From positions 6,386,001-6,450,000 of the forward strand of contig NZ_JASTLB010000001.1 in the NCBI RefSeq assembly GCF_030499535.1: a stretch of 64,000 nucleotides of DNA. Reading direction: 5' to 3'. The stretch comes from Streptomyces sp. TG1A-8. GTDB lineage: Bacteria > Actinomycetota > Actinomycetes > Streptomycetales > Streptomycetaceae. Within the stretch, counting starts at the first letter, position 1. Each line of letters starts with the position of its first letter. Made by a program: the position numbers and the translations under genes. The notes below the pieces were generated by a model, which was given only the letters and a program-made list of their open reading frames with translations, ran no database searches and was not told where the DNA came from. Shown one piece after another: positions 1 to 64,000 of the stretch.

Positions 1-145
1 CGCCACCCCGCAGGGCAGCGGCGAGCTCAGGACCGGCCGGCCCGCCGGCGGCACGGGCGGACGCCCCCGCGGCCAGGACAGGGGCGGCAGGGGCGGGGGA
101 GGGGGCGGCGGGGTTCCGCAGGCCCAGTGGCCCGGCCACCCCTGA
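1..145 (+). CDS. Possible C-terminal tail of a gene entering from the left edge
   Basis: The frame that starts at base 2 is open from the window edge to a TGA at 143-145 and has mostly G or C in third positions. It would encode a Gly/Arg/Pro-rich tail ending in QAQWPGHP. No domain is visible. The call rests only on codon bias and the open frame, and high-GC DNA can produce this by chance. It could equally be noncoding. Confidence 0.25.
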   Translation, partial: ATPQGSGELRTGRPAGGTGGRPRGQDRGGRGGGGGGGVPQAQWPGHP

Positions 146-204
146 TCCGCTGCGGAGCGGGCCGGCCCCGGGCATCCGCGGGACCGGCACGGCCGGGGAC
201 CCTC

Positions 205-255
<51 letters not shown>

Positions 256-310
256 TCCCGGAGCGGATGCCCGCCGAGCGGAGTGCCGTGGGCGACGCGA
301 GGCGGCGGGC

Positions 311-327
311 CAACGTGGCGCACGTTG
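311..327. promoter_or_regulatory. 17-bp perfect dyad CAACGTG-GCG-CACGTTG
   Basis: Perfect 7-bp arms with a 3-base centre, the size of a dimeric repressor site. It lies in noncoding DNA 111 bases beyond the 3' end of the DUF6479 gene, with no obvious start codon nearby. The binding protein is unknown. Confidence 0.3.
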
Positions 328-437
328 TTCGTGCTCGTCGGGGAGTGGATGCGCGTACCGGCTGCCAAGGCGGAACGAGCCGTTCGGACGGGGCGGGGCC
401 CACCGGCCCACCGGTCCGCAGTCGCTCTCCGTCCAAT

Positions 438-803
438 TCAGTGGGCGCCCAGTCCGCCGCCGCCGAACGAGCCGCTCGACCCCTTGTCCCAGCGCGGGCG
501 CTCCTTGGAGTCGGTGGGCCTGGAGCGCATGTTGGTCAGTTCGTGCGGCAGGAGCGCGCGACCGCCCTTGGGAACACGGGGGATCTCCGCCGACTCCCGG
601 TTCTGCCGCTCCTCGCGCACGGCGCCCTCGGGCGGCAGCTGCGTCTGCTCGTCGGCCCGCGGCCGGGGAGGCTCGCGGTACTTGACGCGGGAGTTCATCC
701 ACATGCCGCCGGCGAGCAGCGCCAGCACGGCCGCGGCCACCACGAAGAGGGCGAGACTCATGAGGCCGCTCGCCGCGGCCATCTGCATCGTTGCGGTGCT
801 CAT
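438..803 (-). CDS. DUF6479-type small membrane protein
   Basis: 121 residues if it starts at the ATG at 803 (MSTATMQM). An upstream start would add 21 residues, including a cysteine-rich stretch that looks spurious. Residues about 10-35 form one hydrophobic transmembrane segment (LMSLALFVVAAAVLALLAGG). A charged cytoplasmic-looking region rich in Arg/Glu/Pro follows, and the tail is Ser/Gly-rich (SSGSFGGGG). This layout matches the DUF6479 proteins common in Streptomyces, whose function is not known. It is divergent from the Cys-rich gene at 946, and the intergenic DNA just upstream is locally AT-rich (about 825-845), a plausible promoter area. Confidence 0.75.
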   Translation of the reverse strand: MSTATMQMAAASGLMSLALFVVAAAVLALLAGGMWMNSRVKYREPPRPRADEQTQLPPEGAVREERQNRESAEIPRVPKGGRALLPHELTNMRSRPTDSKERPRWDKGSSGSFGGGGLGAH

Positions 804-894
804 GCACCCCGGATACCCGCTCGAAAATAAGCAAATCAGGCATTTCGGGTTGCCGGGTGCGCGCACACGGCGACAGGACCCGCTCGCAGGCCCC

Positions 895-912
895 CCCGTC
901 GCCCCCGACGGG
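895..912 (+). terminator. Short hairpin followed by TTT upstream of the Cys-rich gene
   Basis: CCCGTCG-CCCC-CGACGGG is a perfect 7-bp stem followed directly by TTT on the plus strand. It ends 33 bases before the GTG at 946. It could be an attenuator for that gene or a chance hairpin in GC-rich DNA. Confidence 0.3.
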
Positions 913-945
913 TTTGCCGCCCGCCGCCCCGGCTACCCGCCCGGT

Positions 946-1320
946 GTGACACCGCCGACTTCGCAACAGCAGCTCTACCAGTTCCTGGAGGACCGGTTCA
1001 CGTGCGCCCAGGCGTGCACGGAGTGCGCCCGGGCCTGTGCGGTACGCGCGAGCCTGGTGGACCCGGACGGTACCGAGTGCCAGGAACGCGCGCGCCGGCT
1101 GGGCATCATGTGCGCGGAGGTCTGCGACGCGACCTGCCGCATGCTGTCCGAGCAGAACCGCCAGGACGAGGAGGCGATAAGGATCCAGTTGGAGTGGTGC
1201 CGCTCGGTCTGCCTGGAGTGTGCGCACGCCTTCGACGCGCAGCCCGGGGCCGAATCGGCCGCCGCGGCCTGCCGGGCCTGCGCCGCGGCCTGCACCGACT
1301 TCATGGCGACCTTGAACTGA
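946..1320 (+). CDS. Cysteine-rich four-helix-bundle copper-binding type protein (DUF326-like)
   Basis: The GTG at 946 gives 124 residues with 14 cysteines, mostly in CxxxC or CxxC spacing: CAQAC, CTEC, CARAC, CAEVC, CDATC, CRSVC, CLEC, CRAC, CAAAC. This pattern and length fit the DUF326/four-helix-bundle copper-binding family, related to cytosolic copper storage proteins where Cys side chains line a helical bundle and hold Cu(I). There is no signal peptide, so a cytosolic location is expected. Copper storage or detoxification is inferred from the family. The plus frame is open far upstream, but that part is Pro/Arg-rich and is judged noncoding. A small hairpin precedes the start. Confidence 0.75.
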   Translation: MTPPTSQQQLYQFLEDRFTCAQACTECARACAVRASLVDPDGTECQERARRLGIMCAEVCDATCRMLSEQNRQDEEAIRIQLEWCRSVCLECAHAFDAQPGAESAAAACRACAAACTDFMATLN

Positions 1321-1419
1321 GCCCCGGCGGGCGGGGCGCCGGCGCGCCGCGGCGGCCCGGTCCGCCGCCCCGCCCGGCACGCCCCTGGCGCGGTGGATCA
1401 GCGCGTGTTACGAAGGGCC

Positions 1420-2979
1420 ATGCCTGTCAACGAGGGAACCCGGACCTACGACGTCGTCGTCGTCGGCGGTGGTCACAACGGCTTGGTGGCCGCCGCCTAC
1501 CTGGCGCGGGCAGGCCGCTCGGTGCTGGTGCTGGAACGCCTCGGCCACACCGGCGGCGCCGCCGTCTCCACCCGCCCCTTCACCGGTGTGGACGCCCGCC
1601 TGTCGCGCTACTCCTACCTGGTCAGCCTGTTGCCCGCGAAGATCGTCCGCGACCTCGGGCTCGACTTCCGCGTCCGTGAGCGGACCATCTCGTCGTACAC
1701 CCCGGCGGAACGGGGCGGACGGCCCACCGGGCTGCTCGTCGGCGGCGGGCGCCGGCGCACCCGGGAGGCGTTCGCCCGGCTGACCGGCGGCGACGCCGAG
1801 TACACGGCCTGGCAGCGCTTCTACGCCATGACCGGCCAGGTCGCCCGGCGCGTCTTCCCGACCCTCACCGAGCCGCTGCCGACCCGCGGGGAACTGCGCC
1901 GCCGCGTCGACGACGAGACCGCCTGGCGGGCCCTGTTCGAGGAGCCGATCGGCGTCGCCATCGAGGAGCACTTCGCCGACGACCTCGTCCGGGGGGTCGT
2001 CCTCACCGACGCGCTCATCGGCACCTTCGCCGACGCCCACGACCCCTCCCTCGCACAGAACCGCTGCTTCCTCTACCACGTCATCGGCGGCGGCACCGGA
2101 GCCTGGGACGTGCCCGTCGGCGGCATGGGCGCCCTCACCGACGCCCTCGGCGGCGCCGCACGCGCGGCGGGGGCCGTCCTCGCGACCGGACACGAGGCGG
2201 TCCGGATCGACACCGACGGACACCACGCCGAGGTCACCTACCGCACGACCGACGGCGAGGGCGTCGCCGCCGCCCGGCACGTCCTGGTGAACGCCTCCCC
2301 CCGGGAACTGGCCGCGCTGACCGGGGACCCGACCCCCGAGCCCGCCGAGGGCGCCCAGTTCAAGGTCAACATGCTGCTGAAGCGGCTGCCCAGGCTCCGC
2401 GACCCCTCCGTCGACCCCCGCGAGGCCTTCGCCGGCACCTTCCACGTCGCCGAGGGCTACCGGCAGCTGGCCGCCGCCCACGCCCAGGCCGCGGCGGGGG
2501 AACCACCCGCCGCACCGCCGTCCGAGATCTACTGCCACTCCCTGACCGACCCCACCATCCTCGGCCCCGGCCTCGCCGGGCGCGGCTACCAGACGCTGAC
2601 CCTCTTCGGTCTGCACACCCCCGCCCGGCTCTTCGCGCGGGACCACGACGCCGTGCGCGAGGAACTGCTGGGGTCCACCCTCGCCCAGCTCGACGCCCAC
2701 CTCGCCGAACCCCTCGCCGACTGCCTGGCCACCGACGCCGACGGCCGCCCCTGCATCGAGGCGAAGACCCCGCTCGACCTCGAACGCGACCTGCGCCTGC
2801 CGGGCGGCAACATCTTCCACCGCGCCCTGTCCTGGCCCCACGCGCAGGACGGCACCGGACGCTGGGGCGTGGAGACCCGGCACCCCAACGTCCTGCTGTG
2901 CGGAGCGGGCGCGGTACGCGGGGGAGGGGTGAGCGGGGTGCCCGGACACAACGCGGCGATGGCCGTGCTGGAGGCCTGA
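1420..2979 (+). CDS. FAD-dependent oxidoreductase, phytoene desaturase/CrtI-like superfamily
   Basis: About 519 residues from the ATG at 1420. A GTG at 1393 would add nine residues but lacks a ribosome site. The N-terminus has a dinucleotide-binding fold, YDVVVVGGGHNG, at residues 10-21, followed by an acidic residue at the end of the second strand (LVLE). The C-terminus carries the second FAD contact of this superfamily (NVLLCGAGAVRGGGVSGVPG). Members oxidise or isomerise hydrophobic substrates such as carotenoids. No other carotenoid gene is near, so the substrate is unknown. An acyl-CoA synthetase follows 69 bases downstream on the same strand, and the two may be co-transcribed. Confidence 0.8.
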   Translation: MPVNEGTRTYDVVVVGGGHNGLVAAAYLARAGRSVLVLERLGHTGGAAVSTRPFTGVDARLSRYSYLVSLLPAKIVRDLGLDFRVRERTISSYTPAERGGRPTGLLVGGGRRRTREAFARLTGGDAEYTAWQRFYAMTGQVARRVFPTLTEPLPTRGELRRRVDDETAWRALFEEPIGVAIEEHFADDLVRGVVLTDALIGTFADAHDPSLAQNRCFLYHVIGGGTGAWDVPVGGMGALTDALGGAARAAGAVLATGHEAVRIDTDGHHAEVTYRTTDGEGVAAARHVLVNASPRELAALTGDPTPEPAEGAQFKVNMLLKRLPRLRDPSVDPREAFAGTFHVAEGYRQLAAAHAQAAAGEPPAAPPSEIYCHSLTDPTILGPGLAGRGYQTLTLFGLHTPARLFARDHDAVREELLGSTLAQLDAHLAEPLADCLATDADGRPCIEAKTPLDLERDLRLPGGNIFHRALSWPHAQDGTGRWGVETRHPNVLLCGAGAVRGGGVSGVPGHNAAMAVLEA

Positions 2980-3048
2980 GGGGCGTCTTCCGGAACGGGC
3001 CGCCGGGTCCTTGACCCCTCCCGCCCGGCCGGTCGAGGATCGGCTCCC

Positions 3049-4545
3049 ATGAGACAGGGACACGGCAGCACGGTCGACGGGGTACTGCGGCGCAGCGCCC
3101 GGCGCACCCCGGCGCGGATCGCGCTGGAGTACGGCGGGCGCACCTGGACGTACGGGGAACTGGACGACGCCGTGTCCCGGGCGGCCACCGTGCTGCTCGC
3201 CCAGGGCCTGGTCCCCGGCGACCGGGTCGGCGCCTACGGCCACAACTCCGACGCCTACCTCATCGCCTTCCTCGCCTGCGCCCGCGCCGGCCTCGTGCAC
3301 GTGCCCGTCAACCAGAACCTGACCGGCGACGACCTCGCCCACATCATCGGCCAGTCGGGCAGCGCGCTCGTCCTGACCGACCCCGGTCTGGCCGGACGGC
3401 TGCCGGCCGGGCCGCGGTCCCTGGCACTGCGGGACGCCGACGGCTCGCTGCTCGCCCGGCTGGCCGGCGCACCGCCGTACGACGGGCCCGAACCGCGCAC
3501 CGAGGACCTGGTGCAGCTGCTCTACACCTCCGGCACCACCGCCCTGCCCAAGGGCGCGATGATGACCCACCGGGCCCTGGTGCACGCGTACCTGAGCGCG
3601 ATCACCGCGCTCGACCTCAGCGCCGGCGACCGCCCGGTGCACGCGCTGCCGCTCTACCACTCGGCCCAGATGCACGTCTTCCTGCTGCCCTACCTGGCGG
3701 TCGGCGCGACGAACACGGTCCTGGACGCGCCGGACGGGAACCGGTTGTTCGACCTGGTCGAGGCGGGGCGCGCGGACAGCCTGTTCGCGCCGCCCACCGT
3801 GTGGATCGCCCTGGCCAACCGGCCCGACTTCGCCGACCGCGACCTCGGCGGCCTGCGCAAGGCCTACTACGGCGCCTCGGTCATGCCGGTGCCGGTGCTG
3901 CGACGGCTGCGCGAACGCCTGCCGGGCCTGGCCTTCTACAACTGCTTCGGGCAGAGCGAGATCGGCCCGCTCGCCCTCGTGCTCGGCCCCGACGAGCACG
4001 AGGGCCGGCTGGACTCCTGCGGCCGGCCCGTGCTGTTCGTGGACGCCCGCGTGGTGGACGACCGGGGCGAGGACGTCCCCGACGGCACACCCGGTGAAAT
4101 CGTGTACCGCTCACCGCAGTTGTGCGAGGGATACTGGGACAGGCCCGAGGAGACCGCCGAGGCCTTCCGGAACGGCTGGTTCCACTCCGGGGACCTCGCG
4201 GTCCGCGACGCGGAGGGCTACTTCACGATCGTCGACCGGGTCAAGGACGTCATCAACTCCGGCGGCGTGCTGGTGGCCTCGCGCCAGGTCGAGGACGCCC
4301 TGTACACCCACGAGCGCGTCGCCGAGGCCGCCGTGATCGGACTGCCCGACGAACGGTGGATCGAGGCGGTCACCGCGGTCGTGGTCCCGCGCGGCGAGGT
4401 GTCGGAGGAACAGCTCATCACCCACGTGCGGCAGAGGCTGGCGCCCTTCAAGGCACCCAAGCGCGTGCTGTTCGTGGCCGAACTCCCCCGCAACGCCAGT
4501 GGCAAGATCCTCAAGCGGGAACTGCGCGACCGCTTCCGCGGCTAG
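3049..4545 (+). CDS. AMP-binding acyl-CoA synthetase (fatty acid-CoA ligase type)
   Basis: 498 residues, the normal length for the ANL superfamily. The phosphate-binding loop YTSGTTALPKGAMMTH lies near residues 157-172. The YNCFGQSE motif sits mid-protein, and YFTIVDRVKDVINSGGV with a hinge Asp marks the small domain. NASGKILKREL near 481-491 supplies the catalytic lysine. The enzyme would activate a carboxylate with ATP and transfer it to CoA. The exact acid is not predictable. It lies 69 bases after the FAD oxidoreductase on the same strand, which hints at a shared lipid-related role. Confidence 0.85.
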   Translation: MRQGHGSTVDGVLRRSARRTPARIALEYGGRTWTYGELDDAVSRAATVLLAQGLVPGDRVGAYGHNSDAYLIAFLACARAGLVHVPVNQNLTGDDLAHIIGQSGSALVLTDPGLAGRLPAGPRSLALRDADGSLLARLAGAPPYDGPEPRTEDLVQLLYTSGTTALPKGAMMTHRALVHAYLSAITALDLSAGDRPVHALPLYHSAQMHVFLLPYLAVGATNTVLDAPDGNRLFDLVEAGRADSLFAPPTVWIALANRPDFADRDLGGLRKAYYGASVMPVPVLRRLRERLPGLAFYNCFGQSEIGPLALVLGPDEHEGRLDSCGRPVLFVDARVVDDRGEDVPDGTPGEIVYRSPQLCEGYWDRPEETAEAFRNGWFHSGDLAVRDAEGYFTIVDRVKDVINSGGVLVASRQVEDALYTHERVAEAAVIGLPDERWIEAVTAVVVPRGEVSEEQLITHVRQRLAPFKAPKRVLFVAELPRNASGKILKRELRDRFRG

Positions 4546-4782
4546 TGCTGCGAACCTTTCCGGCCACGGTACCGGCCGCGCCGTCCGGGGCGCCCCGGTA
4601 CGTCGTCCGTGACGGCGGCGCGCTCACCGGCGGGTCCCGCCCCGCCGGGAGGAACCCCGTCCTTCCCCGCGCCGGGCGGAGGCTTCCGCCGGACCGCGGG
4701 GAGGCCCTTCCCGCGCGGCCTGTCCGCCGTCGGGGCCGGTCGCTAGGCTGGCCGCGGACGACGAACCGGGAGGAGCACGGAC

Positions 4783-5025
4783 GTGGCCGAGACCACCACC
4801 CAGCAGAAGCCGCTCGCGGGCTGGGACAAGCCGGAGCTGGACCTCAGCGAGGCCGAGTGGCAGTCCAGCAGCCGAGGTCTGGGGGATGTCCAGATCGCCT
4901 TCGTCGAGGGCTTCATCGCGATGCGCAACAGCGACCGCCCGGAGAGTCCCTCGCTGATCTTCACGCCCGCGGAGTGGGGGGCGTTCGTCTCCGGCGCGCG
5001 CGAGGGGGACTTCGACCTGACCTGA
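4783..5025 (+). CDS. DUF397 domain protein
   Basis: 80 residues starting at a GTG preceded by GGGAGGAG with good spacing. The second half, FIAMRNSDRPESPSLIFTPAEWGAFVSG, is the DUF397 signature (VAVRDS...PALTFTPAEWAAF). In Streptomyces these small proteins usually sit next to an XRE-type partner and often influence development. Here no XRE gene is adjacent, so this is an orphan copy. It lies just left of the IS110 insertion. Confidence 0.8.
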   Translation: MAETTTQQKPLAGWDKPELDLSEAEWQSSSRGLGDVQIAFVEGFIAMRNSDRPESPSLIFTPAEWGAFVSGAREGDFDLT

Positions 5026-5252
5026 GCGAGGAGTGCCCCGATCCGGCTTTCCGGGCACACGAGCGCCGGGGCCCGGACCGAGCGGGACCGGCCCCCGGGC
5101 GGCGTACCGCCGCACGGGACGCCGCGCGCCCGGTCGTCGTGCCCCCGCCCGCCCGCCGGACCCGGTCGCCCGGGCCGTCCTGCCGCACGCGGCGAGCCGG
5201 GCGACGGCCGTGCGGCCCGCGCCACCGGGAGGGGGTGCCTCTATGTCTTTCG

Positions 5253-6455
5253 TCAAGCGAGGCGTGGGGTTCTGGGTTCGTAGAAGGTGCCGTCGCGGAG
5301 CATGGCGAACAGCACGCTGGTGCGGTGGCGGGCCAGTCGGAGAAGCGCCTGGGTGTGGGTCTTTCCGCGGGCCCGGCATCGGTCGTAGTAGGTGCGGGAG
5401 GCGGGATCGTGCAGGGCGGCGAACGCGGACAGGAACATCGCGCGTTTGAGTTGCCGGTTGCCGCCTCTGGGTGCGTGTTCGCCGTGGATCGAGGTCCCGG
5501 ACGACTTGGTCGTCGGGGCGAGGCCGGCGTAGGAAGCCAGGTGAGCGGCGGTGGGGAAGCTGGACCCGTCGCCGACGGTGACCAGCAGCGTGGCGGCGGT
5601 CCTGACCGCGACCCCGGGAATCGAGGTCAGGACCGGGGAAAGAGGGTGAGCCTCCAGCAGCTGTCCGATCTGCGCTTCCAGGGCTCGTCGCTGTTCGTGG
5701 ACGGCCGCGAGGGAACGGGCCAGGGACGGGATCACGATGTCGAGGGTGCCAGTGCCCGGGACCACGACGGTCTGCTCGTCGAGCGCGTCGAAGACCTCGT
5801 CGATCAGCCGGGCGGCCATGCGCGGGGCCTTGGGCCGGATCACCTCAACGAGCCTGTGGCGACCGGCCTTTCGCAGCGCGGTGGGGGATCCATAGCGTTC
5901 CAGCAGCCAGGTCACGGCCTGGTGGTCCAGGCGTGGGCCAAGGACGCGTTCCAGGCTGGGGTGGAACTGGGTGAGCAGGCCGCGTATCCGGTTGGAGGTG
6001 CGGGTTGCCTCGGCGGCGAGGTCCTGGTCGAAGCCGACCAGCACGGTCAGCTCGGCGGTGATCTCGTCGGTCAACTGGAGCGAGCGCAGGGTGTGCGGCA
6101 TGGTCCGTGCGGCGTCCGCGATCACCGCGGCGTCCTTCGCGTCGGTCTTCGCCTCGCCCGGGTAGAGATCGGCGATCCGCCGCATCGAGAGTCCGGGCAG
6201 GTAGGCGACCTTGCAGCCGGCGTCCCGGGCGACGGTCAAGGGCAGGGCTCCGATGGAAGCGGGCTGGTCCACGATGACCAGCACGGTGCCGAACTTCGCG
6301 GCCAGCTTGTCGAAGACAGCCCGCAGCTTCGGCTCGCTGTTGGGCAGCTGCTTGTCGAAGACTTTCTTGCCGGCCGGGGTGAGACCGTGCCCGTGATGGG
6401 CGCTCTTGCCGACGTCCAAGCCAAGGAAGACGCCCACGTCGTCGATGTCGTCCAA
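5253..6455 (-). CDS. IS110-family transposase (DEDD recombinase), copy 1
   Basis: Chosen start is the TTG at 6455, preceded by GGAGG with about five bases spacing. This gives 400 residues, the usual IS110 length. The open frame continues 49 codons further upstream, but that part overlaps the predicted noncoding left end. The N-terminal RuvC-like domain begins FLGLDVGKSAHHG, with VIVDQPASIGALP and AKTDAKDAAVIAD supplying further acidic residues. The C-terminal Tnp_IS110 domain contains SIPGVAVRTAATLL and SYAGLAPTTKSSG, in the area that carries the family's catalytic serine. The protein catalyses RNA-guided excision and insertion of the element. It appears intact. Confidence 0.9.
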   Translation of the reverse strand: MDDIDDVGVFLGLDVGKSAHHGHGLTPAGKKVFDKQLPNSEPKLRAVFDKLAAKFGTVLVIVDQPASIGALPLTVARDAGCKVAYLPGLSMRRIADLYPGEAKTDAKDAAVIADAARTMPHTLRSLQLTDEITAELTVLVGFDQDLAAEATRTSNRIRGLLTQFHPSLERVLGPRLDHQAVTWLLERYGSPTALRKAGRHRLVEVIRPKAPRMAARLIDEVFDALDEQTVVVPGTGTLDIVIPSLARSLAAVHEQRRALEAQIGQLLEAHPLSPVLTSIPGVAVRTAATLLVTVGDGSSFPTAAHLASYAGLAPTTKSSGTSIHGEHAPRGGNRQLKRAMFLSAFAALHDPASRTYYDRCRARGKTHTQALLRLARHRTSVLFAMLRDGTFYEPRTPRLA

Positions 6456-6716
6456 CCCATCCTCCGGAACGGGGTTCGTGCGGTGCTGGCCAGGGCGTTG
6501 GCGTCGTATGCGCGCATCCACGTTATGCAGACCTGCCGCCTGCAAGCGGCCGGGCATTGCGCCAGGCCAGGCGGTAGTCGGACCTCTCATCAGCGTCTCC
6601 AACGGCGCCTCTCGGGCCCGGTGACACCACCCCCCAGGTCATCCGTTCGACAGGGGGAACAGTCATGCCGGGCCCGGAAGCCAGCGGCCCTCTTGCAGGA
6701 CCGCGAAGAACATAAC
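6456..6716 (-). ncRNA. Candidate bridge RNA region in the left end of IS110 copy 1
   Basis: About 260 bases between the recombinase start and the element end. IS110-group elements encode a structured bridge RNA here, on the same strand as the recombinase, whose loops pair with target and donor DNA. The segment contains hairpins such as GCCGC-CTGCAA-GCGGC (6535-6550). Reading it as protein would extend the recombinase beyond family length. Exact RNA ends and loops were not determined. Confidence 0.45.
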
Positions 6717-6726
6717 GGGGGGGGGG
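6717..6726. repeat. G10 homopolymer at the junction of the two IS110 copies
   Basis: Ten Gs separate CATAAC of copy 1 from TGCCTCTATG of copy 2. The outer boundaries carry five Gs (5231-5235) and six Gs (8209-8214). The crossover therefore lies inside G runs and cannot be placed to the base. Confidence 0.8.
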
Positions 6727-6743
6727 TGCCTCTATGTCTTTCG

Positions 6744-7946
6744 TCAAGCGAGGCGTGGGGTTCTGGGTTCGTAGAAGGTGCCGTCGCGGAGCATGGCGAA
6801 CAGCACGCTGGTGCGGTGGCGGGCCAGTCGGAGAAGCGCCTGGGTGTGGGTCTTTCCGCGGGCCCGGCATCGGTCGTAGTAGGTGCGGGAGGCGGGATCG
6901 TGCAGGGCGGCGAACGCGGACAGGAACATCGCGCGTTTGAGTTGCCGGTTGCCGCCTCTGGGTGCGTGTTCGCCGTGGATCGAGGTCCCGGACGACTTGG
7001 TCGTCGGGGCGAGGCCGGCGTAGGAAGCCAGGTGAGCGGCGGTGGGGAAGCTGGACCCGTCGCCGACGGTGACCAGCAGCGTGGCGGCGGTCCTGACCGC
7101 GACCCCGGGAATCGAGGTCAGGACCGGGGAAAGAGGGTGAGCCTCCAGCAGCTGTCCGATCTGCGCTTCCAGGGCTCGTCGCTGTTCGTGGACGGCCGCG
7201 AGGGAACGGGCCAGGGACGGGATCACGATGTCGAGGGTGCCGGTGCCCGGGACCACGACGGTCTGCTCGTCGAGCGCGTCGAAGACCTCGTCGATCAGCC
7301 GGGCGGCCATGCGCGGGGCCTTGGGCCGGATCACCTCAACGAGCCTGTGGCGACCGGCCTTTCGCAGCGCGGTGGGGGATCCATAGCGTTCCAGCAGCCA
7401 GGTCACGGCCTGGTGGTCCAGGCGTGGGCCAAGGACGCGTTCCAGGCTGGGGTGGAACTGGGTGAGCAGGCCGCGTATCCGGTTGGAGGTGCGGGTTGCC
7501 TCGGCGGCGAGGTCCTGGTCGAAGCCGACCAGCACGGTCAGCTCGGCGGTGATCTCGTCGGTCAACTGGAGCGAGCGCAGGGTGTGCGGCATGGTCCGTG
7601 CGGCGTCCGCGATCACCGCGGCGTCCTTCGCGTCGGTCTTCGCCTCGCCCGGGTAGAGATCGGCGATCCGCCGCATCGAGAGTCCGGGCAGGTAGGCGAC
7701 CTTGCAGCCGGCGTCCCGGGCGACGGTCAAGGGCAGGGCTCCGATGGAAGCGGGCTGGTCCACGATGACCAGCACGGTGCCGAACTTCGCGGCCAGCTTG
7801 TCGAAGACAGCCCGCAGCTTCGGCTCGCTGTTGGGCAGCTGCTTGTCGAAGACTTTCTTGCCGGCCGGGGTGAGACCGTGCCCGTGATGGGCGCTCTTGC
7901 CGACGTCCAAGCCAAGGAAGACGCCCACGTCGTCGATGTCGTCCAA
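6744..7946 (-). CDS. IS110-family transposase (DEDD recombinase), copy 2
   Basis: Encodes the same 400-residue protein as copy 1, with the same TTG start and ribosome site. The single base difference seen between the coding regions is silent. Both copies are therefore probably functional and of recent origin. Confidence 0.9.
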   Translation of the reverse strand: MDDIDDVGVFLGLDVGKSAHHGHGLTPAGKKVFDKQLPNSEPKLRAVFDKLAAKFGTVLVIVDQPASIGALPLTVARDAGCKVAYLPGLSMRRIADLYPGEAKTDAKDAAVIADAARTMPHTLRSLQLTDEITAELTVLVGFDQDLAAEATRTSNRIRGLLTQFHPSLERVLGPRLDHQAVTWLLERYGSPTALRKAGRHRLVEVIRPKAPRMAARLIDEVFDALDEQTVVVPGTGTLDIVIPSLARSLAAVHEQRRALEAQIGQLLEAHPLSPVLTSIPGVAVRTAATLLVTVGDGSSFPTAAHLASYAGLAPTTKSSGTSIHGEHAPRGGNRQLKRAMFLSAFAALHDPASRTYYDRCRARGKTHTQALLRLARHRTSVLFAMLRDGTFYEPRTPRLA

Positions 7947-8208
7947 CCCATCCTCCGGAACGGGGTTCGTGCGGTGCTGGCCAGGGCGTTGGCGTCGTAT
8001 GCGCGCATCCACGTTATGCAGACCTGCCGCCTGCAAGCGGCCGGGCATTGCGCCAGGCCAGGCGGTAGTCGGACCTCTCATCAGCGTCTCCAACGGCGCC
8101 TCTCGGGCCCGGTGACACCACCCCCCAGGTCATCCGTTCGACAGGGGGGAACAGTCATGCCGGGCCCGGAAGCCAGCGGCCCTCTTGCAGGACCGCGAAG
8201 AACATAAC
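7947..8208 (-). ncRNA. Candidate bridge RNA region in the left end of IS110 copy 2
   Basis: Equivalent of 6456-6716, with one extra G in a G run. It lies next to the true chromosomal flank rather than an element junction. It may therefore lack the hybrid junction promoter that copy 1 has. Confidence 0.4.
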
Positions 8209-8324
8209 GGGGGGACGCGCCCCGGCGTCCGCCCGGTGCGCGCCGCGGCGGAGGCGGGTGAACGGGCGCCGTCGACCGGGCGCCCGCACGTCCTCGACCC
8301 CGGGCGGGCACGTACCATGGCCGC

Positions 8325-8822
8325 ATGTCGTTCCTCCGCCGCCGCAGTGCCACCCCCGCCGGACCCGATTTCGACGTGCTGGCCATGGACCCGGGCGACT
8401 GGCCGGGCAACCTCGGCGCGGGCCTGCTGCCCGCCCCCGACGGCACCTGCCAGGGTGTCTTCCTGCGCTACGACCTCTTCGGCGGCCGCGGCCCCGCCAT
8501 GATCATCGGCAACCTCCCCGAGGGCTCCCCGGCCCGCGACGTCGCCGAGGACGAGATCCCCTTCGAGGTGGGCCAGCTGCTGCTGGCGCTGGAGAACGAC
8601 GAGGAGGTCACCGTCGTCGGTACCGAGGACACCCCGGTCCTGCAGGGCGACAACCTGCTGGTCGTGCGCCGGCTGAAGCTCTCCGAAAGCCGGATCTCCT
8701 GCGTCCAGTTCGACCGCAGCGACGGCGTCCTGGTGACCATCGCCGCCTGGGACCGGCCCATCACCGACGACCTGTACGCCCTGCTGAAGCCGCTCCCGGC
8801 GGAACTGTTCCAGCAGGGCTGA
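8325..8822 (+). CDS. Conserved-looking hypothetical protein
   Basis: 165 residues starting MSFLRRRSATPAGPDFDVLAMDPGDWPGN. It is acidic, with no signal peptide and no transmembrane segment. The middle has LLLALENDEEVTVVGTEDTPVLQGDNLLVVRRLKLSESRISCVQFD, a regular beta-strand-like pattern. I do not recognise a domain. Codon use is typical of the genome and the gene is complete. It ends 10 bases before the convergent amidase gene. The IS110 dimer lies just upstream, so its natural promoter may have been separated or altered. Confidence 0.7.
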   Translation: MSFLRRRSATPAGPDFDVLAMDPGDWPGNLGAGLLPAPDGTCQGVFLRYDLFGGRGPAMIIGNLPEGSPARDVAEDEIPFEVGQLLLALENDEEVTVVGTEDTPVLQGDNLLVVRRLKLSESRISCVQFDRSDGVLVTIAAWDRPITDDLYALLKPLPAELFQQG

Positions 8823-8832
8823 GCACCGGCGG

Positions 8833-10806
8833 CTAGCGGGCGGCCCGTCCCTCCACCCGGACGTCCGCGGCACGGACGAACGCCACCCGGTGGCCGTACT
8901 GGATCTCGTAGTACAGGTCCTCGCCGACCACGACCCGGTGCGAGTCGGGCGTGAAGGTGACGGCGTAGTAGTACTCGCCCGGCAGCGCGTCACCGACCAC
9001 GTACTTCTGCCCGGCCGGGAGGGTGTACGGCAGCGGCACCACCGACTGCGCCGGGACGTCCGCCGGGTAGGCGTCCTTCTCCGGGTAGGCCCGGCCGTAC
9101 ACCGGGACGCTCGCGAGCCCGTCCTTCGGGGTGGCGACGAGACCGGAGGCCCGCACCGCCGTCGGCTGCTCGTGCGGGTTCTGGAACCAGGCCTTCTGCC
9201 CCAGGTACCAGATCGCCGTCCAGTCGCCCCAGCGGTCCGCGACCACGTACTGCTGGCCGGTGGAGACCCGCGAGGACAGGTCGTTGACCCCGTCGCTGGG
9301 CACCGTGCCCAGCCCGGCGTCCCCGATCAACGGCGCCGTGACGTCGTGGTCGGAGTACAGGCGCACCTCGCCGGAACCGTGCGCCGGGCACGGCTCGCCC
9401 TTGGCGGTGCAGCCCGTGTACACCGGCTGGTTCGAGGCGTAGTCCGGCAGGATCGTCACCAGCCCGGAGCTCTTGCCGCCCGTGCGCTTGAACGGGTGGC
9501 CGAGCAGCTGGAAGTAGTGCCGCCAGTCCCAGTACGGGCCCGGGTCCGTGTGCATGCCCGGGACGGTGGACGCGGTCGGGCCGGGCACGTTGTCGTGGCC
9601 CAGGACGTGCTGCCGGTCCAGCGGGATGCCGTAGCGCCCGGCCAGGTACCTCACCAGCCGTGCCGAGGACCGGTACATCGCCTCCGTGTACCAGGCGTCC
9701 GGACTCGTGAGGAAGCCCTCGTGCTCGATGCCGATGGACCGGGCGTTGATGTCCCAGTTGCCCGCGTGCCAGGCCACGTCCTTCGCCTTGACGTGCTGGG
9801 CGATCAGACCGTCGGTGGAGCGGACGGTGTAGTTCCACGACACGTACGTAGGGTCCTGGACCAGGTTCAGGACCCCGTCCCAGGCGCCCTCCGTGTCGTG
9901 GATGACGATGTACTTGATGCTCTGCGAGACCGGACGGTCGCCGGTGTCGTGGTTGCCGTAGTCGTTGTCCCCGAACTCCGCGTACGGCGCCGGGACCCAC
10001 TCGCAGGACACCGAATCCGGGCATTCGGCGCCGTCCTCGGCGATCGTGCGCAGACCGGTCCGGCGGAGCTGCGCGGTGTCGGCGGACACACCGGGCCGGG
10101 CCGCCAGCGAGACCAGCTGGCCGTCGTCCGTGGTGCGCTCCTCACCCGTGCGCAGCACGTCGTACACGTCGTTCGCGTACACCGCCGCGGTCGCGGTGTC
10201 CTCCGCGCCGGAGAAGCGGGCCACCGCCCCGTACCAGTCGGCCGGGTCGGCGCTGAGCGGCTCGCCCAGGTCCTTCTGCGCGGCGGCGAGCAGGGCGGCG
10301 CCGCCGGCCACGTTCGCCGCCGGGTCGGTGCGCAGCCGGGCCGTCGGCAGACCGGTCAGTTCGGCCGCCCTGGGCAGTGTCCTTAGGCGGGCCGGCGGCT
10401 TCGTGCCCGCGGGCACCTCGGCGTCCGGGTGCAGCGCCGCCCGCGCGCCGTCCCCGCGCGCGTCCTCGTCGCCCTCGGCGAAGTGCTCGGTGGTGGCGAG
10501 CGCGGTGCGCGCGTCGGTCAGGTGCATCGGGCCGTAACCACCGGTCACGCTCGGTGCGCCGGCGTGCACGTCCCAGCGGGACTGGAGGTAGGAGACGGCC
10601 AGCAGGACACTCTGCGGCACGTGGTACTCCGCGGCCGCGGAGGCGAACGCGTGCTGGAGCCGGTCGGTGGGGGACGCGGCGGCGCTGTGGGAAGGGGCCG
10701 CGCCCAGCAGCGGGAGCAGCAGCACGGCGGAGCAGACGGCGACCGCCGTGCGGCGCGCGCGTCTGCCGCCGGGAGCGGGCGTGGGGTCGGTGGCGGATCC
10801 TCGCAA
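8833..10806 (-). CDS. Secreted N-acetylmuramoyl-L-alanine amidase
   Basis: 657 residues from a TTG at 10806 with AGGAGG five bases upstream. An arginine pair and a hydrophobic stretch (residues about 20-45, VAVCSAVLLLPLLGAAPSHS) form a signal peptide. Residues about 290-430 are an Amidase_2 (PGRP-like) domain. The likely zinc ligands are the histidines of YIVIHDTEG, VLGHDNVPG and MHTDPGPYWDW. The enzyme would cut the bond between MurNAc and the stem peptide of peptidoglycan. The N-terminal 250 residues have a lysozyme-like look (LAVSYLQSRW), and the C-terminal 200 contain repeats resembling wall-binding SH3 modules. Likely role: wall remodelling or competition. Confidence 0.85.
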   Translation of the reverse strand: MRGSATDPTPAPGGRRARRTAVAVCSAVLLLPLLGAAPSHSAAASPTDRLQHAFASAAAEYHVPQSVLLAVSYLQSRWDVHAGAPSVTGGYGPMHLTDARTALATTEHFAEGDEDARGDGARAALHPDAEVPAGTKPPARLRTLPRAAELTGLPTARLRTDPAANVAGGAALLAAAQKDLGEPLSADPADWYGAVARFSGAEDTATAAVYANDVYDVLRTGEERTTDDGQLVSLAARPGVSADTAQLRRTGLRTIAEDGAECPDSVSCEWVPAPYAEFGDNDYGNHDTGDRPVSQSIKYIVIHDTEGAWDGVLNLVQDPTYVSWNYTVRSTDGLIAQHVKAKDVAWHAGNWDINARSIGIEHEGFLTSPDAWYTEAMYRSSARLVRYLAGRYGIPLDRQHVLGHDNVPGPTASTVPGMHTDPGPYWDWRHYFQLLGHPFKRTGGKSSGLVTILPDYASNQPVYTGCTAKGEPCPAHGSGEVRLYSDHDVTAPLIGDAGLGTVPSDGVNDLSSRVSTGQQYVVADRWGDWTAIWYLGQKAWFQNPHEQPTAVRASGLVATPKDGLASVPVYGRAYPEKDAYPADVPAQSVVPLPYTLPAGQKYVVGDALPGEYYYAVTFTPDSHRVVVGEDLYYEIQYGHRVAFVRAADVRVEGRAAR

Positions 10807-10869
10807 TGCGGCCTCCTGGGACGGACGGGCGTGGCGGGGCGGGGCGTGCGGAGCCGAGTGTGGGTGTCA

Positions 10870-10898
10870 GTGGTACCGGCTGGCCGACGTCCCGTCAA
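10870..10898 (-). promoter_or_regulatory. Possible promoter for the amidase gene
   Basis: On the minus strand TTGACG (10893-10898) is followed after 17 bases by TACCAC (10870-10875), about 65 bases before the TTG start. The -35 is good and the -10 is poor. Confidence 0.25.
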
Positions 10899-11076
10899 TC
10901 ATGCCTGGAGGAAGGGGTTTTACCTTGTCATAAGGGGGCCCGGGAGTTTCGTGGCGGTGGTGGCCGGGCCTGCGGGGCGTCAGTGGCGTACACCAGTGGC
11001 CCGCCGGATGCCCCGTGCCCGACGGCTCCGCGGCGTGCCGCCACCCGGGCGCACCGCGGAGCCGTGGCCCCCGGGA

Positions 11077-12225
11077 TCAGCGCGTGCCGACCGCCGCGCG
11101 CACGGCCCCACGGGCCAGCTGGCAGTCGTCGTGCAACCGCCGGAGCAGCAACCGCTGTTCCTCGCCGGACGGCGCGGCACCCCGGTGGGCGGTGCCCGGC
11201 ACCGTCGGCGCCGCGTCGTGCATCGAACGCTGCACGGCCGTCTCGTAGGTACGGATCTCCCGGGTGAGCAGCAGCATCAGGTTCACCAGGAAGGCGTCCC
11301 GGGCCGCCGGGCCCGCCCCCTGGGCGAGCTGGCTGATCTGCCGCCGGGCCGCCGGCGCCTCCCCGAGGACCAGCCACAGCGTCGCCAGGTCGTACCCCGG
11401 CAGGTACCAGCCGGCGTGCTCCCAGTCCACCAGCACCGGGCCGGCCGGTGACACGAGGATGTTCGACAGCAGGGCGTCCCCGTGGCAGAACTGCAGCGTG
11501 CCGCCCTGGCGGCCCGCCGTGTGCGCGATGCCGTGCAGCAGCTTCTGCAGGTCCCCCAGGTCCCGGTCGGTCAGCAGGCCCAGCTCGTGGAACCGGGAGA
11601 TGCGGGCCGCGTAGTCCAGCGGTACGTCGAAGGTGCCCGCCGGGGGCCGCCAGGCGTTCAGCCGGCACACCGCGCCGAGCACCGCCCGCAGGTCCGCCCC
11701 GGGCGGAGCGTCCAGCGGATGCCGCTGCAGCGCGCCCACCCGGCCCGGCACGCGCTCGATCACCAGGGTGCAGGTCTCCGGGTCCGCCGCGATCAGTCTC
11801 GGCACCCGGACCGGCGGCCGGTGCCGGACGAACGAGCGGTATGCCGCTATTTCGTGGCGGAGCCGCTCGGCCCGGACCGGCGAGTGGTCCAGGAGGCACT
11901 TGGCCACGGCCGTGCTGCGCCCCGTCGTCCCGACGAGGAGGACGGACCGCGCGCTGCGGCGCAGCACCTGCACCGGAGCGAACTCCGGGCAGATCCGGTG
12001 CACCGCGGCGATCGCGGCACGTAACCGAGTCCCCAAGGGGCCGGAGAGGTCGAGTCTCCCGCTGAGCTGGTGGGCGCCGGGCTGCCCCGGGACCCGCCGT
12101 GGGCGTCCCGCGACCGGCACGGGAACGCCCGGCCGCGCCGCGGGGTCGAGGTACGGCCCGCCGCCCGCGGTGCGGGAACGCAGCGGCCGGGGCGGAGCGG
12201 ACACGGAGGACGATGCTGCGTACAT
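11077..12225 (-). CDS. Aminoglycoside phosphotransferase/choline kinase-like protein with a TTA codon
   Basis: 382 residues from the ATG at 12225. The open frame extends 77 codons further upstream, but that part is atypical. The kinase fold shows [13 protein letters not shown] near residue 245 (catalytic loop HGDxxxxN) and [21 protein letters not shown] near 265 (metal-binding Asp). The substrate is not predictable: members phosphorylate antibiotics, choline or other small hydroxyl compounds. Codon 68 (12022-12024) is TTA, so translation should need the bldA tRNA and be tied to late growth. It is divergent from the NsdA-type regulator gene, with about 270 bases between them. Confidence 0.75.
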
Positions 12226-12495
12226 GGGAGATCCAGATCCCTTCGCGTTCCTGCGGTGCATGCCTGTGAGTCCGTGCTCCGAGGAGCCTGCGCCCACCCG
12301 GCCCGGCCGCCCGGGCACACCCTGGGGAGTGTGTCCGTCCTGTCCGGTGGTGGCCAGGTCGGGGTGGCGCTTTCCTACCTGACACCCAACGCCCGGTGGC
12401 ACACCATCTGGCGCGCCCTGGCGAACCATGGCGAATAGTCGCCCGGCACTCCCCACGGAGCTACTGTCAACTCAGCCGAGAACCTGGGGGCTTGT

Positions 12496-13986
12496 GTGAG
12501 CGGACAACCCAACACCCGCCTTGCGGACCTGTTCGGCCTGGCCGGCTGGTCGAAGGGTGAACTCGCGAGACTGGTCAACAAGCAGGCGGCGGCCCTGGGT
12601 CACCTCCAGCTGGCGACCGACACCTCCCGGGTTCGGCGGTGGATCGACCGGGGCGAGATCCCGCGCGATCCGGTGCCGCGGGTGCTGGCGGCGCTGTTCA
12701 CCGAGCGTCTCGGTCGTGTCGTGACCATGGAGGACCTCGGTCTGGTACGGCAGGGGCGTGCGGGGAAACGGCGGGACGGCGGGAATGCGGAAAATCCCGA
12801 CGGCGTGCCGTGGCCGCCCGAACGGACCGCCGCGGTCCTCACCGAATTCACGGGAATGGACCTCATGCTCAACCGACGCGGCTTGGTGGGCGCGGGCGCC
12901 GCGCTCACCGCGGGATCCACACTGAGCACCGCCATGTACGACTGGTTGCACACCGACCCTACGCTGAAGGCCGACGCCCCCGTTCTCGACGACCCCCTGC
13001 ACGCCGACCCCGCCGGGTTCGACCGCTACGAGGCCGCCCCCATCGGGTCGCAGGAGATCGAGGAACTGGAGCGCTCCGTCGAGGTGTTCCGCGCCTGGGA
13101 CGCCGCCCGCGGCGGCGGGCTCCAGCGCAAGGCGGTCGTGGGCCAGCTCAACGAGGTGGGCGGCATGCTCACCTACCGCCACCCACCCCACCTCCAGCGG
13201 CGCCTGTGGGGCGTCGCCGCCAACCTCGCCGTCCTCGCGGGCTGGATGTCGCACGACGTCGGCCTGGAGCCCACGGCCCAGAAGTACTTCGTCATCGCCG
13301 CCCATGCCGCCCGCGAGGGCGGTGACCGGCCGCGGGCCGGGGAGGCACTGTCCCGGGCGGCCCGTCAGATGGTGCACCTCGGCCGGCCCGACGACGCGCT
13401 GGACCTGATGGAGCTCGCCCAGTCCGGCTCGGGGGAGACCCTGCAGCCGCGTACGAAGGCGATGTTCCACACCATCGAGGCCTGGGCCCAGGCGTCGTCG
13501 GGCAGGGGCCAGGCGATGCGCCGCACGCTCGGCCGGGCGGAGGACCTCTTCGTCTCCGACCGGCAGGACGCCGAAACGCCGGACTGGATGCAGACCTTCA
13601 AGGACGAGGACCTGTACGGCATGCAGGCCCTGGCCTACCGCACGCTCGCCGAGTTCGACCCGGGGGCGGCCGTGCACGCCCGGCACTACGCGGAGAAGGC
13701 GCTGTCGCTGCGCGTGGACGGACGGGAGCGGTCGAAGATCTTCGACCACCTGTCCATGGCGTCGGCCTGTTTCATCGCCGACGACCCCGAACAGGCCGAC
13801 CGCTACGCACGGCTGGCCCTGATGGCGATGGGCTCGAACTCCTCCCGGCGCACCTGGGACCGGCTGCGCCAGATGTACCGGCTGACCGCCGCGTACGCGG
13901 GCTATCCGAAGATCCACGAACTGCGGGAGGAGATCAGACTCGCCCTGCCCAAGCCCAGGAGGAGCGACGGCAGCGCGCCGGCGTAG
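12496..13986 (+). CDS. NsdA-type tetratricopeptide regulator of differentiation
   Basis: 496 residues from a GTG at 12496 with CTGGGGG upstream. The N-terminus (LADLFGLAGWSKGELARLVNKQA, then SRVRRWIDRGEIPRDPVPRVLAALFTERLGR) is the conserved head of the Streptomyces NsdA/NsdB family. The remaining 350 residues are helical repeats of TPR type. In S. coelicolor NsdA represses sporulation and antibiotic production. Several paralogues exist per genome, so orthology is not certain. It sits between two genes that contain TTA codons, which fits a developmental setting. The mechanism (DNA or protein binding) is not shown by the sequence. Confidence 0.8.
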   Translation: MSGQPNTRLADLFGLAGWSKGELARLVNKQAAALGHLQLATDTSRVRRWIDRGEIPRDPVPRVLAALFTERLGRVVTMEDLGLVRQGRAGKRRDGGNAENPDGVPWPPERTAAVLTEFTGMDLMLNRRGLVGAGAALTAGSTLSTAMYDWLHTDPTLKADAPVLDDPLHADPAGFDRYEAAPIGSQEIEELERSVEVFRAWDAARGGGLQRKAVVGQLNEVGGMLTYRHPPHLQRRLWGVAANLAVLAGWMSHDVGLEPTAQKYFVIAAHAAREGGDRPRAGEALSRAARQMVHLGRPDDALDLMELAQSGSGETLQPRTKAMFHTIEAWAQASSGRGQAMRRTLGRAEDLFVSDRQDAETPDWMQTFKDEDLYGMQALAYRTLAEFDPGAAVHARHYAEKALSLRVDGRERSKIFDHLSMASACFIADDPEQADRYARLALMAMGSNSSRRTWDRLRQMYRLTAAYAGYPKIHELREEIRLALPKPRRSDGSAPA

Positions 13987-14015
13987 GCGGGCCGTGCCCC
14001 CGTCCGCGGGGCGGG

Positions 14016-15371
14016 TCAGCCCACTCTGGCGACGAGCACGCAGGCGTCGTTCCCGCGCGGGGCTCCGTCGCACGCCTCGACGACCGTCATCAGGCAGTCC
14101 TGCGCGGTGCGTGCCGCGCCGAGGCGGGGGGCGAGGCCGAGCAAGTGGTCCACGGCCGCGGTCCCGCCGTGTCCGGGGAGCAGCCCGTCGGTGTGCAGCA
14201 GGAGCACGTCACCCGCTTCCAGGACGGCTTCGGCCTGCCCGTGAGCGGTACCGGGGGCGGCGCCGGGCGGGAGGCGGTCCGGCGCGCTCAGCAGGCGCCC
14301 GGTCCCGCCGCGGTACAGCAGCGGGGCGGGGTGTCCCGCCCGCGCCCACACCAGGGTGCGGGTTGCGGGCCGGTAGTGGCAGATGACGGCCCCGACGAGG
14401 GCGGGTTGCGCGGTGGCGTCGAGCAACCGGTCCAGTAAGTCGAGCAGTCGGCCGGGCCGGGTACCGCTCATCGCCATGCCGCGGACGGCGCCCAGCAGCA
14501 TCGCCGTGCCGGAGGCGACGGCCGCGCCGTGCCCGGTGAGTTCGCCGGCGCAGAGCAGGGTCGTGCCGTCCGGCAGGTCCAGCGCGTCGTACCAGTCGCC
14601 GCCGGCCGGGGTGCCCGTCGTGGCCGGCAGGCGGTGGGCGGCCAGGTCGAGGTTCCGCGGTCCCGGGTGCGGGAGCCACGTGGAGCCGTACCGCGGCGGT
14701 GGCGCGGCTTCCCACGGCCCGGCCGCGGGACCCTGCCCGGGCCGCACCGAGGCACGGGTCTCGCGCACCGTCCGCCGGTGCCGGCGCAGTTCGCTGACGT
14801 CCCGCAGGACGGCCCACATGGAGGAGGTGCCGCCGTCCGCGCCGAGCACGGGCTCGCCCATCATGTGCACGGTCCGCACGGTGGCGTCGGGCCGCACGAT
14901 CCGGAACTCGCCGTCGATCGGCTTGCCGTCGACCAGGCAGCCCGTCACCATCGCGGTCAGGGCCGACCGGTCCTCGGGGAGGACCAGGGAGGGCAGCTCG
15001 TCCAGGGTGAGCGCGGGGGAGCCGGGGTCGAGGCCCAGGATCCGGTACAGCTCGGCGGACCAGTTCGCCTCGTCCGTGAGCAGGTTCCACTCCGCGCTGC
15101 CGACCCGGCTCAGCAGCGCGCCGCGCGAGGTGCAGGCCGGCCCGTCCCGCAGCTGGGCCAGGTGGGCGTCGAGGTCGTCGAGCTGGTGGAGCGCGAGGTC
15201 GTACAGGGCGCGCTGCCAGCGTTCCTCCGGGTCCGACCCCCCGCCCTTCGCGTCCCGTCGCACCGCGTCCACGTCGCCCTTGAGCCGCCGCGTCTGCGAG
15301 ATCAGTGCCTCGACCGGGCCGCGGCCGGGCGGCTGGGCGGCCGGACGGTCCGCGGAGACTGGGGACGGCAT
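14016..15371 (-). CDS. PAS domain PP2C/SpoIIE-type serine phosphatase with a TTA codon
   Basis: 451 residues. The N-terminal third is helical, a PAS domain spans about residues 85-200 (WSAELYRILGLDPG, GEFRIVRPDATVRTVHM), and a SpoIIE phosphatase domain about 250-450. The first metal motif GGDWYDAL is intact. The usual GDVxGHG is AGELTGHG here (Asp to Glu), and the terminal DD is ND, so metal binding may be weakened. Relatives dephosphorylate anti-anti-sigma factors in response to signals sensed by PAS. Codon 312 (14436-14438) is TTA, implying dependence on bldA tRNA. The stop lies 29 bases from the convergent NsdA-type gene. Confidence 0.8.
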   Translation of the reverse strand: MPSPVSADRPAAQPPGRGPVEALISQTRRLKGDVDAVRRDAKGGGSDPEERWQRALYDLALHQLDDLDAHLAQLRDGPACTSRGALLSRVGSAEWNLLTDEANWSAELYRILGLDPGSPALTLDELPSLVLPEDRSALTAMVTGCLVDGKPIDGEFRIVRPDATVRTVHMMGEPVLGADGGTSSMWAVLRDVSELRRHRRTVRETRASVRPGQGPAAGPWEAAPPPRYGSTWLPHPGPRNLDLAAHRLPATTGTPAGGDWYDALDLPDGTTLLCAGELTGHGAAVASGTAMLLGAVRGMAMSGTRPGRLLDLLDRLLDATAQPALVGAVICHYRPATRTLVWARAGHPAPLLYRGGTGRLLSAPDRLPPGAAPGTAHGQAEAVLEAGDVLLLHTDGLLPGHGGTAAVDHLLGLAPRLGAARTAQDCLMTVVEACDGAPRGNDACVLVARVG

Positions 15372-15719
15372 GACGCACTCCGGAGGGGGGACGGTGGGGC
15401 CGGCGGGGACGAAGGGACCGCTACGACTCTCGCACAGCCCGCCACCCCCTGTAAGGGATTCGGCGACACACGATACGGTGGTGCTTTCGGCATATGCCAG
15501 AGTCTTACCGGAGTGGTCGGGGCGGATGGACGGCGTACGCGTCCGGGCGCCCGGGGCGTAGGACGGCTACGGAATCCGACCCGTCCGGGCGGGGCTCTTC
15601 GCCGTAGCCGGCCACCCGTTCGGCACCGGTGCGCCCCCCGGGGCGCGGATCGGTCGGCGCGCACCGACTCTGTCCGGATCTGACGCCATGTGAAGCGCCC
15701 CCGGAGACTCTTCACAAGC
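15372..15719. other. Divergent intergenic region with a GGCATATGCC palindrome
   Basis: 348 bases between the phosphatase and SsgA-like genes. A locally AT-rich part around 15465-15515 contains the perfect 10-bp palindrome GGCATATGCC (15489-15498) and CGATACGG nearby, likely promoter territory. No gene was found. Confidence 0.4.
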
Positions 15720-16133
15720 ATGGACTTCGTCATCGAGCAGCCCGCCCTCGCCCGTCTCGTCGCCGCCGGGGACCGGGAGTTCCCGGTGTCCGCCACCTTG
15801 CGCTACACCGCCGCCGACCCCCTGGCCGTCTTCCTGGACTTCCCGCCCGAGGCCGCGCTGGACGGCTCCGGGGTCACCTGGGCCTTCGCCCGGTCCCTGC
15901 TGGAACAGGGGCTGCGGACCCCGGCCGGCCGCGGGGACGTGCGGATCTGGCCGTACGAGCGTACGAGAACCGTCCTGGAGTTCCACTCCCCGCAGGGGCT
16001 CGCGCTGCTGCTGTTCCCCACCGCCGCGCTGCGCCGCTTCCTGCTGCGCACCCACGCCGTGGTGGCGGCCGGGCAGGAGGACGTGGCGGCGGTGGTGGAG
16101 CGGGGACTGGACACCCTGTTCGGCGGGGTCTGA
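15720..16133 (+). CDS. SsgA-like (SALP) sporulation and cell division protein
   Basis: 137 residues from the ATG at 15720 (MDFVIEQPALARLV). A GTG at 15690 would add ten residues. The family pattern is clear: an early VSATLRYTAADPLAVFLDF strand pair, then WAFARSLLEQGL, DVRIWP and LEFHSPQGLALLLFPTAALRRFLLRT. SALPs are small Actinobacteria proteins that position septa or control autolysis during sporulation of aerial hyphae. Which member (SsgA to SsgG) this is cannot be told by eye. It is divergent from the PAS/SpoIIE gene and near the NsdA-type gene, so the neighbourhood looks developmental. Confidence 0.85.
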   Translation: MDFVIEQPALARLVAAGDREFPVSATLRYTAADPLAVFLDFPPEAALDGSGVTWAFARSLLEQGLRTPAGRGDVRIWPYERTRTVLEFHSPQGLALLLFPTAALRRFLLRTHAVVAAGQEDVAAVVERGLDTLFGGV

Positions 16134-16189
16134 GGGCCCGCCGGGACGGCTGTGCGGGCCGTGGCCCCCGTCCGCCGCCGCGCCGGGCG

Positions 16190-17212
16190 TCACCGGCCGG
16201 CGGCGTACAGGTCCGGGCGGGGGGCGAGGTCGACGGCCGTCCGGCCGCCGGTCCCGAGGGCCCGCACCCCCGCCTCGGCGACGGCGGAGGCCGCGTAGCC
16301 GTCCCACGCGTCCGGGCCGGTGACCTCGCCGCGCCGGGTGGCGTCGACCCATGCCTGCACCTCGCGGTCGTAGGCGTCGGCGAAGCGGACCAGGTAGTCC
16401 TGCGCCACCTCCTCGGCGGCGGTGCCCCGGGAGGTCACCACCATGGTGCGGCCGTCGCCGATCCGGGCACTGCCCGCCTCGCACACGGCCTCGCAGCGCA
16501 CCTGGTAGCCGAATCCGCAGTTCACGAAGACCTCGACGTCGACCAGGGCGCCGCGCTCGGTCTCGAAGAGGACGAACTGGGGGTCGGCCAGGCCCTGCGG
16601 CGCACCGGCCGAAGGGGCGGGGCGCAGCACGGTCACCGCCGTCAGCTCCTGCCCGAGCAGCCAGCGGGCCGCGTCGATCTCGTGCGAGACGGAGCTGTTG
16701 ATCAGCATGGCGCTGGTGAAGTGGGCGGGGGAGGAGACGTTGCGGTGGATGCAGTGCAGCATCAGCGGCCGGCCCAGACCGCCCGAGTCCAGCAGGGACT
16801 TCAGCCGCAGGTACTCGGCGTCGTAGCGCCGCATGAAGCCGATCTGCGCCAGTCGGCGGCCGAGCCGCGCCTCGGCCTCCACCACGCGCAGCGCACCCGT
16901 GGAGTCCGGCACCATGGGCTTCTCGCACAGCACGGGCAGACCCCGGGCGAAGGCCGCGAGCAGTGCCTCCTCGTGCGCGGGGCCGGGCGAGGCGATCAGT
17001 ACGGCCTCGACACCGGGCGCGTCCAGGGCGGCCACCGGGTCCGCGTGCACGACGGCCCCGTCGATGCCCGCCACGGCCTCCTTCGCCCGGTCGGCGTCGG
17101 GATCGGCCACGGCGGCGACCCGGGCGCCGCTCACCGCCTGGTCGAGGCGGCGTATGTGGTCGGCTCCCATGTGTCCGGCACCCAGTACCGCCACACCCAG
17201 CAGGTCAGCCAT
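16190..17212 (-). CDS. Gfo/Idh/MocA family oxidoreductase (inositol dehydrogenase-like)
   Basis: 340 residues, normal for the family. The NAD(P) fold begins [17 protein letters not shown] at residues 7-23. The EKP motif lies in [10 protein letters not shown] near 96, and [14 protein letters not shown] supplies the His/Asp pair seen in inositol 2-dehydrogenases. Members oxidise a hydroxyl of inositol or sugars with NAD. No transporter or inositol catabolic gene is adjacent, so the substrate stays open. A GAGAGGGAG ribosome site precedes the ATG at 17212. Confidence 0.85.
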
Positions 17213-17694
17213 GCGTGCGCTCCCTCTCGCCGACGATCACGCCGTAGCGTACGCCGGGAAGGAAACCGCAAGGAGGCGCCGGAGACGGCGCACGGGGGCA
17301 GGATGCCCCGGTGGGGCGGCACCCCGCGGGACCGGCCACCTGATCGGTGCGCCGCCGGGGACGGGGCGCGGGTCGCCGCCGGCAGCGCGGCCCGTCCGTT
17401 CACCCGCACGCCGTAGCGCACGACCGGCTTGGCGAAGTTTTTGCTGTTGGCCGGTTCCTGTCGCCCCGGGCCGGTGCGGCCCTGCTCCCGAGCTCCCGCG
17501 CGGGCAAAACGCGGCCGAAACCATGGGGGAGCGCGGTCCGTCCGCGTTACGTCCGCGTTGACCGCGACCGAGTGCCTGACAGAGGCTCGTCATATAGGTG
17601 CTTGATACAACTGGTTCGGCGGCCGTCTTCCTCACCAGCGGGAAACCGCAGGTGGAGAACGGGACGGCCGTGAGCCGGAGGCAGGAGGTAGCGC
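17213..17694. other. Intergenic region upstream of asnB
   Basis: 482 bases between divergent genes. No coding frame is convincing. The right half (about 17430-17630) is less GC-rich and contains GTTGACC (17557) and the CATATAGG to TTGATACAAC stretch (17590-17610), suggesting promoter and regulatory DNA for asnB. No paired -35/-10 with good spacing was settled on. Confidence 0.4.
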
Positions 17695-19536
17695 ATGTGC
17701 GGCATCACCGGATGGATCTCTTTCGACCGCGACCTGACCGCCGAGGCGGCCACGTTGCATGCGATGACCGAGACGATGGCCTGCCGCGGCCCGGACGACC
17801 GCGGCACCTTCGCCGAGGGCCCCGCCGCCCTGGGCCACCGCCGTCTCGCCATCATCGACCTCCCCGGCGGCCGCCAGCCGATGTCCCTGCCCACGCCCGG
17901 GGGGACCGTCGCGCTGGTCTACTCCGGGGAGGCCTACAACTTCACCGAGCTGCGCCGCGAACTCACCGACCGCGGCCACCGGTTCACCACCGACTCCGAC
18001 ACCGAGGTCGTCCTGCACGGCTACCTCGAATGGGGCGACGCCGTCGCCGAGCGGCTGAACGGCATGTACGCCTTCGCCGTCTGGGACGGTCGCCACGACA
18101 AGCTCGTGATGATCCGCGACCGCATGGGCATCAAGCCGTTCTACTACCACCCCACCCCCGACGGCGTGCTGTTCGGGTCCGAACCCAAGGCGATCCTCGC
18201 CAACCCGCTCGCCCGCCGGCGCGTCACCCTGGACGGCCTGCGCGAGCTGTTCACCATGATCAAGACGCCCGGACACGCGGTGTGGGAGGGCATGCGCGAG
18301 GTCGAACCCGGCACCGTCGTCACCGTCACCCGCTCGGGCCTGGACACCCGCGTCTACTGGCAGCTGGAGACCCGCCCGCACACCGACGACCGCGACACCA
18401 GCGTCGCCGCCGTGCGCACGCTCCTCGACGACATCGTGCGCCGCCAGCTGGTCGCCGACGTACCGCGCTGCACCCTGCTCTCCGGCGGCCTCGACTCCTC
18501 CGCCATGACCGCGCTCGCCGCCCGCCAGCTCGCCGAACGGGGCGAGACGGTGCGCAGCTTCGCCGTCGACTTCGTCGGCCAGGCCGACAACTTCGTCGCC
18601 GACGAACTGCGTGGCACCCCCGACGCGCCCTTCGTGCACGACGTGGCCCGCCTCGCCCGCACCGACCACCAGGACATCGTCCTCGACGCCCAGTCCCTCG
18701 CCGACCCCGCCGTGCGCGAGAAGGTGATCCGCGCCCGCGACCTGCCGGCCGGCCTCGGCGACATGGACGCCTCCCTGCTGCTGCTCTTCCGTGCCATCCG
18801 CGACCAGTCCACGGTCGCCCTGTCCGGCGAGTCCGCCGACGAGGTCTTCGGCGGCTACCTGCAGTTCTTCGACGAGGAGGCCCGCCGCGCCGACAACTTC
18901 CCCTGGCTGGTCCGCTTCGGGCGCCACTTCGGCGAGGACGCCGACATCCTGCGCCCCGAGCTGTCCAAGTCCCTCGACCTGGGGAGCTACGTCGCCGACG
19001 GCTACCGCACCGCCGTCTCCGGCATCCAGCGGCTCGACGGCGAGAGCGACTTCGAGTACCGGATGCGGCGGATCTGCCACCTGCACCTGACCCGCTTCGT
19101 CCGCATCCTGCTCGACCGCAAGGACCGGATGAGCATGGCCGTCGGCCTGGAGGTCCGGGTGCCGTTCTGCGACCACCGGCTCGTGGAGTACGTCTACAAC
19201 ACCCCCTGGTCGCTGAAGTCCTTCGACGGCCGCGAGAAGAGCCTGCTGAGGGAGGCGACCGCGGACGTCCTGCCGCGCTCGGTGTACGACCGGGTCAAGA
19301 GCCCCTACCCCTCCACGCAGGACCCGCGCTACGCCCGCGCCCTGCAGGAACAGGCGAAGGACCTCCTGGCCCGGCCCTCGCACCCCGTCTTCGACCTCGT
19401 CGACCGGGAGCGGGTCCGCACGGCCGCCGAGCGCGACACCCCCGTCAGCACCCAGATCGCCCGGCGCGGTCTGGAGCGCACCCTGGACCTCGCCCAGTGG
19501 ATCGACCTGTACTCCCCGGAGCTGGTCCTCAGCTGA
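17695..19536 (+). CDS. asnB: Glutamine-hydrolysing asparagine synthetase
   Basis: 613 residues starting MCGITGW after GGAGGTAGCGC. Cys2 is the glutaminase nucleophile. Residues 2 to about 210 are the class II glutamine amidotransferase domain (RGPDDRGTF, LGHRRLAIID, RDRMGIKPFYY). The synthetase domain has the ATP PP-loop LLSGGLDSSAMT near 261-271 and GESADEVFGGY. The enzyme makes asparagine from aspartate, glutamine and ATP. Length and motifs agree with housekeeping AsnB of Actinobacteria. The last 8 bases overlap the convergent DUF4232 gene. Confidence 0.9.
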   Translation: MCGITGWISFDRDLTAEAATLHAMTETMACRGPDDRGTFAEGPAALGHRRLAIIDLPGGRQPMSLPTPGGTVALVYSGEAYNFTELRRELTDRGHRFTTDSDTEVVLHGYLEWGDAVAERLNGMYAFAVWDGRHDKLVMIRDRMGIKPFYYHPTPDGVLFGSEPKAILANPLARRRVTLDGLRELFTMIKTPGHAVWEGMREVEPGTVVTVTRSGLDTRVYWQLETRPHTDDRDTSVAAVRTLLDDIVRRQLVADVPRCTLLSGGLDSSAMTALAARQLAERGETVRSFAVDFVGQADNFVADELRGTPDAPFVHDVARLARTDHQDIVLDAQSLADPAVREKVIRARDLPAGLGDMDASLLLLFRAIRDQSTVALSGESADEVFGGYLQFFDEEARRADNFPWLVRFGRHFGEDADILRPELSKSLDLGSYVADGYRTAVSGIQRLDGESDFEYRMRRICHLHLTRFVRILLDRKDRMSMAVGLEVRVPFCDHRLVEYVYNTPWSLKSFDGREKSLLREATADVLPRSVYDRVKSPYPSTQDPRYARALQEQAKDLLARPSHPVFDLVDRERVRTAAERDTPVSTQIARRGLERTLDLAQWIDLYSPELVLS

Positions 19537-19538
19537 GG
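19527..19538. other. Palindrome CCTCAGCTGAGG holding both convergent stop codons
   Basis: A perfect 12-bp palindrome contains the asnB TGA (19534-19536) and, on the other strand, the TGA of the DUF4232 gene (19529-19531). It is too short to be a confident terminator. Confidence 0.5.
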
Positions 19539-20050
19539 CCCAGGACCCGGTCCGCGGCCCGCGCCGTCGGCTGCCACCACGTGGTCACCGGCTCCCACAC
19601 CAGGACCTCGTCCCCGGTGCCGAGCTGCGCGGCGGTGAAGGAGCGGCCCCACTGGGAAGCCGACGGGGAGACCGCGATCCCCTGCGCCCGGCGGGCCTGC
19701 GGGTCCGCCGGGTCGGCGATGGCGCGCACGGCCGCGTAGGCCGTCGCGCCCCGGCCGAGCGCGTACGTCCCGGCGCCGCCCTCGGGCACCGGCAGGGCGG
19801 CCCCGTCCAGGTCGCCGAAGGTGATCGTCGGCACGCGGTCGACCACGCAGGCGCGGCCGCCCCGGTTGGTGACGTTCACCCGCACCACGGACGGCTCGGC
19901 GGGGACCGCCTTCGCCCGCACGGTCAGCGCCCGCTCCGCGCAGCGGGCGGGCTGGGCGGGCGCGGCGGCCCGGCTCTGCGGCGCGGTGAGCAGCAGGGCC
20001 GCGGCGGCGGCGCAGACGGCGGGTACGGCGAGGACGGCGTGGCTGCGCAT
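19529..20050 (-). CDS. Secreted DUF4232 domain protein
   Basis: 173 residues from the ATG at 20050 with GGGGGAA upstream. The open frame runs 44 codons further, but that part is not typical. A signal peptide (MRSHAVLAVPAVCAAAAALLLTAPQSRA) precedes a beta-sandwich-like domain with two cysteines, ARCAERALTVRAKAV and GGRACVVDRVPTITFGDLDG, matching DUF4232 of Streptomyces secreted proteins. Function unknown. It is convergent with asnB and overlaps it by 8 bases. Confidence 0.75.
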   Translation of the reverse strand: MRSHAVLAVPAVCAAAAALLLTAPQSRAAAPAQPARCAERALTVRAKAVPAEPSVVRVNVTNRGGRACVVDRVPTITFGDLDGAALPVPEGGAGTYALGRGATAYAAVRAIADPADPQARRAQGIAVSPSASQWGRSFTAAQLGTGDEVLVWEPVTTWWQPTARAADRVLGLS

Positions 20051-20178
20051 GGCGGGGTTCCCCCAGTTCGAGGTGGTGTGCGGGTCCGGCGTGCCGCAGC
20101 ACACCCGACCGGTGTGACGTCCGGGACACGTATGGGGTTGCCCCGGAATCGGGTCCGTCACCCGATTGCTCCCTCCTG

Positions 20179-21795
20179 TCATCGGCCGGCGGTGAGCGCG
20201 GTGGAGCTGCGGCCGGCCTCGTCCGCCGGGCAGGAACTGCCGCTCGGCGGCAGGGAGCCGTAGAGCAGGAAGTCGTTGACCTTGCGGTGGACGCAGGCGG
20301 ACGAGGAGTAGCCGGTGTGGCCCTCGCCCCTGTTGTCGAGCACGACCGCCGACGGCCCGAGCCGCCCGGCCGTCTCCACCGTCCAGCGGTACGGCGTCGC
20401 CGGGTCACCGCGCGTGCCCACCAGCAGCATCCCGGCCGTGTGCACGTTCCTGACCCGCTCGCGGACGAAGTCCGTGCCCCTGGGGCGGCCGTAGCACATC
20501 AGCACCTGGGCGAGCCGGTAGCGGCCGAAGACGGGCGATGCCTGCTCGTAGGCGGCCCGCAGGCCGTCCAGGTCCCGGATGATCCGCGCGGCGGCGGGCC
20601 GGTCGGGGTCGTCCGCGCAGTCGATCGCCAGCAGCGCGGCCGGCAGGTTGTCCACGGGCACGTCCTGCGCGTCGACCAGCCCGCCGTCCTTCCCGCCGGG
20701 CCGCTCGTCCTCGAGGGGGAGGGCGACCCCGCCGGCGGCGAAGTTCAGCACGCCCCGCGCGTCGCCGTCCTCGACCAGCGAGGCCAGCGCCCGCTCCAGC
20801 GACGGCCACAGCTCCCGGCTGTGGAGGGCCTGCCCGAGGGCGCCCACCAGGTCCTGCCCGGTGAACGCGCCGCCGAGGTCGGTGAGCAGCGGGTCCTCGT
20901 CCAGCGAGCGCACCAGCCGGACGACCTCGTCCCCGGCCGCCCGCCGGTCCCGGCCGAACGGGCAGGCGATGTCCGCCGCACACCAGTCCAGGAAGCCCTC
21001 CAGCGCCCTCTGCTGCCCCTCGGCGCCCGCCAGCCCCTGCTCGGACAGCGGCTCGGTCAGCGTGTCCACCCCGTCGAGGGCCATCCGGCCGACCTTGCCC
21101 GGGAACTGCGCCGCGTACACCGCGCCCAGCCGGGTGCCGTAGGAGAAGCCGAGGTAGTTGAGCTTCCTGTCGCCCAGGGCCTGGCGGATGACGTCCATGT
21201 CCCGGGAGGCGTTGACGGTGCCGATGTGCGGCAGCACCGGGCCGGAGTGCCGCGCGCACGCCTCGGACACCTGCCGCAGCTGCTTGAGCAGCGCCTGCGG
21301 GCGGTCGGCGCCGACGTCCCCGGCCGCCGCGGCCGGCACCTCCTCGTCGCCCTCGCCGCAGCTGACCGGGGAGGACCGGCCGACACCGCGCGGGTCGAAG
21401 GAGACCACGTCGTAGCCGTTGGTCAGGTCCATGAACTCCTTGCCGGCCACCGCGAGTCCCGTGACGCCCGGGCCTCCGGGGCCGCCGAAGTTCAGCAGCA
21501 CCGAGCCGCGCGACGCGCCGGTGGCGCGGTAGCGGGCCAGTGCCAGGTCGAGGGTGCCCGCGCCGGGCCTCGCGTAGTCCAGCGGGACGGTCACCCTGCC
21601 GCACTGCAGGTCCCCGGGCACGCCCGGACCCTCGCAGGCCGCCCACGCCACCTTCTGCCGGTGGAAGGGGGACAGACCGGGCTGCGGCCGGTCGGCCGCG
21701 GTCGCGGGCAGCCCGGCCCCGAGCAGCGTCAGGGTGAGGGCCCCGGCGCCCGCGCAACGCCGCACGACGGGCCGTGCGGACAGCTTGGCCAGCAT
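20179..21795 (-). CDS. Secreted alpha/beta-hydrolase, tripeptidyl aminopeptidase (TAP)-like
   Basis: 538 residues from the ATG at 21795, with AGGAGG seven bases upstream. The frame is open far beyond, but this start is clear. A signal peptide (LTLTLLGAGLPATAA) is followed by the hydrolase core. The oxyanion segment is LLNFGGPGGPGVTG, the nucleophile motif GFSYGTRLGAVYAA lies near 216, Asp is in GTRGDPATPY near 466, and His in GEGHTGYSSSACVH near 493. The C-terminal TAP-like domain is present. Relatives remove tripeptides from secreted proteins. It is divergent from the chaplin gene. Confidence 0.85.
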   Translation of the reverse strand: MLAKLSARPVVRRCAGAGALTLTLLGAGLPATAADRPQPGLSPFHRQKVAWAACEGPGVPGDLQCGRVTVPLDYARPGAGTLDLALARYRATGASRGSVLLNFGGPGGPGVTGLAVAGKEFMDLTNGYDVVSFDPRGVGRSSPVSCGEGDEEVPAAAAGDVGADRPQALLKQLRQVSEACARHSGPVLPHIGTVNASRDMDVIRQALGDRKLNYLGFSYGTRLGAVYAAQFPGKVGRMALDGVDTLTEPLSEQGLAGAEGQQRALEGFLDWCAADIACPFGRDRRAAGDEVVRLVRSLDEDPLLTDLGGAFTGQDLVGALGQALHSRELWPSLERALASLVEDGDARGVLNFAAGGVALPLEDERPGGKDGGLVDAQDVPVDNLPAALLAIDCADDPDRPAAARIIRDLDGLRAAYEQASPVFGRYRLAQVLMCYGRPRGTDFVRERVRNVHTAGMLLVGTRGDPATPYRWTVETAGRLGPSAVVLDNRGEGHTGYSSSACVHRKVNDFLLYGSLPPSGSSCPADEAGRSSTALTAGR

Positions 21796-22075
21796 CGATC
21801 GCCTCCTGGGGCGCACCCGCCGGGGACCGGGCCGACGCCCTCGAACACCATAAGCACGCCCCGGGGAGTCCGCCTCCGGACGAGCGGTGCGGCGCCGGAC
21901 GCCCCGCTCCGCGCGCGGCCGGGCACGCCGGAGCGGCCCTGCGACCGCCGTGCGCGGCTCGGCCGACCGTGCCATCCGGCGCGATGGGAGGGCGACAAGC
22001 CATAACCCCGTCGGTTCCCCCGCGTTGTACGTGTCGCGGGCGAGTGCCCGCGACGATGTGGAAGGCAGGGAACCT

Positions 22076-22789
22076 ATGAGACGGGCTACCCGTAACGGTG
22101 TGCTCGCCGTCGCCGCCGCCTCCGGCGCGCTGGCCGTGGCGATGCCGGTGTCCGCCGCGTTCGCGGCCGACGGGGCCGCCGCCGACGGCGCCGCGGTCGG
22201 CTCGCCGGGGCTGGTCTCCGGCAACACCATCCAGCTCCCGGTGCACGTCCCGGTGAACGTGTGCGGCAACACCGTGAACGTGGTGGGGCTGCTGAACCCC
22301 GCCGCCGGCAACACGTGCGTGAACGGCGGCGGTACCGACAAGGGCGGCACCCACAAGGACGGCGGCACCGGCAAGGACGGCGGCACCGGCAAGGACGGCT
22401 CGGCCACGTCCGGTGGCGCGTCGGCGCAGGGCGTCGCCGAGGACTCGCCCGGCGTGATCTCCGGCAACGGGATCCAGCTGCCGATCGACCTGCCGGTGAA
22501 CATCAGCGGCAACAGCGTCAACGTGGTCGGCGTGGGCAACCCGGCGGTGGACAACCACTCGGCCAACACGGGCGACCGGCCCGAGGCGCCGAAGGCGCCC
22601 GCCGCGGAACCGCCGGCCCCCGTCAAGTCCCGTCCGGCACCGCGGCCCGTGCACGACACGCCGGTGGCGTCGTCCACCCTGGCCCACACCGGAGCGGACC
22701 TGACGGCCCCCGCGATCGCCGGCAGCGCCGTGCTCCTGCTCACCGGCGCGACCCTGTACCGCCGCTTCCGGCCCGACCGCACCCGCTGA
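22076..22789 (+). CDS. Long chaplin with two chaplin domains and a sortase signal
   Basis: 237 residues from the ATG at 22076. Signal peptide (AVAAASGALAVAMPVSAAFA); chaplin domain 1 near 43-82 (SPGLVSGNTIQLPVHVPVNVCGN... with two cysteines); a Gly/Lys/Asp repeat linker; chaplin domain 2 near 122-161 (SPGVISGNGIQLPIDLPVNISGN) without cysteines; a Pro/Ala stretch; LAHTG sorting motif at 202-206; membrane segment and Arg tail. This is the ChpA/B/C layout: wall-anchored amyloid-forming proteins that make aerial hyphae hydrophobic. A strong terminator follows. Chaplin genes are normally controlled by developmental sigma factors, not visible here. Confidence 0.92.
   Translation: MRRATRNGVLAVAAASGALAVAMPVSAAFAADGAAADGAAVGSPGLVSGNTIQLPVHVPVNVCGNTVNVVGLLNPAAGNTCVNGGGTDKGGTHKDGGTGKDGGTGKDGSATSGGASAQGVAEDSPGVISGNGIQLPIDLPVNISGNSVNVVGVGNPAVDNHSANTGDRPEAPKAPAAEPPAPVKSRPAPRPVHDTPVASSTLAHTGADLTAPAIAGSAVLLLTGATLYRRFRPDRTR
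22343..22396. repeat. 18-bp tandem repeat in the chaplin linker
   Basis: Three units, the last two identical (GGCGGCACCGGCAAGGAC), encoding GGTGKD-type hexapeptides. The unit is a multiple of three, so the number can vary without breaking the gene. A degenerate fourth unit lies just upstream. Confidence 0.85.
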
Positions 22790-22797
22790 CCGGAGCA

Positions 22798-22841
22798 CCG
22801 CGGGGCCCCCACCGGACGCCGGCCCGGTGGGGGCCCCGCGG
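22798..22841 (+). terminator. Chaplin gene terminator
   Basis: Perfect 18-bp inverted repeat (arms 22798-22815 and 22824-22841) with an 8-base loop, starting 9 bases after the stop codon. No T tract follows, as is common in Streptomyces. Confidence 0.85.
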
Positions 22842-23132
22842 CATGGGCGCGGCCCGTGCATCCCCCGGGGTGCGGCACGCAGGCCGACCGCGCGGGATCG
22901 GGCGGCGTGACGGGCGCCCCGGTGCGGAACTGCCGCCCCGAACGTGTGCCGGCCCGGTCCTGGCCCGGCCGCCGGTCCCCGCCCGGCCGCCGGCTCCGGT
23001 GCGGCGGCCGGTCCTCGCGCGGTCGCCGGTCCCAGCGTGGCGCGCCCGGGGCCGGATCGGCGAGGATGCGGCGGGCGCGGTCGACCGCCGTGCCCTTCCG
23101 TACGTCCGATCCCAGGGAAAGAGAGCGCACCG
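22842..23132. other. Intergenic region with CCGGCCGCCGG-type repeats
   Basis: About 290 bases. The part from 22950 to 23030 holds imperfect repeats of CGGCCGCCGGTCC. No gene is supported: the frames crossing it are Arg/Pro/Gly-rich with no start. Confidence 0.4.
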
Positions 23133-23987
23133 ATGACCTCACCGGCTCCCCGGAACCTCGTCGTCACCCAGGCCACCCCCGCCGACTGGCCGGTGATCAG
23201 CGAGTGGGCGGCGGCGGAGGGCTGGAGCCCCGGACTGTCCGACGGACCCGTCTTCTTCGCCCAGGACCCCGACGGCTTCTTCCTCGGCCGGATCGGCGGG
23301 GAACCGGTTTCGGCCATCTCCGTCGTGAACTACGGCTCCGACTACGCCTTCCTCGGCTGCTACCTCGTCCGCCCCGACGCGCGCGGCCACGGTTACGGCC
23401 TGACCACCTGGAAGACCGCCCTGGCCCACGCCGGGAGCCGCACCGTCGGCCTGGACGGCGTCGTCGCCCAGCAGGACAACTACCGCCAGTCCGGGTTCGA
23501 ACTCGCCTACCGCACCGTCCGCTTCACCGGCACCGCTCCCGCGGGCGGGACCCCCGCCCGGGTCCGCCCCGCCGGACCCGCCGACCTGGCGACCCTCACC
23601 GCCTACGACAGCGCCTGCTTCCCGGCCGACCGCCCGCGTTTCCTCGCGGAGTGGCTGACCGCCCCCGGCCACCGCGCGGTCGTCCGCCACGACGGCGACC
23701 GCGTCACCGGTTACGGCGTGATCCGCCCCTGCCACGGCTGCCTGCGCATCGGTCCGCTCTTCGCGGACACCGCCGACGACGCCCGGGCCCTGTTGGCGGC
23801 GCTCGCCGCCGGCGCCACCGGCCAGGAGGTCGCCCTCGACGTCCCCGAACCCAACGGGGCCGGCATCGCCCTGGTGGAGGAAGCCGGCTTCCGGGCCTCC
23901 TTCGAGACCGCCCGCATGTACACCGGCCCGGTCCGCGCCTACGCCCGGGAGCGGGTCTTCGCCGTCACGACCCTGGAACTCGGCTGA
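23133..23987 (+). CDS. GNAT family N-acetyltransferase with two GNAT-like halves
   Basis: 284 residues from the ATG at 23133, preceded by GGGAAAGAGAG. The first half holds the acetyl-CoA motif (CYLVRPDARGHGYGLTTWKTALAHA) near residues 80-105. The second half (GYGVIRPCHGCLRIGPLFADTADDARALL) resembles the YitH-type C-terminal domain. The substrate is unknown. It precedes a second GNAT gene by 87 bases on the same strand, but they are not close relatives of each other. Confidence 0.8.
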   Translation: MTSPAPRNLVVTQATPADWPVISEWAAAEGWSPGLSDGPVFFAQDPDGFFLGRIGGEPVSAISVVNYGSDYAFLGCYLVRPDARGHGYGLTTWKTALAHAGSRTVGLDGVVAQQDNYRQSGFELAYRTVRFTGTAPAGGTPARVRPAGPADLATLTAYDSACFPADRPRFLAEWLTAPGHRAVVRHDGDRVTGYGVIRPCHGCLRIGPLFADTADDARALLAALAAGATGQEVALDVPEPNGAGIALVEEAGFRASFETARMYTGPVRAYARERVFAVTTLELG

Positions 23988-24074
23988 CCCGACGGCTCAC
24001 GGGCCGGCGGACGCCGCAATCCCCTTGCCCGGCCAGGGACCCGGGTGCTGGGGTGGGGGAGGGACAAGGAAGCG

Positions 24075-24833
24075 GTGCTCGCCCTGTACGACGCCGGGAT
24101 GCGCCCGGGCGCACGGCCCGACGGCCCCGGAGCCCGTGTCGAACGGGCCGGGGCCGTGGTGCGCCAGACCGGTGACGCGCGGAGCTGGAACGGCGTCGTC
24201 CGGTCCGGTCTGGACGCGGCGGGCGCGGACCGGGCGATCGGCGAGCAGATCGCGTACTTCACCCGTCTCGGCCTCGCCTTCGAGTGGAAGCTCTACGGCC
24301 ACGACCGGCCCGCCGGTCTCGGCGGACGCCTCACCGCCGCCGGGTTCCGGGCCGGTCCCAAGGAGACGCTGATGGCCGGTGAGACCGGCCGCCTGGCGCT
24401 GGGCGCCGTGCCTCCCGCGGGCGTCCGTCTGGTGCGGGCCACCGATCCGGCCGGCATCGGCCTGGTCGCGGACGTGCACGAGAAGGCCTTCGGCACCGAC
24501 GGCACCCGGCTGCGGCACGGGCTGCTCGCCCGGCTGGCCGCCGATCCCGGCTCCGTCGTCGCCGTGGTCGCGCTCGCGGACGGCGAACCCGTCGGCGCCG
24601 CCCGGATGGAACTGGTGCCCGGTGCCCGCTTCGCCGGCCTGTGGGGCGGCGGCACCCTCGCGGCCTGGCGGGCCCGGGGCGTCTACCGCGCCCTGGTCGC
24701 CCACCGTGCCCGCGTGGCCGCCGCCCACGGCTGTCGTTGCCTCCAGGCCGACGCCTCGGCCATGAGCCGTCCGGTCCTGGAGCGCATCGGTTTCCACGCG
24801 CTGGGCACGACGCCCTACGCGTACGGGGACTGA
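24075..24833 (+). CDS. GNAT family N-acetyltransferase
   Basis: 252 residues from the GTG at 24075, chosen because AAGGA lies five bases upstream. A GTG at 24045 would add ten residues. The N-terminal half (LYDAGMRPGARPDGPGARVERAG, IAYFTRLGLAFEWKLYGHDRP) is a pattern I have seen in actinobacterial GNAT proteins. The acetyl-CoA part is GGGTLAAWRARGVYRALVAHRA. Substrate unknown. The gene ends two bases before the convergent stop of the next gene. Confidence 0.75.
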   Translation: MLALYDAGMRPGARPDGPGARVERAGAVVRQTGDARSWNGVVRSGLDAAGADRAIGEQIAYFTRLGLAFEWKLYGHDRPAGLGGRLTAAGFRAGPKETLMAGETGRLALGAVPPAGVRLVRATDPAGIGLVADVHEKAFGTDGTRLRHGLLARLAADPGSVVAVVALADGEPVGAARMELVPGARFAGLWGGGTLAAWRARGVYRALVAHRARVAAAHGCRCLQADASAMSRPVLERIGFHALGTTPYAYGD

Positions 24834-24835
24834 GG

Positions 24836-25099
24836 TCAGCGACGGGCCTTCGCCCGGTCCAGGGCGACCACGCCGACGGCGGCGAGGGCGACCTGGATGA
24901 GCCACTCGATCCAGTCGGGTCCGTCGGTGTCGGCGACTCCGAGCCCGGCGGCTATCGCCGAGCCGATCAGCGCCGCCACGATGCCGACCACGAGGGTCCA
25001 CAGGACGCCGATGTGCTGCCGCCCGGGAACGACCAGCCGGCCCAGCAGGCCGATGATGATGCCGATGATCAGCGCACTGATGATGCCGGAGATCTCCAT
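24836..25099 (-). CDS. GlsB/YeaQ/YmgE family membrane protein
   Basis: 87 residues with three hydrophobic segments and the family patterns IIGIIIGLLGRLVVPG and VVGIVAALIGSAIA. This is the transglycosylase-associated protein family, small membrane proteins linked to stress in other bacteria. No enzymatic role is known. It is convergent with the upstream acetyltransferase and divergent from the secreted protein gene. Confidence 0.85.
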   Translation of the reverse strand: MEISGIISALIIGIIIGLLGRLVVPGRQHIGVLWTLVVGIVAALIGSAIAAGLGVADTDGPDWIEWLIQVALAAVGVVALDRAKARR

Positions 25100-25329
25100 G
25101 CCCGTCCCTCTTCCTCTCGTCCTCCGTCGGTGTCCGAATCTTGCTGAACAGGCATGTGCCCGCTGAAACCGGAGGCAGTCCGGCCGGTTCGTGCCGGAAC
25201 CCTCTGTTCACCGGACTGTTATGCCATGTACCTTTCAGGTGATCGACGCGTGTAGAACGCTGGACGGGTTCTCCACGCGGACGTGGCGCCCGCACCGCCT
25301 CTCCCCACCCCCTCATGGAGGTACGCCGG

Positions 25330-26772
25330 ATGCTCGGATCCAGCAGATCCCGCCGCACAGTCACCACCGCCCTGACCGGACTGGGGCTGCTCGCCGCCAC
25401 GGCAGCCCTGCAGGTCGGCACGGACGCCACTCCCGCCCGTGCGGCCACCACGCACCGGATCCTGTTCGACAACGCCCACGCCGAGACGGCCGGCAACGCC
25501 GACTGGGTCATCTCCACCAGCCAGCCCGACCCCCTCGGCCAGGACTCCACACCGTCCGCCGAGACGGACTGGACGGGCGCCCTGTCCTCATGGGGCGTGG
25601 CCCTGCAGAAGGCCGGCGGCTACAGCCTGAAGACACTGCCCTCGGGTTCCAGCCTCGGCTACGGCGGCTCGTCCGCCACCGACCTCGCCAACTTCGACAC
25701 ACTGGTCCTGCCGGAGCCCAACACGCTGTTCACGGCCGCCGAGAAGACGGCGATCATGAACTTCGTGAAGAACGGCGGCGGCCTGTTCATGATCTCCGAC
25801 CACACCGGCGCCGACCGCAACAACGACGGCGAGGACGCGGTCGAGATCTTCAACGACCTCATGACGAACAACAGCGTCGACTCCACCGACCCGTTCGGCT
25901 TCTCCATCGACGCGCTCGACGTCGGTTCCGGTTACCCGGCCGCCATCAGCGACAGCACCGACCCCGTCCTGCACGGTTCCTTCGGCACCGTCACCAAGAG
26001 CCTGATCGCCGACGGCACGACCGCCACCCTCAAGCCCGCCGACAACTCCGCCGTCAAGGGCCTGGTCTACCGCAGCGGTTACTCCGGCAACACCGGGGCC
26101 TTCTTCGCCACCAGCGCCTTCGGCAGCGGACGCGTCGCCTTCTGGGGCGACAGCTCGCCGGTCGACGACGGCACCGGCCAGTCCGGCAACACCCTGTACG
26201 ACGGCTGGAACGACACCGGCGCCACCAATGCCGCCCTCGCCCTCAACGCGACCGCCTGGCTTGCCGGTTCGGGCAGCAGCAGCGGCGGCACCGGCACCTG
26301 CGCCGCCGCCCAGCTCCTCGGCAACAGCGGGTTCGAGTCCGGCAGCTCCACCTGGAGCACCACCGGCGGCGTCATCACCAACTCCAGGGGTCAGTCCGCG
26401 CGTTCCGGTTCGTACTACGCCTGGCTCGACGGCAGCGGCGCCGCCACCACCGACACGCTCTCGCAGACGGTGACCATCCCGTCCGCCTGCTCGACGGCCA
26501 CGTTCGGTTTCTACCTCCACGTCGACACGGCCGAGACCACGACCAGCACGGCCTACGACACCCTCAAGGTCCAGGTGCTCAACGGCTCCGGCACCGTCCT
26601 GAGCACCCTGGCCACGTACTCGAACCTCAACGCCGCCGCCGGCTACACCCAGCGCAGCTTCAGCCTCGGCGGCTACGCCGGGCAGACCGTCACCCTGAAG
26701 TTCACCGGTACCGAGGGCTCCAAGCTCCAGACGTCGTTCGTCGTCGACGACACCGCGCTGAACGTCTCCTGA
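25330..26772 (+). CDS. Large secreted protein, amidotransferase-like fold plus beta-sandwich domain
   Basis: 480 residues from the ATG at 25330, which has GGAGG eight bases upstream. An ATG at 25315 overlaps that site. A signal peptide ([26 protein letters not shown]) leads to a domain of about 280 residues with [54 protein letters not shown] and [15 protein letters not shown]. It resembles GATase1/DUF4350-like folds, without a recognised catalytic Cys. A Ser/Gly linker follows, then a C-terminal domain ([14 protein letters not shown]...) like carbohydrate-binding or jelly-roll modules. I cannot assign an activity. Probably extracellular. Confidence 0.7.
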
Positions 26773-26799
26773 GAGTAGGGTGGGGGACCATGACACGGC

Positions 26800-26832
26800 C
26801 TTCCCCGACCGGATCCGCTCCGGCCGGGGAAG
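26800..26832 (+). terminator. Terminator of the secreted protein gene
   Basis: 13-bp inverted repeat with one mismatch (arms 26800-26812 and 26820-26832) and a 7-base loop, followed by CTTT. It ends only 9 bases before the next ATG, so it could also act as an attenuator for that gene. Confidence 0.65.
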
Positions 26833-26841
26833 CTTTCGTTC

Positions 26842-27354
26842 ATGACCGCAACCAGCATGCCGGACGTGTCCGTCCGCCCCGCGACCCCCGAGGACCGGCC
26901 CGCCGTCGAACGGCTGTGGCTGATGTTCCGCCACGACCTCTCCGAGTTCCGCGGCGTCCTGCCCGCCGCCGACGGTACGTTCCGCAACGACCGCGTCGGG
27001 TGCGCCTTCGCCGGACCCGGCTGGGCGCCGTACCTGCTGACCCTGGGCGAGCGCCCCGCGGGTCTCGCCTTCGTCCGGGGGCTGGACGGTCCGGCCCGGG
27101 TGCTGAACAGCTTCTTCGTCGCACGCGGAGCACGGCGCAGGGGGATCGGGCTGCGCTGCGCGCGCGAGGTGCTGGTCCGGCACCCGGGTCCGTGGGAGAT
27201 CGCGTTCCAGCACGACAACCCGGCCGCCGTCCGCTTCTGGCCGCGCGTGGCCCGGGAGCTGGCCGGCGACGCCTGGACGCGGGAACAGCGGCCGGTACCC
27301 GGCCGGCCCGAGCTGCCCCCGGACGTCTGGATCTCCTTCACCGTGCGCCCCTGA
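26842..27354 (+). CDS. GNAT family N-acetyltransferase
   Basis: 170 residues. The first beta strand is SVRPATPEDRPAVERLW. The acetyl-CoA loop is FFVARGARRRGIGLRCAREVLVRHPG near residues 92-117, followed by WEIAFQHDNPAAVRFWPRVA, typical of small GNAT enzymes. The substrate is unknown. The start is uncertain: a second ATG 15 bases on would remove MTATS. No good ribosome site is seen, because the terminator hairpin of the upstream gene occupies that place. Confidence 0.75.
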   Translation: MTATSMPDVSVRPATPEDRPAVERLWLMFRHDLSEFRGVLPAADGTFRNDRVGCAFAGPGWAPYLLTLGERPAGLAFVRGLDGPARVLNSFFVARGARRRGIGLRCAREVLVRHPGPWEIAFQHDNPAAVRFWPRVARELAGDAWTREQRPVPGRPELPPDVWISFTVRP

Positions 27355-27499
27355 CCCCGTGGCCGGCGGTGCCGTGCCGGCCACCGGCGCAGGCACGGCG
27401 CGAACACCTCGAAGTAGGCCGGGACGGCCGGGCCACCGCTGCGGGCAGGGGGGCGGACGCCGGCTGGTTCCGGCCGGGCACGGACGGCGGGCGCACGCG

Positions 27500-29008
27500 T
27501 CAGCGGGTGGACGCGGCGGCCCGCGCGATGTTGCGGGCCATGCCGCCGAACACGACGGCGTGGAAGGGCGAGACGGCCCACCAGTAGGCGTGGCCGAGCA
27601 GCCCGCGCGGATGGAACACGGCGCGCTGGCGGTACCGGCTGCGGCCCTCGCCGGCCGGTTCGGCGCACATCTCCAGCCAGGCCCGGCCGGGCAGCCGCAT
27701 CTCGGCCCGCAGCCGCAGCAGCCGCCCGGGCTCGATCTCCTCCACCCGCCAGAAGTCCAGGGAGTCGCCCACCCGCAGCCGCTGCGCGTCCCGGCGGCCC
27801 CGGCGCAGCCCGACCCCGCCGGCCAACCGGTCCAGCAGCCCCCTGGCGTTCCACGCGAGGGGGAAGGAGTACCAGCCGTTCTCGCCGCCCACCCCCTCGA
27901 TCACCCGCCACAGGTTCCCCACCGGTGCGTCCACCGCCGCCTCCCGCCGGTCGGTGTACAGGCTGCCGCCCGCCCAGGCGGGGTCGGTGGGCAGCGGATC
28001 GCTGGGCGCCCCCGGCACCGCGGCGGACGACCAGCGGGTGACCACCTCCGCCTGCCGCACCCGGCGCAGGGCGAGCCGCACCGCCTCGTCGAAGCCGAGC
28101 GGATGGCCGGGAGGGTCGGGCAGGTAGCGGGCGATGTCGTGCTCGTGGCAGACGACCTCGTGGCGCAGGGATTCGGCCAGCGGCCGGGCGATGGCCGCCG
28201 GGACCGGCGTGACCAGGCCCACCCAGTGGCTGGACAGGCCCGGGGTGAGCACGGGCACCGGCAGGATCACCCGGCGGGGCAGCCCCGCCACGCGCGCGTA
28301 CCGGATCATCATGTCCCGGTACGTCAGCACGTCCGGCCCGCCGAGGTCGAAGGTGCGGTTGACGTCCCCGGGCAGGCGCGCGCTGCCGACCAGCAGCCGC
28401 AGGACGTCCCGCACCGCGATGGGCTGGATGCGGGTGTGCACCCAGCTCGGGGTGACCATGAGGGGCAGCCGCTCGGTGAGGTACCGCAGCATCTCGAAGG
28501 ACGCCGAGCCGGAGCCGATGATGACGGCGGCGCGCAGCACGGCGGCCGGCACGCCCGAGGCCAGCAGGATGCGGCCCACCTCGGTCCGGGACCTCAGGTG
28601 CGGCGAGAGCTCGTGCTCGGGCACGCCGGCCGGCGTGAGACCGCCGAGGTAGACGATGCGGCGCACGCCGGCAGCCTTCGCCCGCTCCCCGAAGATCCGG
28701 GCCGCGCGGCGGTCGGTCTCCTCGAAGCCCTTGCCGGTGCCGAGCGCGTGGACCAGGTAGTAGGCCACGTCGACGTCCCGCATCGCCGCGGCGACCGAGT
28801 CCGCGTCCGTGACGTCGCCCCGCGCCACCTCCACCTCGCCCGTCCAGGGGTGGTCGCGCAGCTTGCCGGGGAAGCGGGCCAGGCAGCGCACCCGGTGTCC
28901 GGCGGCCAGCAACTCGGGCACGAGACGGCCGCCGATGTAACCCGTGGCACCGGTCACCAGGCACCTCGGTCCGTCCGCCGGCACCCCGCCGTGCATCGCT
29001 TCGTCCAT
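27500..29008 (-). CDS. SDR-type NAD(P)-binding protein with C-terminal DUF2867 domain
   Basis: 502 residues from the ATG at 29008, with GGAGG upstream. The N-terminal atypical short-chain dehydrogenase fold has CLVTGATGYIGGRLVPELL near 17-35, then VARGDVTDADS and VHALGTGKGFEETDRRAA. The C-terminal 180 residues (SLYTDRREAAVDAPVGNLWRVIEGVGG, SLDFWRVEEIEPGRLLRLRAEM) match DUF2867, a START-like fold. Proteins of this arrangement are widespread in Actinobacteria; their substrate is not known. Divergent from the 58-residue gene at 29200. Confidence 0.8.
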   Translation of the reverse strand: MDEAMHGGVPADGPRCLVTGATGYIGGRLVPELLAAGHRVRCLARFPGKLRDHPWTGEVEVARGDVTDADSVAAAMRDVDVAYYLVHALGTGKGFEETDRRAARIFGERAKAAGVRRIVYLGGLTPAGVPEHELSPHLRSRTEVGRILLASGVPAAVLRAAVIIGSGSASFEMLRYLTERLPLMVTPSWVHTRIQPIAVRDVLRLLVGSARLPGDVNRTFDLGGPDVLTYRDMMIRYARVAGLPRRVILPVPVLTPGLSSHWVGLVTPVPAAIARPLAESLRHEVVCHEHDIARYLPDPPGHPLGFDEAVRLALRRVRQAEVVTRWSSAAVPGAPSDPLPTDPAWAGGSLYTDRREAAVDAPVGNLWRVIEGVGGENGWYSFPLAWNARGLLDRLAGGVGLRRGRRDAQRLRVGDSLDFWRVEEIEPGRLLRLRAEMRLPGRAWLEMCAEPAGEGRSRYRQRAVFHPRGLLGHAYWWAVSPFHAVVFGGMARNIARAAASTR

Positions 29009-29199
29009 CGCTCCGGTCCTCCAGGTCGGTGCCCCCCGGCGGTCCCCCCGAACGATCACTTCCCGCCGCGGGCCGCGCGCGGATGCGCGGCGGCCCCGAC
29101 GACCCGGTCGGGTGACATGCCCGGACCGTTCCCGGGCAAGCGGGGAGGTACAGGATGTACGTTCCGTGCGACTGCCGACGCTGGAGGTGACCGACCGTC

Positions 29200-29376
29200 A
29201 TGAGCGCGAAGGTGCTGGAGAGGTTTCCCGCGGGATCGCCGCGTGGATCGTGGCCCGCGGAGGAGTACGCGGCTGCCCGCCGTGCCGAGGGCGAGCCCGC
29301 GACCGTGGTGATGGATCTGAACTCGGACGCGTTCCTCGTGGTGGTCGAGGGGCCGGACGGCGACGGCAGGGCCTGA
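29200..29376 (+). CDS. Small hypothetical protein, 58 residues
   Basis: Reads MSAKVLERFPAGSPRGSWPA... and ends FLVVVEGPDGDGRA. GGAGGTG lies about 13 bases before the ATG, third positions are strongly G/C, and the composition is balanced (acidic helix EEYAAARRAEGEPA, then strand TVVMDLNSDAFLVVVEG). I believe similar short proteins occur in other Streptomyces, but I cannot name a function. It is divergent from the SDR/DUF2867 gene. Confidence 0.65.
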   Translation: MSAKVLERFPAGSPRGSWPAEEYAAARRAEGEPATVVMDLNSDAFLVVVEGPDGDGRA

Positions 29377-29662
29377 CCCGGTCCCGCCCCGACCGGTTCC
29401 CGGGCCGCCCGCGAACCGGCTCGGCGCGCCGGCGCCGCGGCCCCGGCAGCACCGGCGCCCTCCCCGGCGAGCGGCGCGACACGTGTTCGTGCCGCGCCGC
29501 TCCAGCCGGTCACCGGCACCGCCCGCGCCGGGCCGCGATGTCCTCCAGGCCCCGGTGGCCAGGTCTTTCCCGGCGCTCCTCCCCGCCGCGCAGCGGTCCG
29601 CGATGCGAGACCGGCCGGGTTCTCCTTGACGGTGGTCGCGCACGGCTGCCACGATCGACGGC

Positions 29663-29746
29663 ATGATGACGCGACTGGACCTCACGCGGCGACGCCACGT
29701 CGACCTCGCGCGTGTCTCCAGCGCCTCCTGTCGCTCCGCCCTCTGA
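29663..29746 (+). CDS. Putative sulfur-metabolism leader peptide upstream of ssuE
   Basis: 27 codons: MMTRLDLTRRRHVDLARVSS followed by ASCRSAL and a stop. The pattern RRRHVDLARVSSA-C is that of the putative leader peptides placed before sulfur and flavin reductase genes in Streptomyces. The single Cys codon near the end suggests translation-linked sensing of cysteine supply, as shown for cysteine uORFs in mycobacteria. The ssuE start is 281 bases downstream, so a long leader RNA is expected. The link to ssuE is inferred from position and peptide type. Confidence 0.7.
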   Translation: MMTRLDLTRRRHVDLARVSSASCRSAL

Positions 29747-30027
29747 CGCGCCGCCTCCCGGCCGCCGTCCCCGGCGTTCTCCCCGGCCCGCCCGGATCCC
29801 CGGCGTTCTCCCCGACCGGCGTCCCGGGTGCCCGGCCCTTCCCGTACGCGTCCCGCGACGCGGCCTCCGCCCGCCCACGGCGTCCCTGACCCGTTCCCGG
29901 GGCCGATCGCCCCGCCGGCGGACCGGCTCTCGCGGTTCCGGGCCCGCGTCCGCCCCCGCCCATGCCCGGCCGATCCCTCCGGGGCGCCCTGTGCGCACCC
30001 GCGTCCGGTCCCCAGAAAGAGGCACCC
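29747..30027 (+). other. Leader region between the leader peptide and ssuE
   Basis: About 280 bases rich in C. A 17-base segment CCCCGGCGTTCTCCCCG occurs twice (about 29768 and 29800). Several C-rich tracts could keep the RNA unstructured when not translated. Stems were not modelled. Candidate attenuation region. Confidence 0.4.
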
Positions 30028-30582
30028 ATGGCCACCGTCCTGTCCGTCTCCGGCAGCCCCTCCCCGTCCTCGCGCACCGGCCGCCTGCTGCGCCACCTGG
30101 ACCAGCGGCTGATCGCCCAGGGCCACGAGGTGGTTCCGCTCGACGTCCGCACCGTTCCGGCCGAGGCCCTGCTGGGCGCGGACTTCCGGCACCCGGCCAT
30201 CGCCGGGGCGGCCGAGCTGTTCGCCCGCGCCGACGGCGTCGTGGTCGGCACCCCCGTCTACAAGGCGTCGTACTCCGGGGTCCTCAAGGCGCTCCTCGAC
30301 CTGCTGCCGCAGTACGCGCTCACCGGCAAGACGGTGCTGCCGCTCGCCACCGGCGGCTCCACCGCGCACGTCCTCGCCATCGACTACGCGCTGCGTCCGG
30401 TGCTCACCTCCATGGGGGCCGCGCACATCGTCCAGGGCTGGTTCACCCTCGACCAGGACATCGCCGTGCACGAGGACGGTTCGCTGACGATCGCCCCGGC
30501 CGCCGCCGGGGCCCTGGAGCAGGTGGTGGACCACTTCTCGGCAGCCCTGGGCCGTACCCCCCTCCTGGCGGCGGCGGGCTGA
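30028..30582 (+). CDS. ssuE: NADPH-dependent FMN reductase of the alkanesulfonate system
   Basis: 184 residues from the ATG at 30028. The flavodoxin-like fold starts VLSVSGSPSPSSRTGRLL (phosphate loop SGSPSPSSRT), then GADFRHPAIAGAAELFARADGVVVGTPVYKASYSGVLKALLDLLPQ, which is the SsuE signature. C-terminal TGKTVLPLATGGSTAHVLAIDYALRPVL agrees. It supplies reduced FMN to the SsuD monooxygenase, whose gene lies 423 bases downstream on the same strand. The leader peptide upstream suggests control by sulfur or cysteine supply. Confidence 0.88.
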   Translation: MATVLSVSGSPSPSSRTGRLLRHLDQRLIAQGHEVVPLDVRTVPAEALLGADFRHPAIAGAAELFARADGVVVGTPVYKASYSGVLKALLDLLPQYALTGKTVLPLATGGSTAHVLAIDYALRPVLTSMGAAHIVQGWFTLDQDIAVHEDGSLTIAPAAAGALEQVVDHFSAALGRTPLLAAAG

Positions 30583-31005
30583 GCGCCGTGGCCGCCCGTG
30601 TCACCGCCGACGGCGCGCAGGCGCTCGGCCCGCCGCCGCGGCCCCGGCCGACGGGTTCCGTACGGGTGCCGCCGAGCGGGACGCCCGGCGCCGGCTCCCG
30701 CGTGCCGGACCGGCTGTCCGCGTCGGGGCTGCTCGCCGTGACCGGGCCCGCCGGCCGGGCGCTCCCCCACCGCCTCACCTGCCGGGGACCGCGACCGCAC
30801 GGGGCCACCGCCCGGTCGCTGCACGCCGCCATCGGCACCGGCACCGCTCGGCAGGCGCTGCCGGAGGCGGCGCGGTCCGCGCGCACCCGCACCCTGCACG
30901 ATCCGGCCCGCTGGAAGGTCCGGCACATCGGCCGGCACGTGCCCGGCGGGGCCCGGCCGCCCCGCCACGGCCTCCTCCGGCGCACGACCCCGAACGGAGA
31001 CCCAG
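30583..31005 (+). other. Gap between ssuE and ssuD without a convincing gene
   Basis: 423 bases. A plus frame from about 30588 has high G/C in third positions and no stop until it has run 600 bases into ssuD in another frame. Its product is a Pro/Arg/Ala-rich chain with no domain. It may be a decayed gene or only biased noncoding DNA. No strong hairpin was noted. Confidence 0.4.
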
Positions 31006-32148
31006 GTGTCCCTCACCTTCCACTGGTTCCTGCCCACCAACGGCGACAGCCGGCACGTCGTCGGCGGCGGCCACGGCACCCCGGCCACCGCCTCCGGCCG
31101 GGACCGGCCGCCGACGGTCGCCTACCTGAGCCAGATCGCCCGGGCCGCCGAGGGCCTCGGTTTCACCGGCGCGCTGACCCCGACCGGTGCCTGGTGCGAG
31201 GACGCGTGGCTGACCACCGCCATGGTCAGCCAGAACTCCGAGCGGCTGAAGTTCCTGGTCGCCTTCCGGCCGGGCTCCGTCTCCCCGACCCTCGCCGCGC
31301 AGATGGCGTCCACCTTCCAGCGGCAGACCGGCGGACGGCTGCTGCTCAACGTGGTCACCGGCGGCGAGAGCCACGAGCAGCGGGCCTACGGCGACTTCCT
31401 CGACAAGGACGCCCGTTACCGCCGCACCGGCGAATTCCTGCAGATCGTGCGGGCCTTGTGGGAGGGTCGGAGCGTCGACCTGCACGGGGAGCACCTGCGG
31501 GTCGAGGACGCGCGGCTGAGCCGGGTGCCCGATCCGGTGCCCGAGGTGTACTTCGGCGGTTCCTCGCCCATCGCCGCAGAGGTCGCCGCCCGGCACGCCG
31601 ACGTCTACCTGACCTGGGGTGAGCCGCCCGCGCAGGTGGCGGAGAAGATCGCCCGGATCCGGTACCTGGCCGCGCGGCACGGCCGTGCCCTGCGCTTCGG
31701 CATCCGGCTGCACGTCATCACCCGGGACGGTGCCGGGCAGGCCTGGGCAGAGGCGGAGCGCCTGCTCGACGGATTCGACGCGCAGACCGTGCGTTCCGTG
31801 CAGGAGGGGCTGGCCCGCAGCGAGTCCGAGGGACAGCGGCGCATGCTCGCCCTGCACGGCGGCAGCAGGGACGGCCTGGAGATCCACCCCAACCTGTGGG
31901 CGGGCATCGGCCTGGTGCGCGGTGGCGCGGGCACGGCGCTGGTCGGCAGCCACGACGAGGTCGCCGAGCGGATCAAGGAGTACCACGCCCTCGGCATCGA
32001 CGAGTTCGTGCTCTCCGGCTACCCGCACCTGGAGGAGGCGTACTGGTTCGGCGAGAACGTCCTGCCGAGGCTGGCCGCGCAGGGCCTGTGGACCCACCCC
32101 GCCGCCCCGGCGGCCGTCCGCACGTCCCGGGTGCCGTTCGCCGGCTGA
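31006..32148 (+). CDS. ssuD: FMNH2-dependent alkanesulfonate monooxygenase
   Basis: 380 residues from a GTG with GGAGACCCA upstream. It is a luciferase-like TIM barrel: LTFHWFLPTNGDSRHVVGG at the N-terminus, LTPTGAWCEDAWLTTAMVS, FLVAFRPGSVSPTLAAQMA, LLLNVVTGGESHEQRAYGD, PEVYFGGSSPIAAEVAARHADVYLTWGEPP. These are standard SsuD motifs, including the conserved Cys region. It oxidises alkanesulfonates with FMNH2 and O2, releasing sulfite for growth under sulfur limitation. No ssuABC transporter lies in the window, so uptake must be encoded elsewhere. Confidence 0.9.
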   Translation: MSLTFHWFLPTNGDSRHVVGGGHGTPATASGRDRPPTVAYLSQIARAAEGLGFTGALTPTGAWCEDAWLTTAMVSQNSERLKFLVAFRPGSVSPTLAAQMASTFQRQTGGRLLLNVVTGGESHEQRAYGDFLDKDARYRRTGEFLQIVRALWEGRSVDLHGEHLRVEDARLSRVPDPVPEVYFGGSSPIAAEVAARHADVYLTWGEPPAQVAEKIARIRYLAARHGRALRFGIRLHVITRDGAGQAWAEAERLLDGFDAQTVRSVQEGLARSESEGQRRMLALHGGSRDGLEIHPNLWAGIGLVRGGAGTALVGSHDEVAERIKEYHALGIDEFVLSGYPHLEEAYWFGENVLPRLAAQGLWTHPAAPAAVRTSRVPFAG

Positions 32149-32340
32149 GCGCCGCGCGCCCGGGGCCGGCCGGACCCCGGCCGCGGGCGCGCGGGACGCC
32201 CGGCCCACCGGCGCGGCACCGGCCCGGCGGAACGCGCCGCGCCCGGGCGGCCCGCCGGACGGGCCACGCGGCCCCCGCGGCGCGACCCGGCCCTGCCATC
32301 ATGGGCGTGCGGGCGCAACGGGCGGGCAGTGGCCCCGCGC

Positions 32341-32360
32341 CGACTACGATGGTGTAGACG
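32341..32360. promoter_or_regulatory. BlaI-type operator candidate upstream of the BlaI gene
   Basis: CGACTAC-GATGGT-GTAGACG: 7-bp arms with one mismatch (the A in the third position). The core CTAC...GTAG resembles known BlaI half-sites (TACA/TGTA type). It lies 44 bases before the start codon and suits autorepression of the BlaI-M56 operon. Confidence 0.55.
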
Positions 32361-32404
32361 GTCCGCCGGCAACCGCGCACGAGGACGGGGTGAGGAACGC
32401 TCCC

Positions 32405-32776
32405 ATGACCGACGCCAGGGACGAACGCCGGCCGGCCGGCGAGCTCGAAGCCAGCGTCATGGCCGCCCTGTGGGCCGCCGGCGCGCCCCGGACACCCGGC
32501 CAGGTCCAGCTGAGCCTGGGCACCGGCCTCGCCCGGACGACGGTGACCACGATCCTCACCCGGCTGCACGACAAGGGCGTGGTGGCCCGGCAGCGCCAGG
32601 GCCGCGGCTACGCCTACTTCCCGGTCCAGGACGCCCAGGGCCTCACCGCCCGCCGGATGCACAGCGAACTCGACCGGGACGCCGACCGGGAGACCGTTCT
32701 CGCCCGCTTCGTCGCCCAGCTCAACCCGGACGACGAGCGCATCCTGCGGGACCTGCTGGAATCCGGCGACCGGTGA
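32405..32776 (+). CDS. BlaI/MecI/CopY family transcriptional repressor
   Basis: 123 residues from the ATG at 32405 (AGGA nine bases upstream). Winged helix near 14-75: LEASVMAALWAAGAPRTPGQVQLSLGTGLARTTVTTILTRLHDKGVVARQRQGRGYAYFP. The C-terminal part is the helical dimerisation region. BlaI proteins repress their own operon until a partner M56 protease triggers their cleavage. The M56 gene overlaps by 4 bases (GTGA), which implies translational coupling. No beta-lactamase lies nearby, so the targets are unknown. Confidence 0.88.
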   Translation: MTDARDERRPAGELEASVMAALWAAGAPRTPGQVQLSLGTGLARTTVTTILTRLHDKGVVARQRQGRGYAYFPVQDAQGLTARRMHSELDRDADRETVLARFVAQLNPDDERILRDLLESGDR

Positions 32777-33702
32777 CCGCGCTGCTCCTGCTGCCCCTGC
32801 TGCTGCCGTGTGCCCTGCCGGCCCTGGCCCGGCGGGCCGTGGGCCGGCTCGCCCCGGTCGCCGCGCTGTGGACGGTCACCTGCTGCGCGGTCGCCCTGGC
32901 GGGCTGCTCGCTGGCCGCGCTCGGCGCGTTCGTGCTCACCGGACTGCTCAAGCTGCCCGTCTTCGCCGCGCTCGGCGAACTCGTCCACCCGCTGCGCACC
33001 GCCTCCGACCTGTTCGTGCTGCCGTCCGCCGCGACCTCCGTGGGCGCCCTCGCGGTGTGCGGCTGGAGCCTGGTCCGTTCCGTCCTGCACCAGACCCGTG
33101 CCTTCCGCGCCGCCCGCACCGAGGCCGGGCACCGACCCGCCGCGGGCGACCTGTGCGTGGTGGACTCGCCCCGCCCGGACGCCTACGCCCTGCCCGGGCG
33201 CCCGCACCGCGTCGTGGTCACCACCGCCATGCTGCGCAGCCTCGACGGCCCCGAGCGGGAGGCGCTGTTCGCACACGAGCGCGCGCACAACGAAGGCGGT
33301 CACCACTACTTCCTCGCCGCCGCCGAACTCGCCGCCCACTGCCATCCCGCCCTGCGCCCGGTACGCGCCACCGTCCGGCTGGCCGCCGAACGCGCCGCCG
33401 ACGAGGCCGCCGCCCTGCGCGTGGGCGACCGGCGCCTGACCGCCCGCGCCATCGCCCGCGCCGCCCTGGCCGGCCGGGGCGGCGCGGGCGACCGCCCCGG
33501 GTTCGCCGCCGCCGCGACCACCGGGCCCGTCCCGCAGCGCGTCCAGGCGCTCCTCGCCGTCCCGCGCGCCCCCCGCCGCGCCGGCCGCGCCGCGGCCGTC
33601 CTCCTGCTGGCCTGCACCGCCGTCTCCTGCGCGGCCTCGGCCACCGGCGTGGCCGACTTCCACCACCGCGTCGAGGTCGCCCAGGGCGAGGAGCGCCCCT
33701 GA
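32773..33702 (+). CDS. M56 family (BlaR1-like) membrane metallopeptidase
   Basis: 309 residues from a GTG that overlaps the BlaI stop. Hydrophobic segments lie near residues 1-15, 25-60, 80-100 and 275-295. The zinc motif HERAH sits in EREALFAHERAHNEGGHHYF near residue 161, with ERAADEAAALRVG downstream offering the third ligand Glu. There is no C-terminal penicillin-binding sensor domain, unlike BlaR1 of staphylococci, so the signal it detects is not evident. Likely partner of the BlaI repressor. Confidence 0.85.
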   Translation: MTALLLLPLLLPCALPALARRAVGRLAPVAALWTVTCCAVALAGCSLAALGAFVLTGLLKLPVFAALGELVHPLRTASDLFVLPSAATSVGALAVCGWSLVRSVLHQTRAFRAARTEAGHRPAAGDLCVVDSPRPDAYALPGRPHRVVVTTAMLRSLDGPEREALFAHERAHNEGGHHYFLAAAELAAHCHPALRPVRATVRLAAERAADEAAALRVGDRRLTARAIARAALAGRGGAGDRPGFAAAATTGPVPQRVQALLAVPRAPRRAGRAAAVLLLACTAVSCAASATGVADFHHRVEVAQGEERP

Positions 33703-33819
33703 CGGGACGGCCGCCCCGGCTCCCGTGCCCCCCACCGGCACGCCCGTGCGAAGGTGACTGGCGTTCGTCAAGTTTTACGTATAACCTCACCGGCTAACCA
33801 CCCCCACCGGAAGGCTCCG

Positions 33820-34227
33820 ATGCGCCGCGTCGCCCTGGTCACCCTCGTCGTCGGCGACTACGACGAGGCCATTCGCTTCTACACCGAGGCCCTCGGGTTC
33901 CGGCTCGCCGAGGACACGCCCCGCCCGGACGGCTCCCGCTGGGTCGTCGTGGAGGCGGACGCCGCGCCCGGCGCGGACGGGCCCGGCACCGGCCTGCTGC
34001 TGGCCCGGGCCCGGGACGGGGCCCAGCGCGCCCGGATCGGGGACCAGACCGGCGGACGGGTCGGGTTTTTCCTGCACACCGACGACTTCGCCCGCGACCA
34101 CGCCCGCATGACCGCCGCCGGCGTGACCTTCCTGGAACAGCCGCGCCACGAGCCGTACGGCACCGTCGCCGTCTTCCAGGACCTCCACGGCAACCGCTGG
34201 GACCTGCTCCAGCCCGCCGCCCACTGA
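33820..34227 (+). CDS. VOC (glyoxalase/bleomycin-resistance) family protein
   Basis: 135 residues from the ATG at 33820 with GGAAGG upstream. The frame is open 22 codons further but without a ribosome site. Two beta-alpha-beta modules: [26 protein letters not shown] and [50 protein letters not shown]. The expected metal-binding positions are not fully canonical. Function is not predictable. The AT-rich stretch 33768-33790 upstream probably contains its promoter. The adenosine deaminase gene follows after 35 bases. Confidence 0.8.
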
Positions 34228-34262
34228 CACCCGCCCGCACCACCAGCCGAGGAAGACCGCAC

Positions 34263-35333
34263 ATGACCGCGCCCCGCATCGACACCGACACCCTCCGCCG
34301 GCTCCCCAAGGCCGTCCTGCACGACCACCTCGACGGCGCCCTGCGCCCCGCCACCGTCGTGGAGCTCGCGGCCGCGGTCGGCCACACCCTGCCCACCACC
34401 GACCCCGCCGAGCTGGCCGCCTGGTACGTCGAGGCCGCCGGCTCCGGCGACCTGGTCCGCTACATAGCCACCTTCGAGCACACGCTCGCCGTCATGCAGA
34501 CCCGCGAGGGCCTGCTGCGCACCGCCGAGGAGTACGTGCTGGACCTCGCGGCCGACGGTGTCGTCTACGCCGAGGTGCGGTACGCCCCCGAGCTGATGCT
34601 GAAGGGCGGCCTGACGCCGGCCGAGGTCGTGGAGACCGTGCAGGAGGGCCTCGCCGCCGGCATGGCGAAGGCGGCCGCCGCCGGCACCCCGGTGCGCGTC
34701 GGCACCCTGCTGTGCGGCATGCGCATGTTCGACCGGGTCCGCGAGGCCGCCGACCTGGCCGTCGCCCACCGCGACGCCGGTGTCGTCGGCTTCGACATCG
34801 CCGGCGCCGAGGACGGCTTCCCGGCCGCCGACCACCTGGCCGCCTTCGAGCACCTGCGCCGCGAAAGCGTCCCGTTCACCATCCACGCCGGCGAGGCCCA
34901 CGGCCTGCCCAGCATCCACCAGGCCGTGCAGGTGTGCGGTGCCCAGCGCATCGGCCACGGCGTGCGCCTCACCGAGGACATCGCCGGCGGCAAGCTCGGC
35001 CGCCTGGCCGGCTGGGTGCGCGACCGCCGGATCGCCCTGGAGATGTGCCCCACCTCCAACCTGCAGACCGGCTGCGCCACCTCGATCGCCGAGCACCCGA
35101 TCACGGCCCTGAAGGACCTGGGCTTCCGGGTCACCCTCAACACCGACAACCGGCTCGTCTCCGGCACGACGATGACCCGCGAGATGTCCCTGCTGGTGGA
35201 GGAGGCCGGCTGGACCCTGGAGGACCTGCGCACGGTCACGGTGAACGCGGTCAAGAGCGCGTTCGTCCCGTTCGACGAGCGCAAGGCCCTCATCGAGGAC
35301 GTCGTCCTGCCGGGCTACGCCGCAGCGCTCTGA
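34263..35333 (+). CDS. add: Adenosine deaminase
   Basis: 356 residues. Zinc and substrate motifs: [14 protein letters not shown] (residues 16-29; standard enzymes have HxHLDG), [10 protein letters not shown] near 207, RIGHGVRL near 230, and [14 protein letters not shown] near 293, where the family usually has DDP. The enzyme converts adenosine to inosine in purine salvage. It follows the VOC gene by 35 bases on the same strand. Its last 19 bases overlap the convergent DinB-like gene. Confidence 0.88.
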
Positions 35334-35830
35334 ACCAGCCCCTTCACGTAGGCGGCCTGTCCGACGTGCTGGAGGTCGTCGGACAGGACGCTCACCAGGC
35401 GCACGCCCAGCGTGACCGGGGGGTCCCAGCGCTCGTCCACGATCCGCTCGAGGTCTCCGGCCCCGAGGGAGCCCAGCACGCCCAGGGTCTGCTCGTGCAC
35501 GGCGTCGTAGTACCCGGCCAGCAGTCCGGCCGACCCGACCCGCACCTCGGCGACCTGCGCGGGGCGGTGCCCGTAACCGGTGTCGTGCCGCGGCAGGCCG
35601 AGGCCGAAGCGTTCGTCCCAGCCCTGGGACAGCCACACCTGGTCGAGGCCGAAGGCGTCGGCGACGTGATCGTCCTGCACCCGTGCGAGGTGCCAGACCA
35701 GCCAGGCGACGGGGTTGGCGTCGCCGGCCGGACGCGCGTGCAGCTCGTCCGGTCCGAGGCCGTCGAGGACGGCGTGGACTTCTTCCCGGATGCGGCCGTA
35801 GCCGTCGATGAGGATGTCCTTCACATGCAT
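35315..35830 (-). CDS. DinB/DUF664-like four-helix protein
   Basis: 171 residues from the ATG at 35830. Helical, with the three metal-type histidines of the DinB fold in [20 protein letters not shown] and [20 protein letters not shown]. Such proteins are often mycothiol-dependent or of unknown function. It shares 19 bases at its 3' end with the adenosine deaminase gene on the other strand. Confidence 0.8.
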
Positions 35831-35857
35831 ACGACCACCATCGCGCACGGCGCGCGC

Positions 35858-36784
35858 TCACGCGTCCGCAATCCAGCTTTCCGCGGCCCGGTCCGCCGCG
35901 GTCGCGGTGCCCTCCTCCAGGAGCGCGAGCAGCGCGCGGGCCGCGGGGCTGGTGGCCCGCTCGGGCGGCAGCAGGGCGACGGTCTCGTACTCCGCCTCGG
36001 CCGTGCCCTTCAGCGGGAGCGCGGTCAGTGAGGGCCGCTTGTGCCGGAAGTGGCGGGGGACGACCGCGACGCCGAGGTTCTCGCCGACCAGGTCCAGCAG
36101 GCTGTGCACGTCGTTGACCTCCAGCGCGACCGTGCGCCGCACACCGGCCGCGGCGAAGGCGGCGTCCGTGCTGCGGCGCGGTCCCCAGTCCGGGTGGAAG
36201 TCCACGAACACCTCACCGGCGAGGTCGGCCGGTGCGAGAACGGCCCCGGCCGAGGCGAGCCGGTGGCTCGGGTGGCACAGCGCGGTCATCGGCTCCCCGG
36301 CCAGCGGCACCGAGCGCAACTGGTCGTTGTCCGCCCGGGTGCGGTAGGCGAAGGCGAGGTCGAGCCGTCCGGCGGCCACCTCCTCGGCCAGCGCGCCCGA
36401 ACCCGCCTGCCGCAGCCGGATCTCCACGTCCGGGTGGCGCCGCCGGAACCCGGCCAGCAGCCGGGCCACGTGCACCCCGGCGATGCACTGCTCGGTGCCC
36501 AGCGCCAGCGTGCCCCGCAGCACGCCCTGCACCGCGGCCACCGCCTCGTGCGCCGCGCGCACCTGTGCGAGGATCCGCTCGGCCTCCGCCAGCAGGGCGC
36601 GCCCCGCCTCGGTCAGCGTCACCCTCCGGGTGGTGCGCACGAACAGCGGCGCCCGCAGCTCCCGCTCCAGCGTCCGGATCGACGCCGACAGGCCGGACTG
36701 GGACACCATGAGGCGTTCGGCGGCCCGGGTGAAGTGCCGGTCCTCGGCGACGGCGACGAAGTGCTGGAGGTGGCGCAGTTCCAT
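35858..36784 (-). CDS. LysR family transcriptional regulator
   Basis: 308 residues from the ATG at 36784. N-terminal winged helix: MELRHLQHFVAVAEDRHFTR, then AAERLMVSQSGLSASIRTLERELRAPLFVR near residues 21-51. The C-terminal effector domain is of substrate-binding type (LALGTEQCIAGVHVARLLAGFRRRHPDVEIRL). It is divergent from an aldo-keto reductase gene with 110 bases between, the classic arrangement of a LysR regulator and its target. The effector is unknown. Confidence 0.88.
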   Translation of the reverse strand: MELRHLQHFVAVAEDRHFTRAAERLMVSQSGLSASIRTLERELRAPLFVRTTRRVTLTEAGRALLAEAERILAQVRAAHEAVAAVQGVLRGTLALGTEQCIAGVHVARLLAGFRRRHPDVEIRLRQAGSGALAEEVAAGRLDLAFAYRTRADNDQLRSVPLAGEPMTALCHPSHRLASAGAVLAPADLAGEVFVDFHPDWGPRRSTDAAFAAAGVRRTVALEVNDVHSLLDLVGENLGVAVVPRHFRHKRPSLTALPLKGTAEAEYETVALLPPERATSPAARALLALLEEGTATAADRAAESWIADA

Positions 36785-36894
36785 GACCGAGAAGCCTATC
36801 CGCTGAATTCCATCGGATTCTCCTGTTGGACCGCTGTACGCATCCGGGCGAGAGTGGGACCGGTAGACCGTGTGCCAACCCCTCTGGAGTCGCG

Positions 36895-37887
36895 TTGTAC
36901 ACCGCACATCCCGACCGTTACGCCGACATGCCCTACCGGCGCACCGGACGCAGCGGCCTGAAGCTCCCCGCGCTGTCCCTCGGCCTGTGGCACAACTTCG
37001 GCCCCGACCGGCCGGCCGAGACCCAGCGAGCCGTCCTGCGCCGCGCGTTCGACCTCGGCGTCACCCACTTCGACCTGGCCAACAACTACGGTCCCCCGCC
37101 CGGCGCCGCCGAGTCGGCGCTCGGTGAGGCCCTGCGGGCCGACTTCGCGCCGTACCGCGACGAGCTGGTCATCTCCACCAAGGCCGGCTACCTGATGTGG
37201 CCCGGCCCGTACGGCGAGTGGGGCTCGCGCAAGTACCTGCTGTCCTCGCTCGACCAGAGCCTGCACCGGATGGGCCTGGACCACGTCGACATCTTCTACT
37301 CGCACCGCCCCGACCCCGACACTCCGCTGGAGGAGACGATGGGCGCCCTGCACTCGGCGGTGCAGCAGGGCAAGGCGCTCTACGTCGGCGTCTCCAACTA
37401 CTCGGCGGAGCAGACCCGTGAGGCGGCCCGCATCCTCGGTGAGCTCGGCACCCCGCTGCTCATCCACCAGCCGCGCTACTCGATGCTCGACCGCCGTCCC
37501 GAGGACGGGGGCCTCCTGGACGCCCTGGACGACCTGCGGGTCGGCTCCATCGCCTACTCCCCGCTGGAACAGGGGCTGCTGACGGGCCGTTACCTCGACG
37601 GCATCCCCGAGGACTCCCGCGCGGCGAGCGACAGCCCCTTCCTGAACTCGGACGCGGTCACCGAGGACCTGGTCGGCCGGCTGCGCGCCCTGGACGAGGT
37701 CGCGAAGTCCCGCGGCCAGACGCTGGCCCAGCTCGCCCTGGCCTGGGTGCTGCGCGGCGGCCGGGTGACCTCCGCCCTGGTCGGCGCGAGCAGCCCCCGG
37801 CAACTGGAGGACAGTGTCGGGGCCATCCGGAACCTGGACTTCGACGCCGGTGAACTGGAGCGGATCGACGCGATCGTGCGGGGCTGA
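36895..37887 (+). CDS. Aldo-keto reductase, L-glyceraldehyde 3-phosphate reductase type
   Basis: 330 residues from the TTG at 36895, chosen for GGAG five bases upstream and an N-terminus (MYTAHPDRYADMPYRRTGRSGL) of the kind found in this family. Catalytic tetrad: FDLANNYGPPPG (Asp, Tyr), VISTKAGY (Lys), IFYSHRPDPDTPLEE (His). The C-terminal NADPH contact is in SALVGASSPRQLEDSV. Relatives (YghZ type) reduce L-glyceraldehyde 3-phosphate and methylglyoxal. The divergent LysR gene is its probable regulator. Confidence 0.88.
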   Translation: MYTAHPDRYADMPYRRTGRSGLKLPALSLGLWHNFGPDRPAETQRAVLRRAFDLGVTHFDLANNYGPPPGAAESALGEALRADFAPYRDELVISTKAGYLMWPGPYGEWGSRKYLLSSLDQSLHRMGLDHVDIFYSHRPDPDTPLEETMGALHSAVQQGKALYVGVSNYSAEQTREAARILGELGTPLLIHQPRYSMLDRRPEDGGLLDALDDLRVGSIAYSPLEQGLLTGRYLDGIPEDSRAASDSPFLNSDAVTEDLVGRLRALDEVAKSRGQTLAQLALAWVLRGGRVTSALVGASSPRQLEDSVGAIRNLDFDAGELERIDAIVRG

Positions 37888-37961
37888 GGCCTCCCGCCGG
37901 GCGGCGGGCGCGGCGCCGGCGGACCGGCGGTCTAGGCCCGGCCGGAACGCGGACCGGTGAA

Positions 37962-38164
37962 TTGGGGAAACGCGGCCGGGCCACCGAATGGTCCGTTACC
38001 TTTCCCCAAGGCTTCACACGGTGTTGCCGGATTGCCGTGCCGGGCATTTCCCGCACCGCCCGTGTTCCTCGCCGTGCCGCCTTTCCCGCACGTGCCGGCC
38101 GGGCCGGCCGTCGTCCGTGGTGATCCTTTTCCGTGTGCCCCGGGGCCCAGTGCCCCGGGGCTTT
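37962..38164 (+). ncRNA. Candidate small RNA with nested hairpin and terminator
   Basis: No protein gene fits this intergenic stretch. Near the left end TTGGGGAAA (37962-37970) pairs with TTTCCCCAA (38001-38009). Inside it CGGGCCA-CCGAA-TGGTCCG (37977-37995) makes a second 7-bp stem with one G-U pair. A terminator-like hairpin followed by TTT lies at 38137-38164. Together they outline a plus-strand RNA of about 200 bases. I found no match to a known RNA family, and a 6S-like RNA is neither supported nor excluded. The 5' end and promoter are not defined. Confidence 0.4.
38137..38161 (+). terminator. Intrinsic-type terminator
   Basis: GCCCCGGGGC repeated on both sides of CCAGT forms a 10-bp stem with a 5-base loop, followed by TTT on the plus strand. 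It ends 50 bases before the convergent NTF2-like stop. Confidence 0.7.
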
Positions 38165-38211
38165 CCGCGTGGAAGGGCCACCGTGGGCCGGGAACGCGTC
38201 GGGGAACGGTG

Positions 38212-38595
38212 TCAGGCCTGGGCGGGCATGCGGTCCAGGAAGCCCGTCACCGGCCGGATCCGGCCCTCGCCGTCCAGCGTGAGCACGTCGGACCCGGCCA
38301 CCGGGGCCGGCCCGTCCGCCTGGTTCACCAGCTCCCAGCCGAACCGCGCGATGTCGTGGCGCCCGTCCACCGTGCACAGGAGGCGGAAGGCGAACCCCGG
38401 GAACTGCTCGTGGACCGCCGCGATCACGGCCGCGATCTGCTCGTGCCCGCGGACGTCGGCGAGCGGGTCGGTGTGGGAGCCGTCCGCCGTCCAGGCCGCG
38501 GCGACCGCCTTCCGCAGGGCCTCGGGCTCGGTGGCGTTCCAGGCCTCGAGGTAGCGGGCGACGGCGCTCTCGTGACGCTCGGTGCTCCCGGACAT
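38212..38595 (-). CDS. NTF2-like/SnoaL-like fold protein
   Basis: 127 residues. AVARYLEAWNATEPEALRKAV, then WTADGSHTDPLADVRGHEQIAAVIAAVHEQFPGFAFRLL and FGWELVNQADGPAPVAGSDVLTLDGEGRIRPVTGFLD, the standard cone-shaped SnoaL-like fold. These serve as small isomerases, cyclases or binding proteins. No function can be assigned here. It is complete. Confidence 0.8.
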   Translation of the reverse strand: MSGSTERHESAVARYLEAWNATEPEALRKAVAAAWTADGSHTDPLADVRGHEQIAAVIAAVHEQFPGFAFRLLCTVDGRHDIARFGWELVNQADGPAPVAGSDVLTLDGEGRIRPVTGFLDRMPAQA

Positions 38596-38940
38596 GCCGC
38601 ATCAGCCTCCACCGGGGGCGTACCTGCCGGTCGGGATCCGGATCGGGGGTCCGCCCGTCCCGGTGGCACCACCATGCCCGGGCGGTGAGGGGCGGTCGAT
38701 CACCTCCCGCGTAATGTGAAGCCGCCGTCCGGGAAACGTGGAGCATTCGTCACCTCGCGGCGTTCCGTTCGATTTCGGCCAGGGCCGACGGCGGATATGC
38801 CGGGAGACTGGCCGGAAAGACGTGGTGACAGTGTTTCCGGAGTGGCGATACTCAAATATCAGGGGCATTTAACCGCACAGGAACCACACGGAATCGCGAG
38901 GGTCCGCCGGCATACCGGCGACGCGTTCGGGGAGGTGATC
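38596..38940. other. Divergent intergenic region with an AT-rich patch
   Basis: 345 bases. From about 38830 to 38890 the DNA is clearly AT-richer than its surroundings (ACTCAAATATCAGGGGCATTTAACC), likely promoter DNA for the plus-strand gene. The plus frame is open here, so a longer protein cannot be ruled out; it would contain a TTA codon. GCCGG-CATA-CCGGC is a small hairpin near 38907-38920. Confidence 0.4.
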
Positions 38941-39351
38941 GTGCACGACGAATTCCTGTGCCACGTCACGGCGTACGGAGTGTGCGGCGGGCAGCGCATC
39001 GGCGTACCGCTCGGCACCTATCGCGCGCCGACGCTGGCACTCGCCCTGTGGTGGCTGCGCGACCGGGCGTCCTGGATCGCCGAGCGGCTCGACCCGACCC
39101 CGGAGCACACGGCCTTCCCGGCGGGCGCGCTCGTCCCGGTCGCGGACACCGTGGCGGACGTGCCGGCGCTGCTGCGGGCCTGGTGCGCCGACACCGGCCG
39201 ACAGGAACTGGTCGCCGAGGAACTGGCCGGCGGGCGACTGGTGCGGGTCGCCGCCAACGACGACACCACGGAGTACGAACTGCTCGCCGAGTCCGTCGAC
39301 GCCCTGCGCATGCAACGCGTCCTGCCGGCGCTCGTCGTACCCGTCGGCTGA
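38941..39351 (+). CDS. Hypothetical protein
   Basis: 136 residues from the GTG at 38941, chosen because GGGGAGG lies five bases upstream. Upstream in-frame starts (38842, 38797, 38716) lack such a site. The sequence begins VHDEFLCHVTAYGVCGGQRI and continues GVPLGTYRAPTLALALWWLRDRASWIAERLDP, then an acidic C-terminal half (ELVAEELAGGRLVRVAANDDTTEYELLAESVDAL). I do not recognise a domain. If an upstream start is used, a TTA codon near 38867 would be included. Confidence 0.6.
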   Translation: MHDEFLCHVTAYGVCGGQRIGVPLGTYRAPTLALALWWLRDRASWIAERLDPTPEHTAFPAGALVPVADTVADVPALLRAWCADTGRQELVAEELAGGRLVRVAANDDTTEYELLAESVDALRMQRVLPALVVPVG

Positions 39352-39653
39352 CCCGCGCCACGGCACCCCGCACGGCTCCTCCCGCCCCTCGTCAGGACGG
39401 ACGCGCCCACGGGCGGACCGGTGAGAACGGGCCACGGCGCACCGGCCGGTCGGCGCCCGGTTCCGTCCCGCGGCCCGCACGTCGCCACCGGACCGCCGGC
39501 CCGGCGGTGTGGGCGACGGCACGGCCCGGCGCGTCCGGCCGTGACACCATCGGCGTGCGCGGTCGGCGAACGCACACGGGGGACTGTACGGTCCGGCCCG
39601 GGGTACGAGGATGGGTGCGCAAGCGACGGGCCGGGCTTCCTAGAGGGACACGC
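39352..39653. other. Intergenic region upstream of the ATPase gene
   Basis: About 300 bases, very GC-rich. The last 60 bases (GGGGGACTGTACGG, GGGTACGAGGATGGG) probably hold the promoter. No coding potential or strong stem was recognised. Confidence 0.4.
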
Positions 39654-40106
39654 ATGACCGATCACCTGGGCGGGGCAGTGATAACGACTGATTTCGACGT
39701 ACCCGTGGAACCACTCAGACGCGCCGTGCACTTCGCCGGCGAACCCGGCTGCATCGCCGAGGCGCGCGCGTTCACCGGGCAGTTCCTGGAGCAGTTGAGG
39801 ACCGAGTGGTGCGCCGCCGTCGACAGCCGTACCGACGGGGGACTGCTCCTGGTGGTGAGCGAACTGGTCACCAACGCCGATCAGCACAGCGACGGCCCGT
39901 ACATCCTGGAGCTGGAAGGGACCGACAGCGCGGTCGTCGTCAGCGTGTACGACAGCAGCGCCGCCCTGCCCCGCCGCTTCGCCAAGGACCCGCGCCGCGT
40001 CGGCCGACACGGTCTGGAGATCGTGCACGCCGTGGCCGAGGAGGTCACCGTGGAGCGCGTGCCCGTCGGCAAGCGCGTGCGCGCACGGGTGCGGCTCGCG
40101 CGCTGA
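39654..40106 (+). CDS. Anti-sigma factor-like ATP-binding protein (HATPase, RsbW type)
   Basis: 150 residues from the ATG at 39654. The GHKL ATPase motifs are present: N box LLLVVSELVTNADQHSDGP near 67-85 and G box RRVGRHGLEIVHAVAEEV near 115-132. In Streptomyces such small proteins are often anti-sigma factors controlled by anti-anti-sigma partners. It converges with a SigB/F-type sigma gene 150 bases away, which suggests, but does not prove, that the two interact. Confidence 0.8.
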   Translation: MTDHLGGAVITTDFDVPVEPLRRAVHFAGEPGCIAEARAFTGQFLEQLRTEWCAAVDSRTDGGLLLVVSELVTNADQHSDGPYILELEGTDSAVVVSVYDSSAALPRRFAKDPRRVGRHGLEIVHAVAEEVTVERVPVGKRVRARVRLAR

Positions 40107-40173
40107 AGGGCTCCGGGGACCGACCGCGCCCGGGGGACCGGCACCGGCCCGGGCCGTCCACCGCCCTGGTACG

Positions 40174-40239
40174 GCCGCGGTGCCCGCTCCCGAGCGGCGA
40201 AGCGGTACGACGCCACCGCTCGGGAGCGGGCACCGCGGC
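40174..40239. terminator. Bidirectional terminator with a 24-bp perfect stem
   Basis: Arms 40174-40197 and 40216-40239 are perfect reverse complements, with an 18-base loop between. The hairpin lies between the convergent ATPase and sigma factor genes and can serve both strands. Confidence 0.9.
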
Positions 40240-40256
40240 ACGGGGGCGCATCCGCC

Positions 40257-41144
40257 TCAGGCGCAGCCGAGCTCGCCCAGCATGCCCTGGCGCAGCCGGG
40301 TGATGATCCGCTTGATCAGGCGGGAGACGTGCATCTGGGAGCAGCCGAGCCGCTCGCCGATCTCCGCCTGGGTGGCCTCCTCCACGAACCGCATGTGGAT
40401 GATCTGCCGGTCGCGCTCGCTCAGCTCGGCCATGAGCGGCGCCAGCGCGTGGAAGTCCTCCACGAGCCGCAGCCCTTCCTCCTCCACGCCGATGAAGTCC
40501 GCGAGCACCGCCTCGCCGTCCTCGGGGCCGTCCCCGGTGAGGGCGGCGTCCAGCGAGGCGGAGTTGTAGCCGTTGGAGGCGAGCTGCGCCTCGACCACCT
40601 CCTTCTCGGAGAGGTTCATCAAGGTGGCCAGCTCGGCGACCGTCGGGTTCCGGTCCAGGCGGCTGGACAGCTCCTCGCGGGCCCTGGCCAGCTCCACCCG
40701 GAGCTCCTGCAGCCGCCGCGGTACGTGCACCGCCCAGGTGGTGTCGCGGAAGAACCGCTTGATCTCGCCGACGATGTACGGCAGCGCGAAGGAGGTGAAC
40801 TCCACCTCGCGCGTCAACTCGAACCGGTCGATGGCCTTGATCAGACCGATCATGCCGGTCTGGACGATGTCCTCCATGTCGTCACCGCGGCCCCGGAACC
40901 GTCCGGCCGCGAACCGCACCAGCGACATGTTCATCTCGATGAGGGTGTTGCGCGCGTACTGGTACTCGTGCGTGCCCTCCTCCAGCTCGGCCAGCCGGCG
41001 GAAGAACTGGCGGGACAGCTCGCGTGCGTCACGCGGGGCCACGGAGGTCGGGTCCTCGATGCCCGGCAGTGACTCCTCGGCCGTGCCGTTCCGCACGGCT
41101 CTCCCGGCGACCTCTGCTTCCGACCGGATCCCGGCGGTGATCAT
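40257..41144 (-). CDS. RNA polymerase sigma factor, SigB/SigF/SigG family
   Basis: 295 residues from the ATG at 41144 with GGGAGAGGT upstream. Region 2 is LVRFAAGRFRGRGDDMEDIVQTGMIGLIKAIDRFE; the -10 recognition part REVEFTSFALPYIVGEIKRFFRD is intact; region 3 includes VPRRLQELRVEL; region 4 ends LSERDRQIIHMRFVEEATQAEIGERLGCSQMHVSRLIKRI. It is of the stress and development group that Streptomyces carries in many copies. The context (a ClgR/PopR-like remnant and RNase H nearby) suggests the SigL locus of S. coelicolor as I recall it, but I cannot confirm orthology. Confidence 0.9.
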   Translation of the reverse strand: MITAGIRSEAEVAGRAVRNGTAEESLPGIEDPTSVAPRDARELSRQFFRRLAELEEGTHEYQYARNTLIEMNMSLVRFAAGRFRGRGDDMEDIVQTGMIGLIKAIDRFELTREVEFTSFALPYIVGEIKRFFRDTTWAVHVPRRLQELRVELARAREELSSRLDRNPTVAELATLMNLSEKEVVEAQLASNGYNSASLDAALTGDGPEDGEAVLADFIGVEEEGLRLVEDFHALAPLMAELSERDRQIIHMRFVEEATQAEIGERLGCSQMHVSRLIKRIITRLRQGMLGELGCA

Positions 41145-41363
41145 TACCTCTCCCACGAAAGTCACGGTTCGACGTCTGCTCCTGCGGGTCTGGGTGCCGA
41201 TGCCGATCCCTGTCCACATGTGCGTGACCGGCGCGTACCCGCAATCCGGCGTCTCATGCGCCCGCGTGCCGTTCTTCACCGGACGGGTGCCGCCGGTGAC
41301 GCCCCGCATGCCGCCTCCGGCCGTGCCGGAGCCCCACCTCAGGCGGAACGGGTGAGCAGCCGG

Positions 41364-41764
41364 ATGAGCGACGAAGCCCCTGTCCTCCCGCCGCGTCCCG
41401 GGCCCGCGGGCCCGGGGGCGCCCGCTCCCGCGTCCGGGGAACCGCTGTGGCGGGAGACCTGGTCGGCGACGTGCTGCGGCACGAGCGGCTCGCGCAGGAG
41501 CGCACGCTGGAGGACGTGGCCGACGCCGCCCGGATCCCCCTGCCCCACCTGTCCGGATCGAGCGCGGCCGGAAGGAGGCATCCGCCGAGGTCCTCGCCGC
41601 CGCGGCCCACGCCCTCGGCCTGGACCCCGGCGACCTGCTGTCCCGCGCCCAGGCCGAGCCGGGCCGCCGCACCGGCACGGCCCGCCGTGCGGTCGCCGCA
41701 CCCGCCCGGCCCGCCCACCGGCCGGCCGACGGGCGGGCCTGGCGGTCCGAGGCCGCGGCCGCCG
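41364..41764 (+). pseudogene. Frameshifted ClgR/PopR-type XRE regulator
   Basis: The ATG at 41364 starts MSDEAPVLPPRPGPAGPG and runs to PLWRE. The frame then shifts (an extra GA near 41450) to LVGDVLRHERLAQERTLEDV, then ADAARIPLPHLS. A second shift (one base missing near 41556) leads to IERGRKEASAEVLAAAAHAL, then GLDPGDLLSRAQAE. Joined, these make a complete HTH domain of the ClgR/PopR type, which activates clp protease genes. No stop is found in the final frame before the gene runs into the convergent epoxide hydrolase gene. It is therefore inactive, unless the assembly is wrong at two places. Confidence 0.8.
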
Positions 41765-42991
41765 TCAGCCGGCGCCCCGCTCCCGCAGGTCGCGGAAGAA
41801 GGCCCGGACGTCGGCGACCAGCAGGTCCGGTTCCTCCATGGCCGCGAAGTGCCCGCCCCGGTCGTACTCCGTCCAGCGCACCAGGTTCTCCGTGCGGTCC
41901 GCGTTGTGGCGCAGCGCGAGGTGGATCTCGGCCGGGAACAGGGCCAGCGCGGTCGGCGCCGCCGACGGCTCGGCCGGACGGGCGGTGCGGCCGGTGGCGT
42001 GCGCCCGCTCGTAGTAGATCCGGCCCGACGAGGCGGCCGTACCGGTCAGCCAGTACAGCATCACGTTCGTCAGCAGCCGGTCCCGGTCGACCGCCTCCTC
42101 CGGCAGCTCCGCGCAGTCGCTCCACTCCCGGAACTTCTCCACGATCCACGCCAGCTGTCCGACGGGGGAGTCCGTCAGGGCGTAGCCGAGGGTGTGCGGC
42201 CGGGTGGACTGCTGGACGGCGTAGCCGGTGCCCTCGCGCGACCAGTCGGCCCACCGGCGCCACGACAGGAGGGTCCGCTCGCGCTCTTCGGGATCGAGCG
42301 GGGCCAGTTCCTCCTCGGTGGGTTCGGTCAGCGCCTGCGCGTTCGGCAGCAGGTTCAGGTGGACGCCGATCACCCGGTCCGGGTGGGCGCGGCCCAGCTC
42401 GCGGGAGATCCCGGCGCCCCAGTCGCCGCCCTGCGCACCGAACCGCCCGTAGCCGAGCCGCCGCATCAGCTCCGCCCAGGCGTCGGCGACCCGGCCCGCC
42501 TCCCAGCCGGGCTCCCCGGTGGGCCCGGACAGCCCGAAGCCGGGGATGCTCGGGACCACGACGTGGAAGGCGTCGGACGCCGGCCCGCCGTGCGCCACCG
42601 GGTCGGCCAGCGGCCCGGCCACGTCCAGGAACTCGACGATCGAGCCCGGCCAGCCGTGGGTCAGGACCAGCGGGACGGCGTCCGGCTCCGGGGAGCGCAG
42701 GTGGGCGAAGTGGACGTGCGCCCCGTCGACGGTGGTGGTGAACTGCGGCCACGCGTTCAGCTCCGCCTCGGCCGCGCGCCAGTCGTACTCGTGCCGCCAG
42801 TACCGGACCAGTTCGCGCAGGTAGCCGGCCGGCACGCCGTACTCCCAGCCGGCCCCCGGCAGCTCGGCCGGCCAGCGGGTGCGGTCCAGGCGGTCGTGCA
42901 GGTCGTCCAGGTCGCTCTGCGGGACCGACAGCCGGAAGGGCGCGATGCCGTCCCCGGCGCTCTCGGCGGACTCGCCGGGTGAGGGGATCAT
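41765..42991 (-). CDS. Epoxide hydrolase (alpha/beta-hydrolase, EHN N-terminal domain)
   Basis: 408 residues. The EHN lid region is FRLSVPQSDLDDLHDRLDRTRWPAE and WRAAEAELNAWPQFTTTVDGAHVHF. The oxyanion motif is LTHGWPGSIVEF, the nucleophile Asp sits in FGAQGGDWGAGISRELG near 190, and the C-terminal His in DRGGHFAAMEEPDLLV near 380. These are the standard motifs of microsomal-type epoxide hydrolases, which open epoxides to diols with water. It abuts the decayed regulator. Confidence 0.88.
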   Translation of the reverse strand: MIPSPGESAESAGDGIAPFRLSVPQSDLDDLHDRLDRTRWPAELPGAGWEYGVPAGYLRELVRYWRHEYDWRAAEAELNAWPQFTTTVDGAHVHFAHLRSPEPDAVPLVLTHGWPGSIVEFLDVAGPLADPVAHGGPASDAFHVVVPSIPGFGLSGPTGEPGWEAGRVADAWAELMRRLGYGRFGAQGGDWGAGISRELGRAHPDRVIGVHLNLLPNAQALTEPTEEELAPLDPEERERTLLSWRRWADWSREGTGYAVQQSTRPHTLGYALTDSPVGQLAWIVEKFREWSDCAELPEEAVDRDRLLTNVMLYWLTGTAASSGRIYYERAHATGRTARPAEPSAAPTALALFPAEIHLALRHNADRTENLVRWTEYDRGGHFAAMEEPDLLVADVRAFFRDLRERGAG

Positions 42992-43336
42992 GTCCTGGAT
43001 GCTAATGCGGATGCCGCACGCCCGCTCGGATTATTCGGCGGAGGCGCCGATGAGGTCCGGGGGAGAACCAGTCGGTACGCCCGCGCCGTGCGCGGTACGG
43101 GCGAGCTGGACGTGGCCCGGCTGGAGGAGGCGCACGGGGCGCGTGCCCTCCCCGGCCGCCCGGCGGGCGACGGGGCGCCCGGGGAGGGCACCCCGTGGCC
43201 CGCACGGCGCCGGATCCGGTACGGGATGGCGCGCCGTCCCGGGAGGGACCGGACGGGCCCCCGGCCGGGAGGGTCGCGTTCGCCCGGGGCGGGACGCCGA
43301 CCCGGCGCGGCGCGCGGCCATGGCATGATCGGCCGT
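42992..43336. other. Divergent region with a coding-like remnant and strong hairpin
   Basis: 345 bases. A plus frame around 43048-43145 has strong third-position G/C (VRGRTSRYARAVRGTGELDV, then ARLEEAHGARALPG) and may be the 3' remnant of a lost gene. A 13-bp perfect stem (43143-43155 with 43179-43191) follows it like a terminator. A hairpin of this kind is odd in a divergent promoter region, which supports gene loss here. Confidence 0.4.
43143..43191. terminator. Strong hairpin, possible terminator of a lost gene
   Basis: GTGCCCTCCCCGG and CCGGGGAGGGCAC are perfect 13-bp arms around a 23-base loop that itself contains CGCCCG/CGGGCG. There is no intact gene upstream on the plus strand. Confidence 0.55.
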
Positions 43337-44014
43337 ATGCGTGAACGTGTGGTGGCCGCGTGCGACGGGGCTTCGAAGGGGAACCCCGGGCCGGCCGGAT
43401 GGGCGTGGGTGGTGTCGGACGACGAGCGGACCCCGGCCCGCTGGGAGTCGGGCCCGCTCGGCCGGGCCACCAACAACGTCGCCGAACTGACCGCGCTGGA
43501 GCGCCTGCTGGCCGCCGTCGACCCGGACGTGCCGCTCGAGGTCCGGATGGACTCGCAGTACGCGATGAAGGCGGTCACCACCTGGCTGCCCGGCTGGAAG
43601 CGCAACGGCTGGAAGACGGCCGCCGGCAAACCGGTCGCCAACCAGGACCTGGTGGTGCGCATCGACGAACTCCTCGACGGCCGGTCCGTCGAGTTCCGCC
43701 ACGTACCCGCCCACCAGGTCGACGGCGACCCGCTCAACGACTTCGCCGACCGCGCCGCCAGCCAGGCGGCCTCCGCCCAGGAGGCGGCCGGCAGCGCGCT
43801 CGGTTCCCCGGAGCCGCCGGCGTCCGGCGTCCCGGCGGCCAGGGCCCCGCGCAAGAAGGCGCCCCGCCGCACCGGCGGCGGGGCGTCGACGCGCACGCTC
43901 AAGGCGAAGTTCCCCGGCCGCTGCCTGTGCGGCCGCTCCTACGCGGCCGGTGAGCCCATCGCGAAGAACGCCCAGGGCTGGGGCCACCCGGAGTGCCGCA
44001 CCGCCGAGGCCTGA
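43337..44014 (+). CDS. RNase H-like protein with C-terminal Cys motif
   Basis: 225 residues from the ATG at 43337 (MRERVVAACDGASKGNPGPA); a start 12 bases upstream is possible. RNase HI residues: Asp in ACDGASKGNPG, Glu in NNVAELTALERLL, Asp in VRMDSQYAMKAV, and a C-terminal Asp in DPLNDFADRAAS, with FRHVPAHQVDGDPLN. The enzyme would cut RNA in RNA-DNA hybrids. After an Ala/Pro/Lys linker the last 35 residues hold CLCGRSYAAGEPI and HPEC, a zinc-binding-like knuckle. A similar two-part protein is known from S. coelicolor. Confidence 0.85.
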   Translation: MRERVVAACDGASKGNPGPAGWAWVVSDDERTPARWESGPLGRATNNVAELTALERLLAAVDPDVPLEVRMDSQYAMKAVTTWLPGWKRNGWKTAAGKPVANQDLVVRIDELLDGRSVEFRHVPAHQVDGDPLNDFADRAASQAASAQEAAGSALGSPEPPASGVPAARAPRKKAPRRTGGGASTRTLKAKFPGRCLCGRSYAAGEPIAKNAQGWGHPECRTAEA

Positions 44015-44235
44015 CCGCCGGGGCCCGGACGGGACGTGCGGGCCGGACGTCGGGCGCCCGGTGACCGCGGTTCGTCCGGCGGGCCGCCCGGGAGTCGGCC
44101 GCCGGGAGTCGGCCGGCCACCGCCCCGGCCCGGCGCGCCGTGCCGACGCGATCCGCCGTTGCGCTCTCGCCGCAACGGTTGCTGCTACCGTGCGTTGTCG
44201 ATCGGCTACGTTCGGTGAGCGTCAGGGGTGTGCGC

Positions 44236-45444
44236 GTGAAGGTCGTCTGTGTCGGAGGCGGGCCCGCGGGCCTGTACCTCGCCATCCTGCTCAAGCGGCA
44301 GAACCCGTCCCACACCGTCACCGTCCACGAACGCAACCCCGAGGGCTCCACCTACGGGTGGGGCGTCACGTACTGGCAGGGCCTGCTCGACACGCTCCGG
44401 GCGCACGACCCCGAGTCGGCGCGCGCGGTCGAGGAGCACTCGGTGCGCTGGAGCGACGGCGTCGCCCACGTCCGGGACCTGACCACGCGGCACCGCGGTG
44501 ACCAGGGCTACGGCATCGGCCGCCACCGGCTGCTCGAGCTGCTCGCCGCCCGCGCCCGGTCCCTGGGCGTACGGCTGGAGTACGGCAGCGAGATCACTCG
44601 ACCGCCCGCCGGCGCCGACCTCGTCGTGGCCGCCGACGGCGTGCACAGTGCCCTGCGCGGCCGGCACGCCGGGCACTTCGGCACCGAGATCACCGCCGGG
44701 CGCAACCACTACGCCTGGCTCGGCACCACCCGGGTCTTCGACGCCTTCACCTTCGCCTTCACCGAGACCGAACACGGCTGGATCTGGGCCTACGGCTACG
44801 GTTACAGCGGCGACCGCAGCACCTGCGTCGTCGAGTGCTCCCCGCAGACCTTCACCGGCCTCGGCCTGGACCGGGCGGACGAGGGCGAGGGGCTCGCGCT
44901 GCTGGAGAAGCTCTTCGCCGGTGTCCTCGACGGCCACCCCCTCATCAGCCGCTCCCCGGCCGCGGCCGGCGCCGGCTCCCCCTGGCTGAACTTCCGCACC
45001 CTCACCAACCGCCGCTGGCACCACGGCAACCTGGTCCTGATCGGCGACGCCGCCCACACCACCCACTACTCCATCGGCGCGGGCACGACCCTCGCCCTGG
45101 AGGACGCGATGTGCCTCGCCGCCGCCCTGCGCGAGCACCCCGCCCTGCCCCGGGCCCTCGCCGCCTACGAGCGGCGGCGCAGCACCGCCCTGCTCTCCGC
45201 GCAGAGCGCGGCCCGCTACAGCGCCCGGTGGTACGAGAACTTGCCCCGCTACATCAACCTGCCCCCGCACCGCATGTTCGCCCTGCTCGGCCAGCGCCAC
45301 TCACCCCTGCTGCCGTACGTCCCCCCACAGCTGTACTACGGAATCGACAAGGCGGCCGACCGCCTGGAGGTGCTCCGCAGGCTCAAGCGCTGGCTCGGTC
45401 CCCGCGCCGCGCGCGCCCTGCACGCGCGCTCGTCGCGCGGGTGA
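44236..45444 (+). CDS. FAD-dependent monooxygenase (group A)
   Basis: 402 residues from the GTG at 44236, with AGGGG seven bases upstream. FAD-binding VVCVGGGPAGLYLAILLKRQ at residues 3-22, the DG motif LVVAADGVHSALRG, and the GD motif LVLIGDAAHTTHYSIGAGTTLALEDA near 272. The N-terminal SxYGWGVTYWQGLLDTL and whole-protein pattern resemble anthraniloyl/salicylyl-CoA-type hydroxylases. Substrate unknown. It precedes the MFS operon by about 100 bases but has a separate promoter downstream, so it is probably not part of that operon. Confidence 0.82.
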   Translation: MKVVCVGGGPAGLYLAILLKRQNPSHTVTVHERNPEGSTYGWGVTYWQGLLDTLRAHDPESARAVEEHSVRWSDGVAHVRDLTTRHRGDQGYGIGRHRLLELLAARARSLGVRLEYGSEITRPPAGADLVVAADGVHSALRGRHAGHFGTEITAGRNHYAWLGTTRVFDAFTFAFTETEHGWIWAYGYGYSGDRSTCVVECSPQTFTGLGLDRADEGEGLALLEKLFAGVLDGHPLISRSPAAAGAGSPWLNFRTLTNRRWHHGNLVLIGDAAHTTHYSIGAGTTLALEDAMCLAAALREHPALPRALAAYERRRSTALLSAQSAARYSARWYENLPRYINLPPHRMFALLGQRHSPLLPYVPPQLYYGIDKAADRLEVLRRLKRWLGPRAARALHARSSRG

Positions 45445-45459
45445 GCGCCCGGTGGTGCG

Positions 45460-45488
45460 TTGGTGAATGGCCATTCACTCGATAAGGT
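45460..45488 (+). promoter_or_regulatory. Promoter of the MFS-TetR operon
   Basis: TTGGTG (45460-45465), a 17-base spacer and TAAGGT (45483-45488), about 55 bases before the ATG. One operator lies inside the spacer and another overlaps the -10, which suits tight repression. Confidence 0.6.
45463..45478. promoter_or_regulatory. TetR operator 1 (GTGAATGGCCATTCAC)
   Basis: Perfect 16-bp palindrome located between the -35 and -10 elements of the MFS promoter. Its half-site GTGAAT recurs in operator 2 with the same orientation. Confidence 0.75.
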
Positions 45489-45503
45489 GAATTGTCATTC
45501 ACC
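45486..45503. promoter_or_regulatory. TetR operator 2 (GGTGAAT-TGTC-ATTCACC)
   Basis: 7-bp perfect arms around a 4-base centre, overlapping the -10. Its centre is 24 bases from that of operator 1. It ends 38 bases before the MFS start. Confidence 0.75.
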
Positions 45504-45541
45504 TCCGTGCCGCCGCGCCGCCACCGTCCGCAGGAGTGCCC

Positions 45542-47035
45542 ATGGACCAGCCCGCCCCGATACCCCAGCCGTCCGGCACCCCCGCCGGCGCGACCCGGTT
45601 GCGGGACCGTCTCACCATCCCGGTGCTGGCGTCGGGCGGCATCCTGATGGCCGTCATGCAGACCGTGGTCGTCCCGCTGCTGCCGGACCTGCCCCGGCTG
45701 ACCGGGGCGTCGGCGGCCAGCGTCTCCTGGATGGTCACCGCGACCCTGCTCGCCGGCGCGGTGCTCACCCCGGTGCTCGGACGGGCGGGCGACATGTACG
45801 GCAAGCGCCGCGTGCTCACCGCCGCGCTCGCCCTGATGACCGTCGGCTCGGTGATGTGCGCGCTGTCCTCCGACATCGGCGTGCTCATCGCGGCCCGCGC
45901 GCTCCAGGGAGCCGCCGCGTCCGTCGTCCCGCTGTCGATCAGCATCCTGCGGGACGAACTGCCGCCCGAGCGCCGCGGGTCGGCCGTGGCGCTGATGAGT
46001 TCCACGGTCGGCATCGGCGCGGCCCTCGGCCTGCCGCTGGCCGCGCTGGTCGTCCAGTACGCCGACTGGCACACCATGTTCTGGCTGACCAGCGCCCTGG
46101 GCGCGCTCGGGGTGACGGCCACCTGGTGGGCGGTGAAGGAGTCGCCCGTGCGCGAGCCGGGCCGCTTCGACGTCCTCGGCGCGCTGGGGCTGGCCGCCGC
46201 CTTGGTGTGCCTGCTGCTCGGCGTCTCCCAGGGCGGCCAGTGGGGCTGGGGGAGCCCCCGGATCCTCGGGCTGTTCCTCGCGTCCGTCGTCGTGCTGGCC
46301 CTGTGGTGGCGGTGGCAGCTGCGCGTGCAGCGGCCGCTGGTCGACCTGCGCCTGGTCACCCGGCCGCGGGTCGGGCTGTCCCACGTGGCGGCCCTGCTGA
46401 CCGGGTTCGCCTTCTACGCCAACACGCTCGTGACCGCCCAGCTGGTGCAGGCGCCGAAGGCCACCGGGTACGGCCTCGGGCTGTCGCTCGTGGCCACCGG
46501 TCTGTGCCTGCTCCCCAGCGGCGTCACCATGCTGCTCTTCTCGCCCCTGTCCGCCCGCATCTCGGCCTCCCGGGGCCCGCGCATCACCCTCGCCGTCGGT
46601 GCCGCCGTCATCGCCTGCGGTTACGTGCTCCGCATCGCCGACAGCCGCGACCTGTGGATGATCGTCCTGGGGGCCACGGTGGTGGCCACCGGCACCACCC
46701 TCGCCTACTCCGCGCTCCCCACCCTCATCCTGCGCGCCGTCCCGGCCGGGCAGACCGCCTCCTCCAACGGCGTCAACGTCCTGATGCGCACCATCGGGCA
46801 GGCCACCTCCAGCGCCGCCGTCGCCGCCGTGCTCGTGCACCACTCCAGCCCGGTCGGCGGCGTCCCGGTACCGACGCTGCGCGGCTACCTGCTGGCGTTC
46901 GCGATGGCGGGCGCGGTCGCCGTCGCGGCCTGCGCGGCGGCCCTGTCCATCCCGGGCGACGCCTCCTCCGACGGCACCCGGCGTCTGCGCGGGGCCGCCC
47001 GGGGCGCCCGCGACGAGGCGATGGAGGGAGCATGA
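45542..47035 (+). CDS. MFS transporter of DHA2 type (multidrug efflux)
   Basis: 497 residues from the ATG at 45542, with AGGAG five bases upstream. About 14 hydrophobic segments are expected. The MFS loop motif is LGRAGDMYGKRRVLTAAL near residues 79-96, and motif C-like VGIGAALGLPLAALVVQ is near 157-173, both features of proton-driven drug exporters. It is co-transcribed with a TetR regulator (ATGA overlap), and the promoter carries two operators. The pumped compound is unknown. Confidence 0.88.
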   Translation: MDQPAPIPQPSGTPAGATRLRDRLTIPVLASGGILMAVMQTVVVPLLPDLPRLTGASAASVSWMVTATLLAGAVLTPVLGRAGDMYGKRRVLTAALALMTVGSVMCALSSDIGVLIAARALQGAAASVVPLSISILRDELPPERRGSAVALMSSTVGIGAALGLPLAALVVQYADWHTMFWLTSALGALGVTATWWAVKESPVREPGRFDVLGALGLAAALVCLLLGVSQGGQWGWGSPRILGLFLASVVVLALWWRWQLRVQRPLVDLRLVTRPRVGLSHVAALLTGFAFYANTLVTAQLVQAPKATGYGLGLSLVATGLCLLPSGVTMLLFSPLSARISASRGPRITLAVGAAVIACGYVLRIADSRDLWMIVLGATVVATGTTLAYSALPTLILRAVPAGQTASSNGVNVLMRTIGQATSSAAVAAVLVHHSSPVGGVPVPTLRGYLLAFAMAGAVAVAACAAALSIPGDASSDGTRRLRGAARGARDEAMEGA

Positions 47036-47754
47036 GGGCCGTGAGCACCCCACCCGGCCCCCGGCCGGCGGCCCCCGGCGCCCCGGCCCCGGAACCCGCG
47101 CCCGGCACGGACGCCCCCGCACACCGCGATTCCGCCCCCGTGCCCGGCGGCGCCCCCGCAGACCGCGGGACGACCGGGGCCGCCGCTCCCGGCCGCCGGG
47201 ACGCCGAGGCCACCAAGGCGGCCATCCTCAGGGCCGCCCGGTACTTCCTGGCCCGGCACGCGCACGCGGACATCACGCTCAGGGCGGTCGCCGAACGGGC
47301 CGGTGTCAGCCCGCCGCTGGTCCTGAAGTACTTCGGCAGCAGGGACGCCCTCTTCGCCCGCGTGATGTCCTTCGACACCGACGCGGACGAACTGCTGGCC
47401 GCACCCCTGGAGGACCTGGGCCGGCACATGGTCCGGCACGTCCTGACCAGCCAGCGCGACCGGGGTGCGGACCCGCTGCTGCGCATCGCCTTCGCCCCGC
47501 TGCACGGCGCGCACGGCGACGTCCTGCGCGCCAACTTCCGCGCCCAGGTGACCGACCGGCTCGCCGCCCGGCTCACCGGCCCGGAAGCGGCCCTGCGCGC
47601 CGAACTGGCCGTCGCCGCCCTGCTGGGCCTCGGCGTCATGTACGGCATCGCACGCGGACCCCGGTTGCGGGAGGCCGACGCGGAGGCTCTCGCCGACCGC
47701 TACGGGCCGCTCGTGCAGGCGCAGTTGACGCCCGGGCCTGACGCCCGGGCCTGA
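47032..47754 (+). CDS. TetR family regulator of the efflux operon
   Basis: 240 residues from the ATG at 47032, overlapping the MFS stop by 4 bases with GGAGGGAG upstream. A Pro/Ala-rich N-terminal extension of about 55 residues precedes the HTH (TKAAILRAARYFLARHAHADITLRAVAERAGVSPPLVLKYFGSRDAL). The C-terminal ligand domain is typical. It very likely binds the two GTGAAT...ATTCAC operators before the MFS gene. The last codons enter a 13-bp tandem repeat, so the C-terminus (GPDARA) depends on the repeat phase. Confidence 0.88.
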   Translation: MRAVSTPPGPRPAAPGAPAPEPAPGTDAPAHRDSAPVPGGAPADRGTTGAAAPGRRDAEATKAAILRAARYFLARHAHADITLRAVAERAGVSPPLVLKYFGSRDALFARVMSFDTDADELLAAPLEDLGRHMVRHVLTSQRDRGADPLLRIAFAPLHGAHGDVLRANFRAQVTDRLAARLTGPEAALRAELAVAALLGLGVMYGIARGPRLREADAEALADRYGPLVQAQLTPGPDARA

Positions 47755-47800
47755 CGCCCGGGCCTGACGCCCGGGCCTGACGCCCGGGCCTGACGCCCGG
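47726..47800. repeat. 13-bp minisatellite overlapping the TetR 3' end
   Basis: Five identical TGACGCCCGGGCC units plus a 10-base partial unit. Each unit contains the palindrome GCCCGGGC and a TGA. Since 13 is not a multiple of three, changes in copy number upstream of the stop would shift the frame at the C-terminus. The TetR stop is the TGA of the third unit (47752-47754). Confidence 0.95.
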
Positions 47801-47911
47801 CGGCCGGCCGGCGCCCGCCGGTGACCTCCGGCACCGTGATCGCCCGGCCGGGCGGCCCGGGCACCGGGAGGGCCCGCCCCCCCGCACCGGGCGGGATGAC
47901 ACACTGACGCC

Positions 47912-48895
47912 ATGGACGAACGCGTAATCGGCAGGTCGGGGCAGTGGGTATCCGTCGTCGGGCTCGGCACGTGGCAGTTGGGCGCCGACTGGGGCGACGT
48001 GGACGACACGGAGGCCCTGTCCGTACTGGAGGCGGCGGCCGAGTCGGGGGTCACCTTCTTCGACACCGCCGATGTCTACGGAGACGGGCGCAGCGAGCAG
48101 ACCATCGCCACCTTCCTGCGCAGCCGGCCCGACCTGCACGTGCTGGTGGCCACCAAGATGGGCCGCCGGGTCGACCAGATCCCCGGGAACTACGTCCTGG
48201 ACAACTTCCGGGCCTGGAACGACCGCTCCCGCCGCAACCTCGGCGTGGACCGCCTCGACCTGGTGCAGCTGCACTGCCCGCCCACCGCCGTCTACTCCTC
48301 CGACGAGGTGTTCGACGCCCTCGACACCCTGGTGGCCGAGGAGCGGATCGCCGCGTACGGCGTGAGCGTGGAGACCTGCGCCGAGGCGCTGGCGGCCATC
48401 GCCCGGCCGAACGTGGCGAGCGTGCAGATCATCCTCAACCCGTTCCGCATGAAGCCCCTGTACGAGGTGCTGCCGGCGGCCCGGGAGGCCGGCGTCGGCA
48501 TCATCGCGCGCGTGCCCCTGGCCTCCGGCCTGCTGTCCGGCAAGTACACCGAGGACACGGTCTTCGCGGCCAACGACCACCGCACCTTCAACCGGCACGG
48601 GGAGGCCTTCGACCAGGGCGAGACCTTCGCCGGCGTCGACTACGCGACCGGCGTCGAGGCCGCCGCCGAGTTCGCCGCGCTCGCCCCCGAGGGTTACACG
48701 CCGGCCCAGCTGGCGCTGCGCTGGATCATCGAGCAGCCCGGCGTGACCACGGTCATCCCCGGCGCCCGCAACCCCGGGCAGGCCCGCGCCAACGCGGCCG
48801 CCGCCAAGCTGCCCGCGCCGCCCGGGCAGACCCTCACCGCGATCCGCGACGTGTACGAGCGCCGCGTCAAGGACCAGGTCGAACACCGCTGGTGA
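47912..48895 (+). CDS. Aldo-keto reductase
   Basis: 327 residues. Catalytic residues are in VTFFDTADVYGDGRSEQTIA (Asp, Tyr near 50-55), VLVATKMGR (Lys) and DLVQLHCPP (His). The C-terminal NADPH-binding part is TTVIPGARNPGQARANAAA. The substrate is unknown. It is not closely similar to the aldo-keto reductase at 36895 (different active-site context). The gene is complete and monocistronic. Confidence 0.88.
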   Translation: MDERVIGRSGQWVSVVGLGTWQLGADWGDVDDTEALSVLEAAAESGVTFFDTADVYGDGRSEQTIATFLRSRPDLHVLVATKMGRRVDQIPGNYVLDNFRAWNDRSRRNLGVDRLDLVQLHCPPTAVYSSDEVFDALDTLVAEERIAAYGVSVETCAEALAAIARPNVASVQIILNPFRMKPLYEVLPAAREAGVGIIARVPLASGLLSGKYTEDTVFAANDHRTFNRHGEAFDQGETFAGVDYATGVEAAAEFAALAPEGYTPAQLALRWIIEQPGVTTVIPGARNPGQARANAAAAKLPAPPGQTLTAIRDVYERRVKDQVEHRW

Positions 48896-48979
48896 GCGCA
48901 GGGTGCGGCCGGGGCGGGCGCGCCACCGCCGGCGACCGTCCCCCGTTTGAACGAACGTGCGGGCGGTTACACGCACCGC

Positions 48980-49471
48980 ATGACGCAGCAGGACACGCGC
49001 AGGGGGCGGAACGAGACCGCGGAGGAACGGGCCGACCGGATGTGGGGTGAACTCATCCAGGAGGTCCGGGTGGCCCAGACGGGCGTGCAGATCCTCTTCG
49101 GTTTCCTGTTGACGGTCGTCTTCCAGCCCAAGTACGCCCAGCTCGCCCAGGTGGACCAGGTGATCTACATCGTGACCGTGGTGCTGGGCGCGTGCGCCAC
49201 CGGCGCCCTCATCGGCCCGGTCTCCCTGCACCGCCTGGTATCCGGCCGCAGGGTCAAACCGCAGGCGGTGCGGCTGGCGTCCCGGATGACGTTCGTCGGC
49301 CTGGTCCTGCTGCTCGCCACGATGACCTCGTCCCTGCTGCTGATCATGCGGGTGGCCACGCACGACGGCTACGTGCCCTACCTCGTCACGGCCGTCGTCG
49401 CCTGGTACCTGACCTGCTGGTACGGGCTGCCGCTGTGGGCCCGCCGCAAGTACAGCCGGTCGGGTGACTAG
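48980..49471 (+). CDS. DUF6328-type membrane protein
   Basis: 163 residues from the ATG at 48980. A TTG 33 bases earlier is an alternative; neither has a clear ribosome site. An acidic N-terminus (NETAEERADRMWGELIQEVRVAQTGVQILFGFLLTVVF) is followed by four hydrophobic segments (residues about 36-53, 67-90, 112-133, 139-155). The pattern matches DUF6328 proteins of Actinobacteria, whose function is unknown. Confidence 0.75.
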   Translation: MTQQDTRRGRNETAEERADRMWGELIQEVRVAQTGVQILFGFLLTVVFQPKYAQLAQVDQVIYIVTVVLGACATGALIGPVSLHRLVSGRRVKPQAVRLASRMTFVGLVLLLATMTSSLLLIMRVATHDGYVPYLVTAVVAWYLTCWYGLPLWARRKYSRSGD

Positions 49472-49965
49472 CGCTCCGGCCGCAACGGGTTCGCCGGACC
49501 GGACGATCAGGGCCGTGACGACGAGCGGCCGGCCTCCCCGTCGCAGGCCCCGTCCGCCACGGCCCTCGGCGCGTTCGCGCCGCCGGCGGACGGCTCCGGC
49601 GGCGCGGCGCACGGCGGGCACCCCGGACCCCCAGGGCCGGGTCCACCCGCGGAAGGGTGTGCCTGGACCTGTCCCAGGTGATCGTGGAGCATCCGGTCGT
49701 CGCCACGCAGCCGCGGCTCGGAACCGGCGGGGCCGGGATCACGGTGCCTCGCGACGCGGTCGTCGACGCCGAGAGCCTGCGCACGGGGTGGCGGGACCCG
49801 CGCTACGGGTCCCGCGGCGCTCCGGCCCCGGCGGGCCGAGGATCCGCATCCCCCGGACCATGGGGTCCGGACGACCGGGGGGATCCGCCACGCCCGGCGC
49901 CGGGGCTCCCCTGTCCCCGGACGGGACGGGCCCGGTCACCGCGTCTCCAGCGGTCGGACCGGACG
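49472..49965. other. Intergenic region with a coding-like segment and a hairpin
   Basis: 494 bases between convergent genes. A plus frame from the GTG at 49657 reads VCLDLSQVIVEHPVVATQPR, then LGTGGAGITVPRDAVVDAES, with strong third-position G/C until about 49820. It then degenerates into a Pro/Gly/Arg stretch. It has no recognised domain and may be a remnant gene. A hairpin at 49791-49815 lies at the end of that segment. Confidence 0.4.
49791..49815. terminator. Terminator-like hairpin
   Basis: GCGGGACCCG-CGCTA-CGGGTCCCGC, a perfect 10-bp stem with a 5-base loop. It could serve the DUF6328 gene on the plus strand or the DUF2238 gene on the minus strand. Confidence 0.6.
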
Positions 49966-50664
49966 TCACCGCGCGTCCGGTCGCCACGACCACCGGCCCG
50001 GCGAACCCGCGCGCTGACGGTACCCGCCGGCCGTGCGGGACGCCAGGGACGCCAGCTGACGGTCGTGCGCCCTGCTGAGCAGCAGCAGCGAGAGCACCGC
50101 GCCGACCAGCGCGCAGCACATGTCCCACTGGGTGTCCCACACATCGCCCTGGGTGGCGAGGAACGCGTCGGCGCCGTGTCCGGCGGTCTCGGCCGCCAGC
50201 CACTCCAGCAGCTCGAAGCAGGCGCTGAAGGCGAGGCAGGCGCACACGGTGAGCGGGGCGAGCCAGCGGCTGCCGCGCAGCGGCGAGGTGCGGGAGAGTA
50301 GTTCGCGCACGAGGACGGCGGGCACGAAGCCCTGCATCAGGTGCCCGAACCTGTCGTAGGGGTTGCGGGACAGACCGAGGGCGTCCCGCGCCCAGTCGCC
50401 CGCCGGCACCTGAGCGTACGTGTAGTGGCCGCCGATCGCGAGGACCAGCGCGTGCGCGGCCAGCAGCCCGCACAGCAGCCCCGTCAGCGGGAAGCGCCGC
50501 CAGGCCAGCACCGCCACGGGCAGCCCGGCCAGCGCCCAGAACGTCTCCAGGAACCAGGTCGTACGATCACGCGCGCCCCACGCCGACACGGCGAGGCCCA
50601 CGGCCACCACGGCGGCGAACAGGGCGGGCGGCACGCGGCGCGGGACGGAATGCAGTGCGGTCAT
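49966..50664 (-). CDS. DUF2238/YjdF-type membrane protein
   Basis: 232 residues from the ATG at 50664, with AGGAG seven bases upstream. About six transmembrane segments. The family marks are GGHYTYAQVPAGDW, YDRFGHLMQGFVPAVLVREL and the C-terminal ACFELLEWLAAETAGHGADAF followed by ATQGDVWDTQWDMCCALVGA, with conserved acidic and His residues on one face. Function unknown. The C-terminal tail after the last membrane segment is Arg/Ser-rich. Confidence 0.85.
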   Translation of the reverse strand: MTALHSVPRRVPPALFAAVVAVGLAVSAWGARDRTTWFLETFWALAGLPVAVLAWRRFPLTGLLCGLLAAHALVLAIGGHYTYAQVPAGDWARDALGLSRNPYDRFGHLMQGFVPAVLVRELLSRTSPLRGSRWLAPLTVCACLAFSACFELLEWLAAETAGHGADAFLATQGDVWDTQWDMCCALVGAVLSLLLLSRAHDRQLASLASRTAGGYRQRAGSPGRWSWRPDAR

Positions 50665-50739
50665 GCGGGGCTCCTCGGCCGTGCGGGTCTGCGGAGCCCT
50701 CATGCTGGTGCCGCCGGGCGGGCACGGGCATGAGTACCG

Positions 50740-51168
50740 CTACTCAGCCCGCGAGAGGATTTCCGCCAGGAACGCGTCCACGCGGACCTGCTCCCGGCCG
50801 GGGGGCACCAGCTCGCGGGTCTCGCGCAGGAACGCGGCGATCGCGGGCGCCCAGGCGGACACCACGGCGTGGTGCCGGCTCCCGTCGGGCCGGAAGTCCC
50901 CGAGGAACTCGATGCGCAGCTCACGCCACGGTCCGGTGGCGACCGGGCGCAGCCGCACGTCGCCGATGCCGACCGGCCTGGTCAGACCGTCCTGCAGCAT
51001 CTCCCGGTCCAGCCGCCACTGGGCCAGCACGTGGCCGTCGTGGCCGAACACGGCGGTGACGGCGAACGGGTCGTCGGCGTCGTAACTCAGGTGGGCGAGC
51101 ACGGGGCACCGTTCGGTGCCTTCCGCGCTCAGCTGCACCACCAGGGTCTTGTGCACGAGGGGGTTCAC
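50740..51168 (-). CDS. SsgA-like (SALP) protein, second copy
   Basis: 142 residues from a GTG at 51168 with GGAGG seven bases upstream. Family pattern: CPVLAHLSYDADDPFAVTAVFGHDG, VLAQWRLDREMLQDGL, GIGDVRLRPV, ELRIEFLGDFRPDGSRHHAVVSAWAPAIAAFLRET. It differs clearly from the SALP at 15720 and is presumably another paralogue. Likely role in sporulation-specific division or wall turnover. It lies between membrane protein and oxidoreductase genes with no operon partner. Confidence 0.85.
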   Translation of the reverse strand: MNPLVHKTLVVQLSAEGTERCPVLAHLSYDADDPFAVTAVFGHDGHVLAQWRLDREMLQDGLTRPVGIGDVRLRPVATGPWRELRIEFLGDFRPDGSRHHAVVSAWAPAIAAFLRETRELVPPGREQVRVDAFLAEILSRAE

Positions 51169-51281
51169 GCGAGGCCTCCGGGAACGTGGGCGTAGGGCGC
51201 TCTAATACCCCGGTACCGGCCAAGATGCTCCCTCGCGCGGCCGAATTTCGTTCCTGCCGGGACGATGCCCGCCGCCGGCGG

Positions 51282-52253
51282 TCAGTCGAGCGCCTCGCGC
51301 AGGGCGGGCAGCAGGGTCTTCGCCGACCAGTCCAGGAACTGCGGCTGCGAGTCGCCGCCGATCTGCACCAGCGCGATCTCGTCGAACCCCGCCTCGGCGT
51401 AGGGCCGCACGGCCTCGACGAAGGCGTCCGGGTCGTCGCCGCACGGGATGGCGGAGGCGACGTCGTCGGGGGTCACGAACCGGGTCGCCGCCTCGAAGGA
51501 GTCCGGGTGCGGCAGCTCGGCGTTCACCTTCCAGCCGAGGCCGAACCAGCGGAACTGGGCGTGCGCCCGTTTGACGGCCGTGTCCCGGTCGGTGTCGTAG
51601 CACACCGGCAGCTGGCCCACGCGGGGCTTGCCCGTGCCGCCGTGCCGGTCGAAGGACTCCAGCAGCCCCGCCTTCGGCTCGGTGGCGATGACCAGGTCCG
51701 CCAGCTTCCCGGCGAGCGCGCAGGACCGTTCGCCGGAGACGGCGATACCGATCGGCACGGGCTGGTCCGGCAGGTCCCACAACCGGGCCGACTCCACGTC
51801 GTAGTGCGTGCCGTGGTGGGTGACGTGCCCGCCGTCGAACAGCGCGCGGATGATCTCCACCGCCTCCTCGAGCATCTCGTGGCGCACGTCCACCGGGGGC
51901 CAGCCGCCGCCCACCACGTGCTCGTTGAGGTTCTCACCGGCGCCCAGCCCGAGCCGGAACCTGCCCTCGGACAGCAACTGCATGGTCGCCGCCTTCTGCG
52001 CCACCACCGCCGGGTGGTAGCGGACCAGGGGACAGGTCACGTACGTCATCAGCGGAATCCGCGAGGTGGCCTGCGCGGCGGCGCCCAGCACGCTCCACGC
52101 GTAGGGCGCGTGGCCCTGGGAGCGCAGCCAGGGGAAGTAGTGGTCCGAGGTCACCGAGAAGTCGAAGCCCGCCTCCTCGGCCCGCACCACGTGGTCGACG
52201 AGGTCACGGGGACCGGCCTGCTCGGTCATCATCGTGTATCCGATTTGCACCAT
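51282..52253 (-). CDS. LLM class F420-dependent oxidoreductase
   Basis: 323 residues of the luciferase-like TIM barrel: IGYTMMTEQAGPRDLVDHVV followed by RAEEAGFDFSVTSDHYFPW, then YVTCPLVRYHPAVVAQKAATMQLLSEGRFRLGLGAGENLNEH, and GIAVSGERSCALAGKLADLVI. The pattern (SDHYFPW, GAGENLNEH) is that of the F420-dependent glucose-6-phosphate dehydrogenase-like group. It uses reduced or oxidised F420; the substrate is unknown. The gene is complete, with a weak ribosome site. Confidence 0.85.
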   Translation of the reverse strand: MVQIGYTMMTEQAGPRDLVDHVVRAEEAGFDFSVTSDHYFPWLRSQGHAPYAWSVLGAAAQATSRIPLMTYVTCPLVRYHPAVVAQKAATMQLLSEGRFRLGLGAGENLNEHVVGGGWPPVDVRHEMLEEAVEIIRALFDGGHVTHHGTHYDVESARLWDLPDQPVPIGIAVSGERSCALAGKLADLVIATEPKAGLLESFDRHGGTGKPRVGQLPVCYDTDRDTAVKRAHAQFRWFGLGWKVNAELPHPDSFEAATRFVTPDDVASAIPCGDDPDAFVEAVRPYAEAGFDEIALVQIGGDSQPQFLDWSAKTLLPALREALD

Positions 52254-52380
52254 ACCGAGCGGGTCCCCGGACTTCCGCCCGGAAAACGGCCGCGGGAGGG
52301 GTCCGGCCCTCCGGTCCCCGGACGGCGGCCGCCGCGGGTCCGGTTCCGCGTCGTCGCGCGCCCCGGGGCGGACCGGGCGG

Positions 52381-53352
52381 TCAGACCGGCAGCCGGAGGC
52401 GGCCGGCCCAGCCGAGGAGTTCCCCCGGGGTCACGTTGCCCCCGCACACCACGAGTCCCAGCCGTGCGGTGCCGCCGACCCGTTCCACCACCTGCCGGGC
52501 GGCCGGCAGCAGACAGCCGGCGGCGGGCTCCGCCCACAGCTTGGCGTGCACGGCGAGGTCCAGGCACCCCTGAACCGCCTCCCGGTCCGGCACCACCAGG
52601 ACCTCCTCGACGAGCGCGGACGCGTGGTCGTACGTCAGCCGGGAAACGGACGGGGCGCTGAGCGTGCTGACCAGTGAGGACACCGGCACGGGCACCGGCC
52701 CGCCCGCCGCGAGCGCCGCCGACATGGCCTCGGCGCCCCGCGTCTCCACGCCCCACACCCGCACGCCCGGGCGCCGGGCGCGCAGCGCCGCCGCCACCCC
52801 GGCGATCAGCCCCCCGCCGCCGACGCTGACCACCACGTCCGTCAGCTCGCCGGCGTCCTGCGCCAGCTCCAGCCCCACACCGCCCTGCCCGGCGATCACG
52901 ACCGGATCGTCGAACGGGTGGACCAGGGTCAGTCCCTCGTCCCGCAACTCGGCCACCAGCGCGAAGGCCCGGTCCATGCCGTCGGTCAGGCGCAGCGCCG
53001 CCCCGGCCCGCTCGGCCAGCTCCAGCGAACGCGCCGGCGCGGTGCGCGGCATGACCACGGTCGCCTTCACGCCGAGGGCCGCCGCCATCGCCGCGACGGC
53101 GACGCCGTGGTTGCCGCCGCTGACCGCCACCACGCCGGCCGCCCGCTCGGCCCCGCTCAGCGACAGCAGCTTCGCCGCCGCTCCGCGCGCCTTGAACGAC
53201 CCGGTGTGCTGGAGCAGTTCGAGCTTGACCGTGACCGGCACGCCGAGCAGCGCGCTCAGGCCGGGGCTCGGCGTGGTGGGCGTGCGCACCACGTGTGCGG
53301 CGATCCGCCGCGCGGCCGCTTCGATGTCCGGGATGCCGATCAGGTTGGTCAC
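52381..53352 (-). CDS. PLP-dependent threonine/serine dehydratase-like enzyme
   Basis: 323 residues from the GTG at 53352. The lysine for pyridoxal phosphate is in LLQHTGSFKARGAAAKLL near residue 53. SGGNHGVAVA is the phosphate loop companion, and VSVGGGGLIAGVAAAL binds the cofactor phosphate. This is fold type II, with catalytic-domain length only (no ACT domain), typical of catabolic threonine or serine dehydratases and serine racemase-like proteins. Substrate choice cannot be read. It lies upstream of nothing else on its strand before the LLM gene. Confidence 0.85.
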   Translation of the reverse strand: MTNLIGIPDIEAAARRIAAHVVRTPTTPSPGLSALLGVPVTVKLELLQHTGSFKARGAAAKLLSLSGAERAAGVVAVSGGNHGVAVAAMAAALGVKATVVMPRTAPARSLELAERAGAALRLTDGMDRAFALVAELRDEGLTLVHPFDDPVVIAGQGGVGLELAQDAGELTDVVVSVGGGGLIAGVAAALRARRPGVRVWGVETRGAEAMSAALAAGGPVPVPVSSLVSTLSAPSVSRLTYDHASALVEEVLVVPDREAVQGCLDLAVHAKLWAEPAAGCLLPAARQVVERVGGTARLGLVVCGGNVTPGELLGWAGRLRLPV

Positions 53353-53456
53353 GGTGGTCCGTCCCTTCCGGCGCGGGGGCTGGGAACCGCGTCTGCGGCA
53401 CCCTGACCCGCCGGGGCGGGTGAGGTCAACACGCTTTCGAAGCGCGGCCCGCGGCA

Positions 53457-53499
53457 GCGTCCGCGGGGCACCGGCGGGCCGCCGGTGCCCCGCGGACGC
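53457..53499 (-). terminator. Terminator of the TPR-polyprenyl synthase operon
   Basis: 19-bp perfect inverted repeat (53457-53475 and 53481-53499) with a 5-base loop, starting 6 bases after the stop of the polyprenyl synthase gene. Confidence 0.9.
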
Positions 53500-53504
53500 G
53501 ATGC

Positions 53505-54536
53505 TCACAGATCGCGGCCCACCAGGTGGTCGACCAGGCACCGCAGCTCGGCGGCGGCCCCGCCGGCCGACGGCAGCCCCGCGAGCAGCGCCCGTGCCCC
53601 GGCCGTGTGGCGGCGGGCCTCGGCCACTGCCGCCGCACGGCCGCCCGCCGCCTCGACCAGCGCGGCCGCCTCCACGGCCCGCCCCGGGGAGTCCAGGAGG
53701 GCGGGCAGGTGGCGGGCCCCGGGGGAGTCGAGCGCGGCCAGGACCGGGAAGGTCTTCTTGCGCTCGCGCAGATCACCGCCGACGGGCTTGCCGGTGACGG
53801 CCGGGTCGCCCCACAGCCCCAGCACGTCGTCGACCAATTGGAAGGCGACGCCCAGCTGCCGCCCCGCCCGGTCCAGCGCGGTGACCACCGGCTCGGGCGC
53901 CCCGCCCAGCGCGGCTCCCAGCGCGGCGGCGCAACCCAGCAGCGAGCCCGTCTTGCGCCGGGCCATCGCCCGGTACTCCGCCGGCGTCACCCGTTGCGGT
54001 CCGCTCCACGGCCGGGCCGCGAACAGCAGGTCGTCGGCCTGCCCGCGCACCAGGTCGGCCAGTGCCGAGGACAGCAGCCGCAGGGCGCCGGGACCTCCGG
54101 GCGCGGCCGTGAGCGCCTCCACGGCCAGTGCGAACAGGGCGTCACCGGCGAGGACCGCCGGGCCGGTGCCGTAGGCCTTCCAGACCGCGGGGCGGCGGCG
54201 CCGGATCGCGTCGCCGTCCATGACGTCGTCGTGGAGCAGGGAGAAGGCGTGCACCAGTTCCACGGCGACCGCCGCCGGAACGCCGGCCCGCCCGTCGGCG
54301 CCCGCCGCCTCGGCGCCGAGCACCGCCAGCGCCTGCCGTACGCCCTTGCCGCCGGGCGCGGTGGCGGGCGTGCCGCCGACCTCGCACCAGCCGAAGGAGT
54401 ACGCGGCCATCTCGGCCAGCCACGGGTGCAGCCGTCCCACCGCGTCCACCAGGGCCGGGCGGACCAGTTCGCGGCAACGGGAGAGGACGTCGGAAGCGGA
54501 GGGCGGCGCCTGCACCGCCCGCGGCGGCGCGGTCAC
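53505..54536 (-). CDS. Polyprenyl synthetase family protein
   Basis: 343 residues from a GTG whose GTGA overlaps the stop of the upstream TPR gene. First aspartate-rich motif LLHDDVMDGD near 101-110. The second region reads FQLVDDVLGLWGD near 232-244, with Gly where classical enzymes have the last Asp of DDxxD. KPVGGDLRERKKTFPVLAAL follows. The sequence is close to the polyprenyl transferases annotated as cargo of family 2 encapsulin compartments, but no encapsulin gene lies in this window and the N-terminal extension is short. It would join isoprenyl diphosphate units. Confidence 0.82.
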   Translation of the reverse strand: MTAPPRAVQAPPSASDVLSRCRELVRPALVDAVGRLHPWLAEMAAYSFGWCEVGGTPATAPGGKGVRQALAVLGAEAAGADGRAGVPAAVAVELVHAFSLLHDDVMDGDAIRRRRPAVWKAYGTGPAVLAGDALFALAVEALTAAPGGPGALRLLSSALADLVRGQADDLLFAARPWSGPQRVTPAEYRAMARRKTGSLLGCAAALGAALGGAPEPVVTALDRAGRQLGVAFQLVDDVLGLWGDPAVTGKPVGGDLRERKKTFPVLAALDSPGARHLPALLDSPGRAVEAAALVEAAGGRAAAVAEARRHTAGARALLAGLPSAGGAAAELRCLVDHLVGRDL

Positions 54537-55573
54537 CGGGCGGCCTCCTGGTCGAGACCGAACTCCCGCTGCGCCCGGGTGACCATCTCCCGCGCGTGCC
54601 GCAGTCCGCCGCGCTCCAGTATGCGCGCCAGCTCGGCGAGTTCGGCCGCGGTCTCGGCGCGGTCGCGGCCCAGCCGGGCCCGTGACTTGGCGAGGCCGAG
54701 TCGGGCCAGTGCCTCGCCGCGCGGCTCGCTCATCGCCCGGAACTCCGCCAGCGCCAGTTCGTACAGGTCCCGGGCCTCGGCGTACCGGCCGGCGCGGTAG
54801 AGGACGTTGCCGCGCATCTTGTGGTTGTAGGCGAGCGCGCTGGACAGGTGCATGTCCCGGCAGGTGGCCTCCGCCCGGGACAGCAGTTCCAGTGCCTGCT
54901 CGGTGTCCCCGTCCCGCACGGACAGCACGTCGGCGAGCCCGCGCAGCGCCCAGGCGTGGCCGCGCCGGTCGTCGGCCCGCTCGGCGGTCAGGGCGGCCTC
55001 TTCGAAGAGGGCGTGGGCCCGGTCGTAGTCGCCGGTATTGCGGTACATCTGCGCGATGCCCTCCAGCGCCCACACCGTGTGCCGGGCCTCGCCGCGCCGA
55101 CGGGCCTCGGCCAGCAGCTGTTCGTGCAGCCCGCCCACCGCCTCGTAGTCGCCCTGGATGCGCCCGGTCTCCGCCAGGCCCGCCAGCGAGTAGCCGCGGA
55201 CCACGACGTCACCGCCCTGTTCGCCGAGTTCGGCCGCCAGGGACAGGAGCCGCCGGGCCAGCGGGAAGGCCCCGCGCTGCCGGGCGAGGGTGCCTCCGCT
55301 CCACAGCGCCCACGCCCTCGCGGCCGTGTCACCGGCCTTGCGGGCGGCCCGGTAACTCGCCTTCCAGGCCCGGTCCGCCTCCCGCACCTGGCCGAGCCGC
55401 CGGTGCGCCTCGGCCACGGCGAGCCCGCAGCGGGCCACCTCGCCGGGCCGCCCGGAGAGTTCGGCCTCGCGCAGCCGTTCGGTGCCCTCGCTGAGCACGT
55501 CGACCAGCGAGGAGTTCACGGACAGGGTGGTCAGGGCGCCCTGGTACTCCGGGGCGAAAGCCTTGCGGTACAT
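54533..55573 (-). CDS. Tetratricopeptide repeat protein
   Basis: 346 residues from the ATG at 55573, with AAAGG upstream. Helical repeats of about 36-40 residues: AEAHRRLGQVREADRAWKASYRAARKAGD, AWALWSGGTLARQRGAFPLARRLLSLAAELGE, ALEGIAQMYRNTGDYDRAHALFEEAALTAERAD, YNHKMRGNVLYRAGRYAEARDLYELALAEF. There is no HTH or signal peptide. It overlaps the polyprenyl synthase gene by 4 bases, so the products probably act together. The promoter region carries a striking double operator. Function otherwise unknown. Confidence 0.8.
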   Translation of the reverse strand: MYRKAFAPEYQGALTTLSVNSSLVDVLSEGTERLREAELSGRPGEVARCGLAVAEAHRRLGQVREADRAWKASYRAARKAGDTAARAWALWSGGTLARQRGAFPLARRLLSLAAELGEQGGDVVVRGYSLAGLAETGRIQGDYEAVGGLHEQLLAEARRRGEARHTVWALEGIAQMYRNTGDYDRAHALFEEAALTAERADDRRGHAWALRGLADVLSVRDGDTEQALELLSRAEATCRDMHLSSALAYNHKMRGNVLYRAGRYAEARDLYELALAEFRAMSEPRGEALARLGLAKSRARLGRDRAETAAELAELARILERGGLRHAREMVTRAQREFGLDQEAAR

Positions 55574-55584
55574 GCGAGCCTTTC

Positions 55585-55614
55585 TATACACGACGTGTAT
55601 ACACAATGTGTATA
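55585..55614. promoter_or_regulatory. Double operator TATACAC-N3-GTGTATA, overlapping
   Basis: Two perfect 17-bp palindromes, TATACAC-GAC-GTGTATA (55585-55601) and TATACAC-AAT-GTGTATA (55598-55614), share four bases. The middle GTGTATACAC (55595-55604) is also palindromic. It is extremely AT-rich for this genome and lies 12-41 bases before the TPR start, so it must overlap the promoter or the ribosome site region. Binding protein unknown. Confidence 0.85.
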
Positions 55615-55727
55615 GTGCGCCGAAAATGTGCCCCGGCCCACGGGCCAGGGCTTGGTCTGCCATGGGTCAAGACGCCGGTGCGGCGCGCCGGGTTGCCCGT
55701 GAGGCGCGGATCACTCCCCGCGGCGCG

Positions 55728-56405
55728 TCAGTGCTGCTGCGCCTTCTGCGGCGTCGCCTCGCTCGGCCGCACCACGACGAACCCCTCGCCCTGCAACATC
55801 AGTTGGACGGCCTCCCCGGAACCGCCGCGCAGCATCGAGCCGATGGACTGGGAGCGGTGCAGCGAGGTCTGCATCTGCGTGGTCCAGCCGACCACCGCGT
55901 CGGTGTCGACGTACACCGGGTGCTGCGCCGTGACCGGGATGACCAGCGGGTTGCCCTCGCAGACCAGGCCGAGCCGGCCCTGCCCGCCGAACACGCTGTT
56001 GAACAGGCCGCCCCCGGCTATGCCCGAGCCCTTCACCGTCCTGATCCCGTACGACAGCGTCGGGTCGAAGCACAGGACGTTGCGGCCGTTGACGGTGAAC
56101 TGGTCGCCGGGCTCCACCTCGACGACGAAACAGTTCTGCGCCTCGTGCGCGAACCAGGCCTCGCCCCGTCCGCGCACCGCCATCAACGGCAGCCCCTCGC
56201 CGGTGACCGCGCGCTTGAGCATGCCGCCCACGCCCTGGCCCTTGCGCTCGAACCGGAGGTCGCCCCGGTGGGCGATCATCGCGCCCTGGCGGGCGTACAT
56301 CTCGCCGTCCACCGCGTACCTGACGCACCTGGCGTTCTCGACGGACATGCCCGGTGCCGCGGCCGGCCGCACCACGTGCTCGCTGGAAAAGAGGTCACCC
56401 TTCAT
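55728..56405 (-). CDS. AIM24 family protein
   Basis: 225 residues from the ATG at 56405 (MKGDLFSSEHVV). The frame is open 36 codons further. AIM24/TRAP-like beta-barrel pattern: MYARQGAMIAHRGDLRFERKGQGVGGMLKRAVTGEGLPLMAVRG, FVVEVEPGDQFTVNGRNVLCFDPTLSYGIR, LVIPVTAQHPVYVDTDAVVGWT. The function of bacterial members is unknown. Its 3' end faces the TPR operon promoter: 154 bases separate its stop from the TPR start on the same strand, so it is downstream of nothing and probably separate. Confidence 0.85.
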   Translation of the reverse strand: MKGDLFSSEHVVRPAAAPGMSVENARCVRYAVDGEMYARQGAMIAHRGDLRFERKGQGVGGMLKRAVTGEGLPLMAVRGRGEAWFAHEAQNCFVVEVEPGDQFTVNGRNVLCFDPTLSYGIRTVKGSGIAGGGLFNSVFGGQGRLGLVCEGNPLVIPVTAQHPVYVDTDAVVGWTTQMQTSLHRSQSIGSMLRGGSGEAVQLMLQGEGFVVVRPSEATPQKAQQH

Positions 56406-56831
56406 GCGGGCAGGGTGTCCCGGACGGTGCCGTTCCGCCAAGATCACGGAACGTGCCGCCCCGTCCGCCGTGGCGGTCGGGCGGCCGCCGCGGGGTTCCG
56501 CGCCCCCGTCCACGGGCGCGGAACCCCGCCGGCTCCCCCCGTGCGCGCGTTCCCCGGTGCGACATCGGTCACATCCCGGCCCGGAACCCGGGGAGCCCGG
56601 ACGGCGTCTTCACAGCCGGTACACAGGTGATCGTCTTTTGATCACTCTGCGGCGTGCATTTGTAAAGGATTGTCATAGAAGTTTGCGTAATGGGCCATTC
56701 CGGCTTTACGTGCTCATGACTAATCCGCAAGGGTTCCCCCGGGGCCCGAACAGCCCCTTTGGCGCCCAACGGCGCCATGTCTCAAGGCGGTTGGTCATCC
56801 CGGCCGTCTTCGAACGAAGGAACCCCCATCA
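56406..56831. other. Promoter region of the metalloprotease gene
   Basis: 426 bases, with an AT-richer part from 56620 to 56740 (TTTGTAAAGGATTGTCATAG, GCGTAATGGG). GTGATC-N7-GATCAC (56627-56645) is a perfect 6-bp dyad and a candidate regulator site. GGCGCC-CAAC-GGCGCC lies near 56761-56776. The long untranslated leader may matter for control of this exoenzyme. No gene was found. Confidence 0.5.
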
Positions 56832-58616
56832 GTGCGTAGACCGCACATACGCAGCGTGGCGGTCGCCGTCGCAGTGACGACGGCTGCCACGGGCCTGGCC
56901 GGCACGGCTTTCGCAGGTTCCGCCACGGGGACGGAGCGGACCGCCGCGCCCGCCGCCACGACGGCCGCGGCGGTGGTGGAGGCGGCGCGCACCGCGGCCC
57001 TCGCCCACACCGCCGCGACCGGAGTCTCGCCGGGCGACGAACTCCACGCCCGGGACGTCCTGATCGACCCCGAGGGGGCGCGCCACGTCCGCTTCGCCCG
57101 CAGCCACGACGGCCTGCCGGTCCTCGGCGGCGACCTCGTCGTCCACCTGAACCGGCAGCTGGCCTACACGGGTGCCACCCGTGCGACCGGCCACGCCGTC
57201 GAACCCGCCGCCGGGCGGGCCGTGCTGACCGCGCGGCAGGCCGCCGCCCGGGCCGCCGGGGCCGCCCGGGGCGACGCGGGCGGCGCCGAACCGGTGGTGG
57301 ACGCCCGCGCGGGCACCGCCGCCCTCGCCTACCGGGTGACGGTGACCACCGGCGCCACCTCCCGCACGGTCGTCGTCGACGCCGTCAGCGGCGCGGTGCG
57401 CAGCAACACGCCCGACGCGGAGGGATTCGTGTCGCCGAAGCTGCTCGGCACGCTGCGCGGGCGCGGCGAGAGCGCCGACCCGGCCACCGGCGTCGGCACC
57501 CCCACCGGCGCCGGACTGTCCGGCCCGGGTGCCTTCGGTGTCACGCACTACCCGGCGACCGCGCACGGCACCGGCAGGACCCTCTTCGTGGGCAGTGTCG
57601 GCCTGACCACCACGGCGACCTCGCGCGGGCACTACCAGCTCAAGGACCCGAGCCGGTACGGCACCGAGACGCGCGACGCCAAGGGCGGGTACACCGAGAG
57701 CTTCGGGGCGGGCACGAAGTTCACCAACACCACCGACGTGTGGGGCAACGGCAGGACCACCAGCCGGGTCAGCGTCGCCGCCGACGCCCAGTACGGCGTC
57801 ACCAAGACCCTGGACTTCTACAGGAAGACCTTCGGCCGCAAGGGCATCGCCGGCAACTCCAAGGCCGCCCGCGCGATGGTCCACTGGGGCAGCAAGGTCG
57901 GCAACGCCTTCTGGGACCCGGCCTGCGCCTGCATGCTCTACGGCGACGGCGACGGCCGGACGTTCAGGAAACCGCTCGTCGTCCTCGACGTCACCGGTCA
58001 CGAACTGACCCACGGCGTGGTCGAGTCGACCGCCGCGCTGGAGCCGACCTTCGTCGACGAGGACGGCAACCAGTACGGCGAGCCGGGCTCGCTGAACGAG
58101 TCGCTCGCGGACATCTTCGGCTCCGGCGTGGAGTTCTACGCCGGCAACACGAAGGACGCGCCGGACTACCTGATCGGTGAGAAGCTGGGCCTGGCCCAGA
58201 AGTTCCTGCGCCGCCTGGACCGCCCCTCGCTCGACAAGCTCGAGGGCACGGTCGACTACTGGTCGCCGGACACGTACTACACCGAGGTGCACGCCGGTTC
58301 CGGTGTCTCCTCGCACGCCTACTACCTCCTCGCCGAGGGCAGCGGCAAGAAGAGGATCGGCGGCGTGGCCTACGACTCGCCGACCTACGACGGGTCCGCG
58401 GTCAAGGGCATCGGCCGCACCAGGGCCACGGCCGTCTTCTACCGCGCGCTGACCCGCTACATGGTCTCCACGACCGACTTCCACGGCGCGCGCGTCGCGA
58501 CGCTGAAGGCGGCCAAGGACCTGTACGGCGCCACCAGCACCGAGTACAAGGCGGTGGACAGGGCGTGGGCCGCGGTCAACGTGACCGCCGCCAACACGCC
58601 GGCCGCCCGCCACTGA
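56832..58616 (+). CDS. Secreted M4 family (thermolysin-like) neutral metalloprotease
   Basis: 594 residues from a GTG at 56832. Signal peptide (VAVAVAVTTAATGLAGTAFA), then an FTP-type propeptide to about residue 200 (DVLIDPEGARHVRFARSHDGLPVLGGDLVVHL). Catalytic domain: zinc motif VTGHELTHGVVE near 387-398, third ligand Glu in NESLADIFGSGVEF near 422, and the substrate/His motif GSGVSSHAYYLLAEG near 490. The enzyme digests extracellular proteins after autoprocessing. It ends shortly after the catalytic domain, without extra C-terminal modules. A strong terminator follows. Confidence 0.92.
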   Translation: MRRPHIRSVAVAVAVTTAATGLAGTAFAGSATGTERTAAPAATTAAAVVEAARTAALAHTAATGVSPGDELHARDVLIDPEGARHVRFARSHDGLPVLGGDLVVHLNRQLAYTGATRATGHAVEPAAGRAVLTARQAAARAAGAARGDAGGAEPVVDARAGTAALAYRVTVTTGATSRTVVVDAVSGAVRSNTPDAEGFVSPKLLGTLRGRGESADPATGVGTPTGAGLSGPGAFGVTHYPATAHGTGRTLFVGSVGLTTTATSRGHYQLKDPSRYGTETRDAKGGYTESFGAGTKFTNTTDVWGNGRTTSRVSVAADAQYGVTKTLDFYRKTFGRKGIAGNSKAARAMVHWGSKVGNAFWDPACACMLYGDGDGRTFRKPLVVLDVTGHELTHGVVESTAALEPTFVDEDGNQYGEPGSLNESLADIFGSGVEFYAGNTKDAPDYLIGEKLGLAQKFLRRLDRPSLDKLEGTVDYWSPDTYYTEVHAGSGVSSHAYYLLAEGSGKKRIGGVAYDSPTYDGSAVKGIGRTRATAVFYRALTRYMVSTTDFHGARVATLKAAKDLYGATSTEYKAVDRAWAAVNVTAANTPAARH

Positions 58617-58630
58617 GGGACGGCAGCACA

Positions 58631-58677
58631 CCGGCACACCGGACGCCCCGCCCCGTGCGGGGCGTCCGGTGTGCCGG
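58631..58677 (+). terminator. Metalloprotease gene terminator
   Basis: 21-bp perfect inverted repeat (58631-58651 and 58657-58677) with a 5-base loop, beginning 14 bases after the stop codon. Confidence 0.9.
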
Positions 58678-58999
58678 GCTCCGCGTCCCCGCGGTGCCTT
58701 CGCGCACCCGGCCCCGGCGGCCCGTTCCTCGGGCCGGAAGCCGGGGCGCAGCCGGTCCTTGACCGCCTTCCCCCCGGGTACGGGGTACGAGGAGCGGTCC
58801 CGGCGGCCGGTCCGGAGCGCGCCGGCCGCCGGACCCGTCGCCGGCGTCACCGGCCACCACTCACCCGGGTGCCGGGCCCACCGGCGTCCGGGTGCCACGG
58901 GACCGGCGGCATCGGTGATCAACTGTTCCCACAGCAAGGACGGCACCGCGGTCCGGCGAAGACGTCGCCCGGCGGCGGGGAGGAAGAGGAGGCCCACGC
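58678..58999. other. Intergenic region upstream of the universal stress protein
   Basis: 322 bases. No gene is supported; minus-strand frames read as Arg/Gly-rich chains. GGGGAGGAAGAGGAGG at the right end is the ribosome site for the next gene. GTGATCAACTGTTCCC near 58915-58930 may be promoter DNA. Confidence 0.4.
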
Positions 59000-59866
59000 A
59001 TGACACGCCCGATCACGGCAGGGGTGGACGGTACCGGGGAGAGCCTGGCCGCGCTGGACTGGGCCGCCCGGGAGGCCGTACGGCGAAAGCTGCCGCTGCG
59101 CGTGGTGCACGCGTGGCGCTACGAGGAGTCGCTCGCCGGGGCCGACCGCGACACCCAGCACGGCTGGGTGTCGCGCGGGGTGGCGGACGCCGTGCACGCC
59201 GTGCGCGGACGGCACCCCGGCCTGACGGTCACGGCCGACGTGGCCGAGGACGGGGCCGTGGAGGCACTGGCCGGGGCCGCGGCGGACGCCGAGATGCTGG
59301 TGCTCGGCTCGCGCGGGCACGGGCCGGTGCTCGGGTTCCTGCTGGGCTCGGTCGGCCGGCAGGTGATCGCGGAAACCCGCCGGCCGGTGGTCCTGGTGCG
59401 TGCCGGGGACCGGCCCCCGGCCGAGGCCGCCGGACGGGACGTCGTGGTCGGCCAGCACGGCGGCCCCGGGGACAGCGCGGAGGCGCTGTGCTTCGCGTTC
59501 GAGACGGCCGCGGCCCGGGGCGCCGCCGTCCGGGCCGTCCGCGCCTGGGAGCTGCCCCCGGTCTTCGCCTACAGTCCGGGCTCCCTCAAGCTGCTCGACG
59601 ACGCGGGGGGCCTGGAGCCGCACGAGAAGCGGGCGCTGGCCGAGGCGCTCGCACCGTGGCGCGAGCGCTTCCCGCAGGTGCCCGTGGCCGAGCACGTGGA
59701 GATGGGCAGCGCGGGACAGGTGCTGCTCGCGGCGGCCGGCCGGGCCCAGCTGGTGGTCGTCGGCCGCCGCGCCCACCGCACGGCCGTCGGCGCCCGCATC
59801 GGCTCGGTCGCCCACGGGGTGCTGCACCACGCCCGGTGCCCGGTGGCCGTGGTCCCGCACGCGTGA
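59000..59866 (+). CDS. Tandem-domain universal stress protein
   Basis: 288 residues, two USP domains. The first (1-132) has ITAGVDGTGESLAALDWAA and the ATP-loop LGSRGHGPVLGFLLGSVG. The second (145-288) ends VVGRRAHRTAVGARIGSVAH, with a weaker loop. Such proteins bind ATP and help survival under stress or hypoxia in Actinobacteria. Adjacent to a DUF4032 protein gene (convergent, one base between stops), which is also suspected of a stress role but not proven. Confidence 0.88.
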   Translation: MTRPITAGVDGTGESLAALDWAAREAVRRKLPLRVVHAWRYEESLAGADRDTQHGWVSRGVADAVHAVRGRHPGLTVTADVAEDGAVEALAGAAADAEMLVLGSRGHGPVLGFLLGSVGRQVIAETRRPVVLVRAGDRPPAEAAGRDVVVGQHGGPGDSAEALCFAFETAAARGAAVRAVRAWELPPVFAYSPGSLKLLDDAGGLEPHEKRALAEALAPWRERFPQVPVAEHVEMGSAGQVLLAAAGRAQLVVVGRRAHRTAVGARIGSVAHGVLHHARCPVAVVPHA

Positions 59867-59867
59867 C

Positions 59868-61103
59868 CTACTCGGACTCGGCCGGCTCCAGCGCCGCACG
59901 GGCCCGGGGCAGGACGTTGGCGATGTAGTCCCGGACCGCCGCGTCCAGGCCCGTGTCTCGCCGCGCCCGCTCGGACAGGTACCAGCGGTGCTCCAGGAGC
60001 TCGTGGTAGATCTCGGCCGGATCCATGGAACCGCGCAGCTCCGGCGGCACCGCGCGCACGGTGGGCCGGAAGACGTCCCGGACCCAGCGGTGCGCCAGCA
60101 CCTCGGGACGGGCGGCGAGGGGATCGCCGGGGGCGTGGTCGTCCTGGGTGGCCATCCAGGATTCCAGGTCGTTGAGCAGCCGCCGGGCCTGGTTCTCCTC
60201 GGCGTCCAGACCGGTCAGCCGCAGCAGCTGGCGCTGGTGGTGGCCCGCGTCGACGACCTTGGGCACGAAGGTGACCGTGTCGCCGTCGGCGGAGTGCTCG
60301 ATCTGCATCTCGGCCACGTCGAAGCCGAGGTCGTTCAGACGGCGTATCCGGCGTTCCATGTAGTGGTACTTGTCCGCCGGGTACACCGAGGTGCGGGTCA
60401 GCTCCTGCCACAGGCCGCCGTAGCGGGCGCAGATCTCGTGCCCGAACGCGACCGGTTCGACCGAGGGGTGCAGCGCGCCGGAGGCCTCCAGGTCCAGCAG
60501 CTCGCCGCTGATGTTCACGCGGGCCAGGTCGAGGTCGTACTCCCGCTGCCCCGGGCTGAGCCGGGGGTGCAGTTCACCGGTCTCGGCGTCCACCAGGTAC
60601 GCGGCGTAGGCGCCCGCGTCGCGCCGGAAGAGCGTGTTGGACAGCGAGCAGTCGCCCCACGCGAACCCGGCCAGGTGCAGGCGCACCAGCAGCACCGCGA
60701 GGGCGTCCATCAGACGGTGCATGGTCGCCGGGCGCATCGTCGTCTCGAACATGGAGCGGTACGGCATCGAGCCGCGCAGGTGCCGGGTGACCAGCACGGG
60801 CTCCAGCGGGGCGCCGGCCCGGTCGGTGCGGCCGGTGACCACGGCGAGCGGGTCCACGGCGGGGATGCCGATCCGGTCCAGGTCGCGCAGCAGCCCGTAC
60901 TCGCGCAGCGCGGGCCGTTCCGCCAGCTCCTTGACGGCGATCACCTCGTCACCGGCGCGCGCGTAGCGCACGACGTGCCGGGAGATGCCGCGGGGGAGCG
61001 GCACGAGGTGTTCCCCGGACCACTCCTCCAGGGGGACGTTCCAGGGCAGTTCGAGCAGGAGCGCGGGGTGCTCCGGGTTCGTGGCGCTGATCTGCAAGGC
61101 CAT
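59868..61103 (-). CDS. DUF4032 protein with kinase-like fold
   Basis: 411 residues. LPRGISRHVVRYARAGDEVIAVKELAERPALREYGLL carries a Lys-Glu pair like the kinase ATP site. LAGFAWGDCSLSNTLFRRDAGAYAAYLVDAETGELHP near 145-180 resembles a catalytic and metal-binding segment (GDCSxxN, DAE). The C-terminal half is DUF4032. The protein is probably a lipopolysaccharide-kinase-like phosphotransferase of unknown substrate. It is conserved in Actinobacteria. Convergent with the universal stress gene. Confidence 0.82.
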   Translation of the reverse strand: MALQISATNPEHPALLLELPWNVPLEEWSGEHLVPLPRGISRHVVRYARAGDEVIAVKELAERPALREYGLLRDLDRIGIPAVDPLAVVTGRTDRAGAPLEPVLVTRHLRGSMPYRSMFETTMRPATMHRLMDALAVLLVRLHLAGFAWGDCSLSNTLFRRDAGAYAAYLVDAETGELHPRLSPGQREYDLDLARVNISGELLDLEASGALHPSVEPVAFGHEICARYGGLWQELTRTSVYPADKYHYMERRIRRLNDLGFDVAEMQIEHSADGDTVTFVPKVVDAGHHQRQLLRLTGLDAEENQARRLLNDLESWMATQDDHAPGDPLAARPEVLAHRWVRDVFRPTVRAVPPELRGSMDPAEIYHELLEHRWYLSERARRDTGLDAAVRDYIANVLPRARAALEPAESE

Positions 61104-61133
61104 GGGACGAACCCTAAGGCAGTGGCCGCCCGG

Positions 61134-61880
61134 CTAGAGCGCCCGCTCCCTCGCCTGCGCGGCGGCGGCGCGCACGGAGCCCCGGTGCAACGGGCCGTGG
61201 CCGGGCAGCAGGACGTCGCCGTCGAGTGCCCCGATCAGCTCCAGCGAGGCCACGGTCCGCCCGCGCTCGTGGTGGAAGAAGTCCGGGAGCAGCTGGGGGC
61301 CCCGCAACCGCGCGGTCGCGTGACCGCTGACCAGGGCGTCACCGGAGATCACGGCCCCGATCCCGGGCAGGTGGTAGGCGCAGTGGCCGTCGGTGTGGCC
61401 GGGGGTGTGCACGGGGACCGGGTGCCCGGGCAGGTCGAGCGGGCCGTCCTGGGGGAACGGCTCGGGGTCGGTGACGGGGTGGTGCTCGGTGCCGCCCACC
61501 CGCAGCACGTGCGCCGCCCACCGGACGACACCCGGCCGCCAGGCGTTGCGCACCACGTCCGCGATGGTGGCCTGCTGGAGGAACTCCCGGCGCGCGTGCG
61601 GGACCTCCGCCGGGTGCAGGTAGACCGGGGTGCCGTGGGCCGCGCGCAGGTACTCGGCCGAGCCCAGGTGGTCGTTGTGCGCGTGGGTGATGAGCACGGC
61701 GGCGACCGCCTGGGGCGAACTGCCCACCGCGGCCAGTGAGTCGAGGACGCCTTCGCGGTCCCCCGGGTACCCGGTGTCCACCAGGGTGACGGCGTCGCCC
61801 TCCTTGAGGATCACCCAGTTGGTGTGGTGGCCGTGCACCAGATAGGTGCCGTCGGCGACTTGGTGCACCTCTGCCCGCAT
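61134..61880 (-). CDS. MBL fold metallo-hydrolase
   Basis: 248 residues from the ATG at 61880, with GGGGAG upstream. The zinc motif HAHNDHLGS lies in AAVLITHAHNDHLG near residue 65; further ligands are in HTPGHTDGHCAYH, SGDALV and LLPGHGPLH. Family members include lactonases, glyoxalase II and other thioester or lactone hydrolases. Substrate not predictable. It is divergent from a TetR gene, and the shared region holds operator-like repeats, so TetR probably regulates it. Confidence 0.85.
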   Translation of the reverse strand: MRAEVHQVADGTYLVHGHHTNWVILKEGDAVTLVDTGYPGDREGVLDSLAAVGSSPQAVAAVLITHAHNDHLGSAEYLRAAHGTPVYLHPAEVPHARREFLQQATIADVVRNAWRPGVVRWAAHVLRVGGTEHHPVTDPEPFPQDGPLDLPGHPVPVHTPGHTDGHCAYHLPGIGAVISGDALVSGHATARLRGPQLLPDFFHHERGRTVASLELIGALDGDVLLPGHGPLHRGSVRAAAAQARERAL

Positions 61881-62319
61881 GATCTCCCCGGCTCCCGAAC
61901 GTCCGATCGTCGGGTACAGCCAATCAGATGGCCCACGGGCGGCCGCAAGGGGTCCGCCGGACGAGCCGGCGGAGAGGTCGCGGCCGCCCGTGTCCTCGTG
62001 GCCGCCCGCCCGACCGGGTCGCCGTGCCGGGCGCCGCCCCGGCCGTCGCGGTGGGGACACGGCCCGATGGGGGCGACGGCTCGCCCGGCTCCCGGCGCAG
62101 CGCCGGGACAGGGCCTCGCGGGCCCCGGGCGGGGCGAGTGCGCGCCGCCGTGGAAGGCGGGCGGACGCGGTACGGCCACCCCGTCGGTCCGGTTCCGGGG
62201 ACAGGTCTCCCTCCGGCCCTCCTGCGCCTCCCCGCTCCGGACCTTTCGATACAGCGGTGTACCGGATACATTCCCGTATCGAAACGGGCCGACGACGCGG
62301 ACGAGGGGTGGTGCCGCCG
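61881..62319. other. Divergent regulatory region
   Basis: 439 bases between the MBL and TetR genes. The right end (62240-62290) contains the operator array. The stretch 61905-61935 (CGTCGGGTACAGCCAATCAG) is less GC-rich and may hold the MBL promoter. No gene is supported in the remainder. Confidence 0.4.
62244..62284. promoter_or_regulatory. TetR operator array upstream of the TetR gene
   Basis: TTTCGATAC (62244-62252) and GTATCGAAA (62276-62284) are perfect 9-bp arms. Between them lie CGATACAGCGGTGTACCG (62247-62264, 7-bp arms with one mismatch) and GATAC-ATTCCC-GTATC (62265-62280). The repeated half-site CGATACA suggests two adjacent dimer sites. It is 36-76 bases before the chosen TetR start. 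Confidence 0.7.
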
Positions 62320-62940
62320 GTGGAGACGGCCAAGCGGGTCACCCGGCGCCGGGTCCGCACCCGGGCGCGGCTGCTCGACGCCGCCTTCGAGGTGTTCGCC
62401 GCCAAGGGCTTCGGACGGGTCTCCATCGAGCAGGTCTGCGAGGCCGCCGGCTACAGCCGGGGCGCCTTCTACTCCAACTTCGCCACCCTGGACGAGCTGT
62501 TCTTCGCCCTCTACCGGGAGCGTGCCGACCTCCTCGCCGGCCAGGTGGCCGAGGCCCTCGCCCAGGACGGACCCGGCCTCGACGTGCCCGCCTCCGTGGA
62601 CCGGGTCACCGAGGCGCTGCTGCTCGACGTGGACTGGTTGCTGGTGAAGACCGACTTCCTGGTGCACGCGGCCCGCGACCCGGCCGTCGCCCGGACCCTG
62701 CTGGAGCACCGCGCCCGGCTCCGGGAGGCCATCGCCGGCCGGCTCGGCCGGGCCCGGGGCCGCACCGCCCCGCCCGCCGTCCTCGGCGGTGCCGACGGCG
62801 CCGCCCGGGCCGTGGTCGCGGCCTACGACGGCGTGACCACCCAGCTGCTGCTGGACAAGGACGTGGACGCCGCCCGTAGCTGGCTGAAACAACTGCTCAC
62901 TGCCCTGCTGACCGGCGGCGGCACCCCTGACGAGTCGTAG
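62320..62940 (+). CDS. TetR family transcriptional regulator
   Basis: 206 residues from the GTG at 62320; GTGs at 62308 and 62311 are also possible, and the ribosome site (GAGGGG) does not decide. HTH: RARLLDAAFEVFAAKGFGRVSIEQVCEAAGYSRGAFYSNFATLDEL near 12-57. The rest is the helical ligand domain. It lies 19 bases upstream of a flavoprotein gene, with an operator array in its promoter. It probably represses itself, the flavoprotein and perhaps the divergent MBL hydrolase. Confidence 0.87.
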   Translation: METAKRVTRRRVRTRARLLDAAFEVFAAKGFGRVSIEQVCEAAGYSRGAFYSNFATLDELFFALYRERADLLAGQVAEALAQDGPGLDVPASVDRVTEALLLDVDWLLVKTDFLVHAARDPAVARTLLEHRARLREAIAGRLGRARGRTAPPAVLGGADGAARAVVAAYDGVTTQLLLDKDVDAARSWLKQLLTALLTGGGTPDES

Positions 62941-62959
62941 ACGGAAGGAACCGGACGCC

Positions 62960-64000
62960 ATGGACGCGGACGCCATCATCGTCGGAGCGGGTCTCGCCGG
63001 CCTGGTCGCGGCCCACGAACTCACCAGCCGGGGCCGGCGGGTGGCCCTGGTCGACCAGGAGAACGCCGCCAACCTCGGCGGCCAGGCGTACTGGTCCTTC
63101 GGCGGGCTCTTCCTCGTCGACTCCCCGGAGCAGCGCCGCCTGGGCGTCAAGGACTCCTTCGACCTCGCCTGGAACGACTGGCAGGGCAGCGCCGGCTTCG
63201 ACCGGACCGAGGACGAGGACTCCTGGGCGGTGCGCTGGGCGCGCGCCTACGTCGAGTTCGCGGCCGGCGAGAAGCGGTCCTGGCTGCGCGGCCACGGCAT
63301 CGAGCTGCTGCCCACCGTCGGCTGGGCCGAGCGCGGCGACCTGCGGGCGGGCGGGCACGGCAACTCCGTGCCCCGCTTCCACATCGCCTGGGGCACCGGC
63401 ACCGGCGTGGTCGGCCCCTTCGTGCGCCGCGCCCGCCAGGCCGCCCGGGACGGGCTGCTCACCTTCCACCACCGCCACCGCGTGGACGAGCTGGTCGTCG
63501 AGGGCGGCACGGTGCGCGGGGTGCGCGGCACCGTCCTCGTCCCCGACGACGCGCCGCGCGGCGCCGCCTCCAGCCGCGAGCGCGCCGGCGACTTCGAACT
63601 CACCGCCCAGGCGGTGATCGTCACCAGCGGCGGGATCGGCGCCGACCACGACATCGTCCGCCGCCACTGGCCCGAGCGGCTCGGCACGCCCCCCGCCGAG
63701 ATGGTCACCGGCGTTCCCGCCTACGTCGACGGCCGCATGCTCGACATCAGCGCCGGGGCCGGCGTGCGCCTGGTCAACCGGGACCGCATGTGGCACTACA
63801 CCGAGGGCCTGCGGAACTGGGACCCCGTCTGGGCCGGGCACGGCATCCGCATCCTGCCCGGACCGTCCTCCCTGTGGCTGGACGCCCTCGGCCGCCGCCT
63901 GCCCGACCCGTGCCTGCCCGGCTACGACACCCTCGGAACCCTCAAGCACCTGCGCACCACCGAGGACATCGCCGGGTACGACCACTCCTGGTTCATCCTC
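62960..64000 (+). CDS. FAD-binding dehydrogenase (fumarate reductase/ketosteroid dehydrogenase-like), partial
   Basis: Starts at the ATG at 62960 with GGAAGGA upstream and runs off the right edge (347 codons seen). FAD fold: AIIVGAGLAGLVAAHELTSRG near 5-25, then LGGQAYWSFGGLFLVDSPEQ near 38-57, and VIVTSGGIGADHDIVRRHWP further on. The pattern is that of actinobacterial FAD-binding dehydrogenases of the fumarate reductase flavoprotein superfamily, related to 3-ketosteroid dehydrogenases. The substrate is unknown. It forms an operon with the TetR gene (19 bases). Confidence 0.85.
   Translation, partial: MDADAIIVGAGLAGLVAAHELTSRGRRVALVDQENAANLGGQAYWSFGGLFLVDSPEQRRLGVKDSFDLAWNDWQGSAGFDRTEDEDSWAVRWARAYVEFAAGEKRSWLRGHGIELLPTVGWAERGDLRAGGHGNSVPRFHIAWGTGTGVVGPFVRRARQAARDGLLTFHHRHRVDELVVEGGTVRGVRGTVLVPDDAPRGAASSRERAGDFELTAQAVIVTSGGIGADHDIVRRHWPERLGTPPAEMVTGVPAYVDGRMLDISAGAGVRLVNRDRMWHYTEGLRNWDPVWAGHGIRILPGPSSLWLDALGRRLPDPCLPGYDTLGTLKHLRTTEDIAGYDHSWFIL

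Follow-up and report, generated by a model that had tools for sequence, protein, structure and literature searches.

Tandem IS110 elements in Streptomyces: probable head-to-tail stacking of related elements at C-runs that their predicted bridge RNAs would specify and that would survive insertion

Introduction

Insertion of a mobile element normally splits its target, which leaves the site protected. What, then, produced two nearly identical copies of an IS110 element that stand head to tail in a Streptomyces chromosome with nothing but a run of G between them? The question arose in the window (the whole 64,000-nt stretch of DNA analyzed here), where a first-pass annotation had proposed a tandem that recreates the junction of an excision circle; the Streptomyces minicircle, IS117, is an IS110-family element known as a circle. 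The answer that we favor, and consider probable, is that a Streptomyces-type IS110 element carries a bridge RNA specifying a plain C-run, that insertion keeps this target, and that kin therefore stack there head to tail; a guide that reads a homopolymer would lift the usual protection of the site.

An IS110 tandem in the window

The annotated direct-orientation dimer and its single shared junction both held: the two copies lie on the minus strand, separated only by G10.

5231–5235, outer run at the copy 1 right end: G5 (C5 in element orientation), then T
5236–6716, minus strand, element copy 1 (1481 nt), the downstream member in element orientation
5253–6602, minus strand, recombinase ORF of copy 1, 449 aa from TTG
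6717–6726, shared junction of the copy 2 right end and the copy 1 left end: G10 on the plus strand (C10 in element orientation)
6727–8208, minus strand, element copy 2 (1482 nt), the upstream member in element orientation
6744–8093, minus strand, recombinase ORF of copy 2, 449 aa
8209–8214, outer run at the copy 2 left end: G6 (C6 in element orientation)

Comparison over the full length gave exactly two differences between the copies, the number that had been seen at first: A at 5751 versus G at 7242, which is synonymous, and one extra G at 8144, a single base in a C-run. Chance is ruled out for a 1.48-kb direct repeat with two differences, and the recent origin proposed for the tandem is supported. 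The two 449-aa translations are identical, and assignment to the IS110 family was confirmed by matches in both copies to PF01548 (DEDD_Tnp_IS110, N-terminal; 4.7e–50) and PF02371 (Transposase_20, C-terminal; 1.8e–21). Plasmid relatives, for which 97 of the 98 matching records are Streptomyces, have the recombinase annotated from a later start (about 400 aa); about 260 nt of non-coding sequence separate that start from the left end, and the right end is short. By this sequence layout the element is of the IS110 type, with a long upstream non-coding region, unlike IS1111, where that region is downstream; IS1111 elements also have subterminal inverted repeats, which IS110 elements lack. Among the best 60 of 2006 matches, the nearest named elements were ISEc20 (58.8% aa identity) and ISSfl4 (58.5%).

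Besides several partial matches, the host genome (7.66 Mb in four contigs) holds two more full copies. The single copy at C1:375991-377483 (0.376 Mb) has the same sequence as copy 2, and the one at C1:1789559-1791050 (1.79 Mb) has one difference from copy 1. This hints at two separate lineages for the window copies, but weakly, since just two sites separate them and one of these lies in a slip-prone C-run.

Recurrence of the junction

A strict junction pattern was present in two of 392 genomes of the genus, the window's own and G326, and a BLAST query for the junction was spanned (155 or 161 of its 161 bases) in five of them: these two, G165, G233 and G051. The sixth junction lies on the S. 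albidoflavus NBC_01658 plasmid, the only one among 195 matching plasmid records with at least 80% of the query covered in a single place, and the seventh, from a search of genome contigs, was the single match to a gapped pattern, in S. diacarni. The total is thus seven junctions in Streptomyces-type genomes and plasmids, window included, with runs from C3 to C10 (window 10, G326 9, G165 5, G233 7, G051 3, NBC_01658 8, S. diacarni 6). Two plasmid records, NZ_CP108307 and NZ_CP108010, gave two-piece matches in the plasmid search.

Five of 392 is a lower bound, because scoring covered two candidates per genome and draft assemblies are numerous, and it counts head-to-tail junctions only, the kind that these searches detect. 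Runs of at least seven C or G numbered 12 in 461 kb of the window's genome, which extrapolates to about 200 per genome, and by a rough estimate element ends make up a small but real share of C-run targets; on the same rough footing, the observed frequency of junctions requires no special attraction to element ends. Among the papers listed in the literature searched, which mostly excluded subscription journals, we recognized none that describes IS110 tandems.

The Enterobacterales element ISEc20 also has C-run ends and also forms tandems: a dimer of identical copies on E. coli plasmid pO177B1, in two strains, and a trimer of three annotated tandem copies in a prophage of E. coli SMN197SH3, two of whose three units differ at one site. 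It differs from the window's group in its hosts, in the uniformity of its junctions (C4 in three of three, one without the preceding A, against C3 to C10) and in that only near-identical partners were seen. At least 80% of its junction query was covered in 3 of 1462 matching records and 2 of 1443 matching genomes (5426 searched). In NZ_CP007136 and NZ_CP006027, each with 15 matching places, the query occurs near 1139210 as two pieces within 190 nt, which is not a full junction.

Tandem partners and recombination as a rival

At four of the seven junctions the joined elements are clearly different, with 73–88% nt identity over the aligned parts: the NBC_01658 pair (82.9% across 1458 aligned nt, and 83.0% across 400 aa for the proteins), the S. 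diacarni pair (aligned in two pieces, at 85.3% and 88.2%, with an incomplete second copy), the G051 pair (73.1% over 1504 columns) and the G233 pair (78.2% over 133 columns; the sequence takes in only 160 nt of the upstream partner, and the downstream one has an internal deletion). The two G326 copies are identical to one another, unlike the three other copies compared. Those of G165 differ at 26 sites, 25 of which lie past position 1150. A single copy at 2.55 Mb has the same sequence as the downstream copy and 26 differences from the upstream one; in this genome, as in the window's, one tandem member thus has an identical single copy elsewhere and its partner does not.

Such pairings are what separates insertion at a C-run from the strongest alternative, in which an excised circle joined a resident copy through host homologous (RecA-type) recombination, or a copy was duplicated locally by unequal exchange. 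Near-identical partners, as in the window, G326, the ISEc20 plasmid dimer and the ISEc20 trimer, are what that alternative expects, and the C4 at all three ISEc20 junctions equals the circle junction as read from the guides; for the identical G326 pair, the plasmid dimer and the near-identical trimer units, local duplication fits as well. Two complete and clearly different elements meeting at a clean junction are hard to obtain in this way, however, and the partners in the window and in G165 match different single copies. We regard recombination as an unlikely general account, but for near-identical tandems, the window's among them, a circle that recombined with a resident copy is a fair rival.

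C-runs at element ends and at uninterrupted sites

Insertion at a C-run fits the ends of the single copies examined: right ends carry C4 to C12, and left ends nearly all carry at least C4 (disregarding four rows of the left-end list that were made from alignment pieces). Among the matches listed, none spanned an empty counterpart of the window site (41 genomes), none was a clean empty site for the 6 chromosomal sites searched of 16 prepared (121 genomes), and none spanned any of the 6 plasmid sites searched of 11 prepared. Uninterrupted sites were recovered for three other insertions. An S. koyangensis plasmid without the NBC_01658 pair has C9 at that place, with a left flank that differs beside the site; the site of the ISEc20 trimer is uninterrupted in E. 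coli E2863, with C7 (one genome inspected of the 719 with a place covering at least 80% of the site query); and the Nissle site has two E. coli alleles, C4 and C7, with a left flank unlike that of Nissle.

The C-runs themselves have changed, because the counts do not balance: 5+8+8 in the NBC_01658 pair against an empty C9, and 5+4+4+11 in the ISEc20 trimer against an empty C7. One insertion common to two plasmids likewise has left-end (LE) and right-end (RE) runs that differ in length between them. Since run lengths change, they cannot date or order the events. The run in the circle was estimated indirectly at C4 (from the guides, by eye, and the ISEc20 junctions) to about C6 (from the C balance); early estimates from loci L033 and L058 had been based on neighboring repeats rather than empty sites. 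The proposal that the window preserves an excision-circle junction stands as regards layout, which is RE–core–LE as in the circle, whereas with C10 an exact copy is doubtful.

A single C-run can also hold different elements. In an S. albidoflavus NBC 01671 plasmid and in pGBA1 (L059 and L109), elements with 280 differences occupy the same C-run, between flanks that are 100% identical over 496 nt on one side and 99.7% over 1041 nt on the other. Such an arrangement could arise if one long C-run was hit twice independently, or if elements stacked and the older one was then lost. At a further pair of loci (L056 and L058, in the S. albidoflavus plasmid NZ_CP109239 and in pGBA1), a relative of the element abuts a repeat of an array that by eye is CRISPR-like, next to cas2e and cas1e; at its right end, one plasmid has C9 with no A and the other has A followed by C6.

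A predicted bridge RNA with C-run and G-run guides

In E. coli IS621, also an IS110-family system, a left-end RNA carries a target loop and a donor loop, and the circle has the same RE–core–LE layout (PMC11208160 and PMC11208158). The region upstream of the recombinase gene in the window's element folds better than shuffled sequence (z = –2.92, with 1 of 200 shuffles as good), and the predicted fold begins with a stem-loop at the 5′ side and also has a loop, closed by a stem, whose two sides carry a C-run and a G-run. We placed the copy 2 RNA from this fold and a consensus fold and named its guides by eye, using the published rule (PMC11208160); copy 1 was annotated by position. All are on the minus strand.

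8001–8199, predicted bridge RNA of copy 2, ends approximate
8140–8153, putative left target guide of copy 2 (C6)
8118–8130, putative right target guide of copy 2 (G6)
8095–8103, putative left donor guide of copy 2
8009–8018, putative right donor guide of copy 2
6509–6707, predicted bridge RNA of copy 1
6649–6661, putative left target guide of copy 1 (C5)
6627–6639, putative right target guide of copy 1 (G6)
6604–6612, putative left donor guide of copy 1
6518–6527, putative right donor guide of copy 1

In the consensus fold of 21 relatives, 5 of 60 pairs change on both sides in at least one relative, with a covariation term of only –2.11, and in the closing stem of the target loop one pair has changed on both sides in 3 of the 21. 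The fold does not show a clearly open donor loop, and the consensus places part of the putative left donor guide in base pairs. At a loose threshold, Rfam returned nothing beyond two sub-threshold matches to one unrelated small RNA.

Under that rule, left guides pair with the bottom strand and right guides with the top strand, core included (PMC11208160), and the target loop read accordingly would call for a CC core flanked on either side by C-runs. The putative target guides consist of a C-run and a G-run, the latter uninterrupted and unshortened, in 19 of the 21 aligned relatives (the exceptions are L018 and L070). The putative donor guides correspond by eye to the element's own ends: AGAGGCGCC fits AGAGGCACC of the right end but for one mismatch, and CGTTATG of the left end pairs with CATAACG. 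ISEc20 and ISSfl4 resemble the window's element in having an upstream non-coding RNA region with a C-run and a G-run at the position of the target loop; in ISEc20, by eye, GTAACG goes with the left end CGTTAC and the target guides are of the same kind. IS621 differs in having a CT core and a specific target, where for the window's element we infer a CC core within a C-run. The two target guides pair with each other in the predicted fold, a mutual pairing that a homopolymer target would force.

The C6 versus C5 difference between the window copies falls inside the putative left target guide, so their targets may be slightly different.

A model for stacking at C-runs

These features suggest the following course. 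The excised circle would be the donor, RE–CC core–LE, led to a C-run by the C-run and G-run target guides. Recombination at the CC core, presumably by the element's own enzyme, would leave the inserted element flanked on each side by a C-run, both runs on one strand, so that the target survives insertion. Each resident would then offer two further C-run sites in the same orientation, and because both are oriented alike, a second circle inserting at either end, whether from the same element or from a relative, would produce a head-to-tail tandem. Related elements could thereby stack or replace one another. Beyond what the first-pass annotation had offered, the tandem recurs and can join different elements, which is best explained by a C-run target that survives insertion.

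A broader reading, which we hold only tentatively as just short of evenly balanced, is that a homopolymer-targeting bridge RNA makes each insertion a landing pad for kin, giving arrays and swaps; the heterodimers might then be intermediates of a swap between different elements at one C-run in sister plasmids. The same reading includes a role for the complementary target guides: their mutual complementarity closes the free target loop in the predicted fold, and the target may be needed to open it. A guide that does read a homopolymer would give a natural example of RNA-guided insertion that recurs at a single site, of mobile elements exchanging with their relatives and of self-pairing guides; RNA-guided IS110 recombinases are under development as DNA-writing tools. 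Through ISEc20, stacking at C-runs can be tested in E. coli. The enzyme of IS30 belongs to another class than that of IS110. IS30 also forms tandem dimers with an end-to-end junction (PMC9333248), but it moves by copy-out-paste-in, and its junction is a reactive intermediate as against the settled chromosomal state in the window.

The junction as a proposed promoter

Promoter-like boxes had been noted facing one another across the G run, and their positions and spacing were confirmed.

6709–6714, minus strand, TATGTT, –10-like, in the copy 1 left end (motif only)
6742–6747, minus strand, TTGACG, –35-like, in the copy 2 right end, 27 nt from TATGTT

The promoter itself was not borne out. A promoter is reported to form at the circle junction of IS621 and of other family members (PMC11208160 and PMC11187229), and most relatives examined share TTGACGAA at the right end and TATSTT at the left end, both of which would suit a junction retained as a permanent expression unit driving the downstream bridge RNA and recombinase. 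Against this, the boxes lie 27 nt apart here and, by arithmetic, 20–26 nt apart at the six other junctions; a scan of 6450–6900 for sigma-70-type sites, made on the chromosomal tandem, found none, in contrast to the junction promoter demonstrated in IS621; and tandems are rare (5 of 392 genomes, and 2 of 1443 E. coli genomes with ISEc20 ends), so selection for them is not suggested. We accordingly rejected a promoter reconstituted across this RE–LE junction and consider retention as an expression unit improbable, although the junction may be transcribed. By arithmetic, removing the C-run would bring the boxes (6709–6747 in the window, and at the ends of relatives) to a spacing of exactly 17 nt.

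The least probable reading is that the tandem is an assembly error with a single copy in the cell: a near-identical 1.48-kb repeat is difficult to assemble, yet an assembly duplicate is an unlikely source of the second copy, because the copies differ at two sites, each is nearest a different single copy and the genome is in only four contigs, and the same arrangement is found in single-contig assemblies (G326, G165 and G051) and with divergent partners.

Other insertion sites

At G326:C1:965450-966941 (L013), the two halves of the flank lie about 1.4 kb apart in six other genomes (G016, G020, G033, G080, G111 and G117), which would be consistent with a loss of adjacent DNA from G326. In G068, the same insertion with the same flanks occurs at C1:80815-82305 and at about 12.0425 Mb (L107 and L108), near both chromosome ends and presumably within the terminal inverted repeats.
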